DNA of 54,043 bases from a virus, in the IMG/VR virus record IMGVR_UViG_3300046836_000171, positions 1-54,043 of that record; one strand, given 5' to 3'. Below are positions 1-54,043 of the stretch, one piece after another. Positions within the stretch are counted from its first letter, which is position 1. The number at the start of each line of letters is the position of its first letter. The notes under the pieces were generated by a model that was not told the origin of the DNA, searched no databases, and saw nothing but the letters and a program-made list of their open reading frames with translations. The position numbers were made by a program, and so were the translations under genes.

Positions 1-934
1 GCGTGCTGGTGGGGGCCGGCGGCTCGCCGATCACGGCGACCGCGGCGGGCTCGGCCGGGCAAGTGCTGACGTCGAACGGGGCGAGCGCCGATCCGACGTT
101 CCAGGCGCCCGCGATGGTGCTGCTGGCCAACGCCTCACCGATCGGGACCGGCGTCGTCACCTTCAGCTCGATCCCTCAGACCTACGCCGATCTGATGGTT
201 GTCATCCGGGGCCAAAGCACGGCGGCCGGGGTGAACAGCGCCAACGCGCAGCTCACGTTCAATAACGACACCGCGACCCACTATCAAAACCAACTTGTGC
301 GGGGCAACGTCACCACGGCTTCTGCGGCCGCGTCGGTCGCCCACAGTTCCATCGACTTCCTGACACTGGCGTCCGTTGGGACGGCGACCAATCCGGCGTC
401 CTACGGCGTCGCAAAAATCTACGGATACACCAACACAGCCCTGAACAAGTCGGTGGAGTATCAGGTGGGATTCTCGGTTGGAAGCACGACAGCCGGCATG
501 TTTACTCAACAGTGCTATGGCGTGTGGCTTAGCACCGCCGCGATCACCCGGCTCGACATAACCCTCAGCGCCGGCAACTTCCTGACCGGCTCCCTGGTCA
601 GCCTCTACGGGATCAACGGCTGATGCCGATCGCCGGCGGCCCCGTGGGTTCGATCCCGATCGCCGGAACGCCAGGGGCCACCGTGGTGAGCATCACCGCG
701 CGATCGGCCGCCGCGTCACAGGGCCGCGCACAAGCCGGGGCGGCGGCGCATCTGGCGACGCGCTCCAGATCGGCGGCGCGCTCGACCGGGAAGATCGGCG
801 GGGCGACGACGCTGGGCGCGCGAGGGCTGGCCGCTGGTCGTGACACGGGGCGGCCAAGGGCCGCCGCGCAGCTCGCCGGCAAAGGGCGGGCCGCTGCGCA
901 CGGGACGGGAGGGCTGGCGGCGGCGGCGCATCTG
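1..934. repeat. Left copy of a diverged end duplication
   Basis: Bases 1-934 align without gaps to 53110-54043. By hand I count about 66 mismatches, roughly 93 percent identity. The first 124 bases are identical. Mismatches crowd into about 300-480, the C-terminal part of a fibre gene, and become rare again after about 660. The simplest reading is that this is the same locus of a circular or circularly permuted genome, assembled from two variants. A true duplication is the alternative. Confidence 0.9.
3..623 (+). CDS. Fibre-like protein, C-terminal part (5' end outside window)
   Basis: This is the C-terminal 206 residues of a virion fibre. The reading frame is open at the window edge, and the complete version is the gene at 52758-53732. 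[17 protein letters not shown]-type stretch near residue 20 is the usual hinge before a phage receptor-binding tip. The following domain ([14 protein letters not shown] onward) resembles tip domains of many tail fibres. It overlaps the next start in a TGATG junction. Compared with the right-hand copy, residues about 100-165 differ most, including loop-like stretches, so this may be the host-contacting face. That function is inferred. Confidence 0.75.
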   Translation: MLVGAGGSPITATAAGSAGQVLTSNGASADPTFQAPAMVLLANASPIGTGVVTFSSIPQTYADLMVVIRGQSTAAGVNSANAQLTFNNDTATHYQNQLVRGNVTTASAAASVAHSSIDFLTLASVGTATNPASYGVAKIYGYTNTALNKSVEYQVGFSVGSTTAGMFTQQCYGVWLSTAAITRLDITLSAGNFLTGSLVSLYGING

Positions 935-1462
935 GCCGCCAGCAGCGCCAGCGCCGCGCGATCGAGCGCCGCGGGGCGGTTCCGCGCGCAGCTCGTCGGG
1001 CTCGCCCGATCCGCGGCGCGGGGCGTGGCTGGCCGCACGGCGCGTGCGCTGCTGGCGGGCGCCGCGAAGAGCGCAGCGCGTGCGGCGGGGACAATGACCG
1101 GCGGGGTCCGCATGGCGGCCCGGTCGGCGAGCGCTTCGCACGCGAGGGGCGCGACGCGCTCGGGCGTTCTGCTGGCGGCGTGGTCGAGGGCGGCGGCGCA
1201 TGGGCGCGCCAGCTATGACCGCCTCGCCGTGATCCGCGCCGCCTCGCGCTCGATGGCGCGAGCCGTGGCCGCGCTGCGCATCCGGGTGATCGGCCCCCAG
1301 GCGCACCCGTCCGACGCGCCAGCCTACCGGGCCAGCGCCCGCGACGTCGCCGTGAACACGCTCGTGCTTGACGCGGCCGACGCCCACACTACCGTCGCCG
1401 AAGCTGCGCCGGGCGCCACGCCGGCCGACGCCGCGGCCAGCGCCAAGGCGAGCGACGAATGA
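623..1462 (+). CDS. Ala/Arg-rich protein of 20-residue tandem repeats
   Basis: A 279-residue protein of unknown family. Residues 1-25 carry two IPIAG-type boxes. Residues 26-207 are tandem units, one of 22 and eight of exactly 20 residues, with the loose pattern xRSAARxxGRxxAxAxLAxx. A more ordinary Asp/Ala-rich tail follows to residue 279. It starts in a TGATG overlap with the fibre gene and ends in an ATGA overlap with the next gene, so it is translated as part of this operon despite its low complexity. It probably forms an elongated virion component such as a fibre shaft. Long minus-strand open frames opposite it are codon-bias shadows. A second, truncated copy starts at 53732. Confidence 0.75.
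   Translation: MPIAGGPVGSIPIAGTPGATVVSITARSAAASQGRAQAGAAAHLATRSRSAARSTGKIGGATTLGARGLAAGRDTGRPRAAAQLAGKGRAAAHGTGGLAAAAHLAASSASAARSSAAGRFRAQLVGLARSAARGVAGRTARALLAGAAKSAARAAGTMTGGVRMAARSASASHARGATRSGVLLAAWSRAAAHGRASYDRLAVIRAASRSMARAVAALRIRVIGPQAHPSDAPAYRASARDVAVNTLVLDAADAHTTVAEAAPGATPADAAASAKASDE
698..1243 (+). repeat. Tandem 60-bp (20-residue) repeat array
   Basis: Nine consecutive coding units, the first of 66 bp and the other eight of 60 bp, lie in register inside the Ala/Arg-rich gene. Each unit begins near an SAAR-type core and ends near an LA-type core. The units are diverged at DNA level, so the repeat is old and held at protein level. Confidence 0.8.
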
Positions 1463-1755
1463 ACACCTACCAGATCGACTCGGAGGTCACGCTTTCGACG
1501 CTCTTCACGGCGTCCGATGGCGTCACGCCGATCGACCCGACCACGGTCACGCTCTACATCGTCGCGCCGGACGGGACCGAAATGGAGCTGACCGGCAGCG
1601 ATCTGGCGCATCCCTCGACCGGCAGCTTCAGCTACGGCGTGCTGGTCAATCAGTCCGGCATCTGGATTTACAAATGGCAGGGCGCGGGCGCCGTGGACGT
1701 CACCACGCCCGACACCTATCTGGCGGTGCAAGAAAGTGTCCCTCTCCCCGGCTAA
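1459..1755 (+). CDS. Small beta-rich virion-associated protein
   Basis: A 98-residue protein of unknown function. The sequence is almost all short beta-strand-like stretches (VTLYIVAPDGTEMEL, then a GIWIYKW stretch), which resembles the small Ig-like or beta-sandwich proteins often seen beside head genes. It starts in an ATGA overlap with the repeat protein and is followed by, or overlaps, the MuF head gene, so it belongs to the virion operon. No catalytic motif is visible. Confidence 0.7.
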   Translation: MNTYQIDSEVTLSTLFTASDGVTPIDPTTVTLYIVAPDGTEMELTGSDLAHPSTGSFSYGVLVNQSGIWIYKWQGAGAVDVTTPDTYLAVQESVPLPG

Positions 1756-2605
1756 GGTGGGTCGCCTGGGCCTCGATCGCGGCCGCTACATTCGCGGCCC
1801 TGCGCGGGTAAAGGCGAAGGTTCTCGCGCCCGTCCGCCCGAACGTCGGGATCGAGCTGGCCTATCGCCGCGCGCTGATGAGGCTAGTCGATCGGATGCAG
1901 GCGGATATCGACGCGCTGCTGAAGCCGACTTACGGGATGCTGGCGCCGGCGATCGTCGCCCAGGACGCAGCCCCAGCCGTCGAGCTGGCCGGGCTCATGC
2001 GCGGGTTGCGCCGACGCTGGGAAGCGAACTTCGACCGCGCCGCGCCCGAGCTGGCCGCCTACTTCGCCCAGGCCGCCCAGGATCGCAGCTCGCGGACGCT
2101 GAGCGCCATCCTGCGCCGCGCCGGGCTCACGGTGCAGTTCCGCATGACGCCGGCGGCCCAGGAGGTCTACGACGCCGCGGTGATCGAGAACGTCGGGTTG
2201 ATCCGCTCGATCGCCCAGCAGCACCTTCAGGAGGTCGAGGGGATGGTGATGCGCAGCGCCCAGCACGGCCGCGACCTGGGGCCGCTCGCCAAGTCGCTGC
2301 GCGCCCGCTACGGCATCACCAAGCGGCGGGCGGCGCTGATCGCGCGAGACCAAAACAACAAGGCGACCGCGGTCATCACCCGCGTGCGGCAGAAGGAGCT
2401 GGGGATCACGCAGGCGCGGTGGGTCCACAGCCACGCCGGCAAGACGCCGCGGCCGGACCATGTTGCGTTCAGCGAGGGGCGCGGCGGCGGCCCCTACTAC
2501 GACGTCGAGAAGGGCGCGCTGATCAGCGGCGAAAGGATTTTCCCCGGCGAGTTAATCAACTGCCGGTGTGTGTCCCGGTCGGTCATTCCCGGTTTCGGTG
2601 TATAA
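1736..2605 (+). CDS. MuF-type head morphogenesis protein
   Basis: A 289-residue minor head protein of the Mu gpF / SPP1 gp7 family, normally a few copies near the portal vertex. The helical N-terminal half leads into the family signature around residues 200-285: RDQNNKA, then RWVHSHAGKTPRPDH, and a closing FPGELINCRC box. The GTG at 1736 overlaps the upstream gene by 20 bp. An in-frame GTG at 1757, just past that stop, is an equally good start. It is the last gene before a 354-bp gap. In most phages it sits next to the portal gene, but here the portal ends at 46508, several kb away across the window ends. Confidence 0.88.
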   Translation: MSLSPAKVGRLGLDRGRYIRGPARVKAKVLAPVRPNVGIELAYRRALMRLVDRMQADIDALLKPTYGMLAPAIVAQDAAPAVELAGLMRGLRRRWEANFDRAAPELAAYFAQAAQDRSSRTLSAILRRAGLTVQFRMTPAAQEVYDAAVIENVGLIRSIAQQHLQEVEGMVMRSAQHGRDLGPLAKSLRARYGITKRRAALIARDQNNKATAVITRVRQKELGITQARWVHSHAGKTPRPDHVAFSEGRGGGPYYDVEKGALISGERIFPGELINCRCVSRSVIPGFGV

Positions 2606-2800
2606 CGCCGGTTTCGGGCGGGTTGCCAAAAGGGACGATGCCCTAGAAGCCCCAGGGATGCACGTACAGGGCCGTTTGACTTCCCTGATATCATCCTACC
2701 GCCCCACCCCGTGTTCACGTTTGTTCCCTTTTTCGGGTTGTATCGCCTCTCTACTCAGGGGAGACTCGGCAAGATCATGCCCCGCCCCGCGATGAACCGC

Positions 2801-2830
2801 TTGACGTCTCGCTGGACGTGAGTCCATAAG
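2801..2830 (+). promoter_or_regulatory. Sigma70-type promoter candidate
   Basis: TTGACG at 2801-2806, an 18-bp spacer and CATAAG at 2825-2830. Transcription from it would begin near 2837 and run straight into the terminator at 2897-2933, so it may make a short RNA of about 100 nt. The promoter is predicted by eye only. Confidence 0.4.
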
Positions 2831-2896
2831 GCGGGGCGCTCGGTTGCTTTCCCCTTCCCCTAAAGCCCCCCCAGCCCCGGAAGGGCCGCCGAGCCC

Positions 2897-2933
2897 GGCC
2901 CCCGCGTCCACCGGCGCGGGGGCCTTCGCTTTT
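2897..2933 (+). terminator. Rho-independent terminator
   Basis: A perfect 10-bp stem (GGCCCCCGCG at 2897-2906 with CGCGGGGGCC at 2915-2924) closes an 8-nt loop and is followed by a T-rich tail (TTCGCTTTT). It ends the fibre/MuF transcript, or a short RNA from 2801, before the protease operon begins at 2960. Confidence 0.8.
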
Positions 2934-2959
2934 CGGGGTGGCGTGATAGCGTCCGATTC

Positions 2960-3388
2960 ATGGCGACATTTGCGAAGCGCGCGACACCCGGTCAGGCGGC
3001 GATCCTCCGCATGATCGAGGGCGGCATCAAAAGCGCCCAGCACGCCCACCCCGAAATCATCATCAGCCCGCGGCATCGCACGTCGATCGCCAAGCGGGCG
3101 GCAGGGCTAATCTCGGCGGCGACGCCGGGCTTGGTGTCGGCGGCATCGCGCCCGCCGATAGCATCGCCGGACGGACACTTCTCAGACCCGACCGGCGGCC
3201 GTCGATCCATTGTGGGGGTCGAGGGCAGGGCGGGAACGGGCCAGCTAACTGACCGTTCCCGCCTGGGTCCGCTGCGCAGCCTGCGCCGGCAGATCGAGCG
3301 CGATCTGTGGGCGGTCGATGACTTGGCCGCGCGCAAGGCGTATGTGCATACCCTTCGGCTGATCGCCGAGCTGGGGGTGCGCAAGTGA
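2960..3388 (+). CDS. Conserved phage protein before the protease
   Basis: A 142-residue protein I cannot assign. The N-terminus ([24 protein letters not shown]) looks like a conserved helical phage module, the middle is Gly/Ser-rich and the C-terminus is helical. It begins the capsid operon and overlaps the protease start in a GTGA junction. A TAGCGT box lies 7 nt upstream of the ATG and there is no clear ribosome site, so the transcript could be leaderless. A head-assembly role is suggested only by position. Confidence 0.7.
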
Positions 3389-4965
3389 CCATCGCCGATC
3401 TTGAACGCATCCTGGCGGCTGATCGGGCGGTGCTGGCCTATGACCCGCTGAAGCCCGGCAAGAGCCGCGAGGTCATCAGCGCCAACATCGGCGAGCTGGT
3501 GCGCGCCGGCCATGCCGTCAAGCAGGCGGCCGCCATCGCCTACAAGGAGGCGGGCGAGGATTGCGAGACCTTCAGCGAGGATGAGCTGACCGGGATCGCC
3601 AGCCGCGCGCTGCTGGCGGGCGCCAGCGACCGGATCGCGTTCGACTTCGACACCGCGCGCCACACCGACGTCGATGGGCGACTGCATGTCGCGGTCAGCC
3701 ACATCAGCAAGGCGACGGTGAATCCCTACTACGGGCGGGAGATTCCCAACGCCGAAGCGCTCGGGCTCGATCCCGGCAGGGTCTACCATCTGCTGCGAGA
3801 CCCCGAAGAGCTGCGCCGGGCGGCGGCCACGTCGAACAACTTGCAACTATTGATGCAGCACGTCCCGGTCAACGCGGACGATCCGAAGAAAGAAATCACG
3901 GTCGGCTCCACCGGGACCGATGCCGCCTTCAATAGTCCGTACCTCGACAACTCTCTGGTTGTTTGGGATTCGGCCGCGATCGAGGCGATCAAATCTAAAA
4001 AGCAGCGCGAGCTTAGCTGTGCGTATCGATATATAGCGGACATGACCCCCGGAACCTACCAGGGCTTGCGGTACGACGGGGTGATGCGCAATATCGAGTT
4101 CAACCACGTCGCACTCGTAGACAGGGGCCGCGCCGGCTCTGACGTCTGCGTCGGTGATCAGGACCCAGGGGCGAACATGCTCAAGCCGATTTCCTCGCGT
4201 AAGGCGCTGCTGGTCTCGGGCGCGATCCGCGCCATGGTGAAGCCGCTGCTGGCCGCCGACGCGGCGATCGACTTCAGCGCCATCGTGGAGGGCGTCACCG
4301 CCGCCGCCTACGACTCGAAGGTCATCGCCGAGCGCGTGGCCGCCGCCACCAAGGGCAAGCTGAAGCCCGACGCCGACCTGAAGCCTCTCGCCGTCGCGCT
4401 CGACGCGATGGAAGACGAAGAGGATGAGGGCGCCGAAGACGACGAAATCGACGGCGAGCCCGACGATGACGACGACAAGGGCGAGGGCGGCGAAGAGGGC
4501 GGCGAGGGCGGCGGCGACAAGAAGGCGCGGGACAAGCGCGCCCGCGACAAGAAGGCGAAGGATAAGGCCGCCCGCGACAAGAAGGCGCGCGACGAAGCCG
4601 AAGCTGCGGCCCGCGAGGAAGACGACAAGGAAGACAAGTCGATGGACCGCAAGGCGACCGACCGCGCGATCCAGATGGCGCTCGACGCCCGCGATCAGCG
4701 CTACGCCGCGCAAGAGGCGGTGCGGCCGTTCATCGGCGCGCTCGCCAACCCGCCCGAGACCGCCGGCGGCGTCTACAAGCTGGCGCTCGACCACTTCGGC
4801 ATCGACACCAAGGGCCTGCCCGAGGCGGCCATGAAGCCGACGTTCGACGCCGTGAAGGCGCACCAGCGCCAGCCGGGCCAGCGCCGCGAGCGCATCGCCC
4901 AGGACGGCGCCAAGGGCGCCACCACCATGTTCCCGGCCATGGGCCGGATTCGCCAAGCAGGTTAA
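3385..4965 (+). CDS. DUF2213 prohead protease fused to scaffold-like tail
   Basis: Residues about 90-265 match the DUF2213 capsid maturation protease family, with the [20 protein letters not shown] opening, a [11 protein letters not shown] stretch and [12 protein letters not shown] near the end of the domain. Residues about 345-430 are an acidic then Lys/Arg-rich low-complexity segment, and the last 100 residues are helical, which fits a built-in scaffold cleaved during head maturation. The first 85 residues look like a separate helical domain. It starts at a GTG overlapping the previous stop and lies just before the cement and capsid genes. Confidence 0.88.
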
Positions 4966-4977
4966 GGACACCGGCGC

Positions 4978-5910
4978 ATGACGGGCTTCCAAACCCAGGT
5001 GAACTATCAGCAAGCGCCGGCGGTCCCCGGCGACTTCGCCACCACGAACCCGCGCGCCACCGTGATCGCCGGCCCCGGCGCGCTGGTGGCGGGACCGTCC
5101 GGCGTCACGGTCGGCCGCTTCGGCTGGGTCGATCCGGCCACGCAAACGCTGGTGTCGAACGGCGGCGCAGGCAAGCCGAACGGCTTCGTCGGCAACCACC
5201 ACAACGCGCTGATCACCACCTACCTCGCCGAGACGTCGCTGGTGATCCCCGGCGGTTTCGAGCTGTTCCTGTGGGCCTACGGCGACTTCTGGATGAAGAA
5301 CGACTCTTCGACCGAAGCGCTGCCCGGCCAGAAGATTTTCGCCTCGCAGACCACCGGCCAAGCCTCGCAGCTCGCCGCGGCGGGTACGCAGCCGAGCGGC
5401 GGCGCGTCCGTCACCGGCTCGATTGCCGCCTCGACCGCCAGCGTCACCGGCTCGATCGCCAACGATATCCTGACCGTCACCGTGGTGGGCTCGGGCGCGA
5501 TCGTGGTCGGCGGAACGCTCAGCGGCTCGGGCGTCGCCACCGGGACGATGGTCACGGCGCAGCTCACCGGCACGCCGGGCGGCATCGGGACCTATCTGGT
5601 GTCGATCCCCGAGCAGACGGTGGCCTCGACCACCATCAGCGAGACCTACGGGACGCTGACCGTCTCGGCGGTCGGCTCGGGCGCCCTTTCCGTGGGCGAC
5701 GTCATCAGCGGCTCCGGTGTCACCGCCGGGACCTACATCACGGCGCTGGGGACCGGCGCGGGCGGGACGGGGACCTACATCGTCACCCCGAACACCGTCG
5801 TCTCCTCGACCACGATCACCGCCAACGCGACGGTGGAGACCGATTGGTACGTCGGCAGCTTCGCCGCACCGGGCGAGCTGATGAAGCTTACGCATCGAGC
5901 CCTGGGGTAA
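4978..5910 (+). CDS. Capsid cement/decoration-type protein with inserted domains
   Basis: A 310-residue structural protein lying between protease and capsid. Residues 1-115 ([16 protein letters not shown], then GRFGWVDP) resemble phage structural cement proteins (Gp24-like), and the last 25 residues ([19 protein letters not shown]) look like the end of the same domain. Residues about 140-282 between them hold two copies of a beta-rich module also found in four other virion proteins here. The host domain thus seems split by the insert. AAGGA lies upstream of the ATG. The cement assignment is by resemblance and position. Confidence 0.78.
5443..5646 (+). repeat. Recurrent virion domain, copy 1
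   Basis: Encodes the TGSIA...[11 protein letters not shown]...[10 protein letters not shown]...GGIGTYLV...TISE module inside the cement-type protein. It is about 60-68 residues long and followed directly by copy 2. Confidence 0.75.
5647..5823 (+). repeat. Recurrent virion domain, copy 2
   Basis: Encodes [19 protein letters not shown], then [19 protein letters not shown] and a TTITA end. It is in tandem with copy 1 and closest to the sheath copy at 10411. Confidence 0.8.
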
Positions 5911-5916
5911 CAGCAC

Positions 5917-7074
5917 ATGCTGCGTCGTAGCGCCGAACTCACGGCCGTGATGGAAGAGGCGGGGATCGTCTTCGATTCCGCCGTGGACTTCCTGCCCCGC
6001 ACCCGGCTCGACAAGCCGGTCACGGAAATGACCAGCCTTGGGCCGGTCGAAACCAGCTTCGGCGGGATCGACATGAGCGCGGCCACGCGCCTCGCCCAGG
6101 ACGCCGGGCTGGCGTTCGATGCGCCGAACTCGCCGGCCAGCCCGCAGGCGGGTCTGGTCACGGTCGCGAACGCCGGCATCCCCAGCTTCCTGACGATGTA
6201 TGTCGATCCGAAGCTGATCGAAGTCCTCTACTCGCCGCTGAAGGCGGCCATGCTCTACGGCGAAGCCCGCAAGGGCGACTGGCTGATGGAAACGGCCATG
6301 TTCGCGATGATCGAGTCGACGGGCGAGGTTTCGTCCTACGGCGACTTCGCCACGAACGGCCGCGCCGGCGCGAACGCCCAATGGCCGCAACGGCAAGCCT
6401 ACCTCTATCAGGTGTTCACCGAGTGGGGCGAGCGCGAGCTGGAGCGCATGGGGCTGGCCCGCGTCGATTGGGCCGCGCGCCTCAACATCAGCTCGGCGCT
6501 GACGCTGAACCGCTTCCAGAACACCAGCTACTTCTTCGGGATCAACGGGCTCCAGAACTACGGCGCCCTGAACGATCCCAGCCTGCCGGCCCTGCTGACG
6601 CCGACCACCAAGACGGCCGGCGGCACGAGCTGGTCGGTCGCGCTGCCGACCGAAATCCTCGCGGACTTCCAGAAGGTGTTCGCGCAGCTCCAGATTCAGA
6701 CCGGCTCCAACCTGGAGCTGGACACGCCGATGACCGCTGTCGTCCACTCGGTCAGCGAGGTCTATCTGGCGAACACCAACAGCTTCGGCCTCACCGCCGA
6801 AGGCATGATCAAGAAGGTGTTCCCCAACCTGAAGATCATGCAGGCGCCACAGCTCGGCTATCCGACCGGCGCGCCGACGCCGACGCTCTTCACGATGCAG
6901 ATGTGGGTCGATGAGCTGGAGGGCCAGCGGACGATCGAGTGCAGCTTCAATGAGAAGATGCGCGCGCACCGGATCGTGCAGGACACTTCGTCTTGGCGCC
7001 AGAAGAAGACTCAGGGCACCTGGGGGGCCATCGTCTATCGCCCGGCGTGCGTGTCGGGCCTCACCGGGATTTAA
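5917..7074 (+). CDS. Major capsid protein (DUF2184 type)
   Basis: A 385-residue protein matching the DUF2184 major capsid family of myoviruses with DUF3383 sheaths. Recognisable stretches are IPSFLTMYVDPKLIEVLYSP near residue 88, WGERELERMGLARVDWAARL near 170, the conserved NTSYFFGINGLQNYGALNDP near 205, and TQGTWGAIVYRP near the C-terminus. It forms the icosahedral shell and is probably processed by the upstream protease. It follows the cement gene by 6 bp. The length is normal for the family. Confidence 0.92.
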   Translation: MLRRSAELTAVMEEAGIVFDSAVDFLPRTRLDKPVTEMTSLGPVETSFGGIDMSAATRLAQDAGLAFDAPNSPASPQAGLVTVANAGIPSFLTMYVDPKLIEVLYSPLKAAMLYGEARKGDWLMETAMFAMIESTGEVSSYGDFATNGRAGANAQWPQRQAYLYQVFTEWGERELERMGLARVDWAARLNISSALTLNRFQNTSYFFGINGLQNYGALNDPSLPALLTPTTKTAGGTSWSVALPTEILADFQKVFAQLQIQTGSNLELDTPMTAVVHSVSEVYLANTNSFGLTAEGMIKKVFPNLKIMQAPQLGYPTGAPTPTLFTMQMWVDELEGQRTIECSFNEKMRAHRIVQDTSSWRQKKTQGTWGAIVYRPACVSGLTGI

Positions 7075-7078
7075 GCCA

Positions 7079-7642
7079 TTGGCCGAAAGCGCCCAAAAGA
7101 CCGCCGACGCGCTCGGAGCCGCCGGCGCGGCTGCGGCTGCTGCGGCCGCCGGTCCCGAGCGGCCCACCATCACGGAACCCGCCAAGGCAAAGGCCGCCAA
7201 GGCCGACCGCGCGGGGGGCGTGGTCTATGTCGGCTGCAAGCTGCCGAACGGCGTTGTCCTCGATCTGGATCGGTACGTCCCGATCAACGATCGCGGCGAC
7301 GTGCGCCTGGAGAAGGGCAAGCTGCCGCCCGTCACGCTGAAGGGCTGGGCGTTCCGCGTCGGCATCGACGCCCCGCTGGTCAGCGCCGGCGGCTACGTCT
7401 TCACGCCGGTCCCCGGCGAGTTCTGGGAAGAGTGGATCAAGCGCAACGGCGAGGGCGATCTGATCGCCTCGCAGATGATCATCTTCGGCGAGACGATGGA
7501 CGCAGCCCAGGGCAAGGCGAGCGAGCGCGGCGAGCTGGTCCGCGTCTTCCGCGGCGCGATCCCGTCGAAGGCCGATGGCGTCGCGACCGCGACGGACGAT
7601 CGCGGCAACCCGGTGCTGGCGAGCGCTAGCGCCCTCATCTGA
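7079..7642 (+). CDS. Conserved head-region protein, unknown function
   Basis: A 187-residue protein read from TTG at 7079, 4 bp after the capsid stop. No ATG or GTG is closer and the frame upstream runs inside the capsid gene. The first 45 residues are Ala/Lys-rich and disordered-looking. The rest, from GGVVYVGCKLPNGVVLDLDR to VPGEFWEEWIKRNGEGDLI, is a compact beta-rich domain. This looks like the small conserved protein found between the capsid and the DUF4054 neck gene in related phages. It is probably a minor structural or assembly factor. Confidence 0.72.
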   Translation: MAESAQKTADALGAAGAAAAAAAAGPERPTITEPAKAKAAKADRAGGVVYVGCKLPNGVVLDLDRYVPINDRGDVRLEKGKLPPVTLKGWAFRVGIDAPLVSAGGYVFTPVPGEFWEEWIKRNGEGDLIASQMIIFGETMDAAQGKASERGELVRVFRGAIPSKADGVATATDDRGNPVLASASALI

Positions 7643-7652
7643 GGGGCGGCGC

Positions 7653-8105
7653 GTGACCATCGTCGCCTTCAACTTTCAGACCTGGGCGGCGCGCTTCCCC
7701 GAGTTCATCCCGGCCGTGACCGAGCCGATGGCCGACCGCTTCTTCGCGGAGGCGTGTCTCTACATCAACAATACCGACTCCTCGCCGATCAGCGCCGACC
7801 CGCCGAACGGGCCGCGCGCGATGATCCTCGATCTGGCGACCGCCCACGTCGCGAAGCTCTACAAGGGGACGAACACGGACCCGGCCAGCGGGCTCGTGGG
7901 CCGGCTCAGCCAAGCAGCCGAGGGCTCGGTGAACGTCAGCACCGAGCTGGAGCCCGGCGCGGAGCCGTCGCGCGCGTGGTGGGTCCAGACGCCCTATGGC
8001 TTCAGCGTGTGGCAGGCGACCGCGCCCTACCGGATCGGCATCTACATTCCGAACCCGCCGGACACCTTCGGCGCGGGACCGCTGGGCTTCCTCCGGGGCT
8101 GGTGA
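7653..8105 (+). CDS. Head-tail connector (DUF4054)
   Basis: A 150-residue neck protein. The pattern FNFQTWAARFPEFIPAV at the N-terminus, a helical middle with LDLATAHVAKLY, and QTPYGFSVWQATAPYRIG near the C-terminus fit the DUF4054 adaptor family, which docks below the portal. The GTG at 7653 lies 11 bp after the previous stop. Its place as the first of four or five neck genes supports the role. Confidence 0.85.
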   Translation: MTIVAFNFQTWAARFPEFIPAVTEPMADRFFAEACLYINNTDSSPISADPPNGPRAMILDLATAHVAKLYKGTNTDPASGLVGRLSQAAEGSVNVSTELEPGAEPSRAWWVQTPYGFSVWQATAPYRIGIYIPNPPDTFGAGPLGFLRGW

Positions 8106-8108
8106 TCC

Positions 8109-8567
8109 GTGGCTGACGTTCCATTCGAGGGCGGGGAGAAGCTGACGGCGGCGCTGGAGCGCATCAGCCGCGCCCTGGGCGGTAGCCCCAAGGTTCGCGT
8201 CGGCCTGCTTGAGGGCGCGACCTATCCCAACGGGACCCCCGTTGCGCTGGTTGCGGCCGTGCAGGAATACGGCGCGCCCTCCCGCGGCATCCCTCCCCGC
8301 CCGGCGATCCGCGGCATGGTGGCGAAGGAGGGGCCGGGCTGGGGCGACGCCCTGATGGAAGCCCTGAAGGCGAGCGACTACGACGCCGGCCGGGCGCTGG
8401 AGCTGATGGGCGAGGGGATCAAGGGCCAGTGGCAGCAGGCGATCCGCGACTTCTGGGGCGTCCCGCTGGCGCCCGCCACGATCGCGCGCAAGGGCTTCGA
8501 CAAACAGCTCATCGATACGGGCCACATGATCAACAGCGTCGATTCGGAGGTCATCAGTGGCCGCTGA
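8109..8567 (+). CDS. Neck/tail completion protein (gp10-like)
   Basis: A 152-residue protein resembling HK97-gp10-like or virion morphogenesis neck proteins. VRVGLLEGATYPNG leads into VAAVQEYGAPSRGIPPRPAIRG, the hallmark loop of that group, and the C-terminus ends in an LIDTGHMINSV box. It joins the connector to the tail. The GTG start lies 3 bp after the previous stop, and the end overlaps the next gene. Confidence 0.83.
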   Translation: MADVPFEGGEKLTAALERISRALGGSPKVRVGLLEGATYPNGTPVALVAAVQEYGAPSRGIPPRPAIRGMVAKEGPGWGDALMEALKASDYDAGRALELMGEGIKGQWQQAIRDFWGVPLAPATIARKGFDKQLIDTGHMINSVDSEVISGR

Positions 8568-8820
8568 TCCGCGCGATCATCCGGCGGTGCGCGCCGAGCG
8601 CGACGGGATCGTCAACCCGATCGGCCAGCTCCGATGCCCGGCGTGCGGCGCGTGGTTCCTCATGCGCTCGACGTGGCTGCGCCACCGGGAGGTCGAGCTT
8701 CCGAGCTTCCGCGCCTGGGCCGAAGGTGCGAACCGGCATTGGGAGAAGACCCGCAACCGGCCGGTGATCGTCAGCCGCGATGAGATTCACGCCCGCGAGC
8801 TGCGCGTGGTGACGCCGTGA
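8557..8820 (+). CDS. Small zinc-finger-like protein in the neck operon
   Basis: An 87-residue protein of unknown family. RCPACGAWFLMRSTWLRHRE (about residues 25-45) gives a C-x2-C and a His twelve residues later, so a zinc site is possible. The GTG at 8557 has a GGAGG six bases upstream and overlaps the preceding gene. The stop overlaps the next GTG. Tight coupling on both sides argues that it is real. A nucleic-acid-binding finger among neck genes is odd, and I cannot say what it does. Confidence 0.68.
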   Translation: MAADPRDHPAVRAERDGIVNPIGQLRCPACGAWFLMRSTWLRHREVELPSFRAWAEGANRHWEKTRNRPVIVSRDEIHARELRVVTP

Positions 8821-9188
8821 ACCTGCGCTCGATCGCCAACAGCGCGACGCGCGCGGTGAACCCGAACGTGACCGGCAGCGTGATGCAGTCCACCGGCTAC
8901 ACCACCGGGCCGGACGGGTCGCGCACGCCAACCTACGACACCGTGACCGGCGTCAGCTTCCAAACCCAACCGCTCAGCACCGCCGACCTCTTGCAGCTCG
9001 ACGCGCTCAACATTCAGGGCGTCACCCGCAAGGTCTACGCGAACATGCAGATCAAGGGCGTCGAGCGGGCGGCCGGGACCGGCGGCGATCTGCTGGTGTT
9101 CAGCGGCGAGACGTGGCTGGCGAGCGCGATCCTTGAGCCGTTCGACCAATCGGGCTGGTGCAGCGTCGGCGTGACGCAACAGGCATGA
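8817..9188 (+). CDS. Neck protein, possible head-closure factor
   Basis: A 123-residue protein of a conserved neck family: NLRSIANSATRAVNPNV at the start, LQLDALNIQGVTRKVYANMQ in the middle, and GGDLLVFSGETWLASAILEPFDQSGWC near the end. In phages of this type it sits between the gp10-like protein and the tail terminator, where a stopper or head-closure protein is expected. That role is inferred from order. It has coupled overlaps at both ends. Confidence 0.75.
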   Translation: MNLRSIANSATRAVNPNVTGSVMQSTGYTTGPDGSRTPTYDTVTGVSFQTQPLSTADLLQLDALNIQGVTRKVYANMQIKGVERAAGTGGDLLVFSGETWLASAILEPFDQSGWCSVGVTQQA

Positions 9189-9925
9189 GCGCCTACCTCG
9201 ACTTCACCGAAGCCCAGGCGCTCACCGTGCTGCGCAGCTTCCTGCTGAGCATCCTTCCGCCAATCGAGGTTGTCCGCGGCCAGATCAACCGGGTCGGCGA
9301 GCCCACCGCCGGCGACTTCGTGGTGATGACGCCGATCCTGCGCACGCGCCTCGAGACGAACACGCCGACCTACATGGACGCAGTTTTCACCGGCTCGATC
9401 GCGGCGACCACGCTCACGGTCTCGGCGGTGGCGCACGGCTCGATCCTTGTCGGCGCACCCGTCGCGCCCGCGCCCGGCGGCCACTCGGTCGCCGATGAGA
9501 CCTACGTCGTCGCCCAGCTCACCGGCTCCGTGCCTGGAGACGTCGGGACCTACCGGGTGAGCGTCAGCCAGACGGTCGCCAGCGGCGGGCTGCTGGCCGG
9601 CGTGGTCGAGACGTTGCAGCCGACGCAGCTCACCGTCCAGCTCGACGTCCACGGCCCGGCCAGCGGCGACAACGCGCAGATCATCGCGACGCTGTTTCGA
9701 GACCCGATCGCCTGTCAGGCTTTCCGCGCTTCCGGCTTTCCGACGCAACCGCTCTACGCCTCCGACCCTGCGCAACGGCCCTTCCAAAACGCCCAGGATC
9801 AGATCGAATATCGATGGGGCGTCGATGCGGTGATTCAGGTAAACCCCGCCGTCTCGACTCTCCAGCAGTTCGCGGCTAGCCTCGCCGCAACGCTTGTCAG
9901 CGTCGATGCGACCTACCCGCCTTAA
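9185..9925 (+). CDS. Tail terminator (gp12-like) with inserted domain
   Basis: A 246-residue protein. Residues 1-60 (ALTVLRSFLLSILPPIEVVRGQINRV, then GDFVVMTP) and residues about 145-246 (LTVQLDVHGPASGDNAQIIATLFRD) match the neck terminator that caps the top of the tail tube. Between them, about residues 68-140, sits copy 3 of the recurrent domain, so the terminator fold is interrupted by an insertion. The ATG at 9185 forms an ATGA overlap with the previous stop, which decides the start. Confidence 0.82.
   Translation: MSAYLDFTEAQALTVLRSFLLSILPPIEVVRGQINRVGEPTAGDFVVMTPILRTRLETNTPTYMDAVFTGSIAATTLTVSAVAHGSILVGAPVAPAPGGHSVADETYVVAQLTGSVPGDVGTYRVSVSQTVASGGLLAGVVETLQPTQLTVQLDVHGPASGDNAQIIATLFRDPIACQAFRASGFPTQPLYASDPAQRPFQNAQDQIEYRWGVDAVIQVNPAVSTLQQFAASLAATLVSVDATYPP
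9388..9597 (+). repeat. Recurrent virion domain, copy 3
   Basis: Encodes TGSIAATTLTVSAVAHGSI, a diverged middle, then VVAQLTGSVPGDVGTYRVSV inside the terminator. It keeps the start and end signatures but has a different loop where other copies have ISGSGV. Confidence 0.7.
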
Positions 9926-9937
9926 GGGGGCTCAAGG

Positions 9938-11656
9938 ATGAGTGTTCAGCTCGCGATCCCGGCTTCGCAGCTTGTCGCTGTCAACCCCGGCGTCATCACG
10001 GCCGCCGGCGCGGCCGCCGATCTGTTGGGGCTGTTCCTGACCGAGTCGACGCGGGTTCCGATCGGGGCCGTCAACAGCTTCCCCACGCAAAGCGCCGTGG
10101 CCGCCTACTTCGGCGGCAACTCGGCCGAAGCGGCCAAGGCCGCCGTCTACTTCCTGGGCTTCGACAACTCGGCCCTGAAGCCGGCGGCGATGCTCTTCGC
10201 GCAATGCCCCTACGCGGGGCCGGTGGCCGCCTACCTGCGCGGCGGCAACATCAGCGGGCTGACGCTGACCCAACTCCAGGCGATCAGCGGCGTCATCACC
10301 CTGACGATCGACGGGCATCCCTTTACGTCCGGCAACATCAACCTGTCGGGCGCGACGTCCTTCTCGGATGCGGCCGCCACCATTCAGACCGCGCTCGGCG
10401 CGTCCGACGCGACCGTCACGGGCTCGATCGCCGCGACCACCCTCACCGTGAGCGCGGTCGGCGCTGGCGCGCTGGCGGTGGGACAGGTGATCAGCGGCTC
10501 GGGCATCACGGTCGGGACCCGGATCACCGCCCTGGGCTCGGGCTCGGGCGGGACCGGGACCTACACGGTCGCCCCCTCGCAGAGCGCCAGCTCGACCAGC
10601 ATCACCGCCGGCGCGGTCGGCGTCAGCTTCGACAGTCAGTCCGGCGCGTTCGTGATCACCGCCGGGACGCCCGACGACACCGGCTCGATCACCTTCGCCA
10701 GCGGCTCAGCGGCCGCCGGCCTCATGCTGACGTCGGCGACGGGCGCCGTCCTCAGCCAAGGCGCTGATCAGGTGGGCTCCGACGTCACGCCGGCCGAGTT
10801 CATGGACGGGATCGTGGACGTGACGACCAATTGGGCGACGCTGGTCACGGTGTTCGCCCCGATCACCGCCGACAAGGTGGCGTTCGCCGATTGGGTCAAC
10901 GCCCAGAACAACCGCTTCGTCTACGCCATGTGGGACACCGACATTACCGCGACGGAGTCCAACGACTCGGCGTCGGCCGGCGCGCAGATCATCGCCAAGG
11001 GCGACTCGGGGACGATCCCGATCTACGAGCCCAGCGACCTGAACCACGCGGCGTTCGTCGCCGGCTACTTCGCGTCGATCGACTTCACCCAGCCGAACGG
11101 CCGCGTGACGCTCGCCTACCGCAAGCAGCAAGGACTCACGGTCGGCGTCACCAACCAGACGACCGCCGCCCAGCTCTTGCTGAACGGTTACAACTTTTAT
11201 GGCGAATACTCGACGTCGAACGCCGACTTCAACCTGTTCCAGAACGGCTCGATCACCGGCCCGTTCGCCTGGGCGGACAGCTACGCGAACCAGATTTGGC
11301 TGAACGCCCAGCTCCAGCTCGCGCTGCTGACGCTCCTGCAACAGACCTTCTCGATCCCGTACAATCAGGAGGGCTACAACCTGATCGCCGCGGCCGCCGC
11401 GGACCCGATCAACGCCGCCCTCGCCTTCGGCGCCATCCGCGCCGGCGTGACGCTCAGCCAAGCCGAAATCGCGGAAGTGAACAACGCCGCCGGGCTCGAC
11501 GTCGCCACGACGCTGCAAAATCGCGGCTGGTATCTCCAGATCAAGGATGCGGACCCGAGCGTTCGCATCGCGCGGGGATCGCCGCCGATCACGTTCTGGT
11601 ACATGGACGGCCAGAGCGTCCAGAAGATCACTCTGGACTCGGTCGAAATCCAGTAG
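9938..11656 (+). CDS. Tail sheath protein (DUF3383)
   Basis: A 572-residue protein matching the DUF3383 sheath family and therefore the strongest evidence for a contractile tail. It opens with LVAVNPGVITAAGAAADLLGLFL and the GYFG-like AAYFGGNSAEAAKAAVYF box, and continues with VTTNWATLVTVFAP, a RVTLAYRKQQGL segment, and a C-terminus ending in DGQSVQKITLDSVEIQ. Copy 4 of the recurrent domain lies at about residues 159-226, likely on the outer face. CAAGG precedes the ATG. It is longer than usual because of the insert. Confidence 0.92.
   Translation: MSVQLAIPASQLVAVNPGVITAAGAAADLLGLFLTESTRVPIGAVNSFPTQSAVAAYFGGNSAEAAKAAVYFLGFDNSALKPAAMLFAQCPYAGPVAAYLRGGNISGLTLTQLQAISGVITLTIDGHPFTSGNINLSGATSFSDAAATIQTALGASDATVTGSIAATTLTVSAVGAGALAVGQVISGSGITVGTRITALGSGSGGTGTYTVAPSQSASSTSITAGAVGVSFDSQSGAFVITAGTPDDTGSITFASGSAAAGLMLTSATGAVLSQGADQVGSDVTPAEFMDGIVDVTTNWATLVTVFAPITADKVAFADWVNAQNNRFVYAMWDTDITATESNDSASAGAQIIAKGDSGTIPIYEPSDLNHAAFVAGYFASIDFTQPNGRVTLAYRKQQGLTVGVTNQTTAAQLLLNGYNFYGEYSTSNADFNLFQNGSITGPFAWADSYANQIWLNAQLQLALLTLLQQTFSIPYNQEGYNLIAAAAADPINAALAFGAIRAGVTLSQAEIAEVNNAAGLDVATTLQNRGWYLQIKDADPSVRIARGSPPITFWYMDGQSVQKITLDSVEIQ
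10411..10614 (+). repeat. Recurrent virion domain, copy 4
   Basis: Encodes [20 protein letters not shown], then VISGSGITVGTRITALGSG, GGTGTYTV and TSITAG inside the sheath protein. This is the most regular copy in the genome. Confidence 0.82.
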
Positions 11657-11671
11657 GGGCGGGCTGACAGC

Positions 11672-12112
11672 ATGGCGAACAATCGGACCCTCACGGCGGC
11701 GGACGTGCTGATCACCCTCAGCGTCGCTGAGGTCTTCGGCGCGCCGTTCACGCTGCACGGCTTCGCGACCGATGACGTCTACGACATGCCGGAAATCGAC
11801 GTCGCCGAGACCGCGATGGGCGTCGATGGGCGCCTGTCGGCCGGCTTCGTCTTCCGGCCGGTGACGCAAGCCTACATGCTCCAGGCGGACAGCCTCTCGA
11901 TCGACCAGTTCGAAACGATCTACGCCCAGCAGCAACAGAATCGGTCGGTCTACGCCTTCACCGGAATCACCACTCTCCTAGCGGTCGGCAAGCAGTACGC
12001 CATGAACCGCGGCTTCCTGCGCAACTACAGCCCGGCCGCGGCCGGCAAGCGCATCCTCCAGCCGCGGCGCTTCGGGATCGAGTGGGAATCGGTGCTTCCT
12101 CAACCCGTCTGA
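11672..12112 (+). CDS. Tail tube protein candidate
   Basis: A 146-residue protein directly after the sheath, where the tube subunit is expected. It is mostly beta with a SADVLITLSV-like opening (ADVLITLSVAEVFG), a FVFRPVTQAYMLQADS strand pair and a basic C-terminus (GKRILQPRRFGIEW). Its length fits a single-domain tube subunit. It is followed by a strong 12-bp hairpin before the chaperone gene. I rely on order and fold class rather than a diagnostic motif. Confidence 0.78.
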   Translation: MANNRTLTAADVLITLSVAEVFGAPFTLHGFATDDVYDMPEIDVAETAMGVDGRLSAGFVFRPVTQAYMLQADSLSIDQFETIYAQQQQNRSVYAFTGITTLLAVGKQYAMNRGFLRNYSPAAAGKRILQPRRFGIEWESVLPQPV

Positions 12113-12115
12113 ACC

Positions 12116-12146
12116 CTGGGTCAAATCTGACCCGGATTTGACCCAG
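12116..12146 (+). promoter_or_regulatory. 12-bp perfect hairpin between tube and chaperone genes
   Basis: Arms 12116-12127 and 12135-12146 are perfectly complementary (CTGGGTCAAATC and GATTTGACCCAG) with a 7-nt loop. No T-run follows, so it is not a classic terminator. It could lower read-through, act as an RNase III site or stabilise the tube message. A third related stretch, AGATTTGAGG, follows directly. Confidence 0.75.
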
Positions 12147-12162
12147 ATTTGAGGTAGCGCGC

Positions 12163-12645
12163 ATGGGCCGCAAGGTCGCTGAGGTCATCATCCCGGCCGA
12201 CGATCCCGGCCGCGACAAGGGCAAGAAGTTCCGCATCACCGAAATGCCCGCGCTCCAGGCTGAGCGCTGGGCGATCCGCGCGATCACCGCGATCGGCAAG
12301 GCGGGGATCGAGGTCCCCGACGAAGCCCTCGACCTTGGAATGGGCGCGCTGGCCGGCGTGGCCCTGCGCGCGATCGTCCAGATCGAGTTCGATGACGCGA
12401 TGCCGCTGCTGGCCGAAATGATGGCGTGCGTTCAGCGCGACATGGGGAACGGCGTGGTCCGCGCGCTGACGGAAGACGATATCGAAGAGGTCCCCACGAT
12501 CCTCAAGCTGCGCGGGGAGACGATCGCGCTGCATGTGGGTTTTTCGATGGCCGACGTCATGTCGAGACTCCGGTCTGGATCGGCGTCGGCCTTACCAGCG
12601 AACTCATCCGACCCCGCAACGTCCCCCTCAACATCGCAACCGTGA
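12163..12645 (+). CDS. Tail assembly chaperone, short form
   Basis: A 160-residue zero-frame product, analogous to lambda gpG. It is mainly helical (ERWAIRAITAIGKAGIE, then LLAEMMACVQRDMGN) and binds the tape measure during tail assembly in that family. From about residue 128 the frame enters Ser/Ala-rich sequence with no family look, because the true downstream coding runs in the -1 frame (see the fusion entry and the slippery site at 12537). Its position just before the tape measure is diagnostic. Confidence 0.82.
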   Translation: MGRKVAEVIIPADDPGRDKGKKFRITEMPALQAERWAIRAITAIGKAGIEVPDEALDLGMGALAGVALRAIVQIEFDDAMPLLAEMMACVQRDMGNGVVRALTEDDIEEVPTILKLRGETIALHVGFSMADVMSRLRSGSASALPANSSDPATSPSTSQP

Positions 12646-12779
12646 TCCAGGGGCGGCTTGCGACGCTGGCGGAACTTGATTCCGTCTACGGGGTGGAAGA
12701 CCTTCACGACATGCTAGAGCTGCTGATGGTCGAGGCGGTGAATCGCAAGATCATCGACCGGGACGCGGAAGAGGGCTGA
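12163..12779 (+). CDS. Tail assembly chaperone, -1 frameshift fusion
   Basis: The long product, analogous to lambda gpGT. Reading slips back one base at GGGTTTT (12537-12543) and continues to 12779, giving about 205 residues: 127 shared, then GRRHVETPVWIGVG through LIRPRNVPLNIATVIQGRLA and MLELLMVEAVNRKIID. That C-terminal part is clearly protein-like and has no start of its own with a good ribosome site. The frames, the heptamer and a downstream stem all agree. The share of frameshifting cannot be read from sequence. Confidence 0.85.
12537..12591 (+). promoter_or_regulatory. Programmed -1 ribosomal frameshift signal
   Basis: The heptamer G GGT TTT (12537-12543) is a canonical X XXY YYZ site in register with the zero frame. 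Five bases later begins a perfect 8-bp stem, GGCCGACG at 12549-12556 with CGTCGGCC at 12584-12591, around a 27-nt loop. Slipping by -1 enters exactly the open frame that ends at 12779. Confidence 0.88.
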
Positions 12780-12788
12780 GGGACCGGG

Positions 12789-14498
12789 GTGGCCGACGTC
12801 GTAGACGCCTTCGTTGTCACGCTGGGGCTGAAGGACGATGATTTCGTTCGTCACGCCCGCATCGTGCTTGAGCTCCAAAAGAAGATGCGCGAGGAAGCGC
12901 ATCAGCAGACCAAGGAGACCCAGGAAAACGCGGCGAAGTCGGTCGCCAGCTTCGCCTCGATCAAGCGCGAAGTGCTGGGGCTAACCAGCCTGATCCTGGG
13001 CGGGATGGGGATCACCGAGTTCGTCCAGAAGACGATCGCGCTCACCGCCAACGTCGGCCGCCTCAGCACGATCCTGGGCCAATCGACCGAACAGATCAGC
13101 GCGTGGCAGGGCGCGATCCGCGCGATGGGCGGGACGTCCGAAGAGGCGTCGGGCGATCTGATGAAGATCGTCCAGGCGTTCGAAGATATCCAGCTCACCG
13201 GCAACAGCCCGATGATCCCGGTGCTGCGCCAGCTCGGGTTCGGGCTCGATGACCTGAAGGACCCGACCGCCTTCCTGCTGAAGCTGAGCGACCGCCTCTC
13301 GGCCATGCCGGACAAGCGCGAGGCGTTCAACCTGGGCTCGCGGCTGGGGCTCAGCCCCGAAATGGTCAACCTGCTGATCCAGGGACGCAAGGTCACGCAG
13401 GAATATCTCGACGCAGCCGCCAAGGCGTACCCGATCCACCAGCGCGACGCGGCCGCCGCGATCGAGGCGCAGAAGCAATTCAGCCTGCTGCGGGACTCAT
13501 GGCAACGGCTCGGGAACACCGTGCTGGTGGAGCTGGCGCCCTCGCTGATCAAGCTGGCGGACGGGCTTGAGGGCATCGCGCTCTTCCTGAACCAGAATCC
13601 GGCGCTGGCGATGACCGGCTTTGGGGTGGCGATGTTCTTCGCCGCGTCGGGCGCGTTCCGTCTCGCCGCCGGCTTGGCGGCCGCCGGCGCGGCCAACATC
13701 GCCACGATCGCGCGCATCCTCGCCTTGCTGGCTGGCGTGCCTGGGGCCGCCGTGGCCGGCGGCGCGGCGCTCAGCCTGATCCCCGGCAGGGCGCGCGGAT
13801 CGCTGGCGGGCGCGGGCGCGGGCCGCTCGATCGATGAACAGATCGCGGCGCTGCAAAAGCAGCTCGCCGACCCCGACGCCCCCAAAGCCTACGTTCAGCG
13901 CCGGCTGGCCGAGCTTCTCGCCAAGCGCGCCGTTCTCGGCGGCAAGGCCGACTTCGCGACGCCGATCGGCGCGGGGGCCGTTCCCGCCCAGCTCGCCGCC
14001 GGCGGGTCGGTTCCGGGTCAGGTGGCCGCGTTCTTCCAGGCGCACGGCGCGAGCGCGGCCGGCGCGGCCGGGATCGGCGCGGGCGTCGCCGCCGAAGGCG
14101 GGAGCGAGTTCGCGCGCGACCAGTATGACAGCCGCGGACGCTACGCCTACGGCGTCTTCCAACTGCGCGGCGCGCTCCAGAAGAAGCTGTTCGCGCAATA
14201 CGGGCCGAACGCCAACCTCGCCCAGCAGCTTCAGTTCGTGCTGGGCCAGCTCAAGACTGATCCCAGCCTGGGGGGCGCGTCGATCTTCGGCGCCACGAAC
14301 CCGGTCGCCGCGCTTCAGACCTTCATCGCGCAGTTCTTGCGCCCGGGGCGCGGCGCGGCCGGCGATCTGGAGCGGGGCGCGCGGGCGCTGCATATCGGGA
14401 CATTGATCATTCACGCCGGCGCGGGCGCTGACGGGCGGCAGATCGCCCGCGACCTTCAGGCCGAGCTGATCGCCCAGGGCAACAGGGGGATGAGCTGA
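12789..14498 (+). CDS. Tape measure protein with C-terminal tail-lysozyme domain
   Basis: A 569-residue protein directly after the chaperones. Residues 1-260 are long helices with coiled-coil character. Residues about 270-345 are hydrophobic and contain two or three membrane-like segments. Residues about 411-515 resemble the phage tail lysozyme (Phage_lysozyme2) domain: VAAFFQAHGASAAGAAGI, AAEGGSEF, YAYGVFQLRG and LAQQLQFVLGQL. The tape length sets tail length, so the tail should be short, and the lysozyme part would open peptidoglycan at entry. The GTG start has GAGGGA upstream. Confidence 0.87.
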   Translation: MADVVDAFVVTLGLKDDDFVRHARIVLELQKKMREEAHQQTKETQENAAKSVASFASIKREVLGLTSLILGGMGITEFVQKTIALTANVGRLSTILGQSTEQISAWQGAIRAMGGTSEEASGDLMKIVQAFEDIQLTGNSPMIPVLRQLGFGLDDLKDPTAFLLKLSDRLSAMPDKREAFNLGSRLGLSPEMVNLLIQGRKVTQEYLDAAAKAYPIHQRDAAAAIEAQKQFSLLRDSWQRLGNTVLVELAPSLIKLADGLEGIALFLNQNPALAMTGFGVAMFFAASGAFRLAAGLAAAGAANIATIARILALLAGVPGAAVAGGAALSLIPGRARGSLAGAGAGRSIDEQIAALQKQLADPDAPKAYVQRRLAELLAKRAVLGGKADFATPIGAGAVPAQLAAGGSVPGQVAAFFQAHGASAAGAAGIGAGVAAEGGSEFARDQYDSRGRYAYGVFQLRGALQKKLFAQYGPNANLAQQLQFVLGQLKTDPSLGGASIFGATNPVAALQTFIAQFLRPGRGAAGDLERGARALHIGTLIIHAGAGADGRQIARDLQAELIAQGNRGMS

Positions 14499-15400
14499 TG
14501 CCGCTCTATCCGATCGTTCCCGATCTGCCCGGTGTCCCGCCGGTCGCGCGCTCGGCGGTCAACGCGCTCGGGCTTCTCGCCAGCGGCCAAGGCACGATCC
14601 GCGACACCACGCTGACCGTCAGCCAGCTTGTCGGCGCAGCGCTCAACCCCGGCCAGTTCCTCAGCGGGGCCGGGCTGGCGTCGGGCGTGCAGATCGTCGC
14701 TCAGCTCGCGGGCGTCACTGGCGGCCTTGGCGACTACCGGCTCAGCCAAGCGGCCAACATCGCCGGGCTGGCGTTCGCCACGTCGCACTTCTTCGCCCCG
14801 ACGCTGGCGACGTTCGACGGGATCAGCTCGGCGCTCATCGGCGGCGCGGCCGGCGATCGGCCTCAGTGGGGCGTCTTCGATGACGCCGGCGAGCTGGTGA
14901 TCGCGCCTGACAGCGTGGTAGATTTCGACCTGCGCGCCGAACAGCGCCTCGCGATCTTCCCGATCGAGAAGGGGTCCTTCGGGTCCTACAACAAGGTGGC
15001 GATGCCTTTCGAGGCGCGCATGAAGATGAACAAGGCCGGGACCGAGTCCGACCGGACGGACTTCCTGAACGCCTGCGACGCCGCGCTGAAGAGCCTGAAG
15101 CTCTACACAGCGGTGACGCCCGAAGTGACCTATGACAACGCCAGCGTGGAACACTACGACTACCGGCGCACCAGCGAGAACGGCGTGCAGCTCATCACCG
15201 TCGAGCTGTGGCTTCAGGAAGTCCGCGTCGCCGCGTCGCCCACCTTCAGCAATACCAAGACGCCCCAGGGGCAGGACGCCCAGCAGGACGGCGCGGTGCA
15301 GGCGCAGACGCCGACCACCCAGCAGGCCAGCCAAGCCAGCGCCGCGCTCGACGCCAACGGGCCGCTGGGCGGCGTGGGGGGACCACCGGGCGATGACTGA
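14498..15400 (+). CDS. Baseplate/tail-tip protein with inserted domain
   Basis: A 300-residue protein just after the tape measure, in TGATG overlap with it. Residues about 130-255 (FDDAGELVIAPDSVVDFDLRAE, RLAIFPIEKGSFGSYNKV, LWLQEVRVAA) look like the conserved baseplate protein of this tail type, possibly the hub-tube adaptor. Copy 5 of the recurrent domain, diverged, occupies about residues 31-96. The last 45 residues are Gln/Ala/Gly-rich and flexible. Confidence 0.75.
   Translation: MPLYPIVPDLPGVPPVARSAVNALGLLASGQGTIRDTTLTVSQLVGAALNPGQFLSGAGLASGVQIVAQLAGVTGGLGDYRLSQAANIAGLAFATSHFFAPTLATFDGISSALIGGAAGDRPQWGVFDDAGELVIAPDSVVDFDLRAEQRLAIFPIEKGSFGSYNKVAMPFEARMKMNKAGTESDRTDFLNACDAALKSLKLYTAVTPEVTYDNASVEHYDYRRTSENGVQLITVELWLQEVRVAASPTFSNTKTPQGQDAQQDGAVQAQTPTTQQASQASAALDANGPLGGVGGPPGDD
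14588..14785 (+). repeat. Recurrent virion domain, copy 5 (diverged)
   Basis: Encodes GTIRDTTLTVSQLVGAALNPG, LSGAGLASGVQIVAQLAG and GGLGDYRLSQ. The signature positions are kept although most residues differ from the sheath copy. Confidence 0.65.
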
Positions 15401-15743
15401 AACCGAGCGCGGCTTCCTGCTGACGTCGATGAGCGACCGGGACGTGGCGAAGGCACTCAGGCGCTCGCTGGCATGGGTCCAGCGCGAGCGCGCGGTGCTG
15501 GCGGGCATGGAGCCCCAGCCGATCCAGCGGCGTCCCAGGCGGCCCGCTATGTGCAACGGGGGCCACGATGGATTGTCCAGCGCGCCCCAGGCGCTTCAGG
15601 CGCCCCCCAGGTACACAGTACCCCCAAGGGTCGCGCGCTGGGCTCTGTGGTTCCTGGGGGCCGGCTGGCCGGTGGCTGAGGTCAGCTACCTCTTCGACCA
15701 GACGCCCGCCGACCTTGAAGCGTTGCGGGAGCGCGCCGCCTGA
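15393..15743 (+). CDS. Small HTH-like protein in the baseplate operon
   Basis: A 116-residue protein of unknown role. MSDRDVAKALRRSLAWVQRERAVL looks like a helix-turn-helix, and a second such pattern, GWPVAEVSYLFDQTPADLEAL, lies near the C-terminus. Both are common in small phage proteins of tail operons. The ATG at 15393 overlaps the previous gene by 8 bp, and the stop overlaps the next gene in a TGATG junction, which fixes both ends. Confidence 0.68.
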   Translation: MTETERGFLLTSMSDRDVAKALRRSLAWVQRERAVLAGMEPQPIQRRPRRPAMCNGGHDGLSSAPQALQAPPRYTVPPRVARWALWFLGAGWPVAEVSYLFDQTPADLEALRERAA

Positions 15744-16072
15744 TGCTGATCGTCCCGCTCCAGCCCGTCGTCGCTCAGACCCTCTCGATCGCGCTCGGCA
15801 ACCAGCCGTGTCAGCTCCGGGTCTACCAGAACGCCGCCGGGCTCTTCGTTGACCTGTATGTCAACAATGCCCTGATCATCGGCGGCGTCATCGCGCTCAA
15901 CGGGACGCGGATCGTGCGCGACGTCTACCTGGGCTTCGCGGGCGACCTCTTCTTCGCCGATATGTTCGCCACCCCGACGCAGCCGGGCGTCGATCCCACC
16001 GGCGGCGCGCAGCTCGGCGTCCGCTGGCTGCTGTTCTACTTGGAAGCATCAGAAATCGAGGGGGACGTCTGA
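15743..16072 (+). CDS. Baseplate plug protein
   Basis: A 109-residue protein matching the phage baseplate plug family: LIVPLQPVVAQTLSIALGNQ at the N-terminus, VYQNAAGLFVDLYVNNALIIGG in the middle and LGVRWLLFYLEASEIE at the end. The family closes the distal tube near the hub. It sits between the small HTH-like protein and the hub, as in related myoviruses. A large imperfect hairpin follows its stop. Confidence 0.85.
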   Translation: MLIVPLQPVVAQTLSIALGNQPCQLRVYQNAAGLFVDLYVNNALIIGGVIALNGTRIVRDVYLGFAGDLFFADMFATPTQPGVDPTGGAQLGVRWLLFYLEASEIEGDV

Positions 16073-16075
16073 TGA

Positions 16076-16125
16076 GAACGAAATCGGAACTCGCCCCCTG
16101 TAGATTTTTGGTTCGCGATTCGTTC
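16076..16125 (+). promoter_or_regulatory. Long imperfect hairpin between plug and hub genes
   Basis: The 15-nt arms 16076-16090 (GAACGAAATCGGAAC) and 16111-16125 (GTTCGCGATTCGTTC) pair with only two single-base bulges around a 20-nt loop that contains a T5 run. It fills almost all of the 64-bp gap between 16072 and 16137. It may be an mRNA processing or attenuation site. It has no T-run after the stem, so it is not a standard terminator. Confidence 0.7.
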
Positions 16126-16136
16126 AGGGCGCGCTG

Positions 16137-17033
16137 ATGGCGTTCGTCCGGCGCAGGATCGACCTGAAGTTCCAGCTCGGGACCGGCTCATTCGGCGACA
16201 GCGGGATGAACACGGTCAACGTCACCGGGCTGCGCGTTCACGCCACCATCACCAAGGCCGGCGGGCTCGGCATGGCGACCGCGCATGTGGACGTCTACGG
16301 GCTCGACCCGAAGATCGCCAACCAGATCAGCACGCTCGGAAAGGTGCTGACCGCCGGGCGCAACAATACGATCACGATCAGCGCCGGCGACGACGATGCG
16401 GGGATGGCGGTCTGCTACATCGGCACGATCGACATGGCATGGAGCGACTACACCAACGCGCCCGACGCCAAGGTGCAGATCAGCGCCCACATGGGGCTGC
16501 TGGAGAACCTGAAGCCGATCGCGCCGACCAGCTTCAAGGGCTCGGCCGACGTCGCGACCATCCTTCAGACCCTCGCCGGGCAGATGGGATTCACGTTCGA
16601 GAACAACGGCGTCAGCGTGCAGCTCAGCAACCCCTACCTCTCGGGGACCGCGCGCGAGCAAGCCTATGCGGCCGCGGCCGCGGCGAACATCAACATCGTG
16701 ATGGACGATCAGCCCGGCGGCGTGAACACGCTGGCGATCTGGCCGAAGGACGGGCAACGGCAGGGGAACCCGCCGGCGATCGGGCCGGACACCGGGCTGG
16801 TCTCCTACCCGACGTGGATCGAGAACGGCGTGGTGCTGAAGTCGATCTTCAACCCGAAGATCATCGTCGGCGGGACTGTCGCGATCACCAGCTCGGTCCC
16901 CAACGCGAACGGGACGTGGCAAGTGTTCAACCTCCAGCACGATATCGAGTCGGAGTCGCCGGACGGGCCATGGTTCTCGACGGTGAGCTGCAACGTGCTG
17001 GGGCATCAGACGCCGCTGGCCGGGGGGCAGTAG
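16137..17033 (+). CDS. Baseplate hub protein (gp44/GpP-like)
   Basis: A 298-residue protein resembling the Mu gp44 / late-control-D hub. It opens with FVRRRIDLKFQLGTGSFGDSG, has NVTGLRVHATITKAGG strands, a DVATILQTLAGQMGFTFENN box typical of hub domain II, and ends in a beta domain (WQVFNLQHDIESESPDGPW). It forms the trimeric hub that holds the spike. Its neighbours, plug upstream and spike downstream, support this. Confidence 0.84.
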   Translation: MAFVRRRIDLKFQLGTGSFGDSGMNTVNVTGLRVHATITKAGGLGMATAHVDVYGLDPKIANQISTLGKVLTAGRNNTITISAGDDDAGMAVCYIGTIDMAWSDYTNAPDAKVQISAHMGLLENLKPIAPTSFKGSADVATILQTLAGQMGFTFENNGVSVQLSNPYLSGTAREQAYAAAAAANINIVMDDQPGGVNTLAIWPKDGQRQGNPPAIGPDTGLVSYPTWIENGVVLKSIFNPKIIVGGTVAITSSVPNANGTWQVFNLQHDIESESPDGPWFSTVSCNVLGHQTPLAGGQ

Positions 17034-17636
17034 ATGGCCGGCTCGGATCAGGACTATCTCGGGCTGGCGCGCCCGGCGGACATGGGCTCGCACTTCAACG
17101 CGATCGCCTTCCTGATCAAGGCGATGACCGGCCAGCTCTGGACCGCGACGCTGGTCAAGGTGGTCGCCGTGACCGGCGGCGGCGGCGCGGTGGCGCTGGC
17201 CGGGACCGTGGACGTGCAGCCCTTGGTCAACCAGCTCGACGGGCAGGATCAGGCGACGCCGCATGGGACGATCTTCGGCGTCCCCTACTTCCGCGCGCAG
17301 GGTGGCGCGAACGCGATCATCCTCGACCCGCTGGTGGGCGACCTGGGGATCGCCGTCTTCGCCGATCACGACATTTCGAGCGTGGTCGCCAACAAGGGCG
17401 CCGCCAACCCCGGATCGCGGCGGCGCTTCAGCCCGTCCGATGCGCTCTATCTGGGCGGCTTCCTGAACGCGGTCCCGACCCAATACCTCGCCTTCGCCGG
17501 CGGGATCGACGTGGAGTCGCCCGGCGTGGCGTTCTCGGGCAATGTCACGGTCGGAAGCGGCTGGTCGGGGAGCTTCCCGACCGGGACCGGCCAGATCGTC
17601 ACCGTCGTGGCCGGCATCATCACGGACGTAACATGA
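17034..17636 (+). CDS. Membrane-puncturing spike (Gp138-like)
   Basis: A 200-residue protein. Residues about 38-125 fit the Gp138 N-terminal OB domain: ATLVKVVAVTGGGGAVALAG, DVQPLVNQLDGQ, then GVPYFRAQGGANAIILDPLVGDLGI and VFADHDIS. The C-terminal 70 residues are Gly/Val-rich and probably form the beta-helical needle. The ATG directly follows the hub stop. It would pierce the outer membrane when the sheath contracts. Confidence 0.87.
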   Translation: MAGSDQDYLGLARPADMGSHFNAIAFLIKAMTGQLWTATLVKVVAVTGGGGAVALAGTVDVQPLVNQLDGQDQATPHGTIFGVPYFRAQGGANAIILDPLVGDLGIAVFADHDISSVVANKGAANPGSRRRFSPSDALYLGGFLNAVPTQYLAFAGGIDVESPGVAFSGNVTVGSGWSGSFPTGTGQIVTVVAGIITDVT

Positions 17637-17998
17637 GCTTCAACGCCGAGTTCTTCACCAACCTCGCCGCGCAGATCGAGAACACCGACTCGTGCGCCGA
17701 GCTGCAAACGCTGGTCGATCGGGCGTTCGCCCAGCTCGCCGACGTCAACGCCTTCATCGCCACCCAGCAGGCGCTTCTGGCGCCGCTGGCCTCTCTGCTG
17801 ACCGCGCCGACCGACCTCAGCGAGGTCATCACATGGATTACCGGGACGATTACGGTGTTCACGAATATGTATGCGCCGTATGCGAAGTACGCGACGCAGC
17901 TCACCGAGCTGGTCGCCGCGGTCGCCAGCCTGACGACGGCGATTAACGACGCGGCCGCCAGAATCGGCGACTGTAGCATCACCATCCCGCCGATCTGA
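17633..17998 (+). CDS. Small helical baseplate-operon protein
   Basis: A 121-residue protein of unknown family with long amphipathic helices (ELQTLVDRAFAQLADVNAFI, then a TELVAAVASLTTAI stretch). The ATG at 17633 forms an ATGA overlap with the spike stop. It lies between spike and wedge genes, so it is probably a minor baseplate or assembly protein. I see no signal peptide, catalytic motif or cysteine cluster. Confidence 0.7.
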   Translation: MSFNAEFFTNLAAQIENTDSCAELQTLVDRAFAQLADVNAFIATQQALLAPLASLLTAPTDLSEVITWITGTITVFTNMYAPYAKYATQLTELVAAVASLTTAINDAAARIGDCSITIPPI

Positions 17999-18007
17999 GG
18001 CACCCCC

Positions 18008-18358
18008 GTGGACACGCTGTTGCTCGATCAGGCGACGTGGGACCTGACGCTCGACGCGAGCGGGAACATGGCGGTCGCCAGCAACCCCTACTCGATCGCC
18101 CAGGATGCCGGCTCGGCGCTCAAGCTCTTCAGGGGCGAACTCTGGTATGACACCACCAAGGGCATCCCCTACTTCGAACAAGTCCTGGGCTCGCAGCCCC
18201 CGGTCGCGTTCCTGAAGGCGAAGTTCGTCACCGCGGCGCTCAGCGTTCCCGAGACCGTCCACGCGGCGGCCTTCATCGACGCGATCACCGCGCGTAAGGT
18301 CAACGGCCAAGTTCAGGTGACTACGAATAGCGGGATCGTCCTCCCGGTGGGGCTCTAG
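18008..18358 (+). CDS. Baseplate wedge protein (gp46/gp25-like)
   Basis: A 116-residue protein resembling Mu gp46 and the T4 gp25 / XkdS group: SGNMAVASNPYSIAQDAGSAL, then FRGELWYDTTKGIPYFEQVL with the GIPY-type EPR-like loop. It joins the sheath base to the wedge. It starts at GTG and lies immediately before the J-like wedge protein, the usual pairing. Confidence 0.85.
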   Translation: MDTLLLDQATWDLTLDASGNMAVASNPYSIAQDAGSALKLFRGELWYDTTKGIPYFEQVLGSQPPVAFLKAKFVTAALSVPETVHAAAFIDAITARKVNGQVQVTTNSGIVLPVGL

Positions 18359-18361
18359 CGC

Positions 18362-19783
18362 ATGACCACGAACGTCCCCGTCCCGGCCTTCGGCCCTATC
18401 GGCTTCGTCTCGCCGGCCGAGTCCGCGATCCTCGCCGGCGTGCTGGCCGACCTTCAGGCGGCGTTCGGCGGCAACCTGAACCCGAACCTTGAGACGCCCC
18501 AGGGGCAGATCGCCAGCTCGCTGACCGCGATCATCGGCGACTTCTACGGGCTCTTCACGTTCTACACCCAGCAGGTTGACCCGGCCTTCGCCAGCGGCCG
18601 GATGCAGGACGCCATCGCGCGCATCTACTTCCTGACGCGCAAGCCCGCCCAGGCGACGGTTGTCCAGGCGCTATGCACCGGGCTGGCGAACACCCCGATC
18701 CCCACCGGCTCGATCGCCAAGGCGAGCGACGGGAACCTCTACGAATGCACGACCGGCGGGGTGATCCCGCTTGGCGGCTCGATCACGCTCCCGTTCGCCT
18801 GCGTCACCGCCGGCCCGATCCCCTGCCCGGCCAACAGCCTGACCGTGATCTATCAGGCGATTCCCGGCTGGGACACGATCAACAATCCCTCAGACGGGGT
18901 GATCGGCGAGAACATCGAGACCCGCGAGGATTTCGAGTTTCGCCGCGAGGCGTCGGTGGCGGCGAACTCAGTGGGCGCGATGGGCGCGGTGATCGGCGCG
19001 GTGGCGGCGGTCGCCGGCGTGCTGGACTTCTTCGGCTACAACAATGGGACCGGCTCGCCGGTGACGATCGGCGCGGTGACGATCCCGGCCCATACGATCT
19101 TCGTGTGCGTCGAGGGCGGCGCGCAGATCGATATCGCGCAGGCGATCTTGTCGAAGAAGGCTCCAGGCTGCGGGACCTACGGCAATACGGCCGTCACCGC
19201 CTATGACAGCAACCCGCTCTATTCGGCCCCGATCCCCTACACGATCAACTTCGAAGTCCCGACGCCGACGCCGATCCTCTTCGCCGTCACGCTGGCGAAC
19301 AACATCAACGTGCCTGCCGACGCGCAGCAGCTCGTAGCCGGCGCGATCCTGAACGCCTTCTCAGGGTCGGACGGCGGCCCGCGGGCGCGGATCGGCTCGA
19401 CCCTCTTCGCCAGCCGCTATTACACCGGCATTGCGGCGCTAGGCTCGTGGGTCAACATCGTCTCGATCCTGATCGGCGCGCCGACCTCGCCGGGCGCCAG
19501 CTTCACCGCCTCGATCGCCTCGACGGTGATGACCGTCACCGCGGTGGCGTCGGGGACGCTGGCGGTGGGGCAGACCGTCGTCGGGGCCGGGGTCTCGCCA
19601 GGGACCATCATAGCCTCGCTCGGGACCGGGAGCGGCGGCACCGGGACCTACAACCTCAACCTTCCCCAGACGGTTTCCAGCGAGGCGATGACCAGTATCC
19701 TGCCGGCGCTCAACTCGCTCACGCTGGGGATCGATCAGGTTCCGACGATCAACGTCGCCGACGTGTCGCTAGCGCTCGTCTGA
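18362..19783 (+). CDS. Baseplate J-like wedge protein with inserted domain
   Basis: A 473-residue protein of the baseplate J (Mu gp47, T4 gp6) family. The early stretch [24 protein letters not shown] and [25 protein letters not shown], the middle [18 protein letters not shown] and the [12 protein letters not shown] box are typical. Copy 6 of the recurrent domain lies at about residues 381-448, close to the C-terminus. Wedge subunits surround the hub and pass the contraction signal. Confidence 0.87.
19501..19707 (+). repeat. Recurrent virion domain, copy 6
   Basis: Encodes [40 protein letters not shown] and [19 protein letters not shown] inside the J-like wedge protein. Confidence 0.8.
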
Positions 19784-19832
19784 CAGCTTCGCTACAGTCG
19801 CCGCGCCGCGGAGCGGCCAGGGGAGTCGCGCA
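19784..19832 (+). promoter_or_regulatory. Leader of the tail-fibre module
   Basis: The 48-bp gap before the ATG at 19832 carries AGCTTCGC followed by a TACAGT box (19793-19798) and an AGGGGAGTCGCGC ribosome region. The same AGCTTCGC and GGGGACTCGCG pieces precede the fibre gene at 51185, suggesting a shared late promoter and leader type. Confidence 0.4.
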
Positions 19833-20287
19833 TGGCCGTACAAGGCCCCTTCACGATCTTCGACGCCGCCAAGCTCAAGGTGCTGAACGGCAGCGGGACG
19901 CCGATCAATCTCCCGGCCGACACCTTCAAGGCGGTTCTCTGCACGTCGGCCCAGGCGCTTGCGCCGAGCTTCACCGGCGGTTCGGGCGCCGCCCGCTACG
20001 CCGACCTGACCGCCGAGCTGCCGACCGCGAACGGCTACACCGTGGGCGGGATCACGCTCACGTCGGTGACGCTCACGCAGACCGGCCCCGTCGTCACCTG
20101 GGACGCCGATGACCTGACGTGGACGCTGAGCGGGCCGATCACGTTCAAGTATCTGGTGATCTACGACAATACGCTGGGGACCAAAGACCTTGTGGCCTTC
20201 TGCGACTTCGACACGTCCGGCGGCTCCGTGACCGCGCTCGCCGGCCCGCTGGTGGTCACGGTGAACGGCATCGAGACGTTGCAATAA
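19832..20287 (+). CDS. Tail-fibre-module beta protein, unknown function
   Basis: A 151-residue beta-rich protein: FDAAKLKVLNGSGTPINLPA, ARYADLTAELPTANGYTVGG, GPITFKYLVIYDNTLGTKDL. Proteins of this type are common next to fibre genes and may be adaptors or short fibres. It opens the tail-fibre module after the J-like wedge gene and has its own leader with a good ribosome site (AGGGGAG). Confidence 0.72.
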   Translation: MAVQGPFTIFDAAKLKVLNGSGTPINLPADTFKAVLCTSAQALAPSFTGGSGAARYADLTAELPTANGYTVGGITLTSVTLTQTGPVVTWDADDLTWTLSGPITFKYLVIYDNTLGTKDLVAFCDFDTSGGSVTALAGPLVVTVNGIETLQ

Positions 20288-20288
20288 G

Positions 20289-21839
20289 ATGGCTTGGGAC
20301 TCGGAGTTCACCGAAGGGTTCGACAAGTACGGTCAGCCGGGCAACGGCACCCTCAACGCGCTCTTGCTCGGCGGCGAGTGGACGTCGATCGGCGGCGTCA
20401 ACGTCTCGACGGTCTACAATCTGTCGCTGGTGGCCGGACTTTCTGGCGGGCAGGCGCTCAAGCTCACCAGCACCAATTTCGGCGCAATAGCCTACGGCCC
20501 GAACAAGACGCTCGGCGCGAACTACGCGCAGCACATCGGCGGGCGGTGGTTCAAAGCGGACCTTCTCAGCACCTATGTGCTGTGTTCGTTTCAGGACTCG
20601 CTGACGTCGCAATGCTGCATCACCGTCGAGACCACCGGCAAGTTGGGTCTGCGTTCGGGCGGCCCCACCGGGACGCTGCTGGCGTCGTCGTCGCTATCGG
20701 TCTCGGCGAACTCGGTGCATTGCGCCGAGTGGTCGGTGACGATCAATCACACGACCGGCGCGGCCACGGTCTATCTGGACGGCGCGGCGTCGGGGCTGAC
20801 CTTCTCGGGGAACACCCGCGGCGGGACCGCCAATGACTACTACAACGGCATTTCCTACGGCATGTTCAACAGCAGCACCGGATCGGTGCTGACGGTCGAT
20901 AACGAATACGATCGCTTCTATCTGGTGGCGGGCGCCGACACGCCGGCGCTCGACTGCCCGCGCGTCGAGACGCAGTTCCCGGTCAGCGATGCGTCGGTGC
21001 AGTTCACGCCGGGGGCCGGGGTGCTGGGGGCCGACTACAGCATCACCGCGAACACCAACGCGCCGGGCGCAAACGAACTCTTCCTGCGGCAGTTCACGCC
21101 CCAGGTGAACGCGACGATCAACAGCGTCTCGATCCTGCCCGAAGCGACCAGCGCCGGCGCGAAGTTCAAGGCGGTGATCTATTCGGACAGCGCCGGCGCG
21201 CCCAACGCGCTGCTGTCCAGCGGGACCGAAGTGGTCGGCGCCACGTCGGGGACGGTGCTGACCGGCCCGCTGGTGACGCCCCAGGCGCTCACCGCCGGGA
21301 CGCCCTATTGGATCGGCTTCATCACCGACACGTCGGTGGCGCTGGCGCAAGTGGACACCACCACCACCGGATCGAAGGCGGCGAACACCTACGGCTCGGG
21401 CGCGCCTGGGACCGCGCCGGGGATGACCGGCCTTCAGCCGTCGTGGATCGTCTTCGGCAACTGCACCGGGCAGGCGCATAATTGGGCGCAGGTTGCGGCC
21501 GGCTTCAGCAACCCGCCGCTCGGCGATCCCAGCTACAATTCCGACAGCACCGTAGGCCACGCCGACCTCTTCAACTTCCCGGCGCTGACGTCCGCGCCGA
21601 CCACCGTCCACACCGTCGCCGTCAAGGCGTACATGGAGCGGTCGGACGCCGGCGCGCGGACGGTGAACCTTCAGACCCATTCCGGCAGCACCACGGGCAA
21701 CGGCAGTACGGCGGGGATCACGCCGGCGACCTCCTACGGCTTTCAGTCGAGCTACTTCGATCAGGACCCGAACGGCCCGGCCGCCTGGACGCCGACCGGC
21801 GTCAACGCCGCTACGAGCGGATATCAGATCGCCACCTAA
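20289..21839 (+). CDS. Lectin-like tail fibre/receptor-binding protein
   Basis: A 516-residue beta-rich protein. The first 220 residues resemble a concanavalin-A/LamG-like jelly roll (a stretch with TVYLDGAASGLTFSG and VDNEYDRFYLVAG), and residues about 255-400 form a second beta domain (ANELFLRQFTPQVNATI, then FITDTSVALAQ). The C-terminus is Ser/Gly/Thr-rich. It probably binds host surface sugar. The assignment rests on fold resemblance and the position in the fibre module, two bases after the previous stop. Confidence 0.72.
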   Translation: MAWDSEFTEGFDKYGQPGNGTLNALLLGGEWTSIGGVNVSTVYNLSLVAGLSGGQALKLTSTNFGAIAYGPNKTLGANYAQHIGGRWFKADLLSTYVLCSFQDSLTSQCCITVETTGKLGLRSGGPTGTLLASSSLSVSANSVHCAEWSVTINHTTGAATVYLDGAASGLTFSGNTRGGTANDYYNGISYGMFNSSTGSVLTVDNEYDRFYLVAGADTPALDCPRVETQFPVSDASVQFTPGAGVLGADYSITANTNAPGANELFLRQFTPQVNATINSVSILPEATSAGAKFKAVIYSDSAGAPNALLSSGTEVVGATSGTVLTGPLVTPQALTAGTPYWIGFITDTSVALAQVDTTTTGSKAANTYGSGAPGTAPGMTGLQPSWIVFGNCTGQAHNWAQVAAGFSNPPLGDPSYNSDSTVGHADLFNFPALTSAPTTVHTVAVKAYMERSDAGARTVNLQTHSGSTTGNGSTAGITPATSYGFQSSYFDQDPNGPAAWTPTGVNAATSGYQIAT

Positions 21840-21842
21840 GCC

Positions 21843-22814
21843 ATGACCGACGCTCGCATAAGCGGCGTCGCCCGCGAAGTTCTCGTCGCCGAGAATGCGC
21901 CGCTGCGCGTCAGCCAGCTCGCCCGCGAAGTGCTGGTCGCCGAGAACGCCCCCTTGCGCGTCTCGCGCCTCGCCCGCGAAGTGCTGTGGGGGCTTCTGCC
22001 GCCGCTGCGGGTCTCGGGGCTGGTGCGCGAAGTGCTGCTTTCGAGCGCGTGGGCGCCGGCGCACGGCTCGATGATCTGGGCCGGCGGGATGCCGGTGCTG
22101 GGCGCGTTCGCGCCGGCGGCCGGCTCGATGGTCTTCACCGGCGGGATGCCGGCAATCTCGCACCCGACGCGCTTCACCGTCCCGCCCGGCGCGCTGACCT
22201 TCATCGGCAAGATTCCGGTCCTGACCAATGACGCCGAAGCGCCGTTCGATTGGCGCGCGACCGTCATCAGCCAGTACCAAGCCAGCCCGATCATCCTTCA
22301 GATCGTGGCGAACATGGCCGCCACCATCGACCCGCGGCTCAACTTCGACGCCTTCTTCAATCTGATCTGGAACGTGCAGACCGCGCAGGGGATCGGGCTC
22401 GATATCTGGGGCCGGATTGTGGGATGCAGCCGCATCATCGAGGTCCCCAGCGCCGGCGCGTTCCTGGGCTTCGAAGAGGCAGGCGATCCGACCGCGCGCA
22501 CGCCCTGGAACCAAGCGCCGTGGTTCTCGGGCGCCACGGCGTCGAGCTCGTTCCCGCTGACCGATGACGCCTTCCGGCTGCTGATCTACGCGAAGGCGCT
22601 GGCGAACATCACGGACGGCTCGATCCCCGGCCTCAACGCCATCCTGTTGACCCTCTTCCCCGGCCGGGGTGACGCCTTCGTCACGGACGGCGGCGACATG
22701 ACCATGACCTACGAGTTCGAGTTTCCGCTCACGCCGGTGGAGCTGGCTATCGTAAGCTCGGCCGGTATCCTCCCGACGCCGACCGGCGTCTCCGCAACGG
22801 TGGTTCAAAGCTGA
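21843..22814 (+). CDS. DUF2612 baseplate protein with N-terminal 17-residue repeats
   Basis: A 323-residue two-part protein. Residues 9-65 are 17-residue repeats of the AREVLVAENAPLRVSQL type, and residues about 72-115 contain two GMPxxx-type beta boxes. From about residue 130 (NDAEAPFDWRATVISQYQAS, then a GIGLDIWGRIVGC box and GSIPGLNAILLTLFPGRGD) it matches DUF2612 baseplate proteins, which act at the baseplate edge where fibres attach. The repeat part may be a fibre anchor fused to the baseplate unit. The end overlaps the next gene as TGATG. Confidence 0.83.
   Translation: MTDARISGVAREVLVAENAPLRVSQLAREVLVAENAPLRVSRLAREVLWGLLPPLRVSGLVREVLLSSAWAPAHGSMIWAGGMPVLGAFAPAAGSMVFTGGMPAISHPTRFTVPPGALTFIGKIPVLTNDAEAPFDWRATVISQYQASPIILQIVANMAATIDPRLNFDAFFNLIWNVQTAQGIGLDIWGRIVGCSRIIEVPSAGAFLGFEEAGDPTARTPWNQAPWFSGATASSSFPLTDDAFRLLIYAKALANITDGSIPGLNAILLTLFPGRGDAFVTDGGDMTMTYEFEFPLTPVELAIVSSAGILPTPTGVSATVVQS
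21867..22040 (+). repeat. 51-bp (17-residue) coding repeat, 3 copies plus a part
   Basis: Units at residues 9-25, 26-42 and 43-59 share xAREVLxxxxxPLRVSx; a partial LVREVL follows. Units 1 and 2 are nearly identical in protein. DNA identity is also high, so the duplication may be recent. Confidence 0.85.
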
Positions 22815-23719
22815 TGCTGGCGAGCGCCATCCCAACGAAGTTCCCGATCCCCTGGGGCAACAGCGCGGGGGGCAGCTTCATCCGGCCGATCCCGGTCGCT
22901 TCGCAGATCGGGATTCAGCCCGGCGCGGCCTCGCTGACCGATGGCTTCCCGCCGCTCAACTTCCTGCCGGACGGCTCGGGCGGCATCCCGTCCTTCGGTC
23001 AGGACGAAAACGGCATCCTCAAGCAGATCACCCAATGGTGTCAGTGGGTCGGTGCGGGCGGCCCGATCGCCTATGACCCGACCTTCTCGGCGGCGATCGG
23101 CGGCTATCCGAAGGGCGCGCTGCTGGCGGACTCGACCACGCTGGGCGGCTTCTGGGTCTCGACGGTGGACAACAATACGTCGGACCCCGACACCGGCGGC
23201 GCGAATTGGCTGGCGGTGGGTCTGTCTCAGATGCTCGCCGGCGACGTCTCGGGGCCGCTCGGCGCGACCGTGCTTGGGAACGGCAAGGTCACGACGGCGA
23301 AGATCGCCAACAGCGCGGTGACGAACACCCTGCTGGCGAACATGCCATCGGCGACGATCAAGGCGAACATCACCGGCGGCCCGGCGCCGCCGACCGACGC
23401 CACGGTCAGCCAAATCCTCTCGATGCTGAACATCGGCATGGGCGGGTCGAAGGCGACGCCGGGCTACATGCTGGTCCCCGGCGGGTGGATTCTCCAGTGG
23501 ACGACCTTCAGCCTGGGCGCGGGGACCGGCTCGACGGTCAACGTGACGTGGCCGATCACCTTCCCCACCGCGGTGCTTCCCCAGGGCTTCATTCTGGTGG
23601 ATCACGCGGCCGACCAGCAGATCGGGACCAACAGCGTCACCACGACGGGCGCCCAGGTTCAGAAGGGCAACATGGACTTCACCGCGCGCTCTGGTCTCGT
23701 GGCCGCGCTCGGCTGGTAG
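22814..23719 (+). CDS. Tail fibre protein (gp53-like C-terminus)
   Basis: A 301-residue fibre. Residues 1-75 (SGGIPSFGQDENGILKQITQ) match the N-terminal docking part seen in many short tail fibres. The middle ADSTTLGGFWVSTVDNNTSDP and the GDVSGPLGATVLGNGKVTT hinge are typical of shafts. Residues about 215-301 (GGWILQWTTFSLGAG, then VNVTWPITFPTAVLPQGF) fit the gp53-like fibre tip, likely the receptor-binding domain. It is coupled to DUF2612 by TGATG. Confidence 0.83.
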   Translation: MLASAIPTKFPIPWGNSAGGSFIRPIPVASQIGIQPGAASLTDGFPPLNFLPDGSGGIPSFGQDENGILKQITQWCQWVGAGGPIAYDPTFSAAIGGYPKGALLADSTTLGGFWVSTVDNNTSDPDTGGANWLAVGLSQMLAGDVSGPLGATVLGNGKVTTAKIANSAVTNTLLANMPSATIKANITGGPAPPTDATVSQILSMLNIGMGGSKATPGYMLVPGGWILQWTTFSLGAGTGSTVNVTWPITFPTAVLPQGFILVDHAADQQIGTNSVTTTGAQVQKGNMDFTARSGLVAALGW

Positions 23720-23730
23720 GGAGGCGAGGA

Positions 23731-24129
23731 ATGTTCTACTGGAGCCCTTCGACGGGCGGCTTCTATCACCCCGACGTCCACGGGCCGAAGCTCGCCCCGG
23801 TGGCGCTGAAGCGCGGGCTCTTCCGCAAGCCACTGACGACGGCTCGGCAGGTTGCGCCCGGCTCGATCCCGCCGGACGTGATCGAGGTCAGCGACGAAGA
23901 ACATGCGGCGCTGCTGAAGGGGCGCGGCGAGGGGCGGATGATCGTGCTGGTGGACGGGCGCGCGGCGCTGGCCGAGCCCGAACCGGCGGCGGCCGAGACG
24001 CAGCCCCGCTACGCCCCGCCGGGCGAGCTGTTCGCCATGCTCTACCGCGACCTGAAGGCGGCCGGGATCGATGGCGAGTTCGTGAAGCACGTCGAGGCGG
24101 CCCGCGCTGCTATGACGCGCGACGAATGA
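23731..24129 (+). CDS. Tail fibre assembly chaperone-like protein
   Basis: A 132-residue protein after the fibre gene. FYWSPSTGGFYHPDVHG at the start and IPPDVIEVSDEEHAALLKGR with a following IVLVDGRAAL are the marks of small fibre-assembly proteins, which help trimerise the fibre. The C-terminal helix contains FVKHVEAAR. A strong GGAGGCGAGGA ribosome site fixes the ATG at 23731. Confidence 0.8.
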   Translation: MFYWSPSTGGFYHPDVHGPKLAPVALKRGLFRKPLTTARQVAPGSIPPDVIEVSDEEHAALLKGRGEGRMIVLVDGRAALAEPEPAAAETQPRYAPPGELFAMLYRDLKAAGIDGEFVKHVEAARAAMTRDE

Positions 24130-24207
24130 CGCCACTGTCACATTGGGGCGGAATCGTGCAAACCGGGACTCGCGTCTGCGTTGACGACCTGGGGGGGGAG
24201 CATCACG

Positions 24208-24507
24208 TTGCCGATTTGGGCGCAAGCTATCATTGCGGCGTTCGGCGCGCTTCCGGGGATCGGGGCGGCGATCGGCGCGTTCTTCTGGTTCGGGCGACTC
24301 AGCGCGAGGCTCGACGCCGTGGAACATGAACTCACCGACCTGAAGGATATCGGCCGCGAGGTCGCGACCATCGCCGAGCGGACCAAGAACACGGCCGACA
24401 CCGTGAACGGGATCGGGACCGACGTGCGCGCCGTAACCCGCCACCTTCTCGATGAGGGGCGGGTCTTCGCCCGCCAGCTCGTGCGCGATCACCAGGGCGC
24501 AAACTAG
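24208..24507 (+). CDS. Single-span membrane protein of the lysis cassette
   Basis: A 99-residue protein from TTG at 24208, chosen because GGAG lies seven bases upstream. Residues 3-28 (AIIAAFGALPGIGAAIGAFF) are a transmembrane segment. The remainder is a coiled coil (LDAVEHELTDLKDIGREVAT) ending in a basic tail. It could be a second holin, an antiholin or an i-spanin-like linker. It stands just before the cell-wall enzyme. An earlier in-frame TTG at 24181 would add nine residues. Confidence 0.62.
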   Translation: MPIWAQAIIAAFGALPGIGAAIGAFFWFGRLSARLDAVEHELTDLKDIGREVATIAERTKNTADTVNGIGTDVRAVTRHLLDEGRVFARQLVRDHQGAN

Positions 24508-24558
24508 ACGCGCGCAGCGCGAGAAGCTAAGGCGTGTCGTCACACGGGACGAATCGCC

Positions 24559-24927
24559 TTGCCCTGGACCTACCAGATTTCGACCGGCAAGCTGTGGCAC
24601 GACTCCACCTATGAGGGGTCCGGCTACTCTGGCCGCCGCTCGGGGCTGAACAACCCGGCGCTGACCGGCGTCGAGGGCGTCGGCCCGATCCCCGCCGGGG
24701 ATTGGACGATCCACGATCCGCTGAATCCGCCGGACCACCTGGGGCCGCTGGCGATGCCGCTCACGCCGATGGACGGGACCGATGCGCGCGGCCGGTCGGC
24801 CTTCTTCATTCACGGCGACAATTCCGAAGCGGACCACACCGCCAGCCACGGCTGCGTCATCTTGGGCCGCGCGTTTCGTCAGGCGATCATCGCCAGCCAA
24901 GACCGTTGGTTCAAGGTCATCGACTAG
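24559..24927 (+). CDS. Tlde1/DUF2778-type L,D-transpeptidase-like lysis protein
   Basis: A 122-residue protein with no signal peptide. GVGPIPAGDWTIHDP leads to FFIHGDNSE (about residues 83-91) and ASHGCVILG (about 96-104), the His and Cys boxes of the tlde1 (DUF2778) branch of L,D-transpeptidases, which cut or exchange D-amino acids on peptidoglycan stems. Between a membrane protein and a holin it is the best endolysin candidate, as I see no amidase or separate lysozyme. It starts at TTG. Its true role, lysis or another wall modification, is unproven. Confidence 0.75.
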   Translation: MPWTYQISTGKLWHDSTYEGSGYSGRRSGLNNPALTGVEGVGPIPAGDWTIHDPLNPPDHLGPLAMPLTPMDGTDARGRSAFFIHGDNSEADHTASHGCVILGRAFRQAIIASQDRWFKVID

Positions 24928-24935
24928 GGACACCC

Positions 24936-25361
24936 ATGCACCTTCTGCTGATCGCCGCCGTCGCCACCGCGACCGCCTCCATCGACCTGTCGCCCATTCT
25001 GGCCTTCCTGTTGCAGATCGCCGGGCTCGTGCTGACCGGGATCGTCGGGTGGCTGGGGACGCGCCTCGCCCTCTACTTCCACGTCTCGACGCAAAGCCAG
25101 CTCTTCGCGAACGTGCTGGGCGCCGTCGATCGCGGGATCGCCTTCGCCCAGCAGAACCTCGCCGCCAGGATCGCCAACGCCACCGGCGACAAGATCGCGC
25201 TCGGCAGCGCCGTCCAGGCGCAGGCGGTGAACTACGTCGTCAGCAAGCTTCCCGACACCCTGTCGAAGCTGGGGATCACGCCGGCGCACGTCGCCGATCT
25301 GGTGACTGCAAAGCTGGGCTCTGTCCCGGCCGCGCCGCCCCCGTCCGCGCCAGCCGGCTGA
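24936..25361 (+). CDS. LLH-type holin
   Basis: A 141-residue protein with a long hydrophobic N-terminus (residues about 3-48) split into one or two spans, then a soluble helical part: GAVDRGIAFAQQNLAAR, AVNYVVSKLPDTLSKLGITP, VADLVTAKL. This order fits the Phage_holin_6/LLH holin family. It lies 8 bp after the wall enzyme and ends in a Pro/Ala-rich tail. It would form the membrane holes that time lysis. Confidence 0.82.
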   Translation: MHLLLIAAVATATASIDLSPILAFLLQIAGLVLTGIVGWLGTRLALYFHVSTQSQLFANVLGAVDRGIAFAQQNLAARIANATGDKIALGSAVQAQAVNYVVSKLPDTLSKLGITPAHVADLVTAKLGSVPAAPPPSAPAG

Positions 25362-25369
25362 CCGCCCCC

Positions 25370-25609
25370 GTGTGGGCCAGCCTCGCATCGTTCCTCGCGC
25401 CCGCGCTGAACACGCTCGTCTTGGCGCTGGCCGCCGGGCTCGGGCTGTGGATCAAGCAGAAGCAGGACCGCGCGGACGGCGCGGCCGCCGCCGCTGCAAC
25501 CGTGACCGCATCGAGCGCGTTGACGTTGGCGGCGGAAGCCCAGGCTGAAGCGGACGCGCCGAAGACGCTCGGCGGCGCGATCGATAGCCTGAAGAAGGGG
25601 GACTTCTGA
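25370..25609 (+). CDS. Small inner-membrane protein, i-spanin candidate
   Basis: A 79-residue protein from GTG at 25370. Residues 5-27 form one membrane span (APALNTLVLALAAGLGLWI) followed by charged and Ala-rich helix, the topology of an inner-membrane spanin subunit. The next gene, overlapping by TGATG, is a small lipoprotein, the usual partner. It is short for an Rz protein, so a second holin is an alternative. Confidence 0.65.
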   Translation: MWASLASFLAPALNTLVLALAAGLGLWIKQKQDRADGAAAAAATVTASSALTLAAEAQAEADAPKTLGGAIDSLKKGDF

Positions 25610-25848
25610 TGCGCCGCGCGCTGATCCTCATCGCCGTCGCCCTCGCCGCCTGCCACACTACGGACGTGGCCGTGGCGAAGCGGTGCGTCCCGCTGAAGCC
25701 CTACACGCCGGCTGAACAAGCCGCGGTCGCCGACCAGCTCGACAAGCTCGCCCAGGCCGACCCGGCCTTCGTAGGCTCGCCGGTGGCCGGCATGATCACC
25801 GACTACAAGGCGATGCGCGACGCCGATCGCGCGTGCATCGCCCAATGA
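25609..25848 (+). CDS. Small lipoprotein, o-spanin candidate
   Basis: A 79-residue protein. RRALILIAVALAAC is a lipoprotein signal with the lipobox LAAC and Cys15 as the acylation site. The mature part of about 65 residues is helical (AEQAAVADQLDKLAQADP) with two more cysteines. Placed after a single-span membrane protein in a lysis cassette, it fits an outer-membrane spanin. Sequence homology to known spanins is not evident by eye. Confidence 0.72.
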   Translation: MRRALILIAVALAACHTTDVAVAKRCVPLKPYTPAEQAAVADQLDKLAQADPAFVGSPVAGMITDYKAMRDADRACIAQ

Positions 25849-25913
25849 CCCGGCGTCGCGGGAAAGGCTTCGTCCGCGCCGCTCTAGCAGCCGAAGCCGT
25901 AGGAATCCTGATC

Positions 25914-26372
25914 ATGTTCGATGCCCTGATCGCGCTGGCCCGCAAGCTGGCCGGGGACGATGAAGAGTTCGCCGGCGAGCTGGCGGCGCTGGAGCAAGCC
26001 GTCGCCGACGCGAAGACCCAGGAGGCGGCCGACCAGCAAACGCTGACCGACCTGAAGGCGAAGGTCGATGCGCTCGGCGCGCCGGTGGACACGTCCGGCT
26101 TCGCCAAACAGTCCGACGTTGACGCAATCAACGCGGGGCTCGCCGACCTGAACACGCAGATCGCCGCACTCGGCCAGCCGGCGGTGGCGACTCTCGTCCC
26201 CGGCCTAGCCCCAACGGCGCAGCCCGCCGCCACGGCCGACCAGATCAACGCGCCGCTGCCCGGCGGCGCGATCACCGCGACCAGCGGCCAGCCCGACACC
26301 ACGCAACCAGCCGCGCCGGCTGATGCGTCCGCCGCCGCAACCGGCGACGCATCGCAAGCCTCCACGTCCTAA
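25914..26372 (+). CDS. Coiled-coil protein ending the late operon
   Basis: A 152-residue protein if started at ATG 25914, which has AGGA nine bases upstream. An ATGA-coupled start at 25845 would add 23 basic residues. Residues 1-60 are strongly helical (GELAALEQAVADAKTQEAAD), a second helix follows, and the last 55 residues are Pro/Ala/Thr-rich. The function is unknown. The strong terminator at 26404 directly follows. Confidence 0.68.
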   Translation: MFDALIALARKLAGDDEEFAGELAALEQAVADAKTQEAADQQTLTDLKAKVDALGAPVDTSGFAKQSDVDAINAGLADLNTQIAALGQPAVATLVPGLAPTAQPAATADQINAPLPGGAITATSGQPDTTQPAAPADASAAATGDASQASTS

Positions 26373-26403
26373 CGGGCGCTGGACGCCCAGCAGTCGGCAA
26401 GGG

Positions 26404-26438
26404 AGCGCCGGCGGTCTCTGAGCCGCCGGCGCTTTTTT
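26404..26438 (+). terminator. Rho-independent terminator of the late transcript
   Basis: A perfect 10-bp stem, GCGCCGGCGG at 26405-26414 with CCGCCGGCGC at 26423-26432, an 8-nt loop and a T6 run at 26433-26438. It separates the virion/lysis genes from the zinc-finger operon. Confidence 0.92.
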
Positions 26439-26460
26439 GCGCTCTGACCCACATTCCCTG

Positions 26461-26532
26461 TTGCAACGGGGGCTACGTTGCATCATAGTGATGGCGCGGG
26501 AAGGGAAGCCCGCGCGACGTAGGATCACCACC
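26461..26532 (+). promoter_or_regulatory. Shared leader element, copy E (plus strand)
   Basis: TTGCAA (26461-26466), 17 bp, CATAGT (26484-26489) form the promoter candidate. The hairpin GCGCGGG (26494-26500) / CCCGCGC (26509-26515) has GGGAAG in its loop. GACGTAGGATCACCACC (26516-26532) then leads to the ATG at 26533. The hairpin loop, ACGTAGGA and ACCACC pieces match the minus-strand copies at 34610, 47817, 49497 and 51089, and fix the start codon. Confidence 0.72.
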
Positions 26533-27306
26533 ATGGAACTCTTCAAGAGACACGGGAGCCCCGCGGCGGCCGCGGGCGTCGATGAGAAGGGCAAGCCCTT
26601 CGCGATCGAAATGATCCCTTGCTCCCGGTGTGGGGGCTCGGGATGGATCAACCACTATCGCCACGTCGAGGGCGGCATCTGTTTCAAGTGTGAGGGCCAG
26701 CCTTCGCGCCTGCTGGTCGCCGTGCGGGTCAGGCTCTACAGCGCCGAAGAGCTGGCGAAGCTGAACGCGATCGCCGCGAAGAAGGCGGCGAAGAAGGCCG
26801 AGAAGGCGGCCAAGGCCGCGGCCGAGAGGGCGGCGGCGGAAGCTGCGGCGCGGATCGCTCGGGCCGCCCAGGTCGCGGCCGATCCCTTCCATCAGCGGCT
26901 TCTGAGCTACGCCGGCGAAAACGAGTTCTTGGCGAACCTCGCCGAGAAGATGCGGATCGCCGATCTGAGCGAGCGGGCGATGGAGGCGGCCGAAGAGGCG
27001 ATGGCGCGGATCGATGAGAAGCGCAGGCTGGCGGCGGAAGCCGGGTGGGTCGGCGAGCTGGGCGAGCGGATCAAGTTCGAAGGCGTGGTCAAGTCAGTCA
27101 GGCTGATCCACCAAGCGGAAGGCTATTGGGACCGGGATCGGTGGCTGGTGGTGATCGAAATCTCCGGTGGCCTGCTGAAGTGGTTCGGCAACTCGCCTCC
27201 CGCCAGCGAGGGCGAGAGGGTCAAAGGCTCGGCCAAGATCGAGAAGCACGGCGAGTTCCAGGGCATCAAAGAGAACCTGATCAAGAACCCCCGGTGGGCG
27301 GCATGA
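26533..27306 (+). CDS. DnaJ-type zinc finger and OB-like protein
   Basis: A 257-residue protein. Residues about 20-55 hold CSRCGGSGWINHY and GGICFKCEG, a DnaJ-like pair of Cys motifs. Residues about 75-120 are an Ala/Lys-rich coiled coil. The C-terminal 85 residues (IKFEGVVKSVRL, DRWLVVIEISGG, GERVKGSAKIEKHGEFQGIK) resemble an OB fold that could bind single-stranded nucleic acid. Related two-domain proteins occur in many phages with unknown roles. The ATG at 26533 follows the leader element. Confidence 0.78.
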   Translation: MELFKRHGSPAAAAGVDEKGKPFAIEMIPCSRCGGSGWINHYRHVEGGICFKCEGQPSRLLVAVRVRLYSAEELAKLNAIAAKKAAKKAEKAAKAAAERAAAEAAARIARAAQVAADPFHQRLLSYAGENEFLANLAEKMRIADLSERAMEAAEEAMARIDEKRRLAAEAGWVGELGERIKFEGVVKSVRLIHQAEGYWDRDRWLVVIEISGGLLKWFGNSPPASEGERVKGSAKIEKHGEFQGIKENLIKNPRWAA

Positions 27307-27491
27307 GCCGCGCCCTGATCATCGGGCTGGTCATCGCCGGCCCCACCGCGCTGCTGCTGGCCGGGCTCGCTGACAGCATCGCCCACCGGCGCCCATGGCG
27401 CGCGGCCGGCTGCGTCGCCGGGCTCGCGCTTCTCTACATCGCGCTCCCGGCGCTCGCCGCCTGGGACGCCGCTCAACTTCGGAGGAATTGA
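27303..27491 (+). CDS. Small two-span membrane protein
   Basis: A 62-residue protein with hydrophobic stretches at about residues 4-24 and 35-53 separated by a basic loop (HRRPWRAAG). The ATG forms an ATGA overlap with the zinc-finger gene and the stop overlaps the next ATG, so it is translated in this operon. The role is unknown: possibly superinfection exclusion or membrane targeting, but nothing in the sequence decides. Confidence 0.68.
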   Translation: MSRALIIGLVIAGPTALLLAGLADSIAHRRPWRAAGCVAGLALLYIALPALAAWDAAQLRRN

Positions 27492-27835
27492 TGGCGACCA
27501 TCGTCGCACCGAACCGCATCTGCCCTGAGTGCGGCCAGCGCTTCAAAGCCCACCACGGGCGCCAGCGCTTCTGCGAGACCGCGCACAAGACCGCCTTCCA
27601 CGCCCGCAACCGGGACCGCGGCAAGGTCGCGATCCCGCTGGTGCAAATCTGGCGGCTCGGGAAGAACGGCAAGACCGCCGAACGCAGCTACGCCTTCAGC
27701 CAGCTCTGCGCGCTCACCGACCTTTGGAACGAAGAGGATCGCAACGCCGGTCGCCGGCCCGATCTGGTGGTGAAGGCGAAGATGCGCGCCGGCTGGATCG
27801 CGGCCGACGCGCCGGGCGGCGGGATGGCGTACTAG
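27491..27835 (+). CDS. Zinc-ribbon protein
   Basis: A 114-residue protein. CPECGQRFKAHHGRQRFCETAH (about residues 11-32) gives a C-x2-C ... C-x3-H zinc site, followed by a basic stretch (ARNRDRGK) and a helical C-terminus. It probably binds nucleic acid. GGAGGA before the TGATG-coupled ATG is a strong ribosome site. Its TAG stop lies in a CTAG that also encodes the stop of the converging gene. Confidence 0.75.
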   Translation: MATIVAPNRICPECGQRFKAHHGRQRFCETAHKTAFHARNRDRGKVAIPLVQIWRLGKNGKTAERSYAFSQLCALTDLWNEEDRNAGRRPDLVVKAKMRAGWIAADAPGGGMAY

Positions 27836-28521
27836 GCGGGGACCAGCCTCAGCCCGCGCTCCACCTGACGCCCAAGATCGTAGACAGCGGCCGAGCCCTC
27901 CAGCTCGGCCGTTTGCATCAGCACCGGGAGCCCGGTCTCGATCGACGTCAGGACTTCTTCGCGCGTCGCCACGCGGCCGTTCGCCCACCACTCAAGCGCT
28001 TCGGGGTCGCCCAGGCTGAACAGCACGCCGCGGCGGCCCTTCGCCCGGCCGACCGCGTGGATCAGATCGGGCGGGTGGAACGGCGTCCCCTTGCCCGTCC
28101 AAAGCAACGTGACGCCGGGGTTGCGCTGAATCCCGATCCCCGCGACCGTCGCCTCGATCGGCATCCCCACGTCGTCGCGGATGCGCTTCGGCTGGCTGAG
28201 GAACGGGCAGGCGCGGGCGCTCCAGCGGGCGCACGCCAGATGACACGGCGGCTCGGCGGTGACGCGGTTGATCGCGCACATGGGGCCGATGACGTAGGTC
28301 CCCGTCGCGCCCAGGCGGATCGGGCGGCCGCAGACCCAGCACCGGCGCTCGCGGATCGCCTGCCGAAGATGGTTGCCGTCCATGATCCTGAAGTCGGGGC
28401 CGCCATTGTGCAGCGGCGCGCTGCGGTCCACGAACCACGGGACCGGGTAGCCGCGCGGGTCCCGATCGAGCAACGCCATCAACGGCGGCAGCTCGGCGAT
28501 CAGCTCGTCAAGTCGGCTCAC
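27832..28521 (-). CDS. Conserved phage zinc-site protein, unknown function
   Basis: A 229-residue protein. PDFRIMDGNHLRQAIRERRCWVCG, then a YVIGPMCAINR box and EPPCHLACARWSARACPFL give at least five cysteines and a histidine likely to bind zinc. This arrangement recurs in uncharacterised phage proteins. It is the last gene of the recombination operon, starting in a GTGA overlap with the RecT-like gene. Its end shares a CTAG with the converging plus-strand gene. Confidence 0.75.
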   Translation of the reverse strand: MSRLDELIAELPPLMALLDRDPRGYPVPWFVDRSAPLHNGGPDFRIMDGNHLRQAIRERRCWVCGRPIRLGATGTYVIGPMCAINRVTAEPPCHLACARWSARACPFLSQPKRIRDDVGMPIEATVAGIGIQRNPGVTLLWTGKGTPFHPPDLIHAVGRAKGRRGVLFSLGDPEALEWWANGRVATREEVLTSIETGLPVLMQTAELEGSAAVYDLGRQVERGLRLVPA

Positions 28522-29570
28522 TGGTTCAGCTCATCGATCCGGTTGGCGATCGACTTGTCGATGCGCTTGGCGTCGGCGCGGGCGTAGGCGATCAGGCGCT
28601 TGAAGCGCCGGTCGGCCACAAGCGCCTCGCCCTGCGTCGCGATCACCGCCGGATCGTCCAGCGCGATGATCCGCACGCGCTCGGCTTCGGCCCACGCCTT
28701 GATCGAGTCCATGTCGTCGGGCTGGTTGCCGGTGGAGTCCGGGGGCGGCGCGGGGGAATTATCCGGCCCTTTAAAAGGCCCTCCATTGTCCGGCGCGTCG
28801 CGCGGGTCGCGGCTGTCCTGCTTGCCGCTCGCCTTCGCCTCCCACCGCTCGCCGGCCTTGGTCTGCGCGTCGGTCGGCGGGATGGTGTCGAACTCGGGCG
28901 CGTCTTCCTCTTCGAAGAGCGCCGGGCGCCCGGCGGGGGACTCCAGCACCGCGATTTCCTCGCGCGTATAGAGCCCCAGAATGCGCGCCGGCCGGTGACG
29001 CCGCGCCCAGGCGCGGGCGCCGTAGTAGGCGAGCTGCTGATCGGCGTCACTGAACCACAGCGGCGAGTTCTTGACGCCGATCTGCGCGACGGTCGGCGTG
29101 GTGATCTGGCGCGTAACCACGCGGCCGGTGCGGGCCAGCAGCTTGCCGGTGACGCGCACGAAGCGCCCGAGCGCCAGCGGCCGCGCCGGGTCGGCATAGC
29201 CGTAATCGTAGGCCAGCGGCTCTTGCAGCAGGGGGTCGGACTCGATCAGCGCCATGACCCATTGCGCCTCATAGCCGATGCGTTCCTTGTCGCCGGCCCC
29301 GGTGAAGTAGGTCTTCGACGCCAGGGCGACCGGATCGGCCCCGAAGCGCGCAGCCTGATAGGCGATGAACATCGCCGCTTCCGGCCGGCGAAGCTGGGGC
29401 GCCATCCCCGGCGCGGTGGCGACCAGCGAGGCGGCGCGTTCCAGATCTTCCCAGGCGGCCGGCATGAAGGCCGCGTCGCGCGTGATGACCGCTACGCGGC
29501 TGGGCTCGGCGAGCGCCGGAAGGTGGGTCTCGGGCTCATCGATCGGATCGAGTTCGGCAGGTTCGGCCAT
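28518..29570 (-). CDS. RecT-like single-strand annealing protein
   Basis: A 350-residue protein. Residues about 45-205 fit the RecT family: PEAAMFIAYQAARFGADPVA, ERIGYEAQWVMALIESDP, GRFVRVTGKLLARTG, then QIGVKNSPLWFSDADQQLAY and YGARAWARRHRPARILGLY. The C-terminal 120 residues are acidic and Pro-rich, then helical. It would pair ssDNA made by the upstream nuclease. GAAGGGA lies upstream of the ATG, 14 bp after the nuclease stop. Confidence 0.85.
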   Translation of the reverse strand: MAEPAELDPIDEPETHLPALAEPSRVAVITRDAAFMPAAWEDLERAASLVATAPGMAPQLRRPEAAMFIAYQAARFGADPVALASKTYFTGAGDKERIGYEAQWVMALIESDPLLQEPLAYDYGYADPARPLALGRFVRVTGKLLARTGRVVTRQITTPTVAQIGVKNSPLWFSDADQQLAYYGARAWARRHRPARILGLYTREEIAVLESPAGRPALFEEEDAPEFDTIPPTDAQTKAGERWEAKASGKQDSRDPRDAPDNGGPFKGPDNSPAPPPDSTGNQPDDMDSIKAWAEAERVRIIALDDPAVIATQGEALVADRRFKRLIAYARADAKRIDKSIANRIDELNQ

Positions 29571-29584
29571 CGTCTTGCTTCCCT

Positions 29585-30730
29585 TCAGGACGTGATTGAC
29601 TCGTGTAGCACCGCGCCTCGATCGAGGCTACGGCGGGTAAAGTTGAACTCGGTCAGGCGCAGCAGCCCGCGATCGGCGACCCACATTTCGGCGTCGTCTT
29701 GGCCGAAGCGCTCGCGCATCACCCGGTAGTTCTCGCGCGCCAGATCGGCCTGCACCTTGGCGGATGAGAACGCGATCAGCCCGGTGGGGAACTCGATCGT
29801 GTCGCACTCGGGAATCCCCTGGGTCGAGACCGCGACCCACCACCACGACGGGTCGGTGAAGTCGGCCACCTTGTCGAAGAACGTCAGATCGTCGGCGGTG
29901 GGCGGCCGGGCGAAGACGGCGCCATCCTCGCCGGGCTCGGGCATCCCGCGCCAAATCTTCCGCTGCGCCACCAGCTCGGGGAGGATCGTGGTGCGCGCCT
30001 CCATGTAGTAGGCCGCCTGAACCTCATAGGCGAACTTCTCGCGGGAGGCGTTGAAGACGGCGATCGTGTCGCCGCCCTGGGCGTTGGCGAAGGTCTTCAG
30101 ATCGGCCAGCGTGCGGATGCGCAGGTAGTCGAAGCGCGCCTTGTAGCGGTCGCCATGTTCGTCGGTCCAGAACATCGAGACTTCAGCTCGGCCGCTCGAA
30201 AGGAACTTGCGCGCCTCGCTGTGGCGATCGACCACGCGGGCGGTCAGCTCGACCGACTGCCGGGTGGTCTCGCTGATCACGTCGCGCCCGTCCGCCAGCT
30301 CGGCGACTCGCACGTCCCAGCTATCCGCTAGCTCGATCCCCCAGGCGGCGCAGGCGGCTTCGAACTCGATCGCCTTGCGGCCCATGCTCGGCGGTGTCTG
30401 GCCGATCGCGCGCAGGGCGTCGGCCATCTGTTCCTTGGTGGAGGGCAGATCGGGCCGCGGCGGGCGCACGAAGTAGCGCGCATCGAATTGGTCGGGCTCG
30501 ATGATGGCGGCGTGCAGGCATGAGCCGAACCGCTTGCCGGCCGCTTCGGACTCCCGCTTCTTCAGGGGTTTGGAGTCCGCGAGGATGCGCCGCCATGTCG
30601 GATTGCGCTGCGACCCATGCCAGAAGACCGAGTTGATCAGGAGTTGCTTCAGATCGCTGGAGCCCAGCGCCGGGTCGGCGACGTGGGCCTCGTGCGGAAG
30701 ATCAAGCCAAATGCCGTCAGGAATCACCAT
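29585..30730 (-). CDS. RecE-like PD-(D/E)XK exonuclease
   Basis: A 381-residue protein read from ATG 30730. An SSDLKQLLINSVFWHG box and RFGSCLHAAIIEPDQF near residue 70-90 match the exonuclease VIII (RecE) C-terminal domain. The catalytic pattern appears as EVSMFWTDEHG, KARFDYL, then DLKTFANAQGG at about residues 185-225. With the RecT-like gene it makes a 5'-3' resection and annealing pair. A longer frame to 30781 overlaps the upstream gene and looks unnatural. Confidence 0.83.
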   Translation of the reverse strand: MVIPDGIWLDLPHEAHVADPALGSSDLKQLLINSVFWHGSQRNPTWRRILADSKPLKKRESEAAGKRFGSCLHAAIIEPDQFDARYFVRPPRPDLPSTKEQMADALRAIGQTPPSMGRKAIEFEAACAAWGIELADSWDVRVAELADGRDVISETTRQSVELTARVVDRHSEARKFLSSGRAEVSMFWTDEHGDRYKARFDYLRIRTLADLKTFANAQGGDTIAVFNASREKFAYEVQAAYYMEARTTILPELVAQRKIWRGMPEPGEDGAVFARPPTADDLTFFDKVADFTDPSWWWVAVSTQGIPECDTIEFPTGLIAFSSAKVQADLARENYRVMRERFGQDDAEMWVADRGLLRLTEFNFTRRSLDRGAVLHESITS

Positions 30731-31091
30731 GGCGTCCTGCGGGTTCGGTGGGCGAGGGGACGGCGGCGAGGACGATTTCACAACGCTCCGCCATGAACGC
30801 GTTGATCAGCGCCCTGGCCTCAGCTTCAGGCGCGCCCTTCTTGCGGTGTTCATCCACGTAGAAACGGAACTGGTTCGCGGCTAGCACCAGCGCCTTCCTC
30901 ATCCCCTCTGAGGCAGCGGCCTCGGCTGGAGCGGGAGGGGCGGCTGCGAGGACTGCGTTCCATAGTGCAGCGGCAACGGCGTCGTGGTGTCGCTGCCGGT
31001 AGCCGACAAGGGCGTCGCCCATCGCCGCCCACATTTCGCGGGTCGGCTCTCGCGGCACAAGCACCCAGCCCTCGGGTTCGGTGGTCAGCAA
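30717..31091 (-). CDS. Conserved hypothetical phage protein
   Basis: A 124-residue protein. GWVLVPREPTREMWAAMGDALV is a motif known from many small unannotated phage early proteins, and the rest is helical with an Ala-rich linker. It starts at TTG overlapping the previous stop by 7 bp and runs 14 bp into the nuclease gene. The function is unknown. Confidence 0.68.
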   Translation of the reverse strand: MLTTEPEGWVLVPREPTREMWAAMGDALVGYRQRHHDAVAAALWNAVLAAAPPAPAEAAASEGMRKALVLAANQFRFYVDEHRKKGAPEAEARALINAFMAERCEIVLAAVPSPTEPAGRHGDS

Positions 31092-31318
31092 GGTTGCAGC
31101 TCCAGCAACAGCTCGACCGTCTGCCCGACGTGGACCGGCCCGGCGGCCTTCGGGCTGATCACTCGCTTACAGCGGTGGGAATGTCCCTGCAACTGTCCCG
31201 TTACACGCACCGGGAAGCTGATCAGATCGTGGGTGTGCGCGAAGTCGCGCGAGGCGTTGGCGCGGACGTAGATGCCATCGCGGCGAACGCTGAGGTAGGC
31301 GAATCCGTCGAGGGTCAT
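31085..31318 (-). CDS. Small hypothetical protein
   Basis: A 77-residue beta-rich protein (GFAYLSVRRDGIYVRANASRD, then FPVRVTGQLQGHSHRCKRVI). The ATG at 31318 makes a TGATG junction with the preceding coiled-coil gene, which decides the start. It belongs to the recombination operon by position. No family is recognised. Confidence 0.62.
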   Translation of the reverse strand: MTLDGFAYLSVRRDGIYVRANASRDFAHTHDLISFPVRVTGQLQGHSHRCKRVISPKAAGPVHVGQTVELLLELQPC

Positions 31319-32193
31319 CACGCCCTCACGCTTCCCAGGTAGTCGATGAAGAACACCACGCCGGGGATCGGCTGGGCCGGGACCACGACGCGGCGCTGGG
31401 CGTGCTGGTCATCGTCGCGGAACTTCCACTCGGCGAACGCTTCGGAGTCCCCGCGGTATTTGCGCAGCGCCGCCGCCAGCGCATCGGCCGTGAAGCTGGC
31501 GCCCAGCGGCCCGAGCGAGGCGCGCAGCGCCGCGACGTCTTCGACCGCGAACCCCCTCTGTGAGCGCACGCCGGTGGTGGCGACCGGCGTGCGGGTGCGG
31601 GCGACTTCCTGCACCGGCCCGCTGGCGCGCTGGTCGAGGGCGTCGGCGATCCGCTCGGTCTTCATCGCCGAGTCGAGGATGATTTCGGCCACCTGGGGCT
31701 TGTTCGCCGCTTCCTGGGCGGCTGCGGCGTCGGCCGCCGCCTGGGCCTTCTTGCGCTCGACTTCGGCCGCCTCGCGAGCGATCCGCCGCTGTTCCTCAGC
31801 GACGCGGAAACCGTAGCCGCTGATCAGCGCCTCGATCCGGCGCTTGTGGCCGGTGAGCGGCCCGAAGCGCGGGCCGGTGCTGGTGTTCAGCCCGCTGAAG
31901 AACGCATCGACGTTCCGGCCGGCGTTCAGCACCGGCGCTTTGACGTCATCGTGCGTGTCGTCAACGATCTTGGTCAGATCGCGCAGCGCGATCACCGCGG
32001 CGGCGGCAACCTGATTGTCGTCGGGGTTATCGACGGCGACGATCCCGGCCGCCTGCGCCACCAGTGCGGCGACTTGGCCGGCGAGCGGCGCGTGGTCTTC
32101 GGCGAGCTGCGTCACCGAGTAGGCGATGGCGAGCTGGTCCGCGAGAGGCGGGGCGTTGTGCCCGAGCCCAGGATTGTCAACGTCGTAGGTCAT
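31318..32193 (-). CDS. Coiled-coil protein of the recombination operon
   Basis: A 291-residue protein. It opens with GLGHNAPPLADQLAIAYSV, has a long helical middle rich in Ala, Arg and Glu (VERKKAQAAADAAAAQEAA near residue 145-165), and ends in an IPGVVFFIDYLGS stretch. Similar helical proteins stand upstream of RecE/RecT pairs in other phages, but the role is not known to me. It is preceded by a 15-bp gap. Confidence 0.72.
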   Translation of the reverse strand: MTYDVDNPGLGHNAPPLADQLAIAYSVTQLAEDHAPLAGQVAALVAQAAGIVAVDNPDDNQVAAAAVIALRDLTKIVDDTHDDVKAPVLNAGRNVDAFFSGLNTSTGPRFGPLTGHKRRIEALISGYGFRVAEEQRRIAREAAEVERKKAQAAADAAAAQEAANKPQVAEIILDSAMKTERIADALDQRASGPVQEVARTRTPVATTGVRSQRGFAVEDVAALRASLGPLGASFTADALAAALRKYRGDSEAFAEWKFRDDDQHAQRRVVVPAQPIPGVVFFIDYLGSVRA

Positions 32194-32208
32194 GGCTGAT
32201 CTTCCCTT

Positions 32209-32430
32209 TCAGCTAATCTTGTCTCTGAGGCAGATGCGCCCGAAGGCGGTCAGCTTCATCATGGTGCGCGGTTGCCCGTTGATCGTGGTCGCGCGCAGCT
32301 CGATGAGCCCGCGGGTCTCCTGGGCGCGGCAGGCTTCGTTCGGGCTGAAGCATGGCGGGCAGAGCGCCCACTCTTCGGGGTCAACCCTCAACAGGTGGTT
32401 AAGCGCGCGGCGGTCATCGTCCGTGATCAT
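32209..32430 (-). CDS. Small hypothetical protein with Cys residues
   Basis: A 73-residue protein starting at ATG 32430 in an ATGA overlap with its upstream neighbour. DDDRRALNHLLRVDPEEWALC and CFSPNEACRAQETRGLIELR contain three cysteines, and the C-terminus (MMKLTAFGRICLRDK) resembles the wing of a winged helix. It may be a small DNA-binding protein. Confidence 0.65.
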   Translation of the reverse strand: MITDDDRRALNHLLRVDPEEWALCPPCFSPNEACRAQETRGLIELRATTINGQPRTMMKLTAFGRICLRDKIS

Positions 32431-32753
32431 GTCCCGACGTCTCCCCGCGCCGCGTCCCGCCGGGCGGCCTCGCTGCGGATGGCGGCGAACGCCTTGTCGA
32501 GCGCGCCCTTCCACGGGGCTTGGTCGTACCGACGATAACGCGCCACCAGCTCGTCATCTGACAGCAGCGTGACGTCTTCGGCTTCGGCCCGGCGGGCCAC
32601 TTCGGCCAGCAGCGCCTCGCGCTCTTCGCGCCGGTAATCCTCGCCGCGGCCGCGGGCGTCATCGAACAGTCGCGCGAGGGCATTGTGAAGGTGGCCGTTC
32701 GCCATGTCAGATATGACATGCTCGCGCCCATCGCTCGATCGGTAGGTGGTCAT
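32427..32753 (-). CDS. Hypothetical protein
   Basis: A 108-residue, highly charged, mostly helical protein (HNALARLFDDARGRGEDYRR, then ELVARYRRYDQAPWKGALDK). The start at 32753 overlaps the end of the zinc protein upstream (ATGA). No conserved motif is visible. It is retained because of tight coupling on both sides. Confidence 0.63.
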   Translation of the reverse strand: MTTYRSSDGREHVISDMANGHLHNALARLFDDARGRGEDYRREEREALLAEVARRAEAEDVTLLSDDELVARYRRYDQAPWKGALDKAFAAIRSEAARRDAARGDVGT

Positions 32754-32944
32754 GTCGCGCCTCCCGTGCGGATCAGCGCGCAGAGTCGCCGCCAGCATCG
32801 GGCGCAGAAGTGCAGCGTGCCGGGACCGATGACCGCCTTGTCTTCGCCGGCCCCGCGCCGAGGGGTGATCGACACCCAATCGGCAGGGAGCCGGTCGTGG
32901 GCCTCGGTGTCGCAGTCCTTGCCGTCGCAGCGGTAGGCGATCAT
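32750..32944 (-). CDS. Small zinc-binding protein
   Basis: A 64-residue protein with YRCDGKDCDTEAHDRLPADW at the N-terminus and LHFCARCWRRLC near the C-terminus, a treble-cysteine pattern seen in small phage zinc proteins. It lies 30 bp after the sliding clamp stop and opens a run of three coupled small genes. Confidence 0.7.
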   Translation of the reverse strand: MIAYRCDGKDCDTEAHDRLPADWVSITPRRGAGEDKAVIGPGTLHFCARCWRRLCALIRTGGAT

Positions 32945-32974
32945 TTCAGCGGCTCCCCAGCAGCAGCGCGCCCC

Positions 32975-34114
32975 TCAGTTCGCTCGGGGCGCCAACAATC
33001 CGTACCAATCCGGGTTATCAGACGTCGCGCAGAATGTCACGGCTAATGTCTCGCGTGCGGTCGCGCCGCCGAAGTCGGCGAAGCGCAGGATCACCGACTC
33101 GGTGGTGACATAGCTCAGCAGCTCGCGGAACCACTGAGCGTTGACGCCGAGCCCGATCGCCTCGCCGTCGTAGTCGATCGCCACGTCATCGATCGCCTCG
33201 CCGCCGTCCATGTTGGCGGCCCGGAAGCGCAGGGTTCCCGGCTCGACCGCCATCGCCACGCGGCCGGTTCGGGCGTCGCCCATGATCTGCGCGCGCCTGA
33301 CGGCGGTATCCAGCAGATCGACGTCCATCGTCAGTTCGGCGACGAACTCGCGCGGGATTACCCGGTCGTAGGCCGGGTAAGAGCCGTCTATGACCTTCGT
33401 CACCAAGGTTGCCTGCCCTATCCCCAGGACAGCCCGCTCAGGGGCCAGCTCGACGCTCACTTCGGCATCAGGGGCTACGTTGCTCAGCAGGCGCTCGATG
33501 GTGGCGGCCGACGCCGGGGATAGCATCGTGCCACGTTCCCACGCGAACCCCTCTGGAGCGGCCGCCTCGCAGTAGGTAAGGCGAAAGCCGTCCGTCGAGA
33601 CGACGCGGATCGTGTCGGGCGTCGGGGTGTGCAGATAGACGCTGCGCAGGTAGCCGCGCGCATCCTTGTCGGACGCCGCGGCGAACCCGCCGGCGACCAG
33701 CAGGCGATGCAGCACCCGCGCCTCGATCGTGAAGCTGGCGGCGGTGGCTTCGGCGCTCAGCACCGGGAAGTCGCTGGCCGGGAGCTGGGGCAGCGCGTAG
33801 CGCGAGCCGCCGCACATGACGCTGAGTCGCGTGTCGGCCTTGCTGAAGGCGAGTTCGCCGCCCTGGGGGCTGACGCCCACGATATCGCGCAGCTTGCCGA
33901 ACGCGACGGTGGTCGCGCCCTCGACGGCGATCTGCGCGTCGGCGACGGCGAAGGTGACGCACTGGTCAAGGTCCGTGACCGTCAGGCTCAAGAGCCCGTC
34001 GCGGGCGGTGATCAGCACGTTCTGGAGGATGGGGATCGTGGTCCGGCTGAGAACCGTCCCGTGCAGCGCCGTCATCGCGGCGGCCGCGCTCTTTTGCTCG
34101 ATGGTGAACTTCAT
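32975..34114 (-). CDS. dnaN: DNA polymerase III beta sliding clamp
   Basis: A 379-residue beta-clamp homologue of normal length. Marks are MKFTIEQKSAAAAMTALHG and TTIPILQNVLITA at the N-terminus, RGYLRSVYLHTPTPD with VVSTDGFRLTYCE in the middle domain, a VIDGSYPAYDRVIPRE box, and domain 3 ending in a WYGLLAPRAN tail. The clamp tethers polymerases to DNA. No polymerase, clamp loader, primase or helicase is recognisable in the window, so it likely works with host Pol III. It is close to the start of a long minus-strand operon. Confidence 0.93.
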   Translation of the reverse strand: MKFTIEQKSAAAAMTALHGTVLSRTTIPILQNVLITARDGLLSLTVTDLDQCVTFAVADAQIAVEGATTVAFGKLRDIVGVSPQGGELAFSKADTRLSVMCGGSRYALPQLPASDFPVLSAEATAASFTIEARVLHRLLVAGGFAAASDKDARGYLRSVYLHTPTPDTIRVVSTDGFRLTYCEAAAPEGFAWERGTMLSPASAATIERLLSNVAPDAEVSVELAPERAVLGIGQATLVTKVIDGSYPAYDRVIPREFVAELTMDVDLLDTAVRRAQIMGDARTGRVAMAVEPGTLRFRAANMDGGEAIDDVAIDYDGEAIGLGVNAQWFRELLSYVTTESVILRFADFGGATARETLAVTFCATSDNPDWYGLLAPRAN

Positions 34115-34118
34115 CTGG

Positions 34119-34304
34119 TCAGCCGATCGGCGCGCGGATCGGACGGATGCGGTTCAGCAGCGCGGGCGCCCAATACTTCGCCCAACTCAGCAGGTTCGCG
34201 TCGCGCTCGGGACCATCGGGCTCGGCCATGATCATGTCGAACTCGACGTAGCACTCGGCCTCATCGGCCGTGCGGAAGTCGATCGGTTGGGGGCCGCGGA
34301 CCAT
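34119..34304 (-). CDS. Small hypothetical protein
   Basis: A 61-residue acidic helical protein (DEAECYVEFDMIMAEPDG, then LLSWAKYWAPALLNRIRP). It ends 4 bp before the sliding clamp start and follows the first gene of the operon by 3 bp. No family is recognised. Confidence 0.6.
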   Translation of the reverse strand: MVRGPQPIDFRTADEAECYVEFDMIMAEPDGPERDANLLSWAKYWAPALLNRIRPIRAPIG

Positions 34305-34307
34305 CGC

Positions 34308-34541
34308 TCAACCCACCAGCGCCGGCGGCGTGGCCGCCTTCACTTCGGCGATATGCGCGGCGCAGGCGTCGCGCAGGCGCTCCAGCATGGTCAGCCGCGC
34401 CTCGCCGCTGAAGCCGACCAGCAGGCAGCTCAGCCCGCCGATCGTCAGGAACGAAAAGCCGGGGGCTGGAACGCTGAAGTTCAGGCTGGCGGGATCGTCG
34501 CCGACCCAAACCGTGATTTCGGTGCGCGGTGCGCTCATCAT
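34308..34541 (-). CDS. First gene of the early minus operon, unknown
   Basis: A 77-residue protein beginning MMSAPRTEITVWVGDD; the second ATG at 34538 is equally usable. It has a hydrophobic beta stretch (FSFLTIGGLSCLLVGFSG) and a helical C-terminus. AGGTAGGGA just upstream is part of shared leader copy D. The longer open frame upstream to 35021 is antisense to the methyltransferase and not credible. Confidence 0.65.
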   Translation of the reverse strand: MMSAPRTEITVWVGDDPASLNFSVPAPGFSFLTIGGLSCLLVGFSGEARLTMLERLRDACAAHIAEVKAATPPALVG

Positions 34542-34610
34542 GTTTTCCCTACCTCGCGCCGGCTTCCCGCCGACTCCCGATCTGTGCGCCGAGCCGCCCC
34601 GGCGTGTCAA
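34542..34610 (-). promoter_or_regulatory. Shared leader element, copy D (minus strand)
   Basis: Read on the minus strand: TTGACA (34610-34605), then 30 nt to a hairpin with arms 34574-34569 and 34563-34558 and loop GGGAA, then AGGTAGGGA and the ATG. The -35 to hairpin distance equals that in copies B and C. The -10 (CGCACA at the expected place) is poor, so this copy may be weak or need an activator. Confidence 0.62.
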
Positions 34611-34621
34611 CAGGCGTGACA
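34605..34621. promoter_or_regulatory. Small inverted repeat between divergent promoters
   Basis: TGTCA (34605-34609) and TGACA (34617-34621) are separated by 7 bp. The left arm overlaps the minus-strand -35. A plus-strand TTGACG follows at 34625. It could be an operator for both directions, but short repeats arise by chance. Confidence 0.3.
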
Positions 34622-34664
34622 TGGCTTGACGGTGGACGATTCCACGGCGCATGAGAGGGGCATG

Positions 34665-34694
34665 TTGCAGACGCCCCCGCCGCGATGCTATCTC
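34665..34694 (+). promoter_or_regulatory. Promoter candidate for the plus-strand block
   Basis: TTGCAG at 34665-34670 and a TATCTC box about 18 bp later with a TG two bases before it (extended -10). It would transcribe the methyltransferase operon. Another -35-like TTGACG lies at 34625 without a good partner. The call is by eye. Confidence 0.35.
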
Positions 34695-34815
34695 CCGACT
34701 CGGGTCGCCGGGCTCTTCCCGGCCGGCGCCACTCGCCGTCTCTTGGCGGTCTATGGTGACGGTCTTGTCCAGCGACCAAGCGGCCGCGCTTCTCCTACGG
34801 GGCGCGGCCGCCCGC

Positions 34816-35724
34816 ATGTCTGAACGCCCCCTCGCGATCGACCTGTTCACCGGCCTGCACGGCTGGGCCGAAGGACTGATCGCGGCCGGCTGGGACGTGA
34901 TCGGTTTCGACCTTGAGGACATGAGCAAGCTGCTCGGCGAGCCTAAGCCCAAGCATTTCTGGCTGGTGATCCAAGACGTGCTGACGCTGCACGGCGCGCA
35001 ACTCAAGGACGCGCAACTCATCGTCGGATCGTCGCCCTGCCAGGAGTTCAGCTATCGCGCGATGCCGTGGAAGCGGGCAAAGGCGCTCGGGCCTCCCGAA
35101 CTCGGCATGGCGCTCTTTCACGCGCAGTTCCGCATCCGCCAAGAGGCAAGCGAGGCGGCGGGACGTCCGATCCCGATTGTGGTCGAGAACGTGCGCGGCG
35201 CGATACCCTGGGTCGGCCGCTCGCGCGCCAACTTCGGGTCCTACTACCTTTGGGGCGACGTCGCGCCGCTGATGCCGATCGTTACCCAGCGAAAGACGAA
35301 CCATGACCGGCGAGACCCGAAACGAGACGAAGGCGGTAGTTGGTTCGCGCAGTCGCACAGCAAGGTAGTGTCGAACAATCCGGCCCGCGGTGAGGCGATC
35401 GGCGAAGGCCGCAAGCTCCCCGGCTTCCGCGACCCAGACTGTCCGACGCGGCAGGGGGGCCAGAAAGCCGCAGCCAAGGGATGGTTCAACGACTCGGGCG
35501 ACCCGGATCGCATGGCGATGAAGTCCAGCAAGTCCCCAGCCCGCAAAGCCGCCAGCGCCAAGATCGCCAAGATACCGTTCGCGCTCGCGTACTGGATCGG
35601 GCTGGCGCATCTGCCGGGCGGCTCCTCGCTTGCGGATCATCTGGACGCGACCGGGCTACGTTCGCGCTACCTCTTTCGCGAGGTCGGCCGCGACGATGAC
35701 GGCCAACTGAGCCTCTTCGGATGA
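34816..35724 (+). CDS. C5-cytosine DNA methyltransferase
   Basis: A 302-residue protein from ATG 34816; an ATG at 34753 would add 21 residues. Motif I is LAIDLFTGLHGWAEGL, motif IV is SSPCQEFSYR with the catalytic Cys near residue 75, and motif VI is VVENVRGAIPW. The middle, target-recognition part is Lys/Arg-rich, and the C-terminus (IPFALAYWIGLAHL) fits motif X. No partner endonuclease is adjacent, so it probably protects phage DNA against host restriction. Target unknown. It overlaps the next gene by ATGA. Confidence 0.87.
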   Translation: MSERPLAIDLFTGLHGWAEGLIAAGWDVIGFDLEDMSKLLGEPKPKHFWLVIQDVLTLHGAQLKDAQLIVGSSPCQEFSYRAMPWKRAKALGPPELGMALFHAQFRIRQEASEAAGRPIPIVVENVRGAIPWVGRSRANFGSYYLWGDVAPLMPIVTQRKTNHDRRDPKRDEGGSWFAQSHSKVVSNNPARGEAIGEGRKLPGFRDPDCPTRQGGQKAAAKGWFNDSGDPDRMAMKSSKSPARKAASAKIAKIPFALAYWIGLAHLPGGSSLADHLDATGLRSRYLFREVGRDDDGQLSLFG

Positions 35725-36170
35725 GCGCAGCACGCGCCTTCTCGCCCGCGCCAGCTCGGCGCGGGACCTACACTCGGCCGGAAGACCGGCTTCAGATGAA
35801 CGTGATCGAGTTCTGCCGGTTGGCGCTGAAGAAGCCTGACCGGGTGTGGTTCTGCCCCAACGGCGGAAACCTATCGAAAGCCCAGGCGGGCCGCTTCAAG
35901 GCGATGGGGCTGAGCCCCGGCGTCCACGATCTGCATTTCATCTGGCGCTCGGGCTCGCTCGGCCAGTTCCCGAACTTCGGGACGATCGAGCTGAAGGCCG
36001 GCAAGAACACGCTGACCGGCGAGCAAGAGACCTTCGGCCGCGACATGGCCGCCGTGGGCTGGCCGTGGGCTGAAGCCCGCACCGTCGAAGACGTCGAGCG
36101 CGCATTGCGCGCCTGGGGCGTTACGCTGCACGCCACGATTCTGCCGAGCGGAGTGATCCTGAAGCGATGA
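35721..36170 (+). CDS. VRR-NUC domain nuclease
   Basis: A 149-residue protein with the VRR-NUC arrangement: VWFCPNGGNLSKAQAGRFKA, GLSPGVHDLHFIW, then the catalytic IELKAGKNTLTGEQETFGRD and an AAVGWPWAEARTVEDV end. Such enzymes of the PD-(D/E)XK superfamily cut branched DNA and may resolve replication or recombination junctions. It is coupled by ATGA to genes on both sides. Confidence 0.87.
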   Translation: MSAARAFSPAPARRGTYTRPEDRLQMNVIEFCRLALKKPDRVWFCPNGGNLSKAQAGRFKAMGLSPGVHDLHFIWRSGSLGQFPNFGTIELKAGKNTLTGEQETFGRDMAAVGWPWAEARTVEDVERALRAWGVTLHATILPSGVILKR

Positions 36171-37000
36171 TATGGCCGGGCGTGAGCGAACCCCTGGAGG
36201 GCGCAAGGCTGCGCGTGCTGAGCCTGGGGGCCGGCGTGCAGTCTTCAACGCTGGCGCTCATGGCGGCGCGCGGCGAGGTCGGCCCGATGCCCGACTGCGC
36301 GATCTTCGCCGACACGCAATGGGAGCCGCAGGGCGTCTACGACTGGCTGGCGTGGCTGGAGGCGCAACTGCCGTTCCCGGTCTACCGCGTCACCAAGGGA
36401 TCGCTGCGTGAGACCCTGACCCGTTCCGGCGGGGAACGGACGCGATTCGCGTCCGTTCCCTTCTTCGCCGAGCGCGGCGGGATGGGGCGGCGGCAATGCA
36501 CGCGCGAGTTCAAGGTTGAGCCGATCGAGAAGAAGCTCCGTGAGCTGATCGGGCTGGCGCCGCGGCAGCGCGGACCCAAGACTCCGGTCATCGAGCAATG
36601 GCTAGGAATCTCGCTCGATGAAATCCAGCGCATGAAGGATAATCGCCGCGCCTTTATCAAGCACCGATGGCCGCTGATCGAGGCGCGGATGACGCGGGCG
36701 GACTGCCTGCGCTGGATAGATGAGCGTCAATATCCGACGCCGCCGAAGAGCGCTTGCATCGGCTGTCCCTTTCACACCGATGCGATGTGGCGCGACATGC
36801 GCGAGTCCGACCCTGAGAGCTGGTCCGATGCGATTGCGATCGACGCGGGGATTCGTGCGGAGGGACCGCGCAAGGGCTGGCGCGAGAACCAGTTCATGCA
36901 TCGCTCGCTGAAGCCGCTCGCTGAAGCGCCGATCGAAGACCCGAACGAGGGACAGATGAGCCTATTCGATGGCGAGTGCGAAGGAATGTGCGGCGTATGA
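36167..37000 (+). CDS. PAPS-reductase-like PP-loop ATP pyrophosphatase
   Basis: A 277-residue protein. The PP-loop is SLGAGVQSSTLAL at about residues 19-31, followed by PDCAIFADTQWEP. Conserved cysteines occur in RRQCTREFKVEP and SACIGCPFHTD, plausible for a metal or iron-sulfur site. This phage family is often labelled phosphoadenosine phosphosulfate reductase, but enzymes of this fold also modify nucleic acid bases. Its place between a methyltransferase, a nuclease and replication-like genes favours a nucleic-acid role. That is inference. Confidence 0.82.
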   Translation: MIWPGVSEPLEGARLRVLSLGAGVQSSTLALMAARGEVGPMPDCAIFADTQWEPQGVYDWLAWLEAQLPFPVYRVTKGSLRETLTRSGGERTRFASVPFFAERGGMGRRQCTREFKVEPIEKKLRELIGLAPRQRGPKTPVIEQWLGISLDEIQRMKDNRRAFIKHRWPLIEARMTRADCLRWIDERQYPTPPKSACIGCPFHTDAMWRDMRESDPESWSDAIAIDAGIRAEGPRKGWRENQFMHRSLKPLAEAPIEDPNEGQMSLFDGECEGMCGV

Positions 37001-37290
37001 CCGAAATCCCCGAGACCGTCCGGCGCGTGATCGAGCGCGTCGCCCAGCGGTGCGAGGTCGAGCCCGCGACCGTGCTGAAGCCGCACCGCCGGGTCGCCGG
37101 CGAGGTCCGCGCCCGCTCGATCGCCATGCAGGCGGTGGCCGAGCTGACCGTGGACGGCAAGCCCCGCTATGGGCTCGACCAGATCGCCCGGTGGTTCGGT
37201 GTGTCAAGAAACCGCCTTCACGCCTACCGCACGCGGGCGGAAGGATACCAGCCGCGGCGGGTCCACAAGAACTTGAGCGCCGGGGCCTAG
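36997..37290 (+). CDS. DnaA-domain-IV-like miniprotein 1
   Basis: A 97-residue protein. EPATVLKPHRRVAGEVRARSIAMQAV followed by YGLDQIARWFGVSRNRLHAYRTRA resembles the C-terminal DNA-binding domain of DnaA: a basic helix, then a helix-turn-helix whose second helix would read the DNA. There is no AAA+ part. The ATG forms an ATGA overlap with the PP-loop gene. It may bind DnaA-box-like sites to steer replication or regulate genes. Confidence 0.68.
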   Translation: MTEIPETVRRVIERVAQRCEVEPATVLKPHRRVAGEVRARSIAMQAVAELTVDGKPRYGLDQIARWFGVSRNRLHAYRTRAEGYQPRRVHKNLSAGA

Positions 37291-37318
37291 ACGGCGCGAA
37301 ACGTGGCCGTAATGTGAA

Positions 37319-37351
37319 GAGCCCCGCGACGTCGCAAGCGCCGCGGGGCTC
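37319..37351 (+). promoter_or_regulatory. 10-bp perfect hairpin between the DnaA-like genes
   Basis: GAGCCCCGCG (37319-37328) pairs with CGCGGGGCTC (37342-37351) around a 13-nt loop. No T-run follows. It fills the 100-bp gap between the two DnaA-like genes. A processing site, attenuator or protein-binding site is possible. Confidence 0.7.
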
Positions 37352-37390
37352 GGGATCAGCGCTTCTACCGGGGAAAGGGCGTCAGCGCAG

Positions 37391-37735
37391 ATGGAAGACC
37401 TACATTTAGCGGTTCAGATCGAGTCCGCCAACTACAGCTTGGGTTGGGGGCTCAACCCTCCACAGGCTCGGATCGTTCCGATCGGCTGGCGGCAGATAAT
37501 CCAGGCGGTTGCCGACAAGCACCGGATCACCGTCGCCGACCTGACGGGTCAAAGCCTCATCTGGCCGCACACCCGTCCCAGGTTCGAAGCCTGCTACGAT
37601 CTGGCGCGGCTGACCACGTTCAGCCTTCCGCAGATCGGCGCGCGCCTGGGCGGCCGCGACCACACCACCATCCTCAACGGCATCCGCCGACACTGTGAGC
37701 TGAACGGTCTCCCCCACCCTCGCCCCCGCGCGTGA
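37391..37735 (+). CDS. DnaA-domain-IV-like miniprotein 2
   Basis: A 114-residue protein that matches DnaA domain IV better than its neighbour: WRQIIQAVADKHRITVADLTGQS, RPRFEACYDLARLTTFSLPQ, then GARLGGRDHTTILNGIRRH. The last stretch is the DnaA signature in which GGRDHTT contacts the DnaA box. No AAA+ ATPase domain is present. A role in origin recognition or competition with host DnaA is likely but unproven. Confidence 0.83.
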   Translation: MEDLHLAVQIESANYSLGWGLNPPQARIVPIGWRQIIQAVADKHRITVADLTGQSLIWPHTRPRFEACYDLARLTTFSLPQIGARLGGRDHTTILNGIRRHCELNGLPHPRPRA

Positions 37736-37739
37736 GGGG

Positions 37740-38354
37740 GTGGCGGGACCGGAAGACGTCAAAGCGTGGATGCCCGTTTTCGTCGGCGATTGGGACGCCG
37801 ACACCGCGGACCTGACATGCGAGGAAGACGGCGCTTACTGGCGACTCGTCCGCCACTACTGGCGCCGTGGCGCGCCGCCTGACGACGATCACCGCTTGGC
37901 CCGGATCGTCGGTGTCTCGCCGACCCGCTGGCGCTCGATGCGCCCGGCGCTGACCGTCTTCTTCGTGATCGCCCTGGGCGTCTGGACCCACAAGCGCGTC
38001 GAGCGCGAGCTGGTCGATGCGGTCTCCAGAAAGAGGGCTTACGTCGAGCGCGCGGCCAAGGGCGGCCGGGCCAAGGCGGCGAAAAAGGCTGCTTCAAGCA
38101 CCACTCAAGCGCTGCTTGAAGGTGTGCTTAAACCCTGCACATCACCATCACCATCACCTGAAGGGAATAACGGTCCTTCGGACAACGTTATTCCCCTTCA
38201 GGGCGCGAGCGCGGATTCGCTGCCGGTGGGCGATCCGCGTCGCGCCCAGGCGGAAGCCGCTGAGGCGGCGATGACGCCTGAAGAGAAGGCGACGATGCAG
38301 GCCGAGCTGCGCGCGCTCGCCGCCACGATGAAGACCAAGAGGATGCCCGAATGA
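37740..38354 (+). CDS. DUF1376 replication-associated protein
   Basis: A 204-residue protein from GTG. Residues about 9-85 fit DUF1376 (WMPVFVGDWDADTADLTCEEDGAYWRL is the hallmark region, read in part here), with RHYWRRGAPPDDDHRLARI after it. This domain is common in phage and plasmid replication regions and resembles the winged helix of initiators. The C-terminus is Ala/Glu-rich. A repeated CATCAC stretch encodes Ser-Pro repeats near residue 137. It overlaps the next gene by ATGA. Confidence 0.83.
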   Translation: MAGPEDVKAWMPVFVGDWDADTADLTCEEDGAYWRLVRHYWRRGAPPDDDHRLARIVGVSPTRWRSMRPALTVFFVIALGVWTHKRVERELVDAVSRKRAYVERAAKGGRAKAAKKAASSTTQALLEGVLKPCTSPSPSPEGNNGPSDNVIPLQGASADSLPVGDPRRAQAEAAEAAMTPEEKATMQAELRALAATMKTKRMPE

Positions 38355-38941
38355 GCGCGGCCGAAGCGATCGAGCCCCACGCCTTCGCGCCGCTCCCGGC
38401 CGGACCCTTCGGCGTGATCCTCGCCGATCCGCCGTGGCGCTTCATGTCCTACAGCGGCCCGACGATCCCGAGCCGCCGGCCCGATCGGCTCTACGAGTCC
38501 GTGAGCCTCGCCGATCTGAAGCGCCTGCCCGTCGCCGACGTCGCAGCTCGCGACTGCGCGCTCTACGTCTGGACGTTCGGCCCGCACCTTGCGCAAACGC
38601 TGGAGCTGGGCGCTGCCTGGGGCTTCAAGTTCAAGACCGACGTTCATTGGTGGGTGAAGACCCGCCGAGGCGGCTGGCCGGTCCCAGGGCTCGGCCACTG
38701 GTCGCGCAAGCAAGGCGAGCAAGTGTGGCTGTTCACCCGCGGCCACCCGAAGCGGCTCAGCGGCGGCGTCGAACAGATCATCTACGCCATGCGCGGCGCC
38801 CACAGCGAGAAGCCGCCCGAGCTGTATGACCGGATCGAGGCGATGGTCGCCGGCCCCAGGCTGGAGCTGTTCGCTCGCCAGCGCCGGGCCGGCTGGACGG
38901 CATGGGGCGACCAGATCGAAGAGGGGGGGCTGAGCCTATGA
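38351..38941 (+). CDS. MT-A70 family adenine methyltransferase
   Basis: A 196-residue protein. The catalytic DPPW is in GVILADPPWRFMSY near residue 26, and the SAM-binding end is in PELYDRIEAMVAGPRLELFAR. KTDVHWWVKTRRGGW and EQVWLFTRGHPKR are typical of phage MT-A70 N6-adenine methyltransferases. It is the second methyltransferase in this operon and would mark phage DNA, or regulate packaging or expression. Target unknown. Confidence 0.88.
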   Translation: MSAAEAIEPHAFAPLPAGPFGVILADPPWRFMSYSGPTIPSRRPDRLYESVSLADLKRLPVADVAARDCALYVWTFGPHLAQTLELGAAWGFKFKTDVHWWVKTRRGGWPVPGLGHWSRKQGEQVWLFTRGHPKRLSGGVEQIIYAMRGAHSEKPPELYDRIEAMVAGPRLELFARQRRAGWTAWGDQIEEGGLSL

Positions 38942-39309
38942 CCTTCAGGTTCACCGAAGACGACAAGCGCCGCTTCATGTCCTACGTGATGAAGCACCCG
39001 TGCGGCTGCTGGATTTGGATCGGCGGTCGATCGCGCGGGAAGGGCAACAAGACCTGGTACGGGTCCTTCTGGATCGATGGCCGCACCCGGCGCGCCCACA
39101 TTGTCGCCGCGGTGATGTTCGGCAAGGGCCACGTCCCCGGTCATCACGAAGACCACCTTTGCAACTTCACGCTCTGCGTCGCGCCCGATCACGTCGAGAC
39201 CGTGACCCAGGCGGTCAACCAGCAGCGCAAGATGGAGCGCCAGCGCGAGCGCGCCGCCTTCATCGCCTCAGCCCTCCAGCACGCCATCAACCTAGGGAAC
39301 CTCCAATGA
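38938..39309 (+). CDS. HNH endonuclease
   Basis: A 123-residue protein of the HNH_3 type. CWIWIGGRSRGKGNKTWYGS leads to RAHIVAAVMFGKGHVPGHHE, then DHLCNFTLCVAPDHVETVTQ with the final Asn in AVNQQRK. HNH enzymes next to terminase genes assist packaging in HK97-like phages; this one is two genes before the small terminase, so that role is plausible. A homing enzyme is the alternative. The ATG overlaps the methyltransferase stop. Confidence 0.87.
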   Translation: MTFRFTEDDKRRFMSYVMKHPCGCWIWIGGRSRGKGNKTWYGSFWIDGRTRRAHIVAAVMFGKGHVPGHHEDHLCNFTLCVAPDHVETVTQAVNQQRKMERQRERAAFIASALQHAINLGNLQ

Positions 39310-40061
39310 GCGACCAGACCACCATCGCCACGATCATCCGAGCGCTCGTCTCGGTGCGCCAGCGGATCGGGCCGCACGCCCAAGCCGACTACGCCCTAGG
39401 GCTGCTGGTCGAAGACCTGAAGGAGGCGCAGACACCCGCGCACCTGAAGGCGGACGGGGGCCACGAAGCGCGCCGAGCGCAGGCGCTTGGACCCGCTCCC
39501 GATCCTGCACCGCCAGCCGGCATGGACCCAGCGCCCGCTGGCGTCGCCGAGAATGGCGCGGTCTTCGGCCACTACCACTTGCCGCTGCCGCTGTGCGTCG
39601 AGCGGCTACCGACGCGGGCTCGCACGCTACTGGTCGAGTTCGATGAGGCGGTGGACGGCGACGACGTTCGCGCCCTGTGGGCGCTGCTGGCCGCATGCCT
39701 GCCGATCCCGATGCCGATGGAAAGCCAAGCCCAGGCGACGCGGATGACCAACGCGGGACTCGAGCCTGATCGCTTCGCGCCCCGCCCGGCCGCAGCGCTC
39801 GATGAAGCCTTCCGTCGCGCGTCTGAAGCGGCTGCGGACTACACCGAGCTGAACACCGGCGCGCCCCGCGTCGAGGTCCCGGCCGCTATAGCGCGCATGG
39901 CCGTAGCCCTGACGCGCTGCGCCGGCCAGTTCGAACACTACGCCGAGCTGGAGCGCGCCAAGGGGACCGAAGACGGGAACTTCAAGGCCGACGCCAATCT
40001 TGCGATGGCGCGGGAGTGTCGGGTGGCGCTCGGGGTTGAGCCCGAACGGCCCGCGCTCTAG
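39306..40061 (+). CDS. Hypothetical protein before the terminase
   Basis: A 251-residue protein. Residues 1-40 are helical (TTIATIIRALVSVRQRIGPH), about 55-90 are Pro/Ala-rich, and the remainder is helical (LLVEFDEAVDGDDVRALWAL, AAIARMAVALTRCAGQFEHY). It starts in an ATGA overlap with HNH. No family is recognised. Just after its stop comes a promoter-like TTGAGC-17 bp-TAGCTT pair whose -35 lies inside this gene. Confidence 0.63.
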   Translation: MSDQTTIATIIRALVSVRQRIGPHAQADYALGLLVEDLKEAQTPAHLKADGGHEARRAQALGPAPDPAPPAGMDPAPAGVAENGAVFGHYHLPLPLCVERLPTRARTLLVEFDEAVDGDDVRALWALLAACLPIPMPMESQAQATRMTNAGLEPDRFAPRPAAALDEAFRRASEAAADYTELNTGAPRVEVPAAIARMAVALTRCAGQFEHYAELERAKGTEDGNFKADANLAMARECRVALGVEPERPAL

Positions 40062-40064
40062 CTT
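40036..40064 (+). promoter_or_regulatory. Late promoter candidate before the terminase
   Basis: TTGAGC (40036-40041), 17 bp and TAGCTT (40059-40064), which stands six bases before the ATG at 40071. The message could therefore be nearly leaderless. The TAGCTTCGCC stretch recurs before 51185. Confidence 0.4.
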
Positions 40065-40070
40065 CGCCAC

Positions 40071-40835
40071 ATGGCCCTGACCCAGCGAGAGTCCGCGTTC
40101 GTTGACGCCTACCTGACCGACTTCAACGGGACGCGCGCCATGCTGACCGTGAAGCCATCGATCAGGGAAACCAGCGCCGCGACCATCGCCAGCCGGCTGT
40201 TAAGGAAAGTGGAGGTGCAGTCTGAGATTGCGCGCCGGGCGCTCGCGATGAAGGACACGATGGAGTTGGAGGCGCGCGACCTGACCCGCATGTGGGCGCA
40301 GATCGTCACCGTAGACCGCAACGAAATCGCCGAAGTGCGGCGCGTCTGCTGCCCCTGGTGCTGGAGCCCGAACGACGATCCCCAGGAGACGCCCGGCCAG
40401 CGTTCGGCTCGCTGGCGGAAGCACGAGTCCCTGATCAAGCAGATCGCAGCGAGGGCGAAGGAAGGTCAGCCGCTCACCTTGCCCGAGTTCCCCGAGTTGG
40501 GCGGCGTGGGCTACGACGCGCGCCGGCCGATCAATCCGAGCTGCACCGAGTGCTTCGGCGACGGTCAGACCAAGCTGATTGTGAAGGACACCCGCAAGCT
40601 GAGCCCGGCGGCCCGCGCCGTCTATGAAGGCGTCGATATCAAGAACGGCGACGTGGTGGTGAAGATGCACAGCCGCGAGAAGGCGCTGGAGCTGATCGCC
40701 CGCAAGCTCGGGATGCTGAAGGACGCGGCCGGCGGCGCACCCCCTGGATCATCGGACGAAGCCATGCGCAATGTCACGTCTGACGATCCTCAAGAGGCGA
40801 GTCGCCTGTACCTGCGAATGATCGAGGGAAGCTGA
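40071..40835 (+). CDS. Terminase small subunit with zinc-type insert
   Basis: A 254-residue protein. Residues 1-55 match the Terminase_2 DNA-binding part: LTQRESAFVDAYLTDFNGTRAML, then a KVEVQSEIARRALA helix. Residues about 90-165 carry CCPWCW and CTECFGDG, two CxxC pairs not part of the basic fold, and the C-terminal helix (REKALELIARKLGML) is again typical. It recognises phage DNA for packaging. The zinc insert may add specificity. Confidence 0.85.
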   Translation: MALTQRESAFVDAYLTDFNGTRAMLTVKPSIRETSAATIASRLLRKVEVQSEIARRALAMKDTMELEARDLTRMWAQIVTVDRNEIAEVRRVCCPWCWSPNDDPQETPGQRSARWRKHESLIKQIAARAKEGQPLTLPEFPELGGVGYDARRPINPSCTECFGDGQTKLIVKDTRKLSPAARAVYEGVDIKNGDVVVKMHSREKALELIARKLGMLKDAAGGAPPGSSDEAMRNVTSDDPQEASRLYLRMIEGS

Positions 40836-40837
40836 TC

Positions 40838-41086
40838 ATGCTGGCTGACGAAGTGATGGAAGGCGCGGAGCTGCTGAGGTTGCGCGACCAGCTCAAGGCG
40901 GGGCTCGTCTCGATCCGAGATAACGTGGCTGGGTCCGGCAAAGTGCAGATCGATATCGGTCAGACCGAAATCGCTGAATACGACTGCAAGGGCCGGGCCT
41001 CGCCGCGTACCGGCCGGCGCTTGATCAACGCCATGCTGAGCGACGTCAACGCCCGGCTCGACGTGCTGGGGATCGTTTTCGAATGA
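40838..41086 (+). CDS. Small hypothetical protein in the packaging operon
   Basis: An 82-residue protein with a helical N-terminus (ELLRLRDQLKAGLVSIRDN) and a helical C-terminus (RRLINAMLSDVNARLDVLGI). It follows the small terminase by 2 bp and overlaps the peptide deformylase start. No motif or family is recognised. Confidence 0.63.
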   Translation: MLADEVMEGAELLRLRDQLKAGLVSIRDNVAGSGKVQIDIGQTEIAEYDCKGRASPRTGRRLINAMLSDVNARLDVLGIVFE

Positions 41087-41631
41087 CGACTGAGCGCATG
41101 ATGACCCCCGGAGAGGCGGCCGCCGCGATCATCCTGAAGGACGGCGACCCGCGCCTGCGCGAGCGGTGCAAGCCGTGGGTCTTCGGTGGCGGCATGGACG
41201 GCTCGGCGAACGAGCTGGGCGAGCGCCGCGAGCTGGCCGAGCTGCTGAACCTGACCATGCGCAAGGCCGGCGGCGGCGGGCTGGCCGCGCCGCAGATCGG
41301 CGTCATGCGCCGGGTCTTCTGCATCGCGCTCGGCCCAGCGGCGGGGCTGGTGTGCTTCAACCCCTCGATCGGCGTCCGCATGGGTGCGCGCAAGAAGGTC
41401 AGCGAGGGCTGTCTGAGCTACCCCGGCGTGTTCATCAACGTGTGGCGCAGCGAAGGCGTGCGGGTCCGCTTCACGTCGATGACCGGCGCGCCGATCGAGC
41501 GCGAGCTGTGGGGCCGCGAGGCGCACGCCTACCAGCACGAACTCGATCACCTTGACGGGCGGACCCTGCCCGACTTCGTTCCGGCCCATGTGTGGGAGCG
41601 CGAACGGCTGGCCGCGAAGGCGAGGGCATGA
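41083..41631 (+). CDS. Peptide deformylase
   Basis: A 182-residue protein with all three active-site boxes: GGGLAAPQIGV (motif 1), SEGCLSYPGV (motif 2, Cys metal ligand) and YQHELDHLDG (motif 3, HExxH-like with catalytic Glu). It removes the formyl group from new proteins. Phage versions are known in marine phages and are thought to support bulk synthesis. Here it is placed between terminase genes. It has ATGA overlaps at both ends. Confidence 0.92.
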   Translation: MTTERMMTPGEAAAAIILKDGDPRLRERCKPWVFGGGMDGSANELGERRELAELLNLTMRKAGGGGLAAPQIGVMRRVFCIALGPAAGLVCFNPSIGVRMGARKKVSEGCLSYPGVFINVWRSEGVRVRFTSMTGAPIERELWGREAHAYQHELDHLDGRTLPDFVPAHVWERERLAAKARA

Positions 41632-41690
41632 TCTGGCTGCTGCTGGCGATGTTCTGCCCGAGCTGGCCGTGGCCGCGACATGCGCCGTGA
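41628..41690 (+). CDS. Possible 20-residue hydrophobic microprotein
   Basis: ATG at 41628 overlaps the deformylase stop (ATGA), and the stop at 41688-41690 overlaps the next start (GTGA). The peptide is hydrophobic (MIWLLLAMFCPSWPWP and four more residues). The two coupled junctions suggest a translated relay between deformylase and the next gene, or a real membrane microprotein. It could equally be a translational linker with no function of its own. Confidence 0.45.
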   Translation: MIWLLLAMFCPSWPWPRHAP

Positions 41691-41968
41691 ATCCTTGGAC
41701 GATCTGCTGTGTCCCCGGCTGCGCGCACCGGACGCGGCGCTATACCCGCCCCTGGGATGGCGAGTGGATATGCGCCGAGCATTGGCGACTCGTCCCCGGG
41801 TCGCTTAAGTCGCTTCGCGCCCGCTTGGTGCAGCGCTACCGTCGCCGCGGCCAGATGGACATGACCGCTCTTCACTACCTGCCACAGACCCGAGCCGCCG
41901 ACCGCATGTTGCGCGGCGTCTGGCGGCGCATGAAGGCGGCGGCGATCGAGCGCGCGGCCGGTCTCTGA
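41687..41968 (+). CDS. Small zinc-site protein before TerL
   Basis: A 93-residue protein from GTG 41687; another in-frame GTG at 41669 is possible. [14 protein letters not shown] and [11 protein letters not shown] give Cys and His residues for one zinc site, and the remainder is strongly basic ([13 protein letters not shown]). It may bind nucleic acid. It is coupled to TerL by TGATG. Confidence 0.65.
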
Positions 41969-43638
41969 TGGCTGACGGCTCCGGTCTTCCCGTCGCCTTC
42001 GATTGGAAGAACCCCGACTACGTTGACGTGTTCGACCGCCGCACCCGCCGCCTGCAATGGCTGCGCGGCGAGATGGCGCGCGAAATCGAAGAGGGCCTAG
42101 AGCCCACCGTCCTGCCGACGCTGCGCCGCTACTACCGCGACCACCCGGCCGACTTCATCAACGATTGGGGCGTGACCGTCGATCCGCGCAACCTGGAGCG
42201 CGACCTGCCGGCGGTGATCCCCTTCCTGTTGTTCCCCAGGCAGCGCGAGTTCGTGGACTTCGTGATGGAGCGCTGGCGCGGCCGCGAGCCCGGCCTTGTC
42301 GAGAAGAGCCGCGACATGGGGATGAGCTGGCTGACCGTCGCCTTCGCCGCGACGCTGTGCCTGCATATCCCAGGGATGGCGATCGGCTTCGGCTCGCGGA
42401 AGGAAGAGTATGTCGATGGGACCGACAACCCGAAGTCCCTCTTCTGGAAAGCCCGCCAGTTCGTCCACTACCTGCCCCGCGAGTTCCGGGGAGGATGGGA
42501 CCGCCGGCGCCACGCGGCGCACATGCGCCTCGCCTTCCCCCTAACGGGGGCCACGATGACCGGGGAAGCCGGCGACAACATCGGCCGCGGCGACCGCACG
42601 GCTATCTACTTCGTGGACGAAGCCGCGCACGTCGTGCGCCCCCAGCTCATCGAGGCGTCGCTCAGCCAGACGACGAACTGCCGCATCGACCTGTCGAGCG
42701 TCAACGGCATGGCGAACGCCTTCGCGGCCCGGCGCTGGGGCGGCAAGATCAAGGTCTTCATCTTCGATTGGCGCGACGATCCGCGGAAGGATGACGCTTG
42801 GTATCTGAAGCAGCAGGACGAGCTCGATCCCGTCGTGCTGGCCCAGGAGGTTGATCGCGACTACACGGCCGCCGTCGAGCGCGTGCTGATCCCGGGCGTG
42901 TGGGTCCGCGCGGCGATCGACGCGCACCTGAAGCTTGAGCTGCTAGGCCACGGCCGCCGGCGCGGCTCGCTCGACGTCGCCGACGAGGGGGCCGACCGCA
43001 ACGCCTTCATCGCCCGGCGCGGGGTGATCATCGACCACATCGAGAGCTGGTCCGGCAAGGGGTCCGACACCTTCGCGACCACCGAACGCGCCTTCTTCCT
43101 GGCCGACACGCTGGGGCTGGAGGGGTTCAAGTACGACGCGGACGGGATCGGCTCAGCCTGCCGCGGCGACGCTCGGGTGATCAATGAGCGGCGCGTGGCG
43201 AGCGGCGGCCGCAAGGTAGAAGTGCTGGCCTACCGCGGATCGGCCGGCGTGATCCATCCCGAGCGCGAGGACGTGAAGGGCCGGCTGAACGAAGACTTCT
43301 TCATGAACCGCAAGGCGCAGGATTGGTGGCGGCTGCGCCAGCGGTTCCAGGCGACCTACCGGGCGATCGAAGACCTGAAGCTGCCGCCCGACCAGCGCCG
43401 GCCGGTCGATATCAACGCGCTGATCAGCATCAGCAGCGAGGCGGGGCCGGCGCACTTGCAGCTCGTAGCCGAGCTGTCCCAGCCAACCTTCACGATTAAC
43501 GTCGCCGGCAAAGTGGTGGTAGACAAGAAGCCGGATGGGGCGAAGTCCCCGAATCTGGCGGACGGGGCGATGATGGAGTTCGCTGAAGACGACGCCCTGC
43601 CGATCGTCATCACCGACGACGCGCTGGCGAAAATCTGA
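41968..43638 (+). CDS. Terminase large subunit
   Basis: A 556-residue packaging motor. The ATPase has an atypical Walker [11 protein letters not shown], at about residue 112, and a Walker [10 protein letters not shown], near 213. [15 protein letters not shown] is the coupling region. The nuclease part begins with [12 protein letters not shown] near 337 and continues with [14 protein letters not shown]. It pumps DNA into the prohead and cuts it. It overlaps the portal start by TGATG. Confidence 0.92.
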
Positions 43639-46508
43639 TGGCTGACGACGCCGGCACGTTCGCCCAGCCCTACCGAGTGGTCGCAAGCGCCCGCTGGTCG
43701 CAGCCGGCGCGCGGCCCCGAGTGGACGCTAACCGGCATGGACGCGCTCGCCGGCGGGCTCGGGGCCAGCGCCGAGCTGGTCCCCTACAGCCACGTCCCGC
43801 GGATGAACCCGAAGGATATCTTCAGGGCCTACCAGCCGCCCCCAGGCTTCGGCGCGGCCGGCGTCGATGCGGCCAAGGGCGGCGACGCCACGCTGGCGAT
43901 GGACGAAGCGATTGCGATCGCCCAGGATTGGGACAACGCCGTGGGCGCCCACGCGCTCCAGATCGGCGGCGCGCAGCTCACCCAGGGCATCGGCTTCCTG
44001 GGCTACCCGTTCCTCGCCGAGCTATCGCAGCGCCCCGAGTACCGGAAGATCAGCGAGACGATCGCCGAAGAGCTGACCCGTAAGTGGATCAGGGTCTCAT
44101 CGATCAGCGACGGCGAGGACAAGACGCAGAAGGTCGATGACCTGAACGGGGCGATCGAGCGCTTCCGCGTGCGCGAGCGCTTCCACAAGGCGGCCGAGCT
44201 GGACGGCTTCATGGGCCGATCGCAGCTCTACATCGACGTGGGGAAGAGCAGCGACGCAGCCGAGCTGGCGACGCCGCTCATGCTGACGCCCGAGAAGATC
44301 GCCAAGGGCTCGCTCAAGGGCTTCCGCGTGGTCGAGCCCATGTGGAGCTATCCGCTCGACTACAATTCATCGGACCCGCTGGCCGAGAACTTCTACGTCC
44401 CCGTGAGCTGGGCGGTGATGCAGCGCCGCGTCCACGCCTCGCGCCTGCTGACCTTCATCGGCCGCCCGATGCCCGATCTGCTGAAGCCGGCCTACGCCTT
44501 CGGCGGGCTCAGCCTCAGCCAGATGGCGATGCCCTACGTGCAGAACTGGCTGCGCACCCGGCAGTCGGTCAGCGACCTGATCCACAGCTTCAGCGTGATG
44601 ATCCTCTCGACCGACATGGGCGCGACGCTCGACGCGGAGGGCATGAACAAGCTGTTGCGCCGCGCCCAGGCGGCCGCCCTCTTCCGCGACAACCGCGGGC
44701 TCCAGATCATCAACAAGGCGACCGAAGAGTTCGCCAACGTCAGCGCACCGCTGAGCGGCCTCGACGCGCTTCAGGCGCAGTCGCAGGAACAGATGGCGAG
44801 CGTCAGCGGCATCCCGCTGGTCAAGCTGCTGGGAATCACGCCGAGCGGGCTGAACGCCTCATCGGATGGCGAGGTTCGGGTCTTCTACGACCGGGTGAAG
44901 GCGACCCAGGAGAAGTTCATGGGGCCGAACCTGAAGCATGTCATGGACGTGCTTCAGCTCAATGAGTGGGGCGAGGTTGACCCCGATATCGTCTATGAGT
45001 GGGTTCCGCTGTGGGAGCTGGACGAAGCCGGCAAGGCCGCGGTGCGCAAGACCGACGCGGACACCGGCGCGGTGCTGATCGAGTCGGGGGCGCTGGCGAC
45101 CGAAGAAGAGCGCAAGCGCATCGCGAGCGCGCCGGATTCGCCCTACCAGGGGCTCGACGTCGATGACATGCCCGATCCGCCCGACATGGGCGAGGGCGAA
45201 GAGGGCGCGCCGGATATCCCCGGCGCTGGGGCGAAGGCGAGCGGCAACCCGGCGAGGACTGCCGAGCCTGCGGCCGTCGAGCGCGCCGGCGACCATGCGC
45301 TCGACGCCGAGTTCCGCGAGTCCGACCACCCGCGCGACAATGACGGCAAGTTCAGCGAGGGCGGCGGTGGTGGCGGTGGCGGTGGCGCGGTCGAGAGGCG
45401 ACGGGCTGGGGCTAACCCGGCCAAGCTGACCAAGCCGCAGCGCGTCGCGCTTGAAAGGGTCGCTGCCGGTCAGCAGCCGGGCAACGTCGGTCATGTGCGC
45501 GAGCGCCTTACGGAGGGGGGGCTGATCCATCACACCTTCAACGAACATGGAATTGGCACCGCGCACCTGACCGAGAAGGGGCGCGCGGCGCTGGGGATCA
45601 AAGAGCCGAGCGCGCCGCCCCCGGCCAACGTCCATCCCGAAGTCGCCAAGACGCTCGGCGAGGCGGGGCTCAAGCGTCTGCACGATGCGATCGGCAGCAA
45701 GGATCACAAGTCGATCCTCGCCGCGCTCGCCCCCGCGGCCGGAAAGCGGCGCGAGGGCGCGTCGATGCCGATCGAGCATCACGGCTCGCCCCAGGCGATC
45801 GCGAAGTTCCTGGGATCGCGCACCTACGTCGCGCCGGACGGATCGGAGGCCAGCCACCCCGAAATCATCGATCATCTGGTGGACAAGGCGCTGAGCTACG
45901 CGGGGGCCGGTGGCGTGCGACGGAATCGTGAAGTGCTGTTCGTCACCGGGCCGCCGGCGGCCGGCAAGTCCACGATCGCCGAAATCCTCGCCGAGCGGAA
46001 CGGCGCGGCGATCCTCGACCCCGACGACGCGAAGAAGGTCATCCCCGAGTTCAACGGCGGCCTCGACTCCAGCTACGTCCACGAAGAGTCGTCAACGCTC
46101 ACCGGCTACGTCGGGGGGCGCCTGACCGATGAGGGCGCGAACATCATCTATCCGATGGTGGGGGACAGCGCGGAGAAGATCAGCAAGAAGATCGATGACT
46201 ACCGCGCCAAGGGCTACAAGGTCGGCATCGTCAATCTGGACGTCTCGGCCGACAACGCCGCGCAGCGCATGGCGAGGCGGTTCGTGAAGACCGGCCGGCT
46301 GATCGATCCCGGCTACTTCGGGAGCATCGTGAACGAAGAAGCGCCGCAGAAAGCCTATGCGGCCCTGCGGCAGGATAGTCGCCTAGAGCTGGGCGCGGCC
46401 CAGGTGGACGGGAACACCGCGCCGGGCGAGGAAGCGATCAAAGACGTGATCGGCTCGCCGGCGGGCTATCGCCACGGCCAGCTCGCGAAGGGGCGGCAAG
46501 CGCCCTAG
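43638..46508 (+). CDS. Portal protein fused to zeta-toxin-like kinase domain
   Basis: A 956-residue protein, about twice the normal portal length. Residues about 45-500 are a DUF1073-type portal (GYPFLAELSQRPEYRKISET, SLKGFRVVEPMWSYPLDYNS, VHASRLLTFIGRPMPDLLKP, LRTRQSVSDLIHSFSVMIL). At 563 comes DHPRDNDGKF and a Gly run. Residues about 590-660 resemble a winged helix (RERLTEGGLI, LTEKGRAALGI). From about 730 a zeta-type kinase follows: Walker A GPPAAGKST at 771-779, DPDD at 794-797, and NIIYPMVGDSAEKISKKID with GYKVGIVNL. Twelve portals per virion would carry twelve kinase domains. Confidence 0.87.
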   Translation: MADDAGTFAQPYRVVASARWSQPARGPEWTLTGMDALAGGLGASAELVPYSHVPRMNPKDIFRAYQPPPGFGAAGVDAAKGGDATLAMDEAIAIAQDWDNAVGAHALQIGGAQLTQGIGFLGYPFLAELSQRPEYRKISETIAEELTRKWIRVSSISDGEDKTQKVDDLNGAIERFRVRERFHKAAELDGFMGRSQLYIDVGKSSDAAELATPLMLTPEKIAKGSLKGFRVVEPMWSYPLDYNSSDPLAENFYVPVSWAVMQRRVHASRLLTFIGRPMPDLLKPAYAFGGLSLSQMAMPYVQNWLRTRQSVSDLIHSFSVMILSTDMGATLDAEGMNKLLRRAQAAALFRDNRGLQIINKATEEFANVSAPLSGLDALQAQSQEQMASVSGIPLVKLLGITPSGLNASSDGEVRVFYDRVKATQEKFMGPNLKHVMDVLQLNEWGEVDPDIVYEWVPLWELDEAGKAAVRKTDADTGAVLIESGALATEEERKRIASAPDSPYQGLDVDDMPDPPDMGEGEEGAPDIPGAGAKASGNPARTAEPAAVERAGDHALDAEFRESDHPRDNDGKFSEGGGGGGGGGAVERRRAGANPAKLTKPQRVALERVAAGQQPGNVGHVRERLTEGGLIHHTFNEHGIGTAHLTEKGRAALGIKEPSAPPPANVHPEVAKTLGEAGLKRLHDAIGSKDHKSILAALAPAAGKRREGASMPIEHHGSPQAIAKFLGSRTYVAPDGSEASHPEIIDHLVDKALSYAGAGGVRRNREVLFVTGPPAAGKSTIAEILAERNGAAILDPDDAKKVIPEFNGGLDSSYVHEESSTLTGYVGGRLTDEGANIIYPMVGDSAEKISKKIDDYRAKGYKVGIVNLDVSADNAAQRMARRFVKTGRLIDPGYFGSIVNEEAPQKAYAALRQDSRLELGAAQVDGNTAPGEEAIKDVIGSPAGYRHGQLAKGRQAP

Positions 46509-46678
46509 GGCTTCTTGCCCTTGTTCTCTGCGAACCGCGGGTCATCCTTGGCGAGAGGCGTTCCGACCAGCGGAACCTCGCCGCGCATGACCGCCCGTTC
46601 GAAGTCGTCCATCCGATCCTGCGCCGCCGGCCCGTGGGGACCGTCGCGCCAATCGGCGGGTTTCTGTTTGTCTGCCAT
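46505..46678 (-). CDS. 57-residue hydrophilic protein
   Basis: A small charged protein (MADKQKPADWRDGPHGPAAQ at the start, KDDPRFAENKGKKP at the end). Its stop lies in the CTAG that also encodes the portal stop on the other strand. It is the last gene of accessory operon A. It resembles short unannotated phage proteins and shows no motif. Confidence 0.62.
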   Translation of the reverse strand: MADKQKPADWRDGPHGPAAQDRMDDFERAVMRGEVPLVGTPLAKDDPRFAENKGKKP

Positions 46679-46696
46679 GTTGGCTACCTAAGCGGG

Positions 46697-46837
46697 TTAG
46701 TCTCCTTCTTCAAGTTCGTCTTCCGGCTCATCATCGCCGTCGAGGCGGTTGCCGTCTTCGTCGCGGGGCGCTTCGTCCGCCTCGCGCATTAGGCGCTCAC
46801 GCCAATCGGCGTTCCGGTTGGGCCAGCGGGGAGTCAT
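46697..46837 (-). CDS. 46-residue acidic protein
   Basis: Starts MTPRWPNRNADWRERLMREA and ends in a very acidic run (DGDDEPEDELEEGD). GGAG lies seven bases before the ATG, which overlaps the preceding stop (ATGA). Acidic small proteins of this kind sometimes mimic DNA or block host enzymes, but nothing here proves it. Confidence 0.6.
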   Translation of the reverse strand: MTPRWPNRNADWRERLMREADEAPRDEDGNRLDGDDEPEDELEEGD

Positions 46838-47064
46838 CGGTCGGCTCCTTCATTCAGCTCGCGCAGCCCGCGGCCGATCAACTCCACGATCTTGCCGTGG
46901 CGCGTCTCGCCGGGCTGGGCGTCTATCGCCGCCGCCATGTCGGGCTCCAGCCGCAGCGCGATCTGAACCCGCTTCACGGCCCGCGGCGGGCGTCCCATGC
47001 GCTTCGGTGGGTTGGCCGCGGCGAGCTGGGCGTACAGCTCGGCCGCGTCGGGCTTGGCGGTCAC
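46834..47064 (-). CDS. Ribbon-helix-helix-like DNA-binding protein
   Basis: A 76-residue protein. Residues about 22-32 contain an AT-hook-like GRPPRAVKR, then VQIALRLEPDMAAAIDAQPG and HGKIVELIGRGLRELN have the strand-helix-helix pattern of Arc/CopG repressors. It may regulate the shared leader promoters or act as an antitoxin-like repressor. It is coupled on both sides inside accessory operon A. Confidence 0.68.
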   Translation of the reverse strand: MTAKPDAAELYAQLAAANPPKRMGRPPRAVKRVQIALRLEPDMAAAIDAQPGETRHGKIVELIGRGLRELNEGADR

Positions 47065-47264
47065 AGGTTGCTCCCTTTTGTCGCGACCTGGAGCCGCGCT
47101 TTGGCGATCATCTGCCGGGCCTTGGCGCCCGACAGATCGAGCGGCGGATGATGGCGGGCAGAGTGAGGATCGCCGCGCTGCACCGCGAGCTCCCGGAGCG
47201 TCTTCGTCCCCTCAAAGCGGACTTGGTAGGTCGCCCCGGTGTCGTCGCTGACGTAGACGATCAT
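47061..47264 (-). CDS. Small hypothetical protein
   Basis: A 67-residue protein with a beta N-terminus (MIVYVSDDTGATYQVRFEGT) and a basic C-terminus (KARQMIAKARLQVATKG). It overlaps both neighbours by ATGA. Unknown function. Confidence 0.6.
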   Translation of the reverse strand: MIVYVSDDTGATYQVRFEGTKTLRELAVQRGDPHSARHHPPLDLSGAKARQMIAKARLQVATKGSNL

Positions 47265-47743
47265 GCGACCGCCCTCCGAGCCTTAGCTCGCGCCTGCCAT
47301 TCGTCCGCCGCCTTCGCCTGGGCGGCGTCGCGCGGCAGATACATGGCCGGATCGAGGAACGCTCCGAGCGCTTCGCGATCCTCATCGTTGAAGTGCGAGT
47401 TGTCGGGCTTCGCCACTCCGCGCGATGCGTGATGCTCTAAGAACTCGCGCGGCCAATCGAACACGTCGGGGTTCTCGCTGGCCAGCTCGACGGCGGCCGA
47501 CAGGTCGGCGCGGCGCGGGCTCTTGATCCGGTTTTTGTAGTGCTGGAGCGCGCCGGTGCAGAGGCTCGCTTTCCCGGTCCCGCCGCACGTCTTGTGGCAG
47601 GCGATCGGGATATCGAGCTGCACCATCGCCACGAACTCGACGGCCGGGAAGCCGCCCAGCCAGCCCGGCGGGTGCTTGCGCCGCCACGGACATTCATCGC
47701 AGGGCTGCGCGCCCGCGGGCTTCATCTGCAAGTCATCGGTCAT
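47261..47743 (-). CDS. DUF6283-like Cys protein, first gene of operon A
   Basis: A 160-residue protein. CDECPWRRKHPPGWLGGFPA near the N-terminus and IACHKTCGGTGKASLCTGAL in the middle hold the cysteines and His typical of DUF6283 proteins, perhaps a metal or iron-sulfur site. The C-terminus is helical and charged. It follows leader copy A with AGGAG nine bases before the ATG. The function of the family is not known to me. Confidence 0.7.
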   Translation of the reverse strand: MTDDLQMKPAGAQPCDECPWRRKHPPGWLGGFPAVEFVAMVQLDIPIACHKTCGGTGKASLCTGALQHYKNRIKSPRRADLSAAVELASENPDVFDWPREFLEHHASRGVAKPDNSHFNDEDREALGAFLDPAMYLPRDAAQAKAADEWQARAKARRAVA

Positions 47744-47817
47744 CTGTCTCGTCTCCTACGTTGTGCGGCTTCCCGGCCGCTGGTTGATGGATATCAGATA
47801 TCAGGGAACGGCGTCAA
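47744..47817 (-). promoter_or_regulatory. Shared leader element, copy A (minus strand)
   Basis: On the minus strand: TTGACG (47817-47812), 16 bp, GATATC (47795-47790), a hairpin with 5-bp arms (47780-47776 and 47769-47765) and loop CGGGAA, then ACGTAGGAG and the ATG at 47743. TGATATC occurs twice in a row upstream of and within the -10 region. The -35 overlaps the end of operon B's last gene. Confidence 0.8.
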
Positions 47818-48014
47818 GTCAGGGGACTCTCCAAAAGCTGAAGGATCACGAGACAAAGCACCGCGTGCGGGTCCTGGTTGGGGTCTGGATCATCGACCAC
47901 GGAAAGGGCGTCGCGCATGAGTCGCCTGATCTCAGTCACCGTGAACCCGCGTGGCCGAACGCCCATGCTCCGCAGCATCCGTTTGACTTCCTGCATCCCG
48001 TGTCGGTCACGCAT
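47814..48014 (-). CDS. Small hypothetical protein, last of operon B
   Basis: A 66-residue protein from ATG 48014, overlapping the preceding stop by 8 bp. It is basic and helical at first (MQEVKRMLRSMGVRPRGFTV) with a hydrophobic C-terminal helix (HAVLCLVILQLLESPL). Its end overlaps the -35 of leader copy A. Confidence 0.58.
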   Translation of the reverse strand: MRDRHGMQEVKRMLRSMGVRPRGFTVTEIRRLMRDALSVVDDPDPNQDPHAVLCLVILQLLESPLT

Positions 48015-48855
48015 CACAGGTGGCGGCGAGCAAGCCTTCGATCCGCTCGGCGGCCCACGTCGTGTTGCGCCCCAGGTGACGCTGCCATGCGCCTTCCGAG
48101 GGCGCCCAGCGGAAGCCGCTTGCCTTCAGGGCCGCGATGATCGCCGGCGCGGGCTTGCCGGGGAACTTGAGCTGGAGGCGGTTGGCTTCGATGTTCTCGA
48201 CCACCACCAGCCCGCCGGCCCCCTCGCGCTCGATCTTGTCGATCCCCGCCTCGATCAGCGGCGCGCGCTCGGCCTCGATGCGCTCCAGGTGCGCGATCCG
48301 CTTCTTGATCCGGCGCATGTTGGCCGAGCGGTTGGAGAACCGGTAAGCCGGTATCCCGACCAGACGCGGTAGTCTGGGGTAGGGCGGGACCAGAAGCTTC
48401 TCGGCCAAGTCCTCGCTGTAGCCGAGGGCGACGATGGCCGCGACCTGGGCCTCGTGGCCCGCGCTCCAGTTCTTCTTGATCGCCGCGTTGATCGCCAACT
48501 CCTGGGCGTGCTTGGCTTCGTGCTCGGCTAGCTCGGCCTTCAGCTTCGAGACCGCGTCCGGGTCGTCGCTGCTGATCCCGCCCAGGCCGACACCCGCCGC
48601 TCTGGCCTCGACCGCCGCCGCCTCTTTCGAGAGCGCGACGCCTCGACCCATGGCCGCGTGAGCCCGCGCGATGACCGCGCGGTGGCGGCGCTCGCTATGG
48701 TGCCCGACCAAGATCGGCTGACCGAAGGGGATGCCGGTCGCCGCCTCGCTCAGATCGGCGCGCTTGAACGCGCCGGCGGCCTCGCGCTGGAGCCGTTCGG
48801 CCCGCGCCTCAAGGCGCTCGCGGCGCGCCTCCTGCTTGGCTTCGTAATGGTTCAA
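48007..48855 (-). CDS. DUF3560 protein
   Basis: A 282-residue protein. Residues 1-75 match DUF3560: YEAKQEARRERLEARAERLQ, then a GIPFGQPILVGHHSERRHRA box. The middle is a coiled coil (LKAELAEHEAKHAQELAINA), and the end has KPAPAIIAALKASGFRWAPSEGAW, a module that often accompanies this domain on plasmids and phages. The function is unknown; the family occurs in accessory regions. Confidence 0.8.
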   Translation of the reverse strand: MNHYEAKQEARRERLEARAERLQREAAGAFKRADLSEAATGIPFGQPILVGHHSERRHRAVIARAHAAMGRGVALSKEAAAVEARAAGVGLGGISSDDPDAVSKLKAELAEHEAKHAQELAINAAIKKNWSAGHEAQVAAIVALGYSEDLAEKLLVPPYPRLPRLVGIPAYRFSNRSANMRRIKKRIAHLERIEAERAPLIEAGIDKIEREGAGGLVVVENIEANRLQLKFPGKPAPAIIAALKASGFRWAPSEGAWQRHLGRNTTWAAERIEGLLAATCDA

Positions 48856-49103
48856 TTCCCGTCTCCTTCTGGTAGGGCGTGCAGGCGCTTCAGCGCGCGA
48901 TCGTGGGCGCTGAAGATGCCGTTAAGTTCCAGGGCGCGCAGCCAGCTATGCCCCGTGCGGTCGATCGAGTTGCCCCCGTTCAGGGTCTCTCGCGCCGCCT
49001 CCATGAAGCGCGCCAGCTTGTCGGCGTCGGCCGCCCAGGGGTAGCGCTTCAGCTCTTCCTCGTAGGCCGCGAGGATTCCGGCTTTGGTTCCGTGCTGCGC
49101 CAT
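48852..49103 (-). CDS. Small hypothetical protein
   Basis: An 83-residue helical protein (GILAAYEEELKRYPWAADAD, then RFMEAARETLNGGNSIDRT). The ATG at 49103 makes a TGATG junction with the upstream gene, which decides the start. Unknown function. It ends in an ATGA overlap with the DUF3560 gene. Confidence 0.6.
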   Translation of the reverse strand: MAQHGTKAGILAAYEEELKRYPWAADADKLARFMEAARETLNGGNSIDRTGHSWLRALELNGIFSAHDRALKRLHALPEGDGN

Positions 49104-49423
49104 CAATCCACGTAGCTCCATGCCTTCGAAGGGTTGATGCCGTGAGCGCTGGCGGCGGCCTCGAAAGCCCGCTTCGCCTTGATTTCGATCTGGTCGTGCT
49201 GCGACCGGATGCCTTTGGGCATCCGCTTGGCGACGTAGACCTGATCGGACTTGAAGCCGTAGCCGGCGGCCAGCAGCGCCTTGGCGAACTTGGTGTTCGC
49301 GCGGTAGCCGAGCATGTAGCCGCCGCAGCTCCCGCAGTCCTGCTTGCCGTCCTTCTCCCACTGAGCGAGCGCTGCGGCGTCGTGGGCCGCGATGCACTCG
49401 GCAAGGATCGCTTCGATGTTCAT
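49103..49423 (-). CDS. First gene of operon B, Cys-containing
   Basis: A 106-residue protein beginning MNIEAILAECIAAHDAAALA. DCGSCGGYMLGYRANTKFAK gives a CxxCGG motif, and the rest is basic (VAKRMPKGIRSQHDQIEIKA). It follows leader copy B, with ACGTAGGA nine bases before the ATG. Its first five codons match those of the gene at 51015. Unknown function. Confidence 0.65.
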   Translation of the reverse strand: MNIEAILAECIAAHDAAALAQWEKDGKQDCGSCGGYMLGYRANTKFAKALLAAGYGFKSDQVYVAKRMPKGIRSQHDQIEIKAKRAFEAAASAHGINPSKAWSYVD

Positions 49424-49497
49424 CTGAGTGGTTCCTACGTGGCGCGGCCTTCCCAAGCCGCAGATAATGGATATCAGGAAATAGGATCGGCCGTCAA
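49424..49497 (-). promoter_or_regulatory. Shared leader element, copy B (minus strand)
   Basis: On the minus strand: TTGACG (49497-49492), 16 bp, GATATC (49475-49470), a 7-bp hairpin (arms 49461-49455 and 49450-49444) with GGGA loop, then ACGTAGGAA and the ATG at 49423. The -35 to hairpin distance is 30 nt. Confidence 0.82.
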
Positions 49498-50004
49498 CCA
49501 CTTTCGCAGCTCGGCGCGCATTTTTCCGATCGGCCCATTGATGGTGGTGGTGCGAGCCGACTCCATGACGTACCCGGCGCGCCGGAACTCGCCCAGGAAG
49601 GCGCGCATCACCGTGAGGTAGAGCGCCCCGCCGCACAGCGCGACGTCATCGAAGGGCTCGGCGTCGAGCGTCGGGGTCAGGGTCATCGAGTGCGCTTCGG
49701 CCGCGGCGTGCATCCCGCCCATGCTGCCCTTGCCGTACTCGGGCCAGCGCTTGCCGATCCCGCCGTCGATCATGCGCTCGGCCAGCTCGGCGGTGAGGCG
49801 GGTGTCGTAGGGCTGCGTCTGAAGCCAGCGCGCTTCATTGAAGCCGTAGCGGGCGGACAGCACCGCTACCCGCGCCAGCTCGCCCTTCGGGTCCACAGCC
49901 TTGAGCGTCAACCAAAGGGGGCCACGATAGCGCTCCAGCGCCGTCATGTAGCCGGGCGCCGGGTCCTTCGTAGCCGAACACGCGAGGATCAGAAGGCGCT
50001 TCAT
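49474..50004 (-). CDS. DUF6884/YaaA-like protein
   Basis: A 176-residue protein from ATG 50004. MKRLLILACSATKD with a following YMTALERYRGPLW, then VAVLSARYGFNEARWLQTQP and PYDTRLTAELAE, resembles the DUF6884 group that is distantly like YaaA, a family with DNA-binding and stress roles. Such genes recur in phage accessory regions. The last gene of operon C; its end overlaps leader copy B. Confidence 0.75.
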   Translation of the reverse strand: MKRLLILACSATKDPAPGYMTALERYRGPLWLTLKAVDPKGELARVAVLSARYGFNEARWLQTQPYDTRLTAELAERMIDGGIGKRWPEYGKGSMGGMHAAAEAHSMTLTPTLDAEPFDDVALCGGALYLTVMRAFLGEFRRAGYVMESARTTTINGPIGKMRAELRKWLTADPIS

Positions 50005-50180
50005 GGGCGCGCCCTGGTCAGGTACTCGACACCGATCCACTCGGCGGCGCGGTTGGGCCAGAAGACATAAGCTCGCGTCCCGCGCTCGCCCAGGTCGCGA
50101 ACCTCATGCACGTCGCCCCGCGGCCCACGCGGATCGTCGCGGTGATAGACCCGTTCGCCGGGCTCCAGCTCTTTCATCAT
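50001..50180 (-). CDS. Small hypothetical beta protein
   Basis: A 59-residue protein (MMKELEPGERVYHRDDPRGP, then TRAYVFWPNRAAEWIGVEYL) with the look of a small SH3-like or KOW-like barrel. ATG at 50180 overlaps the upstream stop as ATGA. Unknown function. Confidence 0.6.
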   Translation of the reverse strand: MMKELEPGERVYHRDDPRGPRGDVHEVRDLGERGTRAYVFWPNRAAEWIGVEYLTRARP

Positions 50181-50749
50181 GCTCCGATCCTTTCCTTGTG
50201 GCGCCGCTCGTAGGCGCGGACTTCCTTCTCGGCCTTCTCCAGCAGGCGCTTGGCGCGCTCCAGCTCGGCCGCCCACTTGTCGCGCCGGGCGACCATCCGG
50301 CGGTAGCGCTGCGCCACCACGTCGGGCTTGGCGGGCGCAGGCGGCGGCGCGACGGGCTCGACCAGCTTCGGCTCATGCCACCCCCGACTGATCGCGAACT
50401 TGGTCAGTCGCGCCTCAAGCCGCATCTGGCGGATCGAGTGCGGCGCGTCCTTCGGGTGAAGCCGGTAGTGGGCGACGTGGCTGATCGCGTGAATGATCCC
50501 GCGGATGCCGCCCTCCCCAGGTAGGTCAGGGTTCACGTAGAAGGTCCCGCGGATCGGCCGGGTGACGCGCCGGCCGCTGGTCAGCTTCCACTCACCTTTC
50601 CAGCCCTTCCCGGTGGCGTGGCGCCACAGCTTGCGGGCCGCCGCGAGGCTGTCCGCTGGGCTCAGCACGGGCCGCCTGCCGCCCCACAGTGTGTTGATGT
50701 TCTGGTCCCAAAGGGCGCGGTCGCGCCGGGTGCGCTGCTGGGCGTTCAT
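50177..50749 (-). CDS. Phage protein with His-rich zincin-like motif
   Basis: A 190-residue protein. GTFYVNPDLPGEGGIRGIIH leads to HAISHVAHYRLHPKDAPHSI around residues 90-110, a cluster of His residues reminiscent of a metalloprotease helix but lacking the Glu of HExxH. The C-terminus is a basic coiled coil (ELERAKRLLEKAEKEVRAYE). Similar sequences exist in uncharacterised phage proteins. It is the second gene of operon C. Confidence 0.66.
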   Translation of the reverse strand: MNAQQRTRRDRALWDQNINTLWGGRRPVLSPADSLAAARKLWRHATGKGWKGEWKLTSGRRVTRPIRGTFYVNPDLPGEGGIRGIIHAISHVAHYRLHPKDAPHSIRQMRLEARLTKFAISRGWHEPKLVEPVAPPPAPAKPDVVAQRYRRMVARRDKWAAELERAKRLLEKAEKEVRAYERRHKERIGA

Positions 50750-51015
50750 CAAGCCTCCAATCCGAGTTGAGCGTTGAGGCGGCCTTTGAACCAAGGGCGG
50801 TCGTCGAGCGCGTCCTGGGTACGCTCGATCCGGGTGACGCCGAAGGCGTAGAACCAGTTCCGGCCGTCGATATCTGCGGCCGCCTCGCTGGCCGGGAACA
50901 CAAAGGGCTCGGCCGCTTCCTTCGTGTCGAACGGCCCCGCCAGCCATGCGACGCGGGTGTTCGCGCCGCCGACTGGTCCGTCGATCATGGTCACGTAGAA
51001 CGCTTCGATGTTCAT
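50749..51015 (-). CDS. First gene of operon C, unknown
   Basis: An 88-residue protein beginning MNIEAFYVTMIDGPVGGANT with a FDTKEAAEPFVFPASEAAAD middle and a basic end. The ATG at 51015 is chosen because leader copy C (ACGTAGGAG and ACCACC) precedes it. The first five codons match the gene at 49423. Unknown function. Confidence 0.64.
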   Translation of the reverse strand: MNIEAFYVTMIDGPVGGANTRVAWLAGPFDTKEAAEPFVFPASEAAADIDGRNWFYAFGVTRIERTQDALDDRPWFKGRLNAQLGLEA

Positions 51016-51089
51016 GTTGGTGGTTCTCCTACGTCGCCGGCTTCCCAACCGGCACATTCTGGATATCATGTTAGTTCGATCATTGTCAA
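51016..51089 (-). promoter_or_regulatory. Shared leader element, copy C (minus strand)
   Basis: On the minus strand: perfect TTGACA (51089-51084), 16 bp, GATATC (51067-51062), a 7-bp hairpin (arms 51053-51047 and 51042-51036) with GGGA loop, then GACGTAGGAGAACCACCAAC and the ATG. This is the best-formed copy. It is overlapped by an inverted repeat operator candidate. Confidence 0.85.
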
Positions 51090-51100
51090 CATCGAACTTA
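51071..51100. promoter_or_regulatory. Operator candidate over the copy C promoter
   Basis: TTAGTTCGAT (51071-51080) and ATCGAACTTA (51091-51100) form an inverted repeat with 8 perfect inner base pairs and a 10-bp gap. The -35 TTGACA lies exactly in the gap, so a bound dimer would block the promoter. I do not see the same arms at the other leader copies. Confidence 0.5.
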
Positions 51101-51126
51101 GCGGATACCCGAAAAAGTTCGGCCCT

Positions 51127-51184
51127 TTGCGGCGCCCGCCGGTTGCGCTAGCTTCGCCGCCACCGACCAGCCGGGGGACTCGCG
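51127..51184 (+). promoter_or_regulatory. Late promoter and leader candidate of the fibre module
   Basis: TTGCGG (51127-51132), 16 bp and TAGCTT (51149-51154), then a GGGGGACTCGCG ribosome region before the ATG at 51185. The TAGCTTCGCC stretch is shared with 40059, and the ribosome region resembles that before 19832. Confidence 0.4.
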
Positions 51185-51844
51185 ATGCCGCTCGCTCACG
51201 TCAACAATAGCCTCGACCTGGGGCCGCAGCTTAACGGCATCCTGAACAAGCTCATCGACGGGGTGAACGCGGCCGCCAGCGTGATCGGGCTCTCGGGCGC
51301 CGACGTGACGCTTCAGGCCCCGGCCACCGGCGATGCGAACGTCATCGCCGGCGATGGTACGAGCGGCGCGGGCGGCGCGATCGGCATCGATGCGGGGGCC
51401 AGCTCAGCCGCGGGCGGCGGGGCCATCAATATCGAGGCGGGCGGCGGCGCGACCGATGGCGGCAGCATCACCATTTTCGGCGGCGACGGAACCAGTGGCG
51501 CAGGCGGCGGCGTCGATATCGAGGCGGGTGGCGGCGCGACGGGTGGCGGGAACATCATCATCGGCGCGGGCCACGCCAGCTCCGGAAACGTTGCAGGCGG
51601 CAGCGTTACGCTCTTCACCGGGGCCGGCCACGGAACCGCAGAGCAAGGCGGCGACCTCAACCTGCAACTCGGGGCTGGCGCAGGCGGCGGCCGCAACGGC
51701 CAGCTCGTGATCACCGGCTCGACCAATACGCCCGGCGCGGCGACCGGCACCCTCACCAACGCGCCGAAGACCGGCAATCCGCAGCTCTGGCTCGCCGTCA
51801 TGGTCGATGGCGTGCAGTATTATATCCCGGCTTGGCACGTCTGA
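51185..51844 (+). CDS. Glycine-rich repeat protein, probable fibre or adhesin
   Basis: A 219-residue protein. Residues about 57-170 are glycine-rich repeats of about 15-17 residues alternating GAGGG-type turns with short strands (INIEAG, ITIFGG, VDIEAG, IIIGAG, VTLFTG, LNLQLG), which suggests a beta solenoid or polyglycine-helix bundle as in some phage adhesins. The N-terminus is helical, and the C-terminus (PQLWLAVMVDGVQYYIPAWHV) is a compact end. It opens the fibre module. Confidence 0.75.
   Translation: MPLAHVNNSLDLGPQLNGILNKLIDGVNAAASVIGLSGADVTLQAPATGDANVIAGDGTSGAGGAIGIDAGASSAAGGGAINIEAGGGATDGGSITIFGGDGTSGAGGGVDIEAGGGATGGGNIIIGAGHASSGNVAGGSVTLFTGAGHGTAEQGGDLNLQLGAGAGGGRNGQLVITGSTNTPGAATGTLTNAPKTGNPQLWLAVMVDGVQYYIPAWHV
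51355..51690 (+). repeat. Gly-rich coding repeats
   Basis: About seven imperfect 45-51-bp units encode Gly-rich turn plus beta-strand pairs. DGTSGAGG occurs twice and IEAGGGATxGG occurs twice. Confidence 0.7.
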
Positions 51845-51848
51845 GGCG

Positions 51849-52748
51849 ATGCCGGGCCTCTCCGACTACGCCGCCGCGAACCTGCTGAATTGGGAAGCCG
51901 GGGGCGTCGCCTTCCCGGCGCTGCCGGCCGTCTATCTCGGGCTCTTCACCGTCGCGCCCACGAGCGACGCGGGGACCGGCGGGACCGAAGTCTCGGGGAC
52001 CGGCTACGCGCGCCCCCAGGTGGGCGGCTCGCTCGCCACGAACGGAACCACCGCCAGCGGCAACGCCATCCTGCACTTCGCGTCGGTCCCCGCGTGGATC
52101 GTGGCGGGGATGACCGTGCGCGACGCCACCACGCCGGCGGCGATCCCGGCGGCGACGACGGTCCTAAGCACCACCGGGACCACCGTCACCCTCTCGGCCA
52201 ACGCGGCCGGCGGCGGCGTCGGCAACGGCGACATGATCACGTTCAGCGCCTTCGCCGCGGCCGCCGCGTCGGTTGGGTCCGCGCCCTCGATCACGCCCGC
52301 CAGCCTGACCAGCTCGGCGATCGTCACCTTCCCCACGTCGGGCTCGGATTGGGGGACCGTCGTCGCCTTCGGGCTCTTCGATGATCCGACCGCCGGGCAT
52401 CTGCTGAATTGGGACTACCTGGGGACGTTCTCGTGGCTTCCGGCCACGATGAGCGCGGCCAGCCCCGGCGTGATCACCGCGACCGCGCATGGCTTCAGCG
52501 CGGCCGACTCGGTGGTGGTCACGAGCAAGTACGGGGGGACGCTCCCCACCTTCAGCCAATCGAACCTGACTGGCATCCTCGCCGTGGTGTCGCCGGCCAC
52601 CGACACCTTCACCGTCACCAACGCCGCGACGGCGGTGAACACGTCCAGCACCGGGGACTTCAGCGTGCGCAAGCTGCTGAAGCAGGCGATCCCGCTGGGG
52701 ATCGTCGCCAGCTTCCCCGCCGCCTCGCTGATCCTCTACGCGGCATAG
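51849..52748 (+). CDS. Gp80-like virion protein
   Basis: A 299-residue protein from ATG 51849. SDYAAANLLNWEAGG, then AVYLGLFTVAPTSDAGTGGT and GTGYARPQVGG are typical of the Gp80 family of phage structural proteins. Residues about 70-130 contain an inserted GTTVTLSANAAGGGVGNGDM stretch of a common beta type, and residues about 200-280 are a further beta domain. It probably anchors or forms a fibre. It lies between two fibre-like genes. Confidence 0.78.
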   Translation: MPGLSDYAAANLLNWEAGGVAFPALPAVYLGLFTVAPTSDAGTGGTEVSGTGYARPQVGGSLATNGTTASGNAILHFASVPAWIVAGMTVRDATTPAAIPAATTVLSTTGTTVTLSANAAGGGVGNGDMITFSAFAAAAASVGSAPSITPASLTSSAIVTFPTSGSDWGTVVAFGLFDDPTAGHLLNWDYLGTFSWLPATMSAASPGVITATAHGFSAADSVVVTSKYGGTLPTFSQSNLTGILAVVSPATDTFTVTNAATAVNTSSTGDFSVRKLLKQAIPLGIVASFPAASLILYAA

Positions 52749-52757
52749 GCCGCGGCC

Positions 52758-53732
52758 GTGGCCGCTTCGGTCTTCTACAACCGGGCGCAGATGGCGACCG
52801 CTACGACGGGGACGGGCGCGATCACGCTCGGCTCGCCGAGCCCTGCCTACCAGAGCTTCGCCGCGGCCGGCGTCCAGAACGGCGACACGGTGTCGTACCT
52901 GATCCTCGACTCGGGCAACGCCTGGGAAATCGGGAGCGGCGTCTACACGTCGTCGGGGACCAGCCTCGCCCGCACGCTGACCCAATCCTCGACCGGCTCG
53001 CTGCTGAACCTCTCGGGCAACGCGACGGTCTCGATCATCGAGCAAGCCTCAGACCTCGCGAACTCGGTCGGGCTCGGGAAGACCGGCGCCAGCACGCTGA
53101 CCGCGCATGGCGTGCTGGTGGGGGCCGGCGGCTCGCCGATCACGGCGACCGCGGCGGGCTCGGCCGGGCAAGTGCTGACGTCGAACGGGGCGAGCGCCGA
53201 TCCGACGTTCCAGGCGCCCGCGATGGTGCTGCTGGCTACCGCCTCGCCGACCGGGACCGGCGTCGTCACCTTCAGCTCGATCCCTCAGACCTACGCCGAT
53301 CTGATGGTTGTTATCCGGGGCCAAAGCACGGCGGCCGGGGTGAACAGCGCCAACGCGCAGCTCACGTTCAATAACGACACCGCGACCCACTATCAAAACC
53401 AGCTTGTGAGGGGCAACTCTACCTCACCTTCCGGGGCCGCGACGGTGGCCCACAGTTCCATCGACTTCCTGACTCTGGCTTCTGTAGGAACGGCGACTAA
53501 TCCGGGGTCCTACGGCGTCGCCAAAATCTATGGCTATGCCCTTACTGCCATCAACAAATCAGTGGAGTGTCAGGTTGGGTTCTCGGTCGGAAGCACGGCG
53601 GCCGGCATGTTCACTCAACAGTGCTATGGCCTGTGGCTTAGCACCGCTGCGATCAACCGCATCGACGTGACCCTCAGCGCCGGCAACTTCCTGACCGGCT
53701 CCCTGGTCAGCCTCTACGGGATCAACGGCTGA
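52758..53732 (+). CDS. Fibre-like protein, full length
   Basis: A 324-residue protein from GTG. Residues 1-75 ([20 protein letters not shown], then [20 protein letters not shown]) are the N-terminal anchor seen in many phage fibres, a short shaft follows, the [16 protein letters not shown] hinge is near 140, and a tip domain ends at LVSLYGING. The stretch from 53110 on repeats bases 1-623. Its tip differs from the left copy mainly in residues about 217-285. A TGATG couples it to the repeat protein. Confidence 0.8.
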
Positions 53733-54043
53733 TGCCGATCGCCGACGCACCGCTAGGGTCGGTCCCGATCGCCGGAACGCCGGGGGCCACCGTGGTGAGC
53801 ATCACCGCGCGATCGGCCGCCGCGTCACAGGGCCGCGCACAAGCCGGGGCGGCGACGCATCTGGCGACGCGCTCCAGATCGGCGGCGCGCTCGACCGGGA
53901 AGATCGGCGGGGCGACGACGCTGGGCGCGCGAGGGCTGGCCGCTGGTCGTGACACCGGGCGGTCAAGAGCGGCCGCGCAGCTCGCCGGCAAAGCGCGGGC
54001 CGCTGCGCACGGGACGGGAGGGCTGGCGGCGGCGGCGCATCTG
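53110..54043. repeat. Right copy of the diverged end duplication
   Basis: Aligns base for base to 1-934 with an offset of 53109. Differences include both silent and amino-acid-changing substitutions of every type, most dense at 53409-53590. Joining the ends at this overlap would give a circle of 53109 bp. Confidence 0.9.
53732..54043 (+). CDS. Ala/Arg-rich repeat protein (3' end outside window)
   Basis: The first 104 residues of the protein also seen at 623-1462, with the same TGATG junction. Relative to that copy the N-terminal IPIAG region reads [18 protein letters not shown] and there are a few changes in the repeat units (for example T for A near residue 42). The frame remains open at the window end. 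Confidence 0.72.
   Translation, partial: MPIADAPLGSVPIAGTPGATVVSITARSAAASQGRAQAGAATHLATRSRSAARSTGKIGGATTLGARGLAAGRDTGRSRAAAQLAGKARAAAHGTGGLAAAAHL

Follow-up and report, generated by a model that had tools for sequence, protein, structure and literature searches.

We found that one small module, predicted to be a β-barrel, recurs in five virion proteins of a phage and in many further phage proteins. With a probability that we put at roughly 0.6, the data reflect one old barrel family that sits at recurrent virion loops and within itself, is kept by selection, and projects from the particle surface to make weak contacts. The window studied here is the whole 54,043-nucleotide stretch of viral DNA (IMG/VR record IMGVR_UViG_3300046836_000171). 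In the mechanism we propose, the first and last strands of the barrel would probably lie side by side and, because they adjoin, the module could be inserted in-frame without breaking the fold of its host. Over long evolution the barrel would have entered permissive loops of many virion protein families in this way, and also a loop of another copy, giving a barrel-in-barrel unit such as the one suggested for the cement protein of the window. Copies kept by purifying selection would most likely project from capsid protrusions, neck, sheath and baseplate as many weak contact points; the role we favour is low-affinity adhesion or particle retention, and the close alternative is contacts that stabilise neighbouring subunits.

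The five host proteins of the window are all encoded on the plus strand and were named by Pfam and PHROGs. The cement or minor head protein (4978–5910; PF22758/PF23982, phrog_2122) carries two modules that appear to be nested, namely an inner module, which is the first copy (5434–5646; HMM E 3.5e-18; barrel residues 153–223), and the body of an outer module, which is the second copy and lacks a first strand of its own (5647–5832; HMM E 2.6e-20). The neck or tail terminator (9158–9925; PF23961, phrog_1876) has its module at 9383–9610 (HMM E 6e-17), a site that corresponds to a gap at residue 68/69 of Pantoea phage PA-1. In the DUF3383 tail sheath (9938–11656; PF11863, phrog_205), a homologue of E217 gp31, the module lies at 10406–10624 (HMM E 1.1e-23), at PA-1 residue 148, where PA-1 is empty. 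A baseplate-region protein (14498–15400; phrog_1830), one phage homologue of which is annotated as 'tail tube initiator-like', contains a diverged module near its N terminus (14585–14794; HMM E 6.8e-13). The last copy, at 19502–19705 (HMM E 6.5e-25), precedes the final strands of the baseplate J-like wedge (18362–19783; PF04865, phrog_6), at PA-1 residue 388.

When the sheath module was used to query the 54-kb record, it matched six places only. Taken by themselves, the copies lie at 5443–5640 and 5647–5832 (cement), about 9383–9592 (terminator), 10415–10609 (sheath), about 14585–14770 (baseplate protein) and 19502–19693 (J). To reduce circularity, an independent profile was made from modules of other contigs, with the window copies left out. 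Among 587 open reading frames (ORFs) this profile recovered exactly the six copies (E 6.5e-25 to 6.8e-13), as had been claimed in an earlier, sequence-only reading, and the best E value of the same profile among 11,740 shuffled ORFs was 0.18. The other copies were 34–67% identical to the sheath copy at the protein level, and DNA identity in the best ungapped family was 66–75% over 137 nt. The conserved positions can be written as GxGVxxGTxITxxGTGxGGxGTY. The baseplate copy, which had been singled out as diverged, was the most diverged of the six and gave the weakest E value.

We found that the module has been inserted into pre-existing folds in the sheath, terminator, J-like wedge and cement proteins, each of which has homologues that lack the module but keep the flanking fold unbroken. 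The sheath aligned to 167 phage records, 121 of which covered at least 80% of it, and in the best 30 of the 167 the matches spanned about 490 residues and left a gap at the module. Direct alignment with phage PA-1, whose gene order is the same as that of the window, revealed clean gaps at the sheath, terminator and J modules, with host sequence resuming on both sides. Four cement relatives of about 160 amino acids (L098, L102, L105 and L106) were without the module, and the same C-terminal segment resumed in them. The phage relatives of the phrog_1830 protein began to align only at about residue 122; at its N terminus the protein is about 76 residues longer than phrog_1830, a difference that the module accounts for, suggesting that the module is likely to be an insertion there as well. 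The claim that the host fold resumes after each in-frame insertion was thus confirmed by empty relatives for four of the five proteins, and for the baseplate protein it leans on the extra residues. Furthermore, the insertion loop within a host family was usually fixed. In PA-1 numbering the site was position 148 in 17 module-bearing sheaths, position 68/69 in all 19 module-bearing terminators fetched (one of which had a second module at position 26) and position 132 in seven cement proteins. In J it was mostly position 388, and additional sites lay at 345 and 237.

The module was confidently predicted to be an independently folding, charge-poor β-barrel of about 65 residues. Modelled alone it reached a pLDDT of 94.5, with strands at 4–22, 30–33, 40–45 and 53–71, in keeping with the discrete β-rich module first proposed. 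Among the viral predicted structures in BFVD it matched segments within unrelated proteins, and the majority of the top matches had an rmsd of 0.4–1.2 Å. The alternative that the segments are intrinsic to each host family, and alike only as simple T/G/S-rich β-sequence, would suit a module in which 60% of residues are G, S, T or A and which BLAST low-complexity filters probably mask. We looked for this and found it contradicted by the relatives without the segment; the specific conserved positions, the lack of any comparable score among the shuffled ORFs and a predicted fold common to modules in unrelated proteins, often with rmsd below 1 Å, likewise stand against it. We consider it very improbable, and unrelated folds are not what the predictions show.

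The top PDB match to the barrel was chain 1 of 8eci, a capsid entry of Arthrobacter phage Bridgette (Foldseek E 0.013, TM 0.68), which also ranked first with VIA (Z 7.5, 2.2 Å, 67 residues, 34% identity), a Z below 8 being only suggestive. The best solved match comes from a phage capsid entry, in which it is presumably the cement protein of Bridgette, but it is a separate chain of 124 residues, whereas the module is an insert in larger proteins. Next came barrels of domain II of IF2, EF-Tu and eEFSec, of Uba1 and of F1-ATPase. As Foldseek of the barrel alone against the PDB gave nothing at E ≤ 0.001 and the VIA Z stayed below 8, fold kinship is not certain. Sequence searches found no solved structure, and 8eci chain 1 was not matched at E ≤ 1 when the A3 profile was run against PDB sequences. 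Translation-protein barrels such as EF-Tu/IF2 domain II and the F1-ATPase N-terminal barrel share the general arrangement over about 70 residues at 2.4–3.1 Å, but with only 4–17% identity and Z of 5–7.5, so the likeness is probably one of common arrangement, with no functional implication.

The module had been compared in concept to Ig-like inserts. This comparison held for its accessory distribution: Ig-like virion inserts, such as the accessory domains of sheaths (PMC9230969), are likewise small β-domains in many unrelated virion proteins, probably facing outwards, with suggested weak adhesion and exchange between phages. It found no support in the sequence or in the fold matches listed. In the five window proteins no Pfam Ig or Big family exceeded its gathering cut-off; Big_15, at E 0.23, was the single Ig-type match. 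No Ig fold was seen among the structural matches listed, a list that does not amount to exclusion, and the predicted module is not recognisably Ig-like. It differs from those inserts in its matches to EF-Tu-domain-II-like and Bridgette barrels and in its apparent self-nesting.

The arrangement of the two cement copies was more complex than a simple tandem. A strand, VTGSIAAST, lies upstream of the first module, and the second copy lacks it; the HMM match to the second copy starts at profile position 8. The predicted β-strand and the barrel alignments assign the 12 residues encoded at 5398–5433 on the plus strand to the second copy, as its detached first strand. In the cement model this prefix was a strand at residues 143–162 with pLDDT 93–98. 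The inner barrel (residues 153–223) aligned alone to domain II of EF-Tu/eEF1A over 69–70 residues, and the outer barrel aligned to 8eci chain 1 and EF-Tu barrels with 65–73 residues spread across 141/142 to 283/285, as judged by the first and last aligned residues. So few aligned residues over so long a span fit a chain that skips the inner barrel. The cement core aligned over its full chain with the insert skipped (Pam3 8hdt_G, Z 14.1; E217 8frs_f, Z 13.7; XM1 7kmx_a, Z 12.8). Together the models provide strong but indirect evidence that one barrel sits inside the other, with the chain of the outer barrel interrupted by the inner.

The same prefix arrangement was present in six further cement proteins and in four sheaths. 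Another cement protein (L113) had three starts in a row and then three bodies, two of them without the first strand, which by its sequence would be a double nesting; L113 and one of the six cement proteins, L116, belong to prophage-like loci in Herbaspirillum or Bosea. Scored across the cement and sheath families, with near-identical contigs merged by hand and a post hoc split into one-copy and multi-copy chains, the prefix strand was found in none of the 7 one-copy chains and in 9 of the 12 multi-copy chains (Fisher p 0.003). An attempt to judge nesting from the HMM start of the second copy alone was too noisy (Fisher p = 1) and was replaced by this prefix scoring. In the head closure Hc3 family, by comparison, modules formed true tandems with no prefix. 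Because the nested linkers of cement and sheath (24 protein letters) were alike, the double unit may have been transferred as a whole. We put forward tentatively, at slightly less than even odds, a broader proposal: that the barrel inserts into its own first loop, that composites formed in this way, two- or threefold 'Russian-doll' barrels, pass from one virion protein to another, and that tailed phages thereby have a general, for the most part undescribed, means of covering capsid, neck, sheath, baseplate and fibres with one and the same surface knob.

The family extends far beyond the window. Scanning IMG/VR with the sheath module gave at least 600 matches, at least 308 of which encode relatives. 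Further loci were fetched from viral and bacterial genome collections and the profile was iterated, yielding 304 modules in 196 ORFs on 124 loci. With the modules masked, the host proteins fell into 55 groups with no detectable similarity to one another. The profile search suggested in the earlier reading thus recovered the same module in many phage proteins. The host names given by PHROGs included head closure Hc3, head-tail adaptor Ad3, head proteins, major and minor tail proteins, tail fibres, wedge and sheath. Every group named by PHROGs was virion structural, several groups had no name, and no non-structural host was found among the named ones. The hosts in BFVD included an HK97-type major capsid protein, a P22 gp10-type protein, fibres and the collagen-repeat proteins of the giant virus Indivirus. 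Copy number differed between relatives; six related phage or prophage records had nine, seven, seven, six, six and five copies. Two PHROGs profiles, phrog_21413 and phrog_38233, include the module at positions of about 398–465 and 554–623, but these families are unannotated or called 'tail fiber protein' and the module is not set out there as a domain. A tblastn search of phages and plasmids with the sheath module gave no match at E ≤ 1e-3, and the first cement copy at E ≤ 10 matched six records, mostly weakly; the null result is probably due to masking by the BLAST low-complexity filter.

To place the spread in time, we compared module likeness within and between genomes. Likeness was 0.61 for modules in the same host family on different contigs, 0.48 for different ORFs of one contig and 0.51 for different hosts and contigs, in a set biased by the fetching of its loci with one query module. 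For this reason the comparison was redone on contigs fetched by sheath similarity, which gave 0.458 for the same host, 0.422 for the same contig and 0.404 for other pairs. Copies were not clearly more alike within than between genomes in either set, and the same-contig excess of 0.018 was reached in 22 of 1,000 permutations, so the within-genome signal was at most weak. For five of the six window copies, the nearest relative sat in the corresponding host protein of a different phage. The sheath copy and the second cement copy, described earlier as close, were 73% identical in amino acids, but this closeness does not mark recent copying, as their best matches in the same protein of other phages reached 78% and 75% and many unrelated modules tied with them at 70–73%. 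Recent spread inside the genome was rejected as the main process: beyond the slight within-genome excess, modules grouped by host protein more than by genome. Since modules had more in common with their counterparts at the equivalent site in other phages than with the rest of their own genome's modules, most of the spread is old.

Where it could be tested, purifying selection on the modules was strong. For close pairs from two head-tail connector families, neither of which occurs in the window, dN/dS was 0.068 in the modules, compared with 0.051 in the remainder of the host protein, with high dS. These data bear on a further explanation, in which the module is a nearly neutral or selfish passenger, DNA that codes for a well-tolerated barrel and spreads by recombination with no benefit to the phage. 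Variable copy number between relatives, self-insertion and the many unrelated hosts would all be expected of such an element. The dN/dS of about 0.07 argues against it, as do the restriction of named hosts to virion proteins, the only moderate DNA identity between copies (66–75% in the best ungapped family) and the tendency of modules to follow the host protein more than the genome, and we regard it as improbable. Rickettsia palindromic elements are in-frame mobile coding elements that recur in unrelated proteins, and the module resembles them in this recurring in-frame insertion. Unlike them, it is a folded, selected domain whose copies lack high DNA identity, and no palindromic ends were noticed.

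A surface-projecting barrel held by selection, which remains our preferred reading, raises the question of what the copies do. The cement protein of E217, homologous to that of the window, forms surface trimers, and the E217 sheath has an extra domain A that is absent in pyocins (PMC10329688). Accessory sheath domains are positioned away from the tube (PMC9230969). By analogy with these trimers and this placement, outward display of the modules on the virion surface is likely. Weak binding to host or mucus glycans had been suggested as a possible function. The modules contain 3% charged (DEKR) and 4% aromatic residues with His (FWYH), against 13% and 10% in the host proteins, a composition that does not look typical of a classical lectin or sugar site and does not favour glycan binding. 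The frequency of fibres and fibre-like proteins among the hosts leads us to favour weak multivalent adhesion, with stabilisation a close second and a passive spacer also possible; we infer the adhesive role from this distribution.

Stabilisation is also the core of a rival explanation, in which the barrels act as clamps: those on adjacent cement, sheath or neck subunits would touch one another, or the subunit that follows, and so make the particle stronger. In its favour, the nearest solved match is from the Bridgette capsid entry, and Bridgette is reported to have dimeric cement proteins that bridge capsomeres (PMC13033339), although 8eci chain 1 is only presumed to be that protein. In addition, a cementing role in the sheath has been proposed for its extra domains (PMC9230969), and the nested pair sits in a capsid cement protein. 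The same module is, however, found in fibres, wedge, terminator and connectors, and such differing neighbours and symmetries are unexpected for a specific clamp. We consider clamping a possible but rather unlikely explanation.

Accessory-domain insertion in virions was already known. What sets this case apart is the barrel fold, which has no named family in the libraries searched, together with the number of host families and the self-nesting; a search of mostly freely accessible literature found no published description of the module. Descriptions of virion accessory domains usually deal with single proteins, and mostly call the domains Ig-like. In this case a single barrel family, for which Pfam yielded no model, is spread across almost all classes of exposed virion protein, with up to nine copies per phage record. 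The module may explain why such proteins are poorly annotated, because its sequence is of low complexity and BLAST filters probably mask it. The fixed loops suggest that sheath, cement, terminator and wedge proteins have sites which naturally tolerate insertion. With one domain in many positions, and with natural empty-site controls, the purpose of virion accessory domains becomes testable.

We found that the terminator at L019:3446-4522, a locus outside the window, carries an extra, second module in a different loop, at position 26 as numbered in PA-1, a Pantoea phage whose terminator lacks the module. Insertion is thus tolerated at more than one terminator loop. Seven modules were found on a single contig in a prophage-like locus of a Sulfuritalea MAG (L121), where several of them sit in successive head-tail genes in a layout that parallels that of the window. 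The sheath, cement and baseplate proteins of a 30 kb record, IMGVR_UViG_3300046678_000182, were 100% identical to those of the window, and this record is either the same or a near-identical phage assembled a second time, or the window's source record cut differently.

Five modules were arranged head-to-tail in tandem in a 2088-aa protein (L131:1913-8176) on a contig of Bacteroidota. Irregular arrays at L135:1256-2764 and L128:1013-4006 contained partial modules, which may be copies in decay or modules nested within one another in another way.

In BFVD, the set of viral predicted structures, A0A6J5SIT1, a major capsid protein of HK97 type from an uncultured phage, contains the module (60% identity, 0.4 Å). 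The same module was present in A0A1V0SCQ2 and A0A1V0SDM6 (54% and 36% identity, respectively), two proteins with collagen repeats from the giant virus Indivirus ILV1, suggesting that it is employed on fibrils of eukaryotic viruses or has been traded with phages.

Follow-up and report, generated by a model that had tools for sequence, protein, structure and literature searches.

A portal protein with a C-terminal zeta/PezT-family kinase, and a junction element that recurs before phage effector domains

The portal gene and its surroundings

The window analysed here, a stretch of 54,043 nucleotides (positions 1 to 54,043 of IMG/VR record IMGVR_UViG_3300046836_000171), holds on its plus strand a single unbroken frame (43638-46508) whose product of 956 residues is a portal protein continued by a zeta/PezT-family P-loop kinase. 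This combination had been proposed in a preliminary description made from the letters alone, and matches to PF06381 and PF06414 within the one ORF bore it out (Table 1). The PF06381 match (residues 126-476, 2.1e-88, 296.9 bits against a curated cut-off of 33.8) places the N-terminal part among the DUF1073/HI1409 portals, the PHROG portal family phrog_146 spans residues 84-547 (5.3e-109), and E217 gp19 in the PDB was matched at 6.5e-37. The portal had been judged complete by about residue 500, and its conserved core does stop close to DSPYQGLD (500-507), followed by a spacer whose length differs from relative to relative.

The terminase large subunit gene ends where the portal begins. The MuF protein is separated from the portal by a minus-strand block and other genes and, as first described, stops after its MuF domain without a toxin. 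No co-directional gene lies directly behind the portal, and no downstream immunity gene was recognised in the window, the one gene of interest there being a convergent ribbon-helix-helix (RHH)-like gene. The lack of an obvious epsilon-type antitoxin was supported by a search that found none but is weak, since it gave no match in any control genome either; an antitoxin of another kind may be present.

Table 1. Features of the portal gene and of the head genes and downstream gene discussed in the text.
Feature	Residues	Positions	Strand	Basis
Terminase large subunit, directly upstream of portal		41968..43638	+	phrog_5989 1.9e-4, gene order
Portal core, DUF1073/HI1409 family	1-508	43638..45161	+	PF06381, phrog_146, E217 gp19 matches
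Acidic/Pro-rich spacer	509-558	45162..45311	+	sequence
Junction element FRESDHPRDNDGKF	559-572	45312..45353	+	same element before C-terminal modules elsewhere
Glycine run after junction	from 575	45360..45386	+	sequence
Possible winged-helix stretch	591-656	45408..45605	+	sequence pattern
Zeta/PezT-family P-loop kinase with helical N-terminal part	660-956	45615..46505	+	PF06414, AF2, Foldseek
Walker A GPPAAGKST, Lys777	771-779	45948..45974	+	Lys in 52/52 aligned kinases
DPDDAKK, Asp796 (zeta D67)	794-800	46017..46037	+	Asp in 52/52
YPMVGD in place of zeta IEGTGR; T118 to V, R120 to D	838-843	46149..46166	+	HMM alignment
RMARRFVKTGR, LID Arg881 and Arg887 (zeta R158/R171)		46266..46298	+	Arg in 52/52
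Small RHH-like gene, convergent, after portal		46834..47064	-	Pfam below cut-off (BrnA_antitoxin 0.028)
MuF protein without toxin domain		1736..2605	+	PF04233 6e-8 at 165-279 of 289
DUF2213 head protein (head protease/scaffold position)		3385..4965	+	PF09979 1.2e-47

The kinase and its acceptor site

PF06414 covers residues 765-897 (3.3e-19, 69.6 bits against a cut-off of 22.3). AlphaFold modelling of residues 647-956 was poor from a single sequence (pLDDT 43), and the rerun with 52 sequences gave an AF2 model with a pLDDT of 88.7 and a pTM of 0.87, for which the best solved folds found by Foldseek were 3q8x and 1gvn (epsilon/zeta) and 2p5t (PezT), the first at an E-value of 1.5e-7 and a TM-score of about 0.5-0.57. 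The comparison with zeta and PezT suggested at the outset thus returned these very proteins. The Walker A, DPDD and GYKVGIV motifs proved to be as described, beginning at residues 771, 794 and 859, and the proposed check of conservation was equally favourable, with the Walker Lys, the catalytic Asp of the DxD and the LID Arg, the core of the superfamily, invariant in all 52 aligned kinases. A single-protein scan found no close kinase relatives, and tblastn of the tail against phages and plasmids returned distant zeta domains only, none seen on a portal; zeta domains related to that of the window are carried by large phage proteins, MuF and ART-polyvalent proteins among them.

The acceptor site is another matter. 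In zeta, the contacts to UDP-GlcNAc include Glu100, Thr118, Arg120 and Thr128, besides the catalytic base D67 (PMC3062530), and in the window kinase these four are G, V, D and K, leaving D67 as the one contact of the five that is kept. The pairing of YPMVGD with IEGTGR comes from an HMM alignment with 1gvn that is ungapped between two anchors, and the same Thr-to-Val change at the 118 position makes PezT non-toxic (PMC3062530). The identity first suggested, a UDP-GlcNAc kinase, did not survive these replacements: judged from sequence, canonical 3'-phosphorylation of UDP-GlcNAc by the subtype in the window is disfavoured, and UDP-GlcNAc kinase activity of its domain should not be assumed. A second subtype of portal kinase (L106 and kin) retains Asp-x-Thr at the E116/T118 positions, and its members are better candidates for that activity. 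For the zeta family, this points to a kinase machinery separable from UDP-GlcNAc specificity, and to another acceptor.

A junction element before effector domains

Between spacer and kinase, the preliminary description had noted a linker, DHPRDNDGKF, and a run of glycines. The positions stood (563-572, with Gly from 575), whereas the view of it as a mere linker did not, for it belongs to a conserved element that recurs at effector boundaries, with the consensus [FW]xE-x-x-HPRxxxG[KQ]F-GSGGGG. We found 86 instances in other viral contigs, and the element occurs at effector boundaries in many unrelated proteins of virion modules. Among cultured phages, Pseudomonas phage Orisa03 (PP179327) has a portal with an ART module and the junction. 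In an independent sample, it preceded the C-terminal modules of 15 of 22 long-tailed portals and was found in none of 56 short-tailed ones. The modules downstream of it on portals are zeta, ART, NUDIX or phosphatase domains, in some portals two or three in series with one copy of the junction per module. Mu-type portals also have it, as do solo ORFs adjoining head genes, whose neighbours match portal, head-protease and terminase families. The Gly/Ser-rich stretch follows it in other proteins too (50% G+S against a background of 15.5%).

Two observations bear on what the element might do. The effector tails of E217 (InPase) and L159 (Acb1) lack it, so a portal can carry a tail without the junction. 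It also cannot simply be the general maturation cleavage site of the phage, since the motif was not found in the major capsid protein of the window; a cut site shared with the capsid protein was considered and is unsupported, the motif occurring once in the six-frame translation of the window, in the portal. A tentative reading, to which we give a minority share of belief, is that [FW]xE-x-[DKE]-HPRxxxG[KQ]F-GSGGGG serves as a general signal, used across several portal families, by which head-carried effectors are processed or loaded. Were this true, it would be placed before any enzyme to be released inside or loaded into the capsid, and would work on the portal, on other head proteins, in series, or in solo genes with a short leader, i.e., as a portable code for injected cargo with a logic resembling that of the capsid-targeting leader and the cleavage site of T4.

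The stretch that follows (residues 591-656) found no match in a Pfam search, and its being a winged helix is unproven and would rest on sequence pattern. In the zeta-carrying relative L129, the corresponding position is occupied merely by a low-complexity linker.

Recurrence and exchange of portal tails

Nine further viral contigs, representing eight distinct sequences, carry portal-zeta fusions, all with the junction and with kinases of two subtypes (subtype 1: L129, L307, L311/L313; subtype 2: L106, L154, L173, L298, L299). On a tree of 100 portals, the presence or absence of a tail requires 20 changes, of which well-supported branches force at least 12. Even portals that are nearly identical differ in this respect, L159 and L168 bearing Acb1 and L158, L163 and L007 no tail, as do the sister portals L129 (zeta) and L111 (none). 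The tails of related portals include ART, NUDIX, histidine phosphatase, GNAT and Acb1 domains. Of 385 genomes from the class to which a Rhodobacter MAG belongs, six had PF06381 matches, one of them with a long tail (L096). The arrangement of polymorphic toxins, a constant N-terminal domain with exchangeable C-terminal ones, is thus found here, with tails that swap on related portals, and suggests that interchangeable effector enzymes are delivered from the phage head as infection begins.

Known systems

The MuF polymorphic toxins of temperate phages (Jamet 2017, PMC5576092) likewise join a variable C-terminal enzyme to a head protein from the portal-terminase module, and MuF-zeta proteins, as in cyanophage PSS2 (L009), put a zeta kinase on a head protein (Iyer 2017, PMC5512222). 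In the window, by contrast, it is the portal that carries the enzyme, MuF being plain, no immunity gene was recognised, and the kinase is unlike canonical zeta at the T118 and R120 positions. The statement that polymorphic toxins of phages are usually borne by MuF was incomplete: two papers (PMC5512222, PMC9503650) report fusions of PBECR, 2H, InPase, NUDIX and ART domains to the portal, the same carrier as here. E217 gp19, with its C-terminal InPase, is of the same portal family. The passages searched make no mention of a portal-borne zeta domain or of a shared junction element, and an open-access text search for portal, zeta toxin and fusion found no paper; within the text so searchable, the portal-zeta fusion and the junction element appear new. 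With the epsilon/zeta and PezAT systems (1gvn, 3q8x, 2p5t), the window kinase has in common the fold, Walker A, catalytic Asp and LID Arg, and it differs from them in its replaced UDP-GlcNAc contacts, the lack of a recognised antitoxin and its fusion to a virion protein.

The T4 internal proteins and Alt are packaged in the head and injected. The logic proposed below is the same, that of head-packaged proteins entering the cell with the DNA, although there is no sequence relation and the capsid-targeting and cleavage sequences of T4 are different. T4 Alt is also treated in PMC5512222.

What the portal tail may do

We consider it probable, though well short of assured, that the portal C-terminus is an exchangeable effector module that is held in the capsid, released, and enters the host to act early. 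An effector enzyme domain is fused to a head protein and solo versions lie in head modules, and so the suggestion of a virion-carried effector is supported at the level of sequence. The portal domain would form the dodecameric vertex. In the E217 portal structure, only residues 97-528 of 765 were built, with the barrel projecting into the head (PMC10329688), and the unbuilt part contains the InPase domain (635-753). Because the C-terminal barrel points into the head interior, the tethered kinase, in up to 12 copies, would by analogy lie inside the capsid. The module would probably be released at or near the junction in maturation or ejection and enter the new host with the DNA. There, as a zeta/PezT-superfamily kinase that uses ATP, it may in early infection alter a metabolite of the host or a nucleotide involved in defence. 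Against such delivery stands the need to sever a folded domain of ~30 kDa and pass it through the channel of the portal.

Other readings were weighed. A canonical zeta toxin would phosphorylate UDP-GlcNAc, block peptidoglycan synthesis and so weaken or kill the host or its rivals; zeta and PezT are the best matches in sequence and structure, the catalytic Lys, Asp and Arg are retained, and cell-wall weakening has been proposed for MuF-zeta in PMC5512222. We nevertheless regard this as unlikely, given the replaced contacts with the Val of non-toxic PezT (PMC3062530), the better fit of the subtype-2 kinases, and AvrRxo1, which shares the fold and has a different acceptor. Less likely again is a kinase that, as a covalent part of the portal, senses or spends ATP in assembly or packaging, with the junction and its flexible Gly run as an inert linker: 56 of 78 sampled related portals have no tail and close relatives carry unrelated enzymes instead, so basic packaging cannot depend on the kinase.

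We hold just as little expectation of a toxin-antitoxin or exclusion module, in which the kinase would protect the lysogen or kill cells that lack the prophage, paired with an unrecognised antitoxin, perhaps the RHH-like protein. That gene lies, convergent, 103-376 nt after the portal in the window and in all five subtype-2 phages, and is lacking behind all 66 other portals; yet it forms no operon with the portal and has no counterpart near L307 or L311, the five phages are one clade and leave only about two independent cases, epsilon was not found (by the weak search above), and such a toxin would be oddly placed in a late structural gene. Finally, the window is a metagenomic contig and a close relative, L002, stops before the junction, which might suggest two genes joined by sequencing error or chimeric assembly. 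This was rejected and is scarcely credible, the same architecture recurring with intact frames in nine contigs from other datasets, always with the same junction element at the fusion point.

Meaning for phage biology

Should the portal tail serve as a slot for cassettes, an essential structural protein of tailed phages also carries enzymes of early infection, among them ADP-ribosyltransferases, anti-CBASS phosphodiesterases, NUDIX hydrolases and zeta-type kinases, and this reading predicts that a concrete event of cleavage or loading takes place in the head. The junction would allow a simple search for such enzymes irrespective of their fold, and the proteins so listed, many of which have no Pfam match, would be candidates for counter-defence and host takeover.

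A zeta-family kinase on a phage portal

The window, an IMG/VR virus contig, encodes a portal of the DUF1073/HI1409 type that continues into a zeta-family kinase (table). TerL lies directly upstream of the portal, and MuF, the capsid protein and a head protein with DUF2213 are encoded at the opposite end of the contig. The matching ends of the contig may reflect either a circular genome with variant ends or fibre-like genes copied in tandem. The zeta-like fold proposed in the preliminary description was borne out by an AlphaFold model of the kinase (52 aligned sequences as input), which was confident (pLDDT 88.7, pTM 0.87) and had epsilon/zeta (3q8x, 1gvn) and PezT (2p5t) as its best solved structures, with AvrRxo1 next; 1gvn was also the top match in a profile search against PDB sequences (4.9e-15). 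The catalytic residues singled out at the outset, the Walker lysine and both DxD aspartates, are kept in 52/52 aligned kinases, as are two LID arginines.

Coordinates of the portal-kinase gene and of loci compared with it
Feature	Location	Strand	Details
Portal-kinase ORF	43638-46508	+	uninterrupted, 956 aa
Portal domain, DUF1073/HI1409	residues 126-476 of ORF 43638-46508		PF06381, 2.1e-88
Part of the junction copy	residues 563-572 of ORF 43638-46508		DHPRDNDGKF
Zeta toxin domain	residues 765-897 of ORF 43638-46508		Pfam zeta toxin model, 3.3e-19
RHH-like gene of window	46834-47064	-	
Similar contig ends	1-934 and 53110-54043		93.2% identity across 934 bases
E217 portal, gp19	L380:1125-3419		InPase domain at residues 635-753
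L132 portal	L132:3653-9037		single ORF, 1795 aa
L096 prophage portal	L096:4507-8125		1087 aa

Zeta contacts UDP-GlcNAc through Asp67, Glu100, Thr118, Arg120 and Thr128, and PezT is non-toxic once its Thr118 equivalent is changed to Val (PMC3062530). The alignment of the window kinase with 1gvn has no gaps between GxN and KGY, the stretch covering the acceptor contacts, and places Gly, Val, Asp and Lys at zeta positions 100, 118, 120 and 128; across the 52 aligned kinases, position 118 is Val, Ile or Leu in 47 and Thr in five. Such residues at the contacts, together with the invariant core, indicate at the sequence level that the kinase machinery is retained and that the acceptor site is unlike that of zeta.

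Scans of viral contigs yielded further portal-zeta ORFs of the window's subtype (L129, L307, L311 and L313, the last two with identical portals) and of a second subtype (L106, L154, L173, L298 and L299) that retains an Asp-x-Thr motif at the acceptor site. The existence of two subtypes implies that portals captured zeta kinases at least twice, and possibly three times. In the kinase tree, that of the window is nearer to those of L301 and L304, large polyvalent ORFs of 2200-2300 aa, than to those of L129, L307 and L311; L301 additionally carries NUDIX and shows weak, HipA-like similarity. Related kinases are also carried outside portals, by MuF in cyanophage PSS2, by an ART-PolyVal-domain ORF (L038) and by other large phage proteins.

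The genes that follow the portal were compared with those of 66 non-zeta portals, each with at least 1.5 kb of downstream sequence, 60 of which have MuF within 1.2 kb. The corresponding distance in zeta-carrying phages is 1.5-3.2 kb where visible, and greater in the window. In the window, as in each of the five subtype-2 phages, a small convergent RHH-like gene lies 103-376 nt past the portal, and none of the 66 control portals is followed by one; its association with portal-zeta is a lead only, since the subtype-2 phages form one clade and the cases thus amount to about two independent ones.

The portal tail and its junction element

Among 78 related portals, picked on portal similarity alone, 56 stop within 120 aa of the conserved core and 22 are longer. 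The C-terminal tails of this family carry ADP-ribosyltransferase, NUDIX, histidine phosphatase, GNAT, zeta or Acb1 domains, and many have no domain match. On a 100-portal tree, tail presence or absence calls for 20 changes, at least 12 of these being forced by well-supported branches. Near-identical portals end differently, with Acb1 in L159 and L168 and no tail in L158, L163 and L007, and the zeta-tailed L129 has a tail-less sister, L111 (L117 was scored tail-less merely because its contig stops there). The portal tail of the DUF1073/HI1409 family is a slot for swappable modules. The Acb1 (anti-CBASS; PF23474, 5.8e-25) domains sit on HI1409-type portals. The 1282-aa tail of L132 holds three junction copies and matched no Pfam family. 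The L096 portal, whose source genome is in the class of a Rhodobacter MAG, has a C-terminal tail with no domain match and is immediately followed by an acidic 156-aa ORF, a candidate toxin/immunity pair.

The stretch between portal and kinase, initially described as a linker, is indeed present, and proved to be one copy of a recurrent element, [FW]xE-x-x-HPRxxxG[KQ]F followed by a Gly/Ser run. It occurs in all the further portal-zeta ORFs, and in 15/22 long tails versus 0/56 short ones (0.007 expected in long tails by shuffling), with extra copies ahead of further modules in the multi-module tails of L154, L173, L132 and L120. A DNA-level scan with the pattern E-x-x-HPRxxxG[KQ]F, built on GC-rich codons and so not a census, matched at least 119 stretches, of which 86 instances were read. 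Among the matches listed, the residue two positions before Glu, which was not part of the search pattern, is F or W in 74/78 distinct instances against a 4.4% background; the element is preceded by DUF1073, Mu-type and lambda-type portals, NUDIX, 2H, MuF, ART-PolyVal and LPD1, and followed by topoisomerase IB, ART, zeta, PI3/4-kinase-like, InPase, LPD3, NUDIX, PBECR3, MuF and DUF2213 domains. Topoisomerase IB, an unexpected partner, follows it in 9/71 scanned segments (L177-L256, among the matches listed). In about 26 of the listed instances an ORF has the element among its first 100 residues. For a set of these ORFs with a short leader, the neighbouring genes gave matches to portal, head maturation protease, minor head protein and terminase families.

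Precedents and a possible role

Portal fusions to PBECR, 2H, InPase, NUDIX and ART have been described (PMC5512222, PMC9503650), as has a MuF-zeta fusion that was proposed to weaken the cell wall (PMC5512222). No description of the portal-zeta fusion or of the junction element was found in the open-access text searched, a silence that is not proof of absence because the search covered open-access papers and no preprints.

The portal of phage E217 belongs to the same family as that of the window; only residues 97-528 of its 765 were modelled, and its C-terminal barrel faces into the head (PMC10329688), its InPase domain lying in the portion that the cryo-EM model leaves out. By analogy, the window kinase would be lodged inside the capsid, where the junction and Gly run would be well positioned for cutting or as a docking peptide, and the kinase would probably be released and then enter the host along with the DNA. 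Two observations count against a simple release version, namely that the tails of E217 and L159 are without the element, and that the window's capsid protein lacks it. Release and entry with the DNA would link the portal-fused, serial and solo-leader forms.
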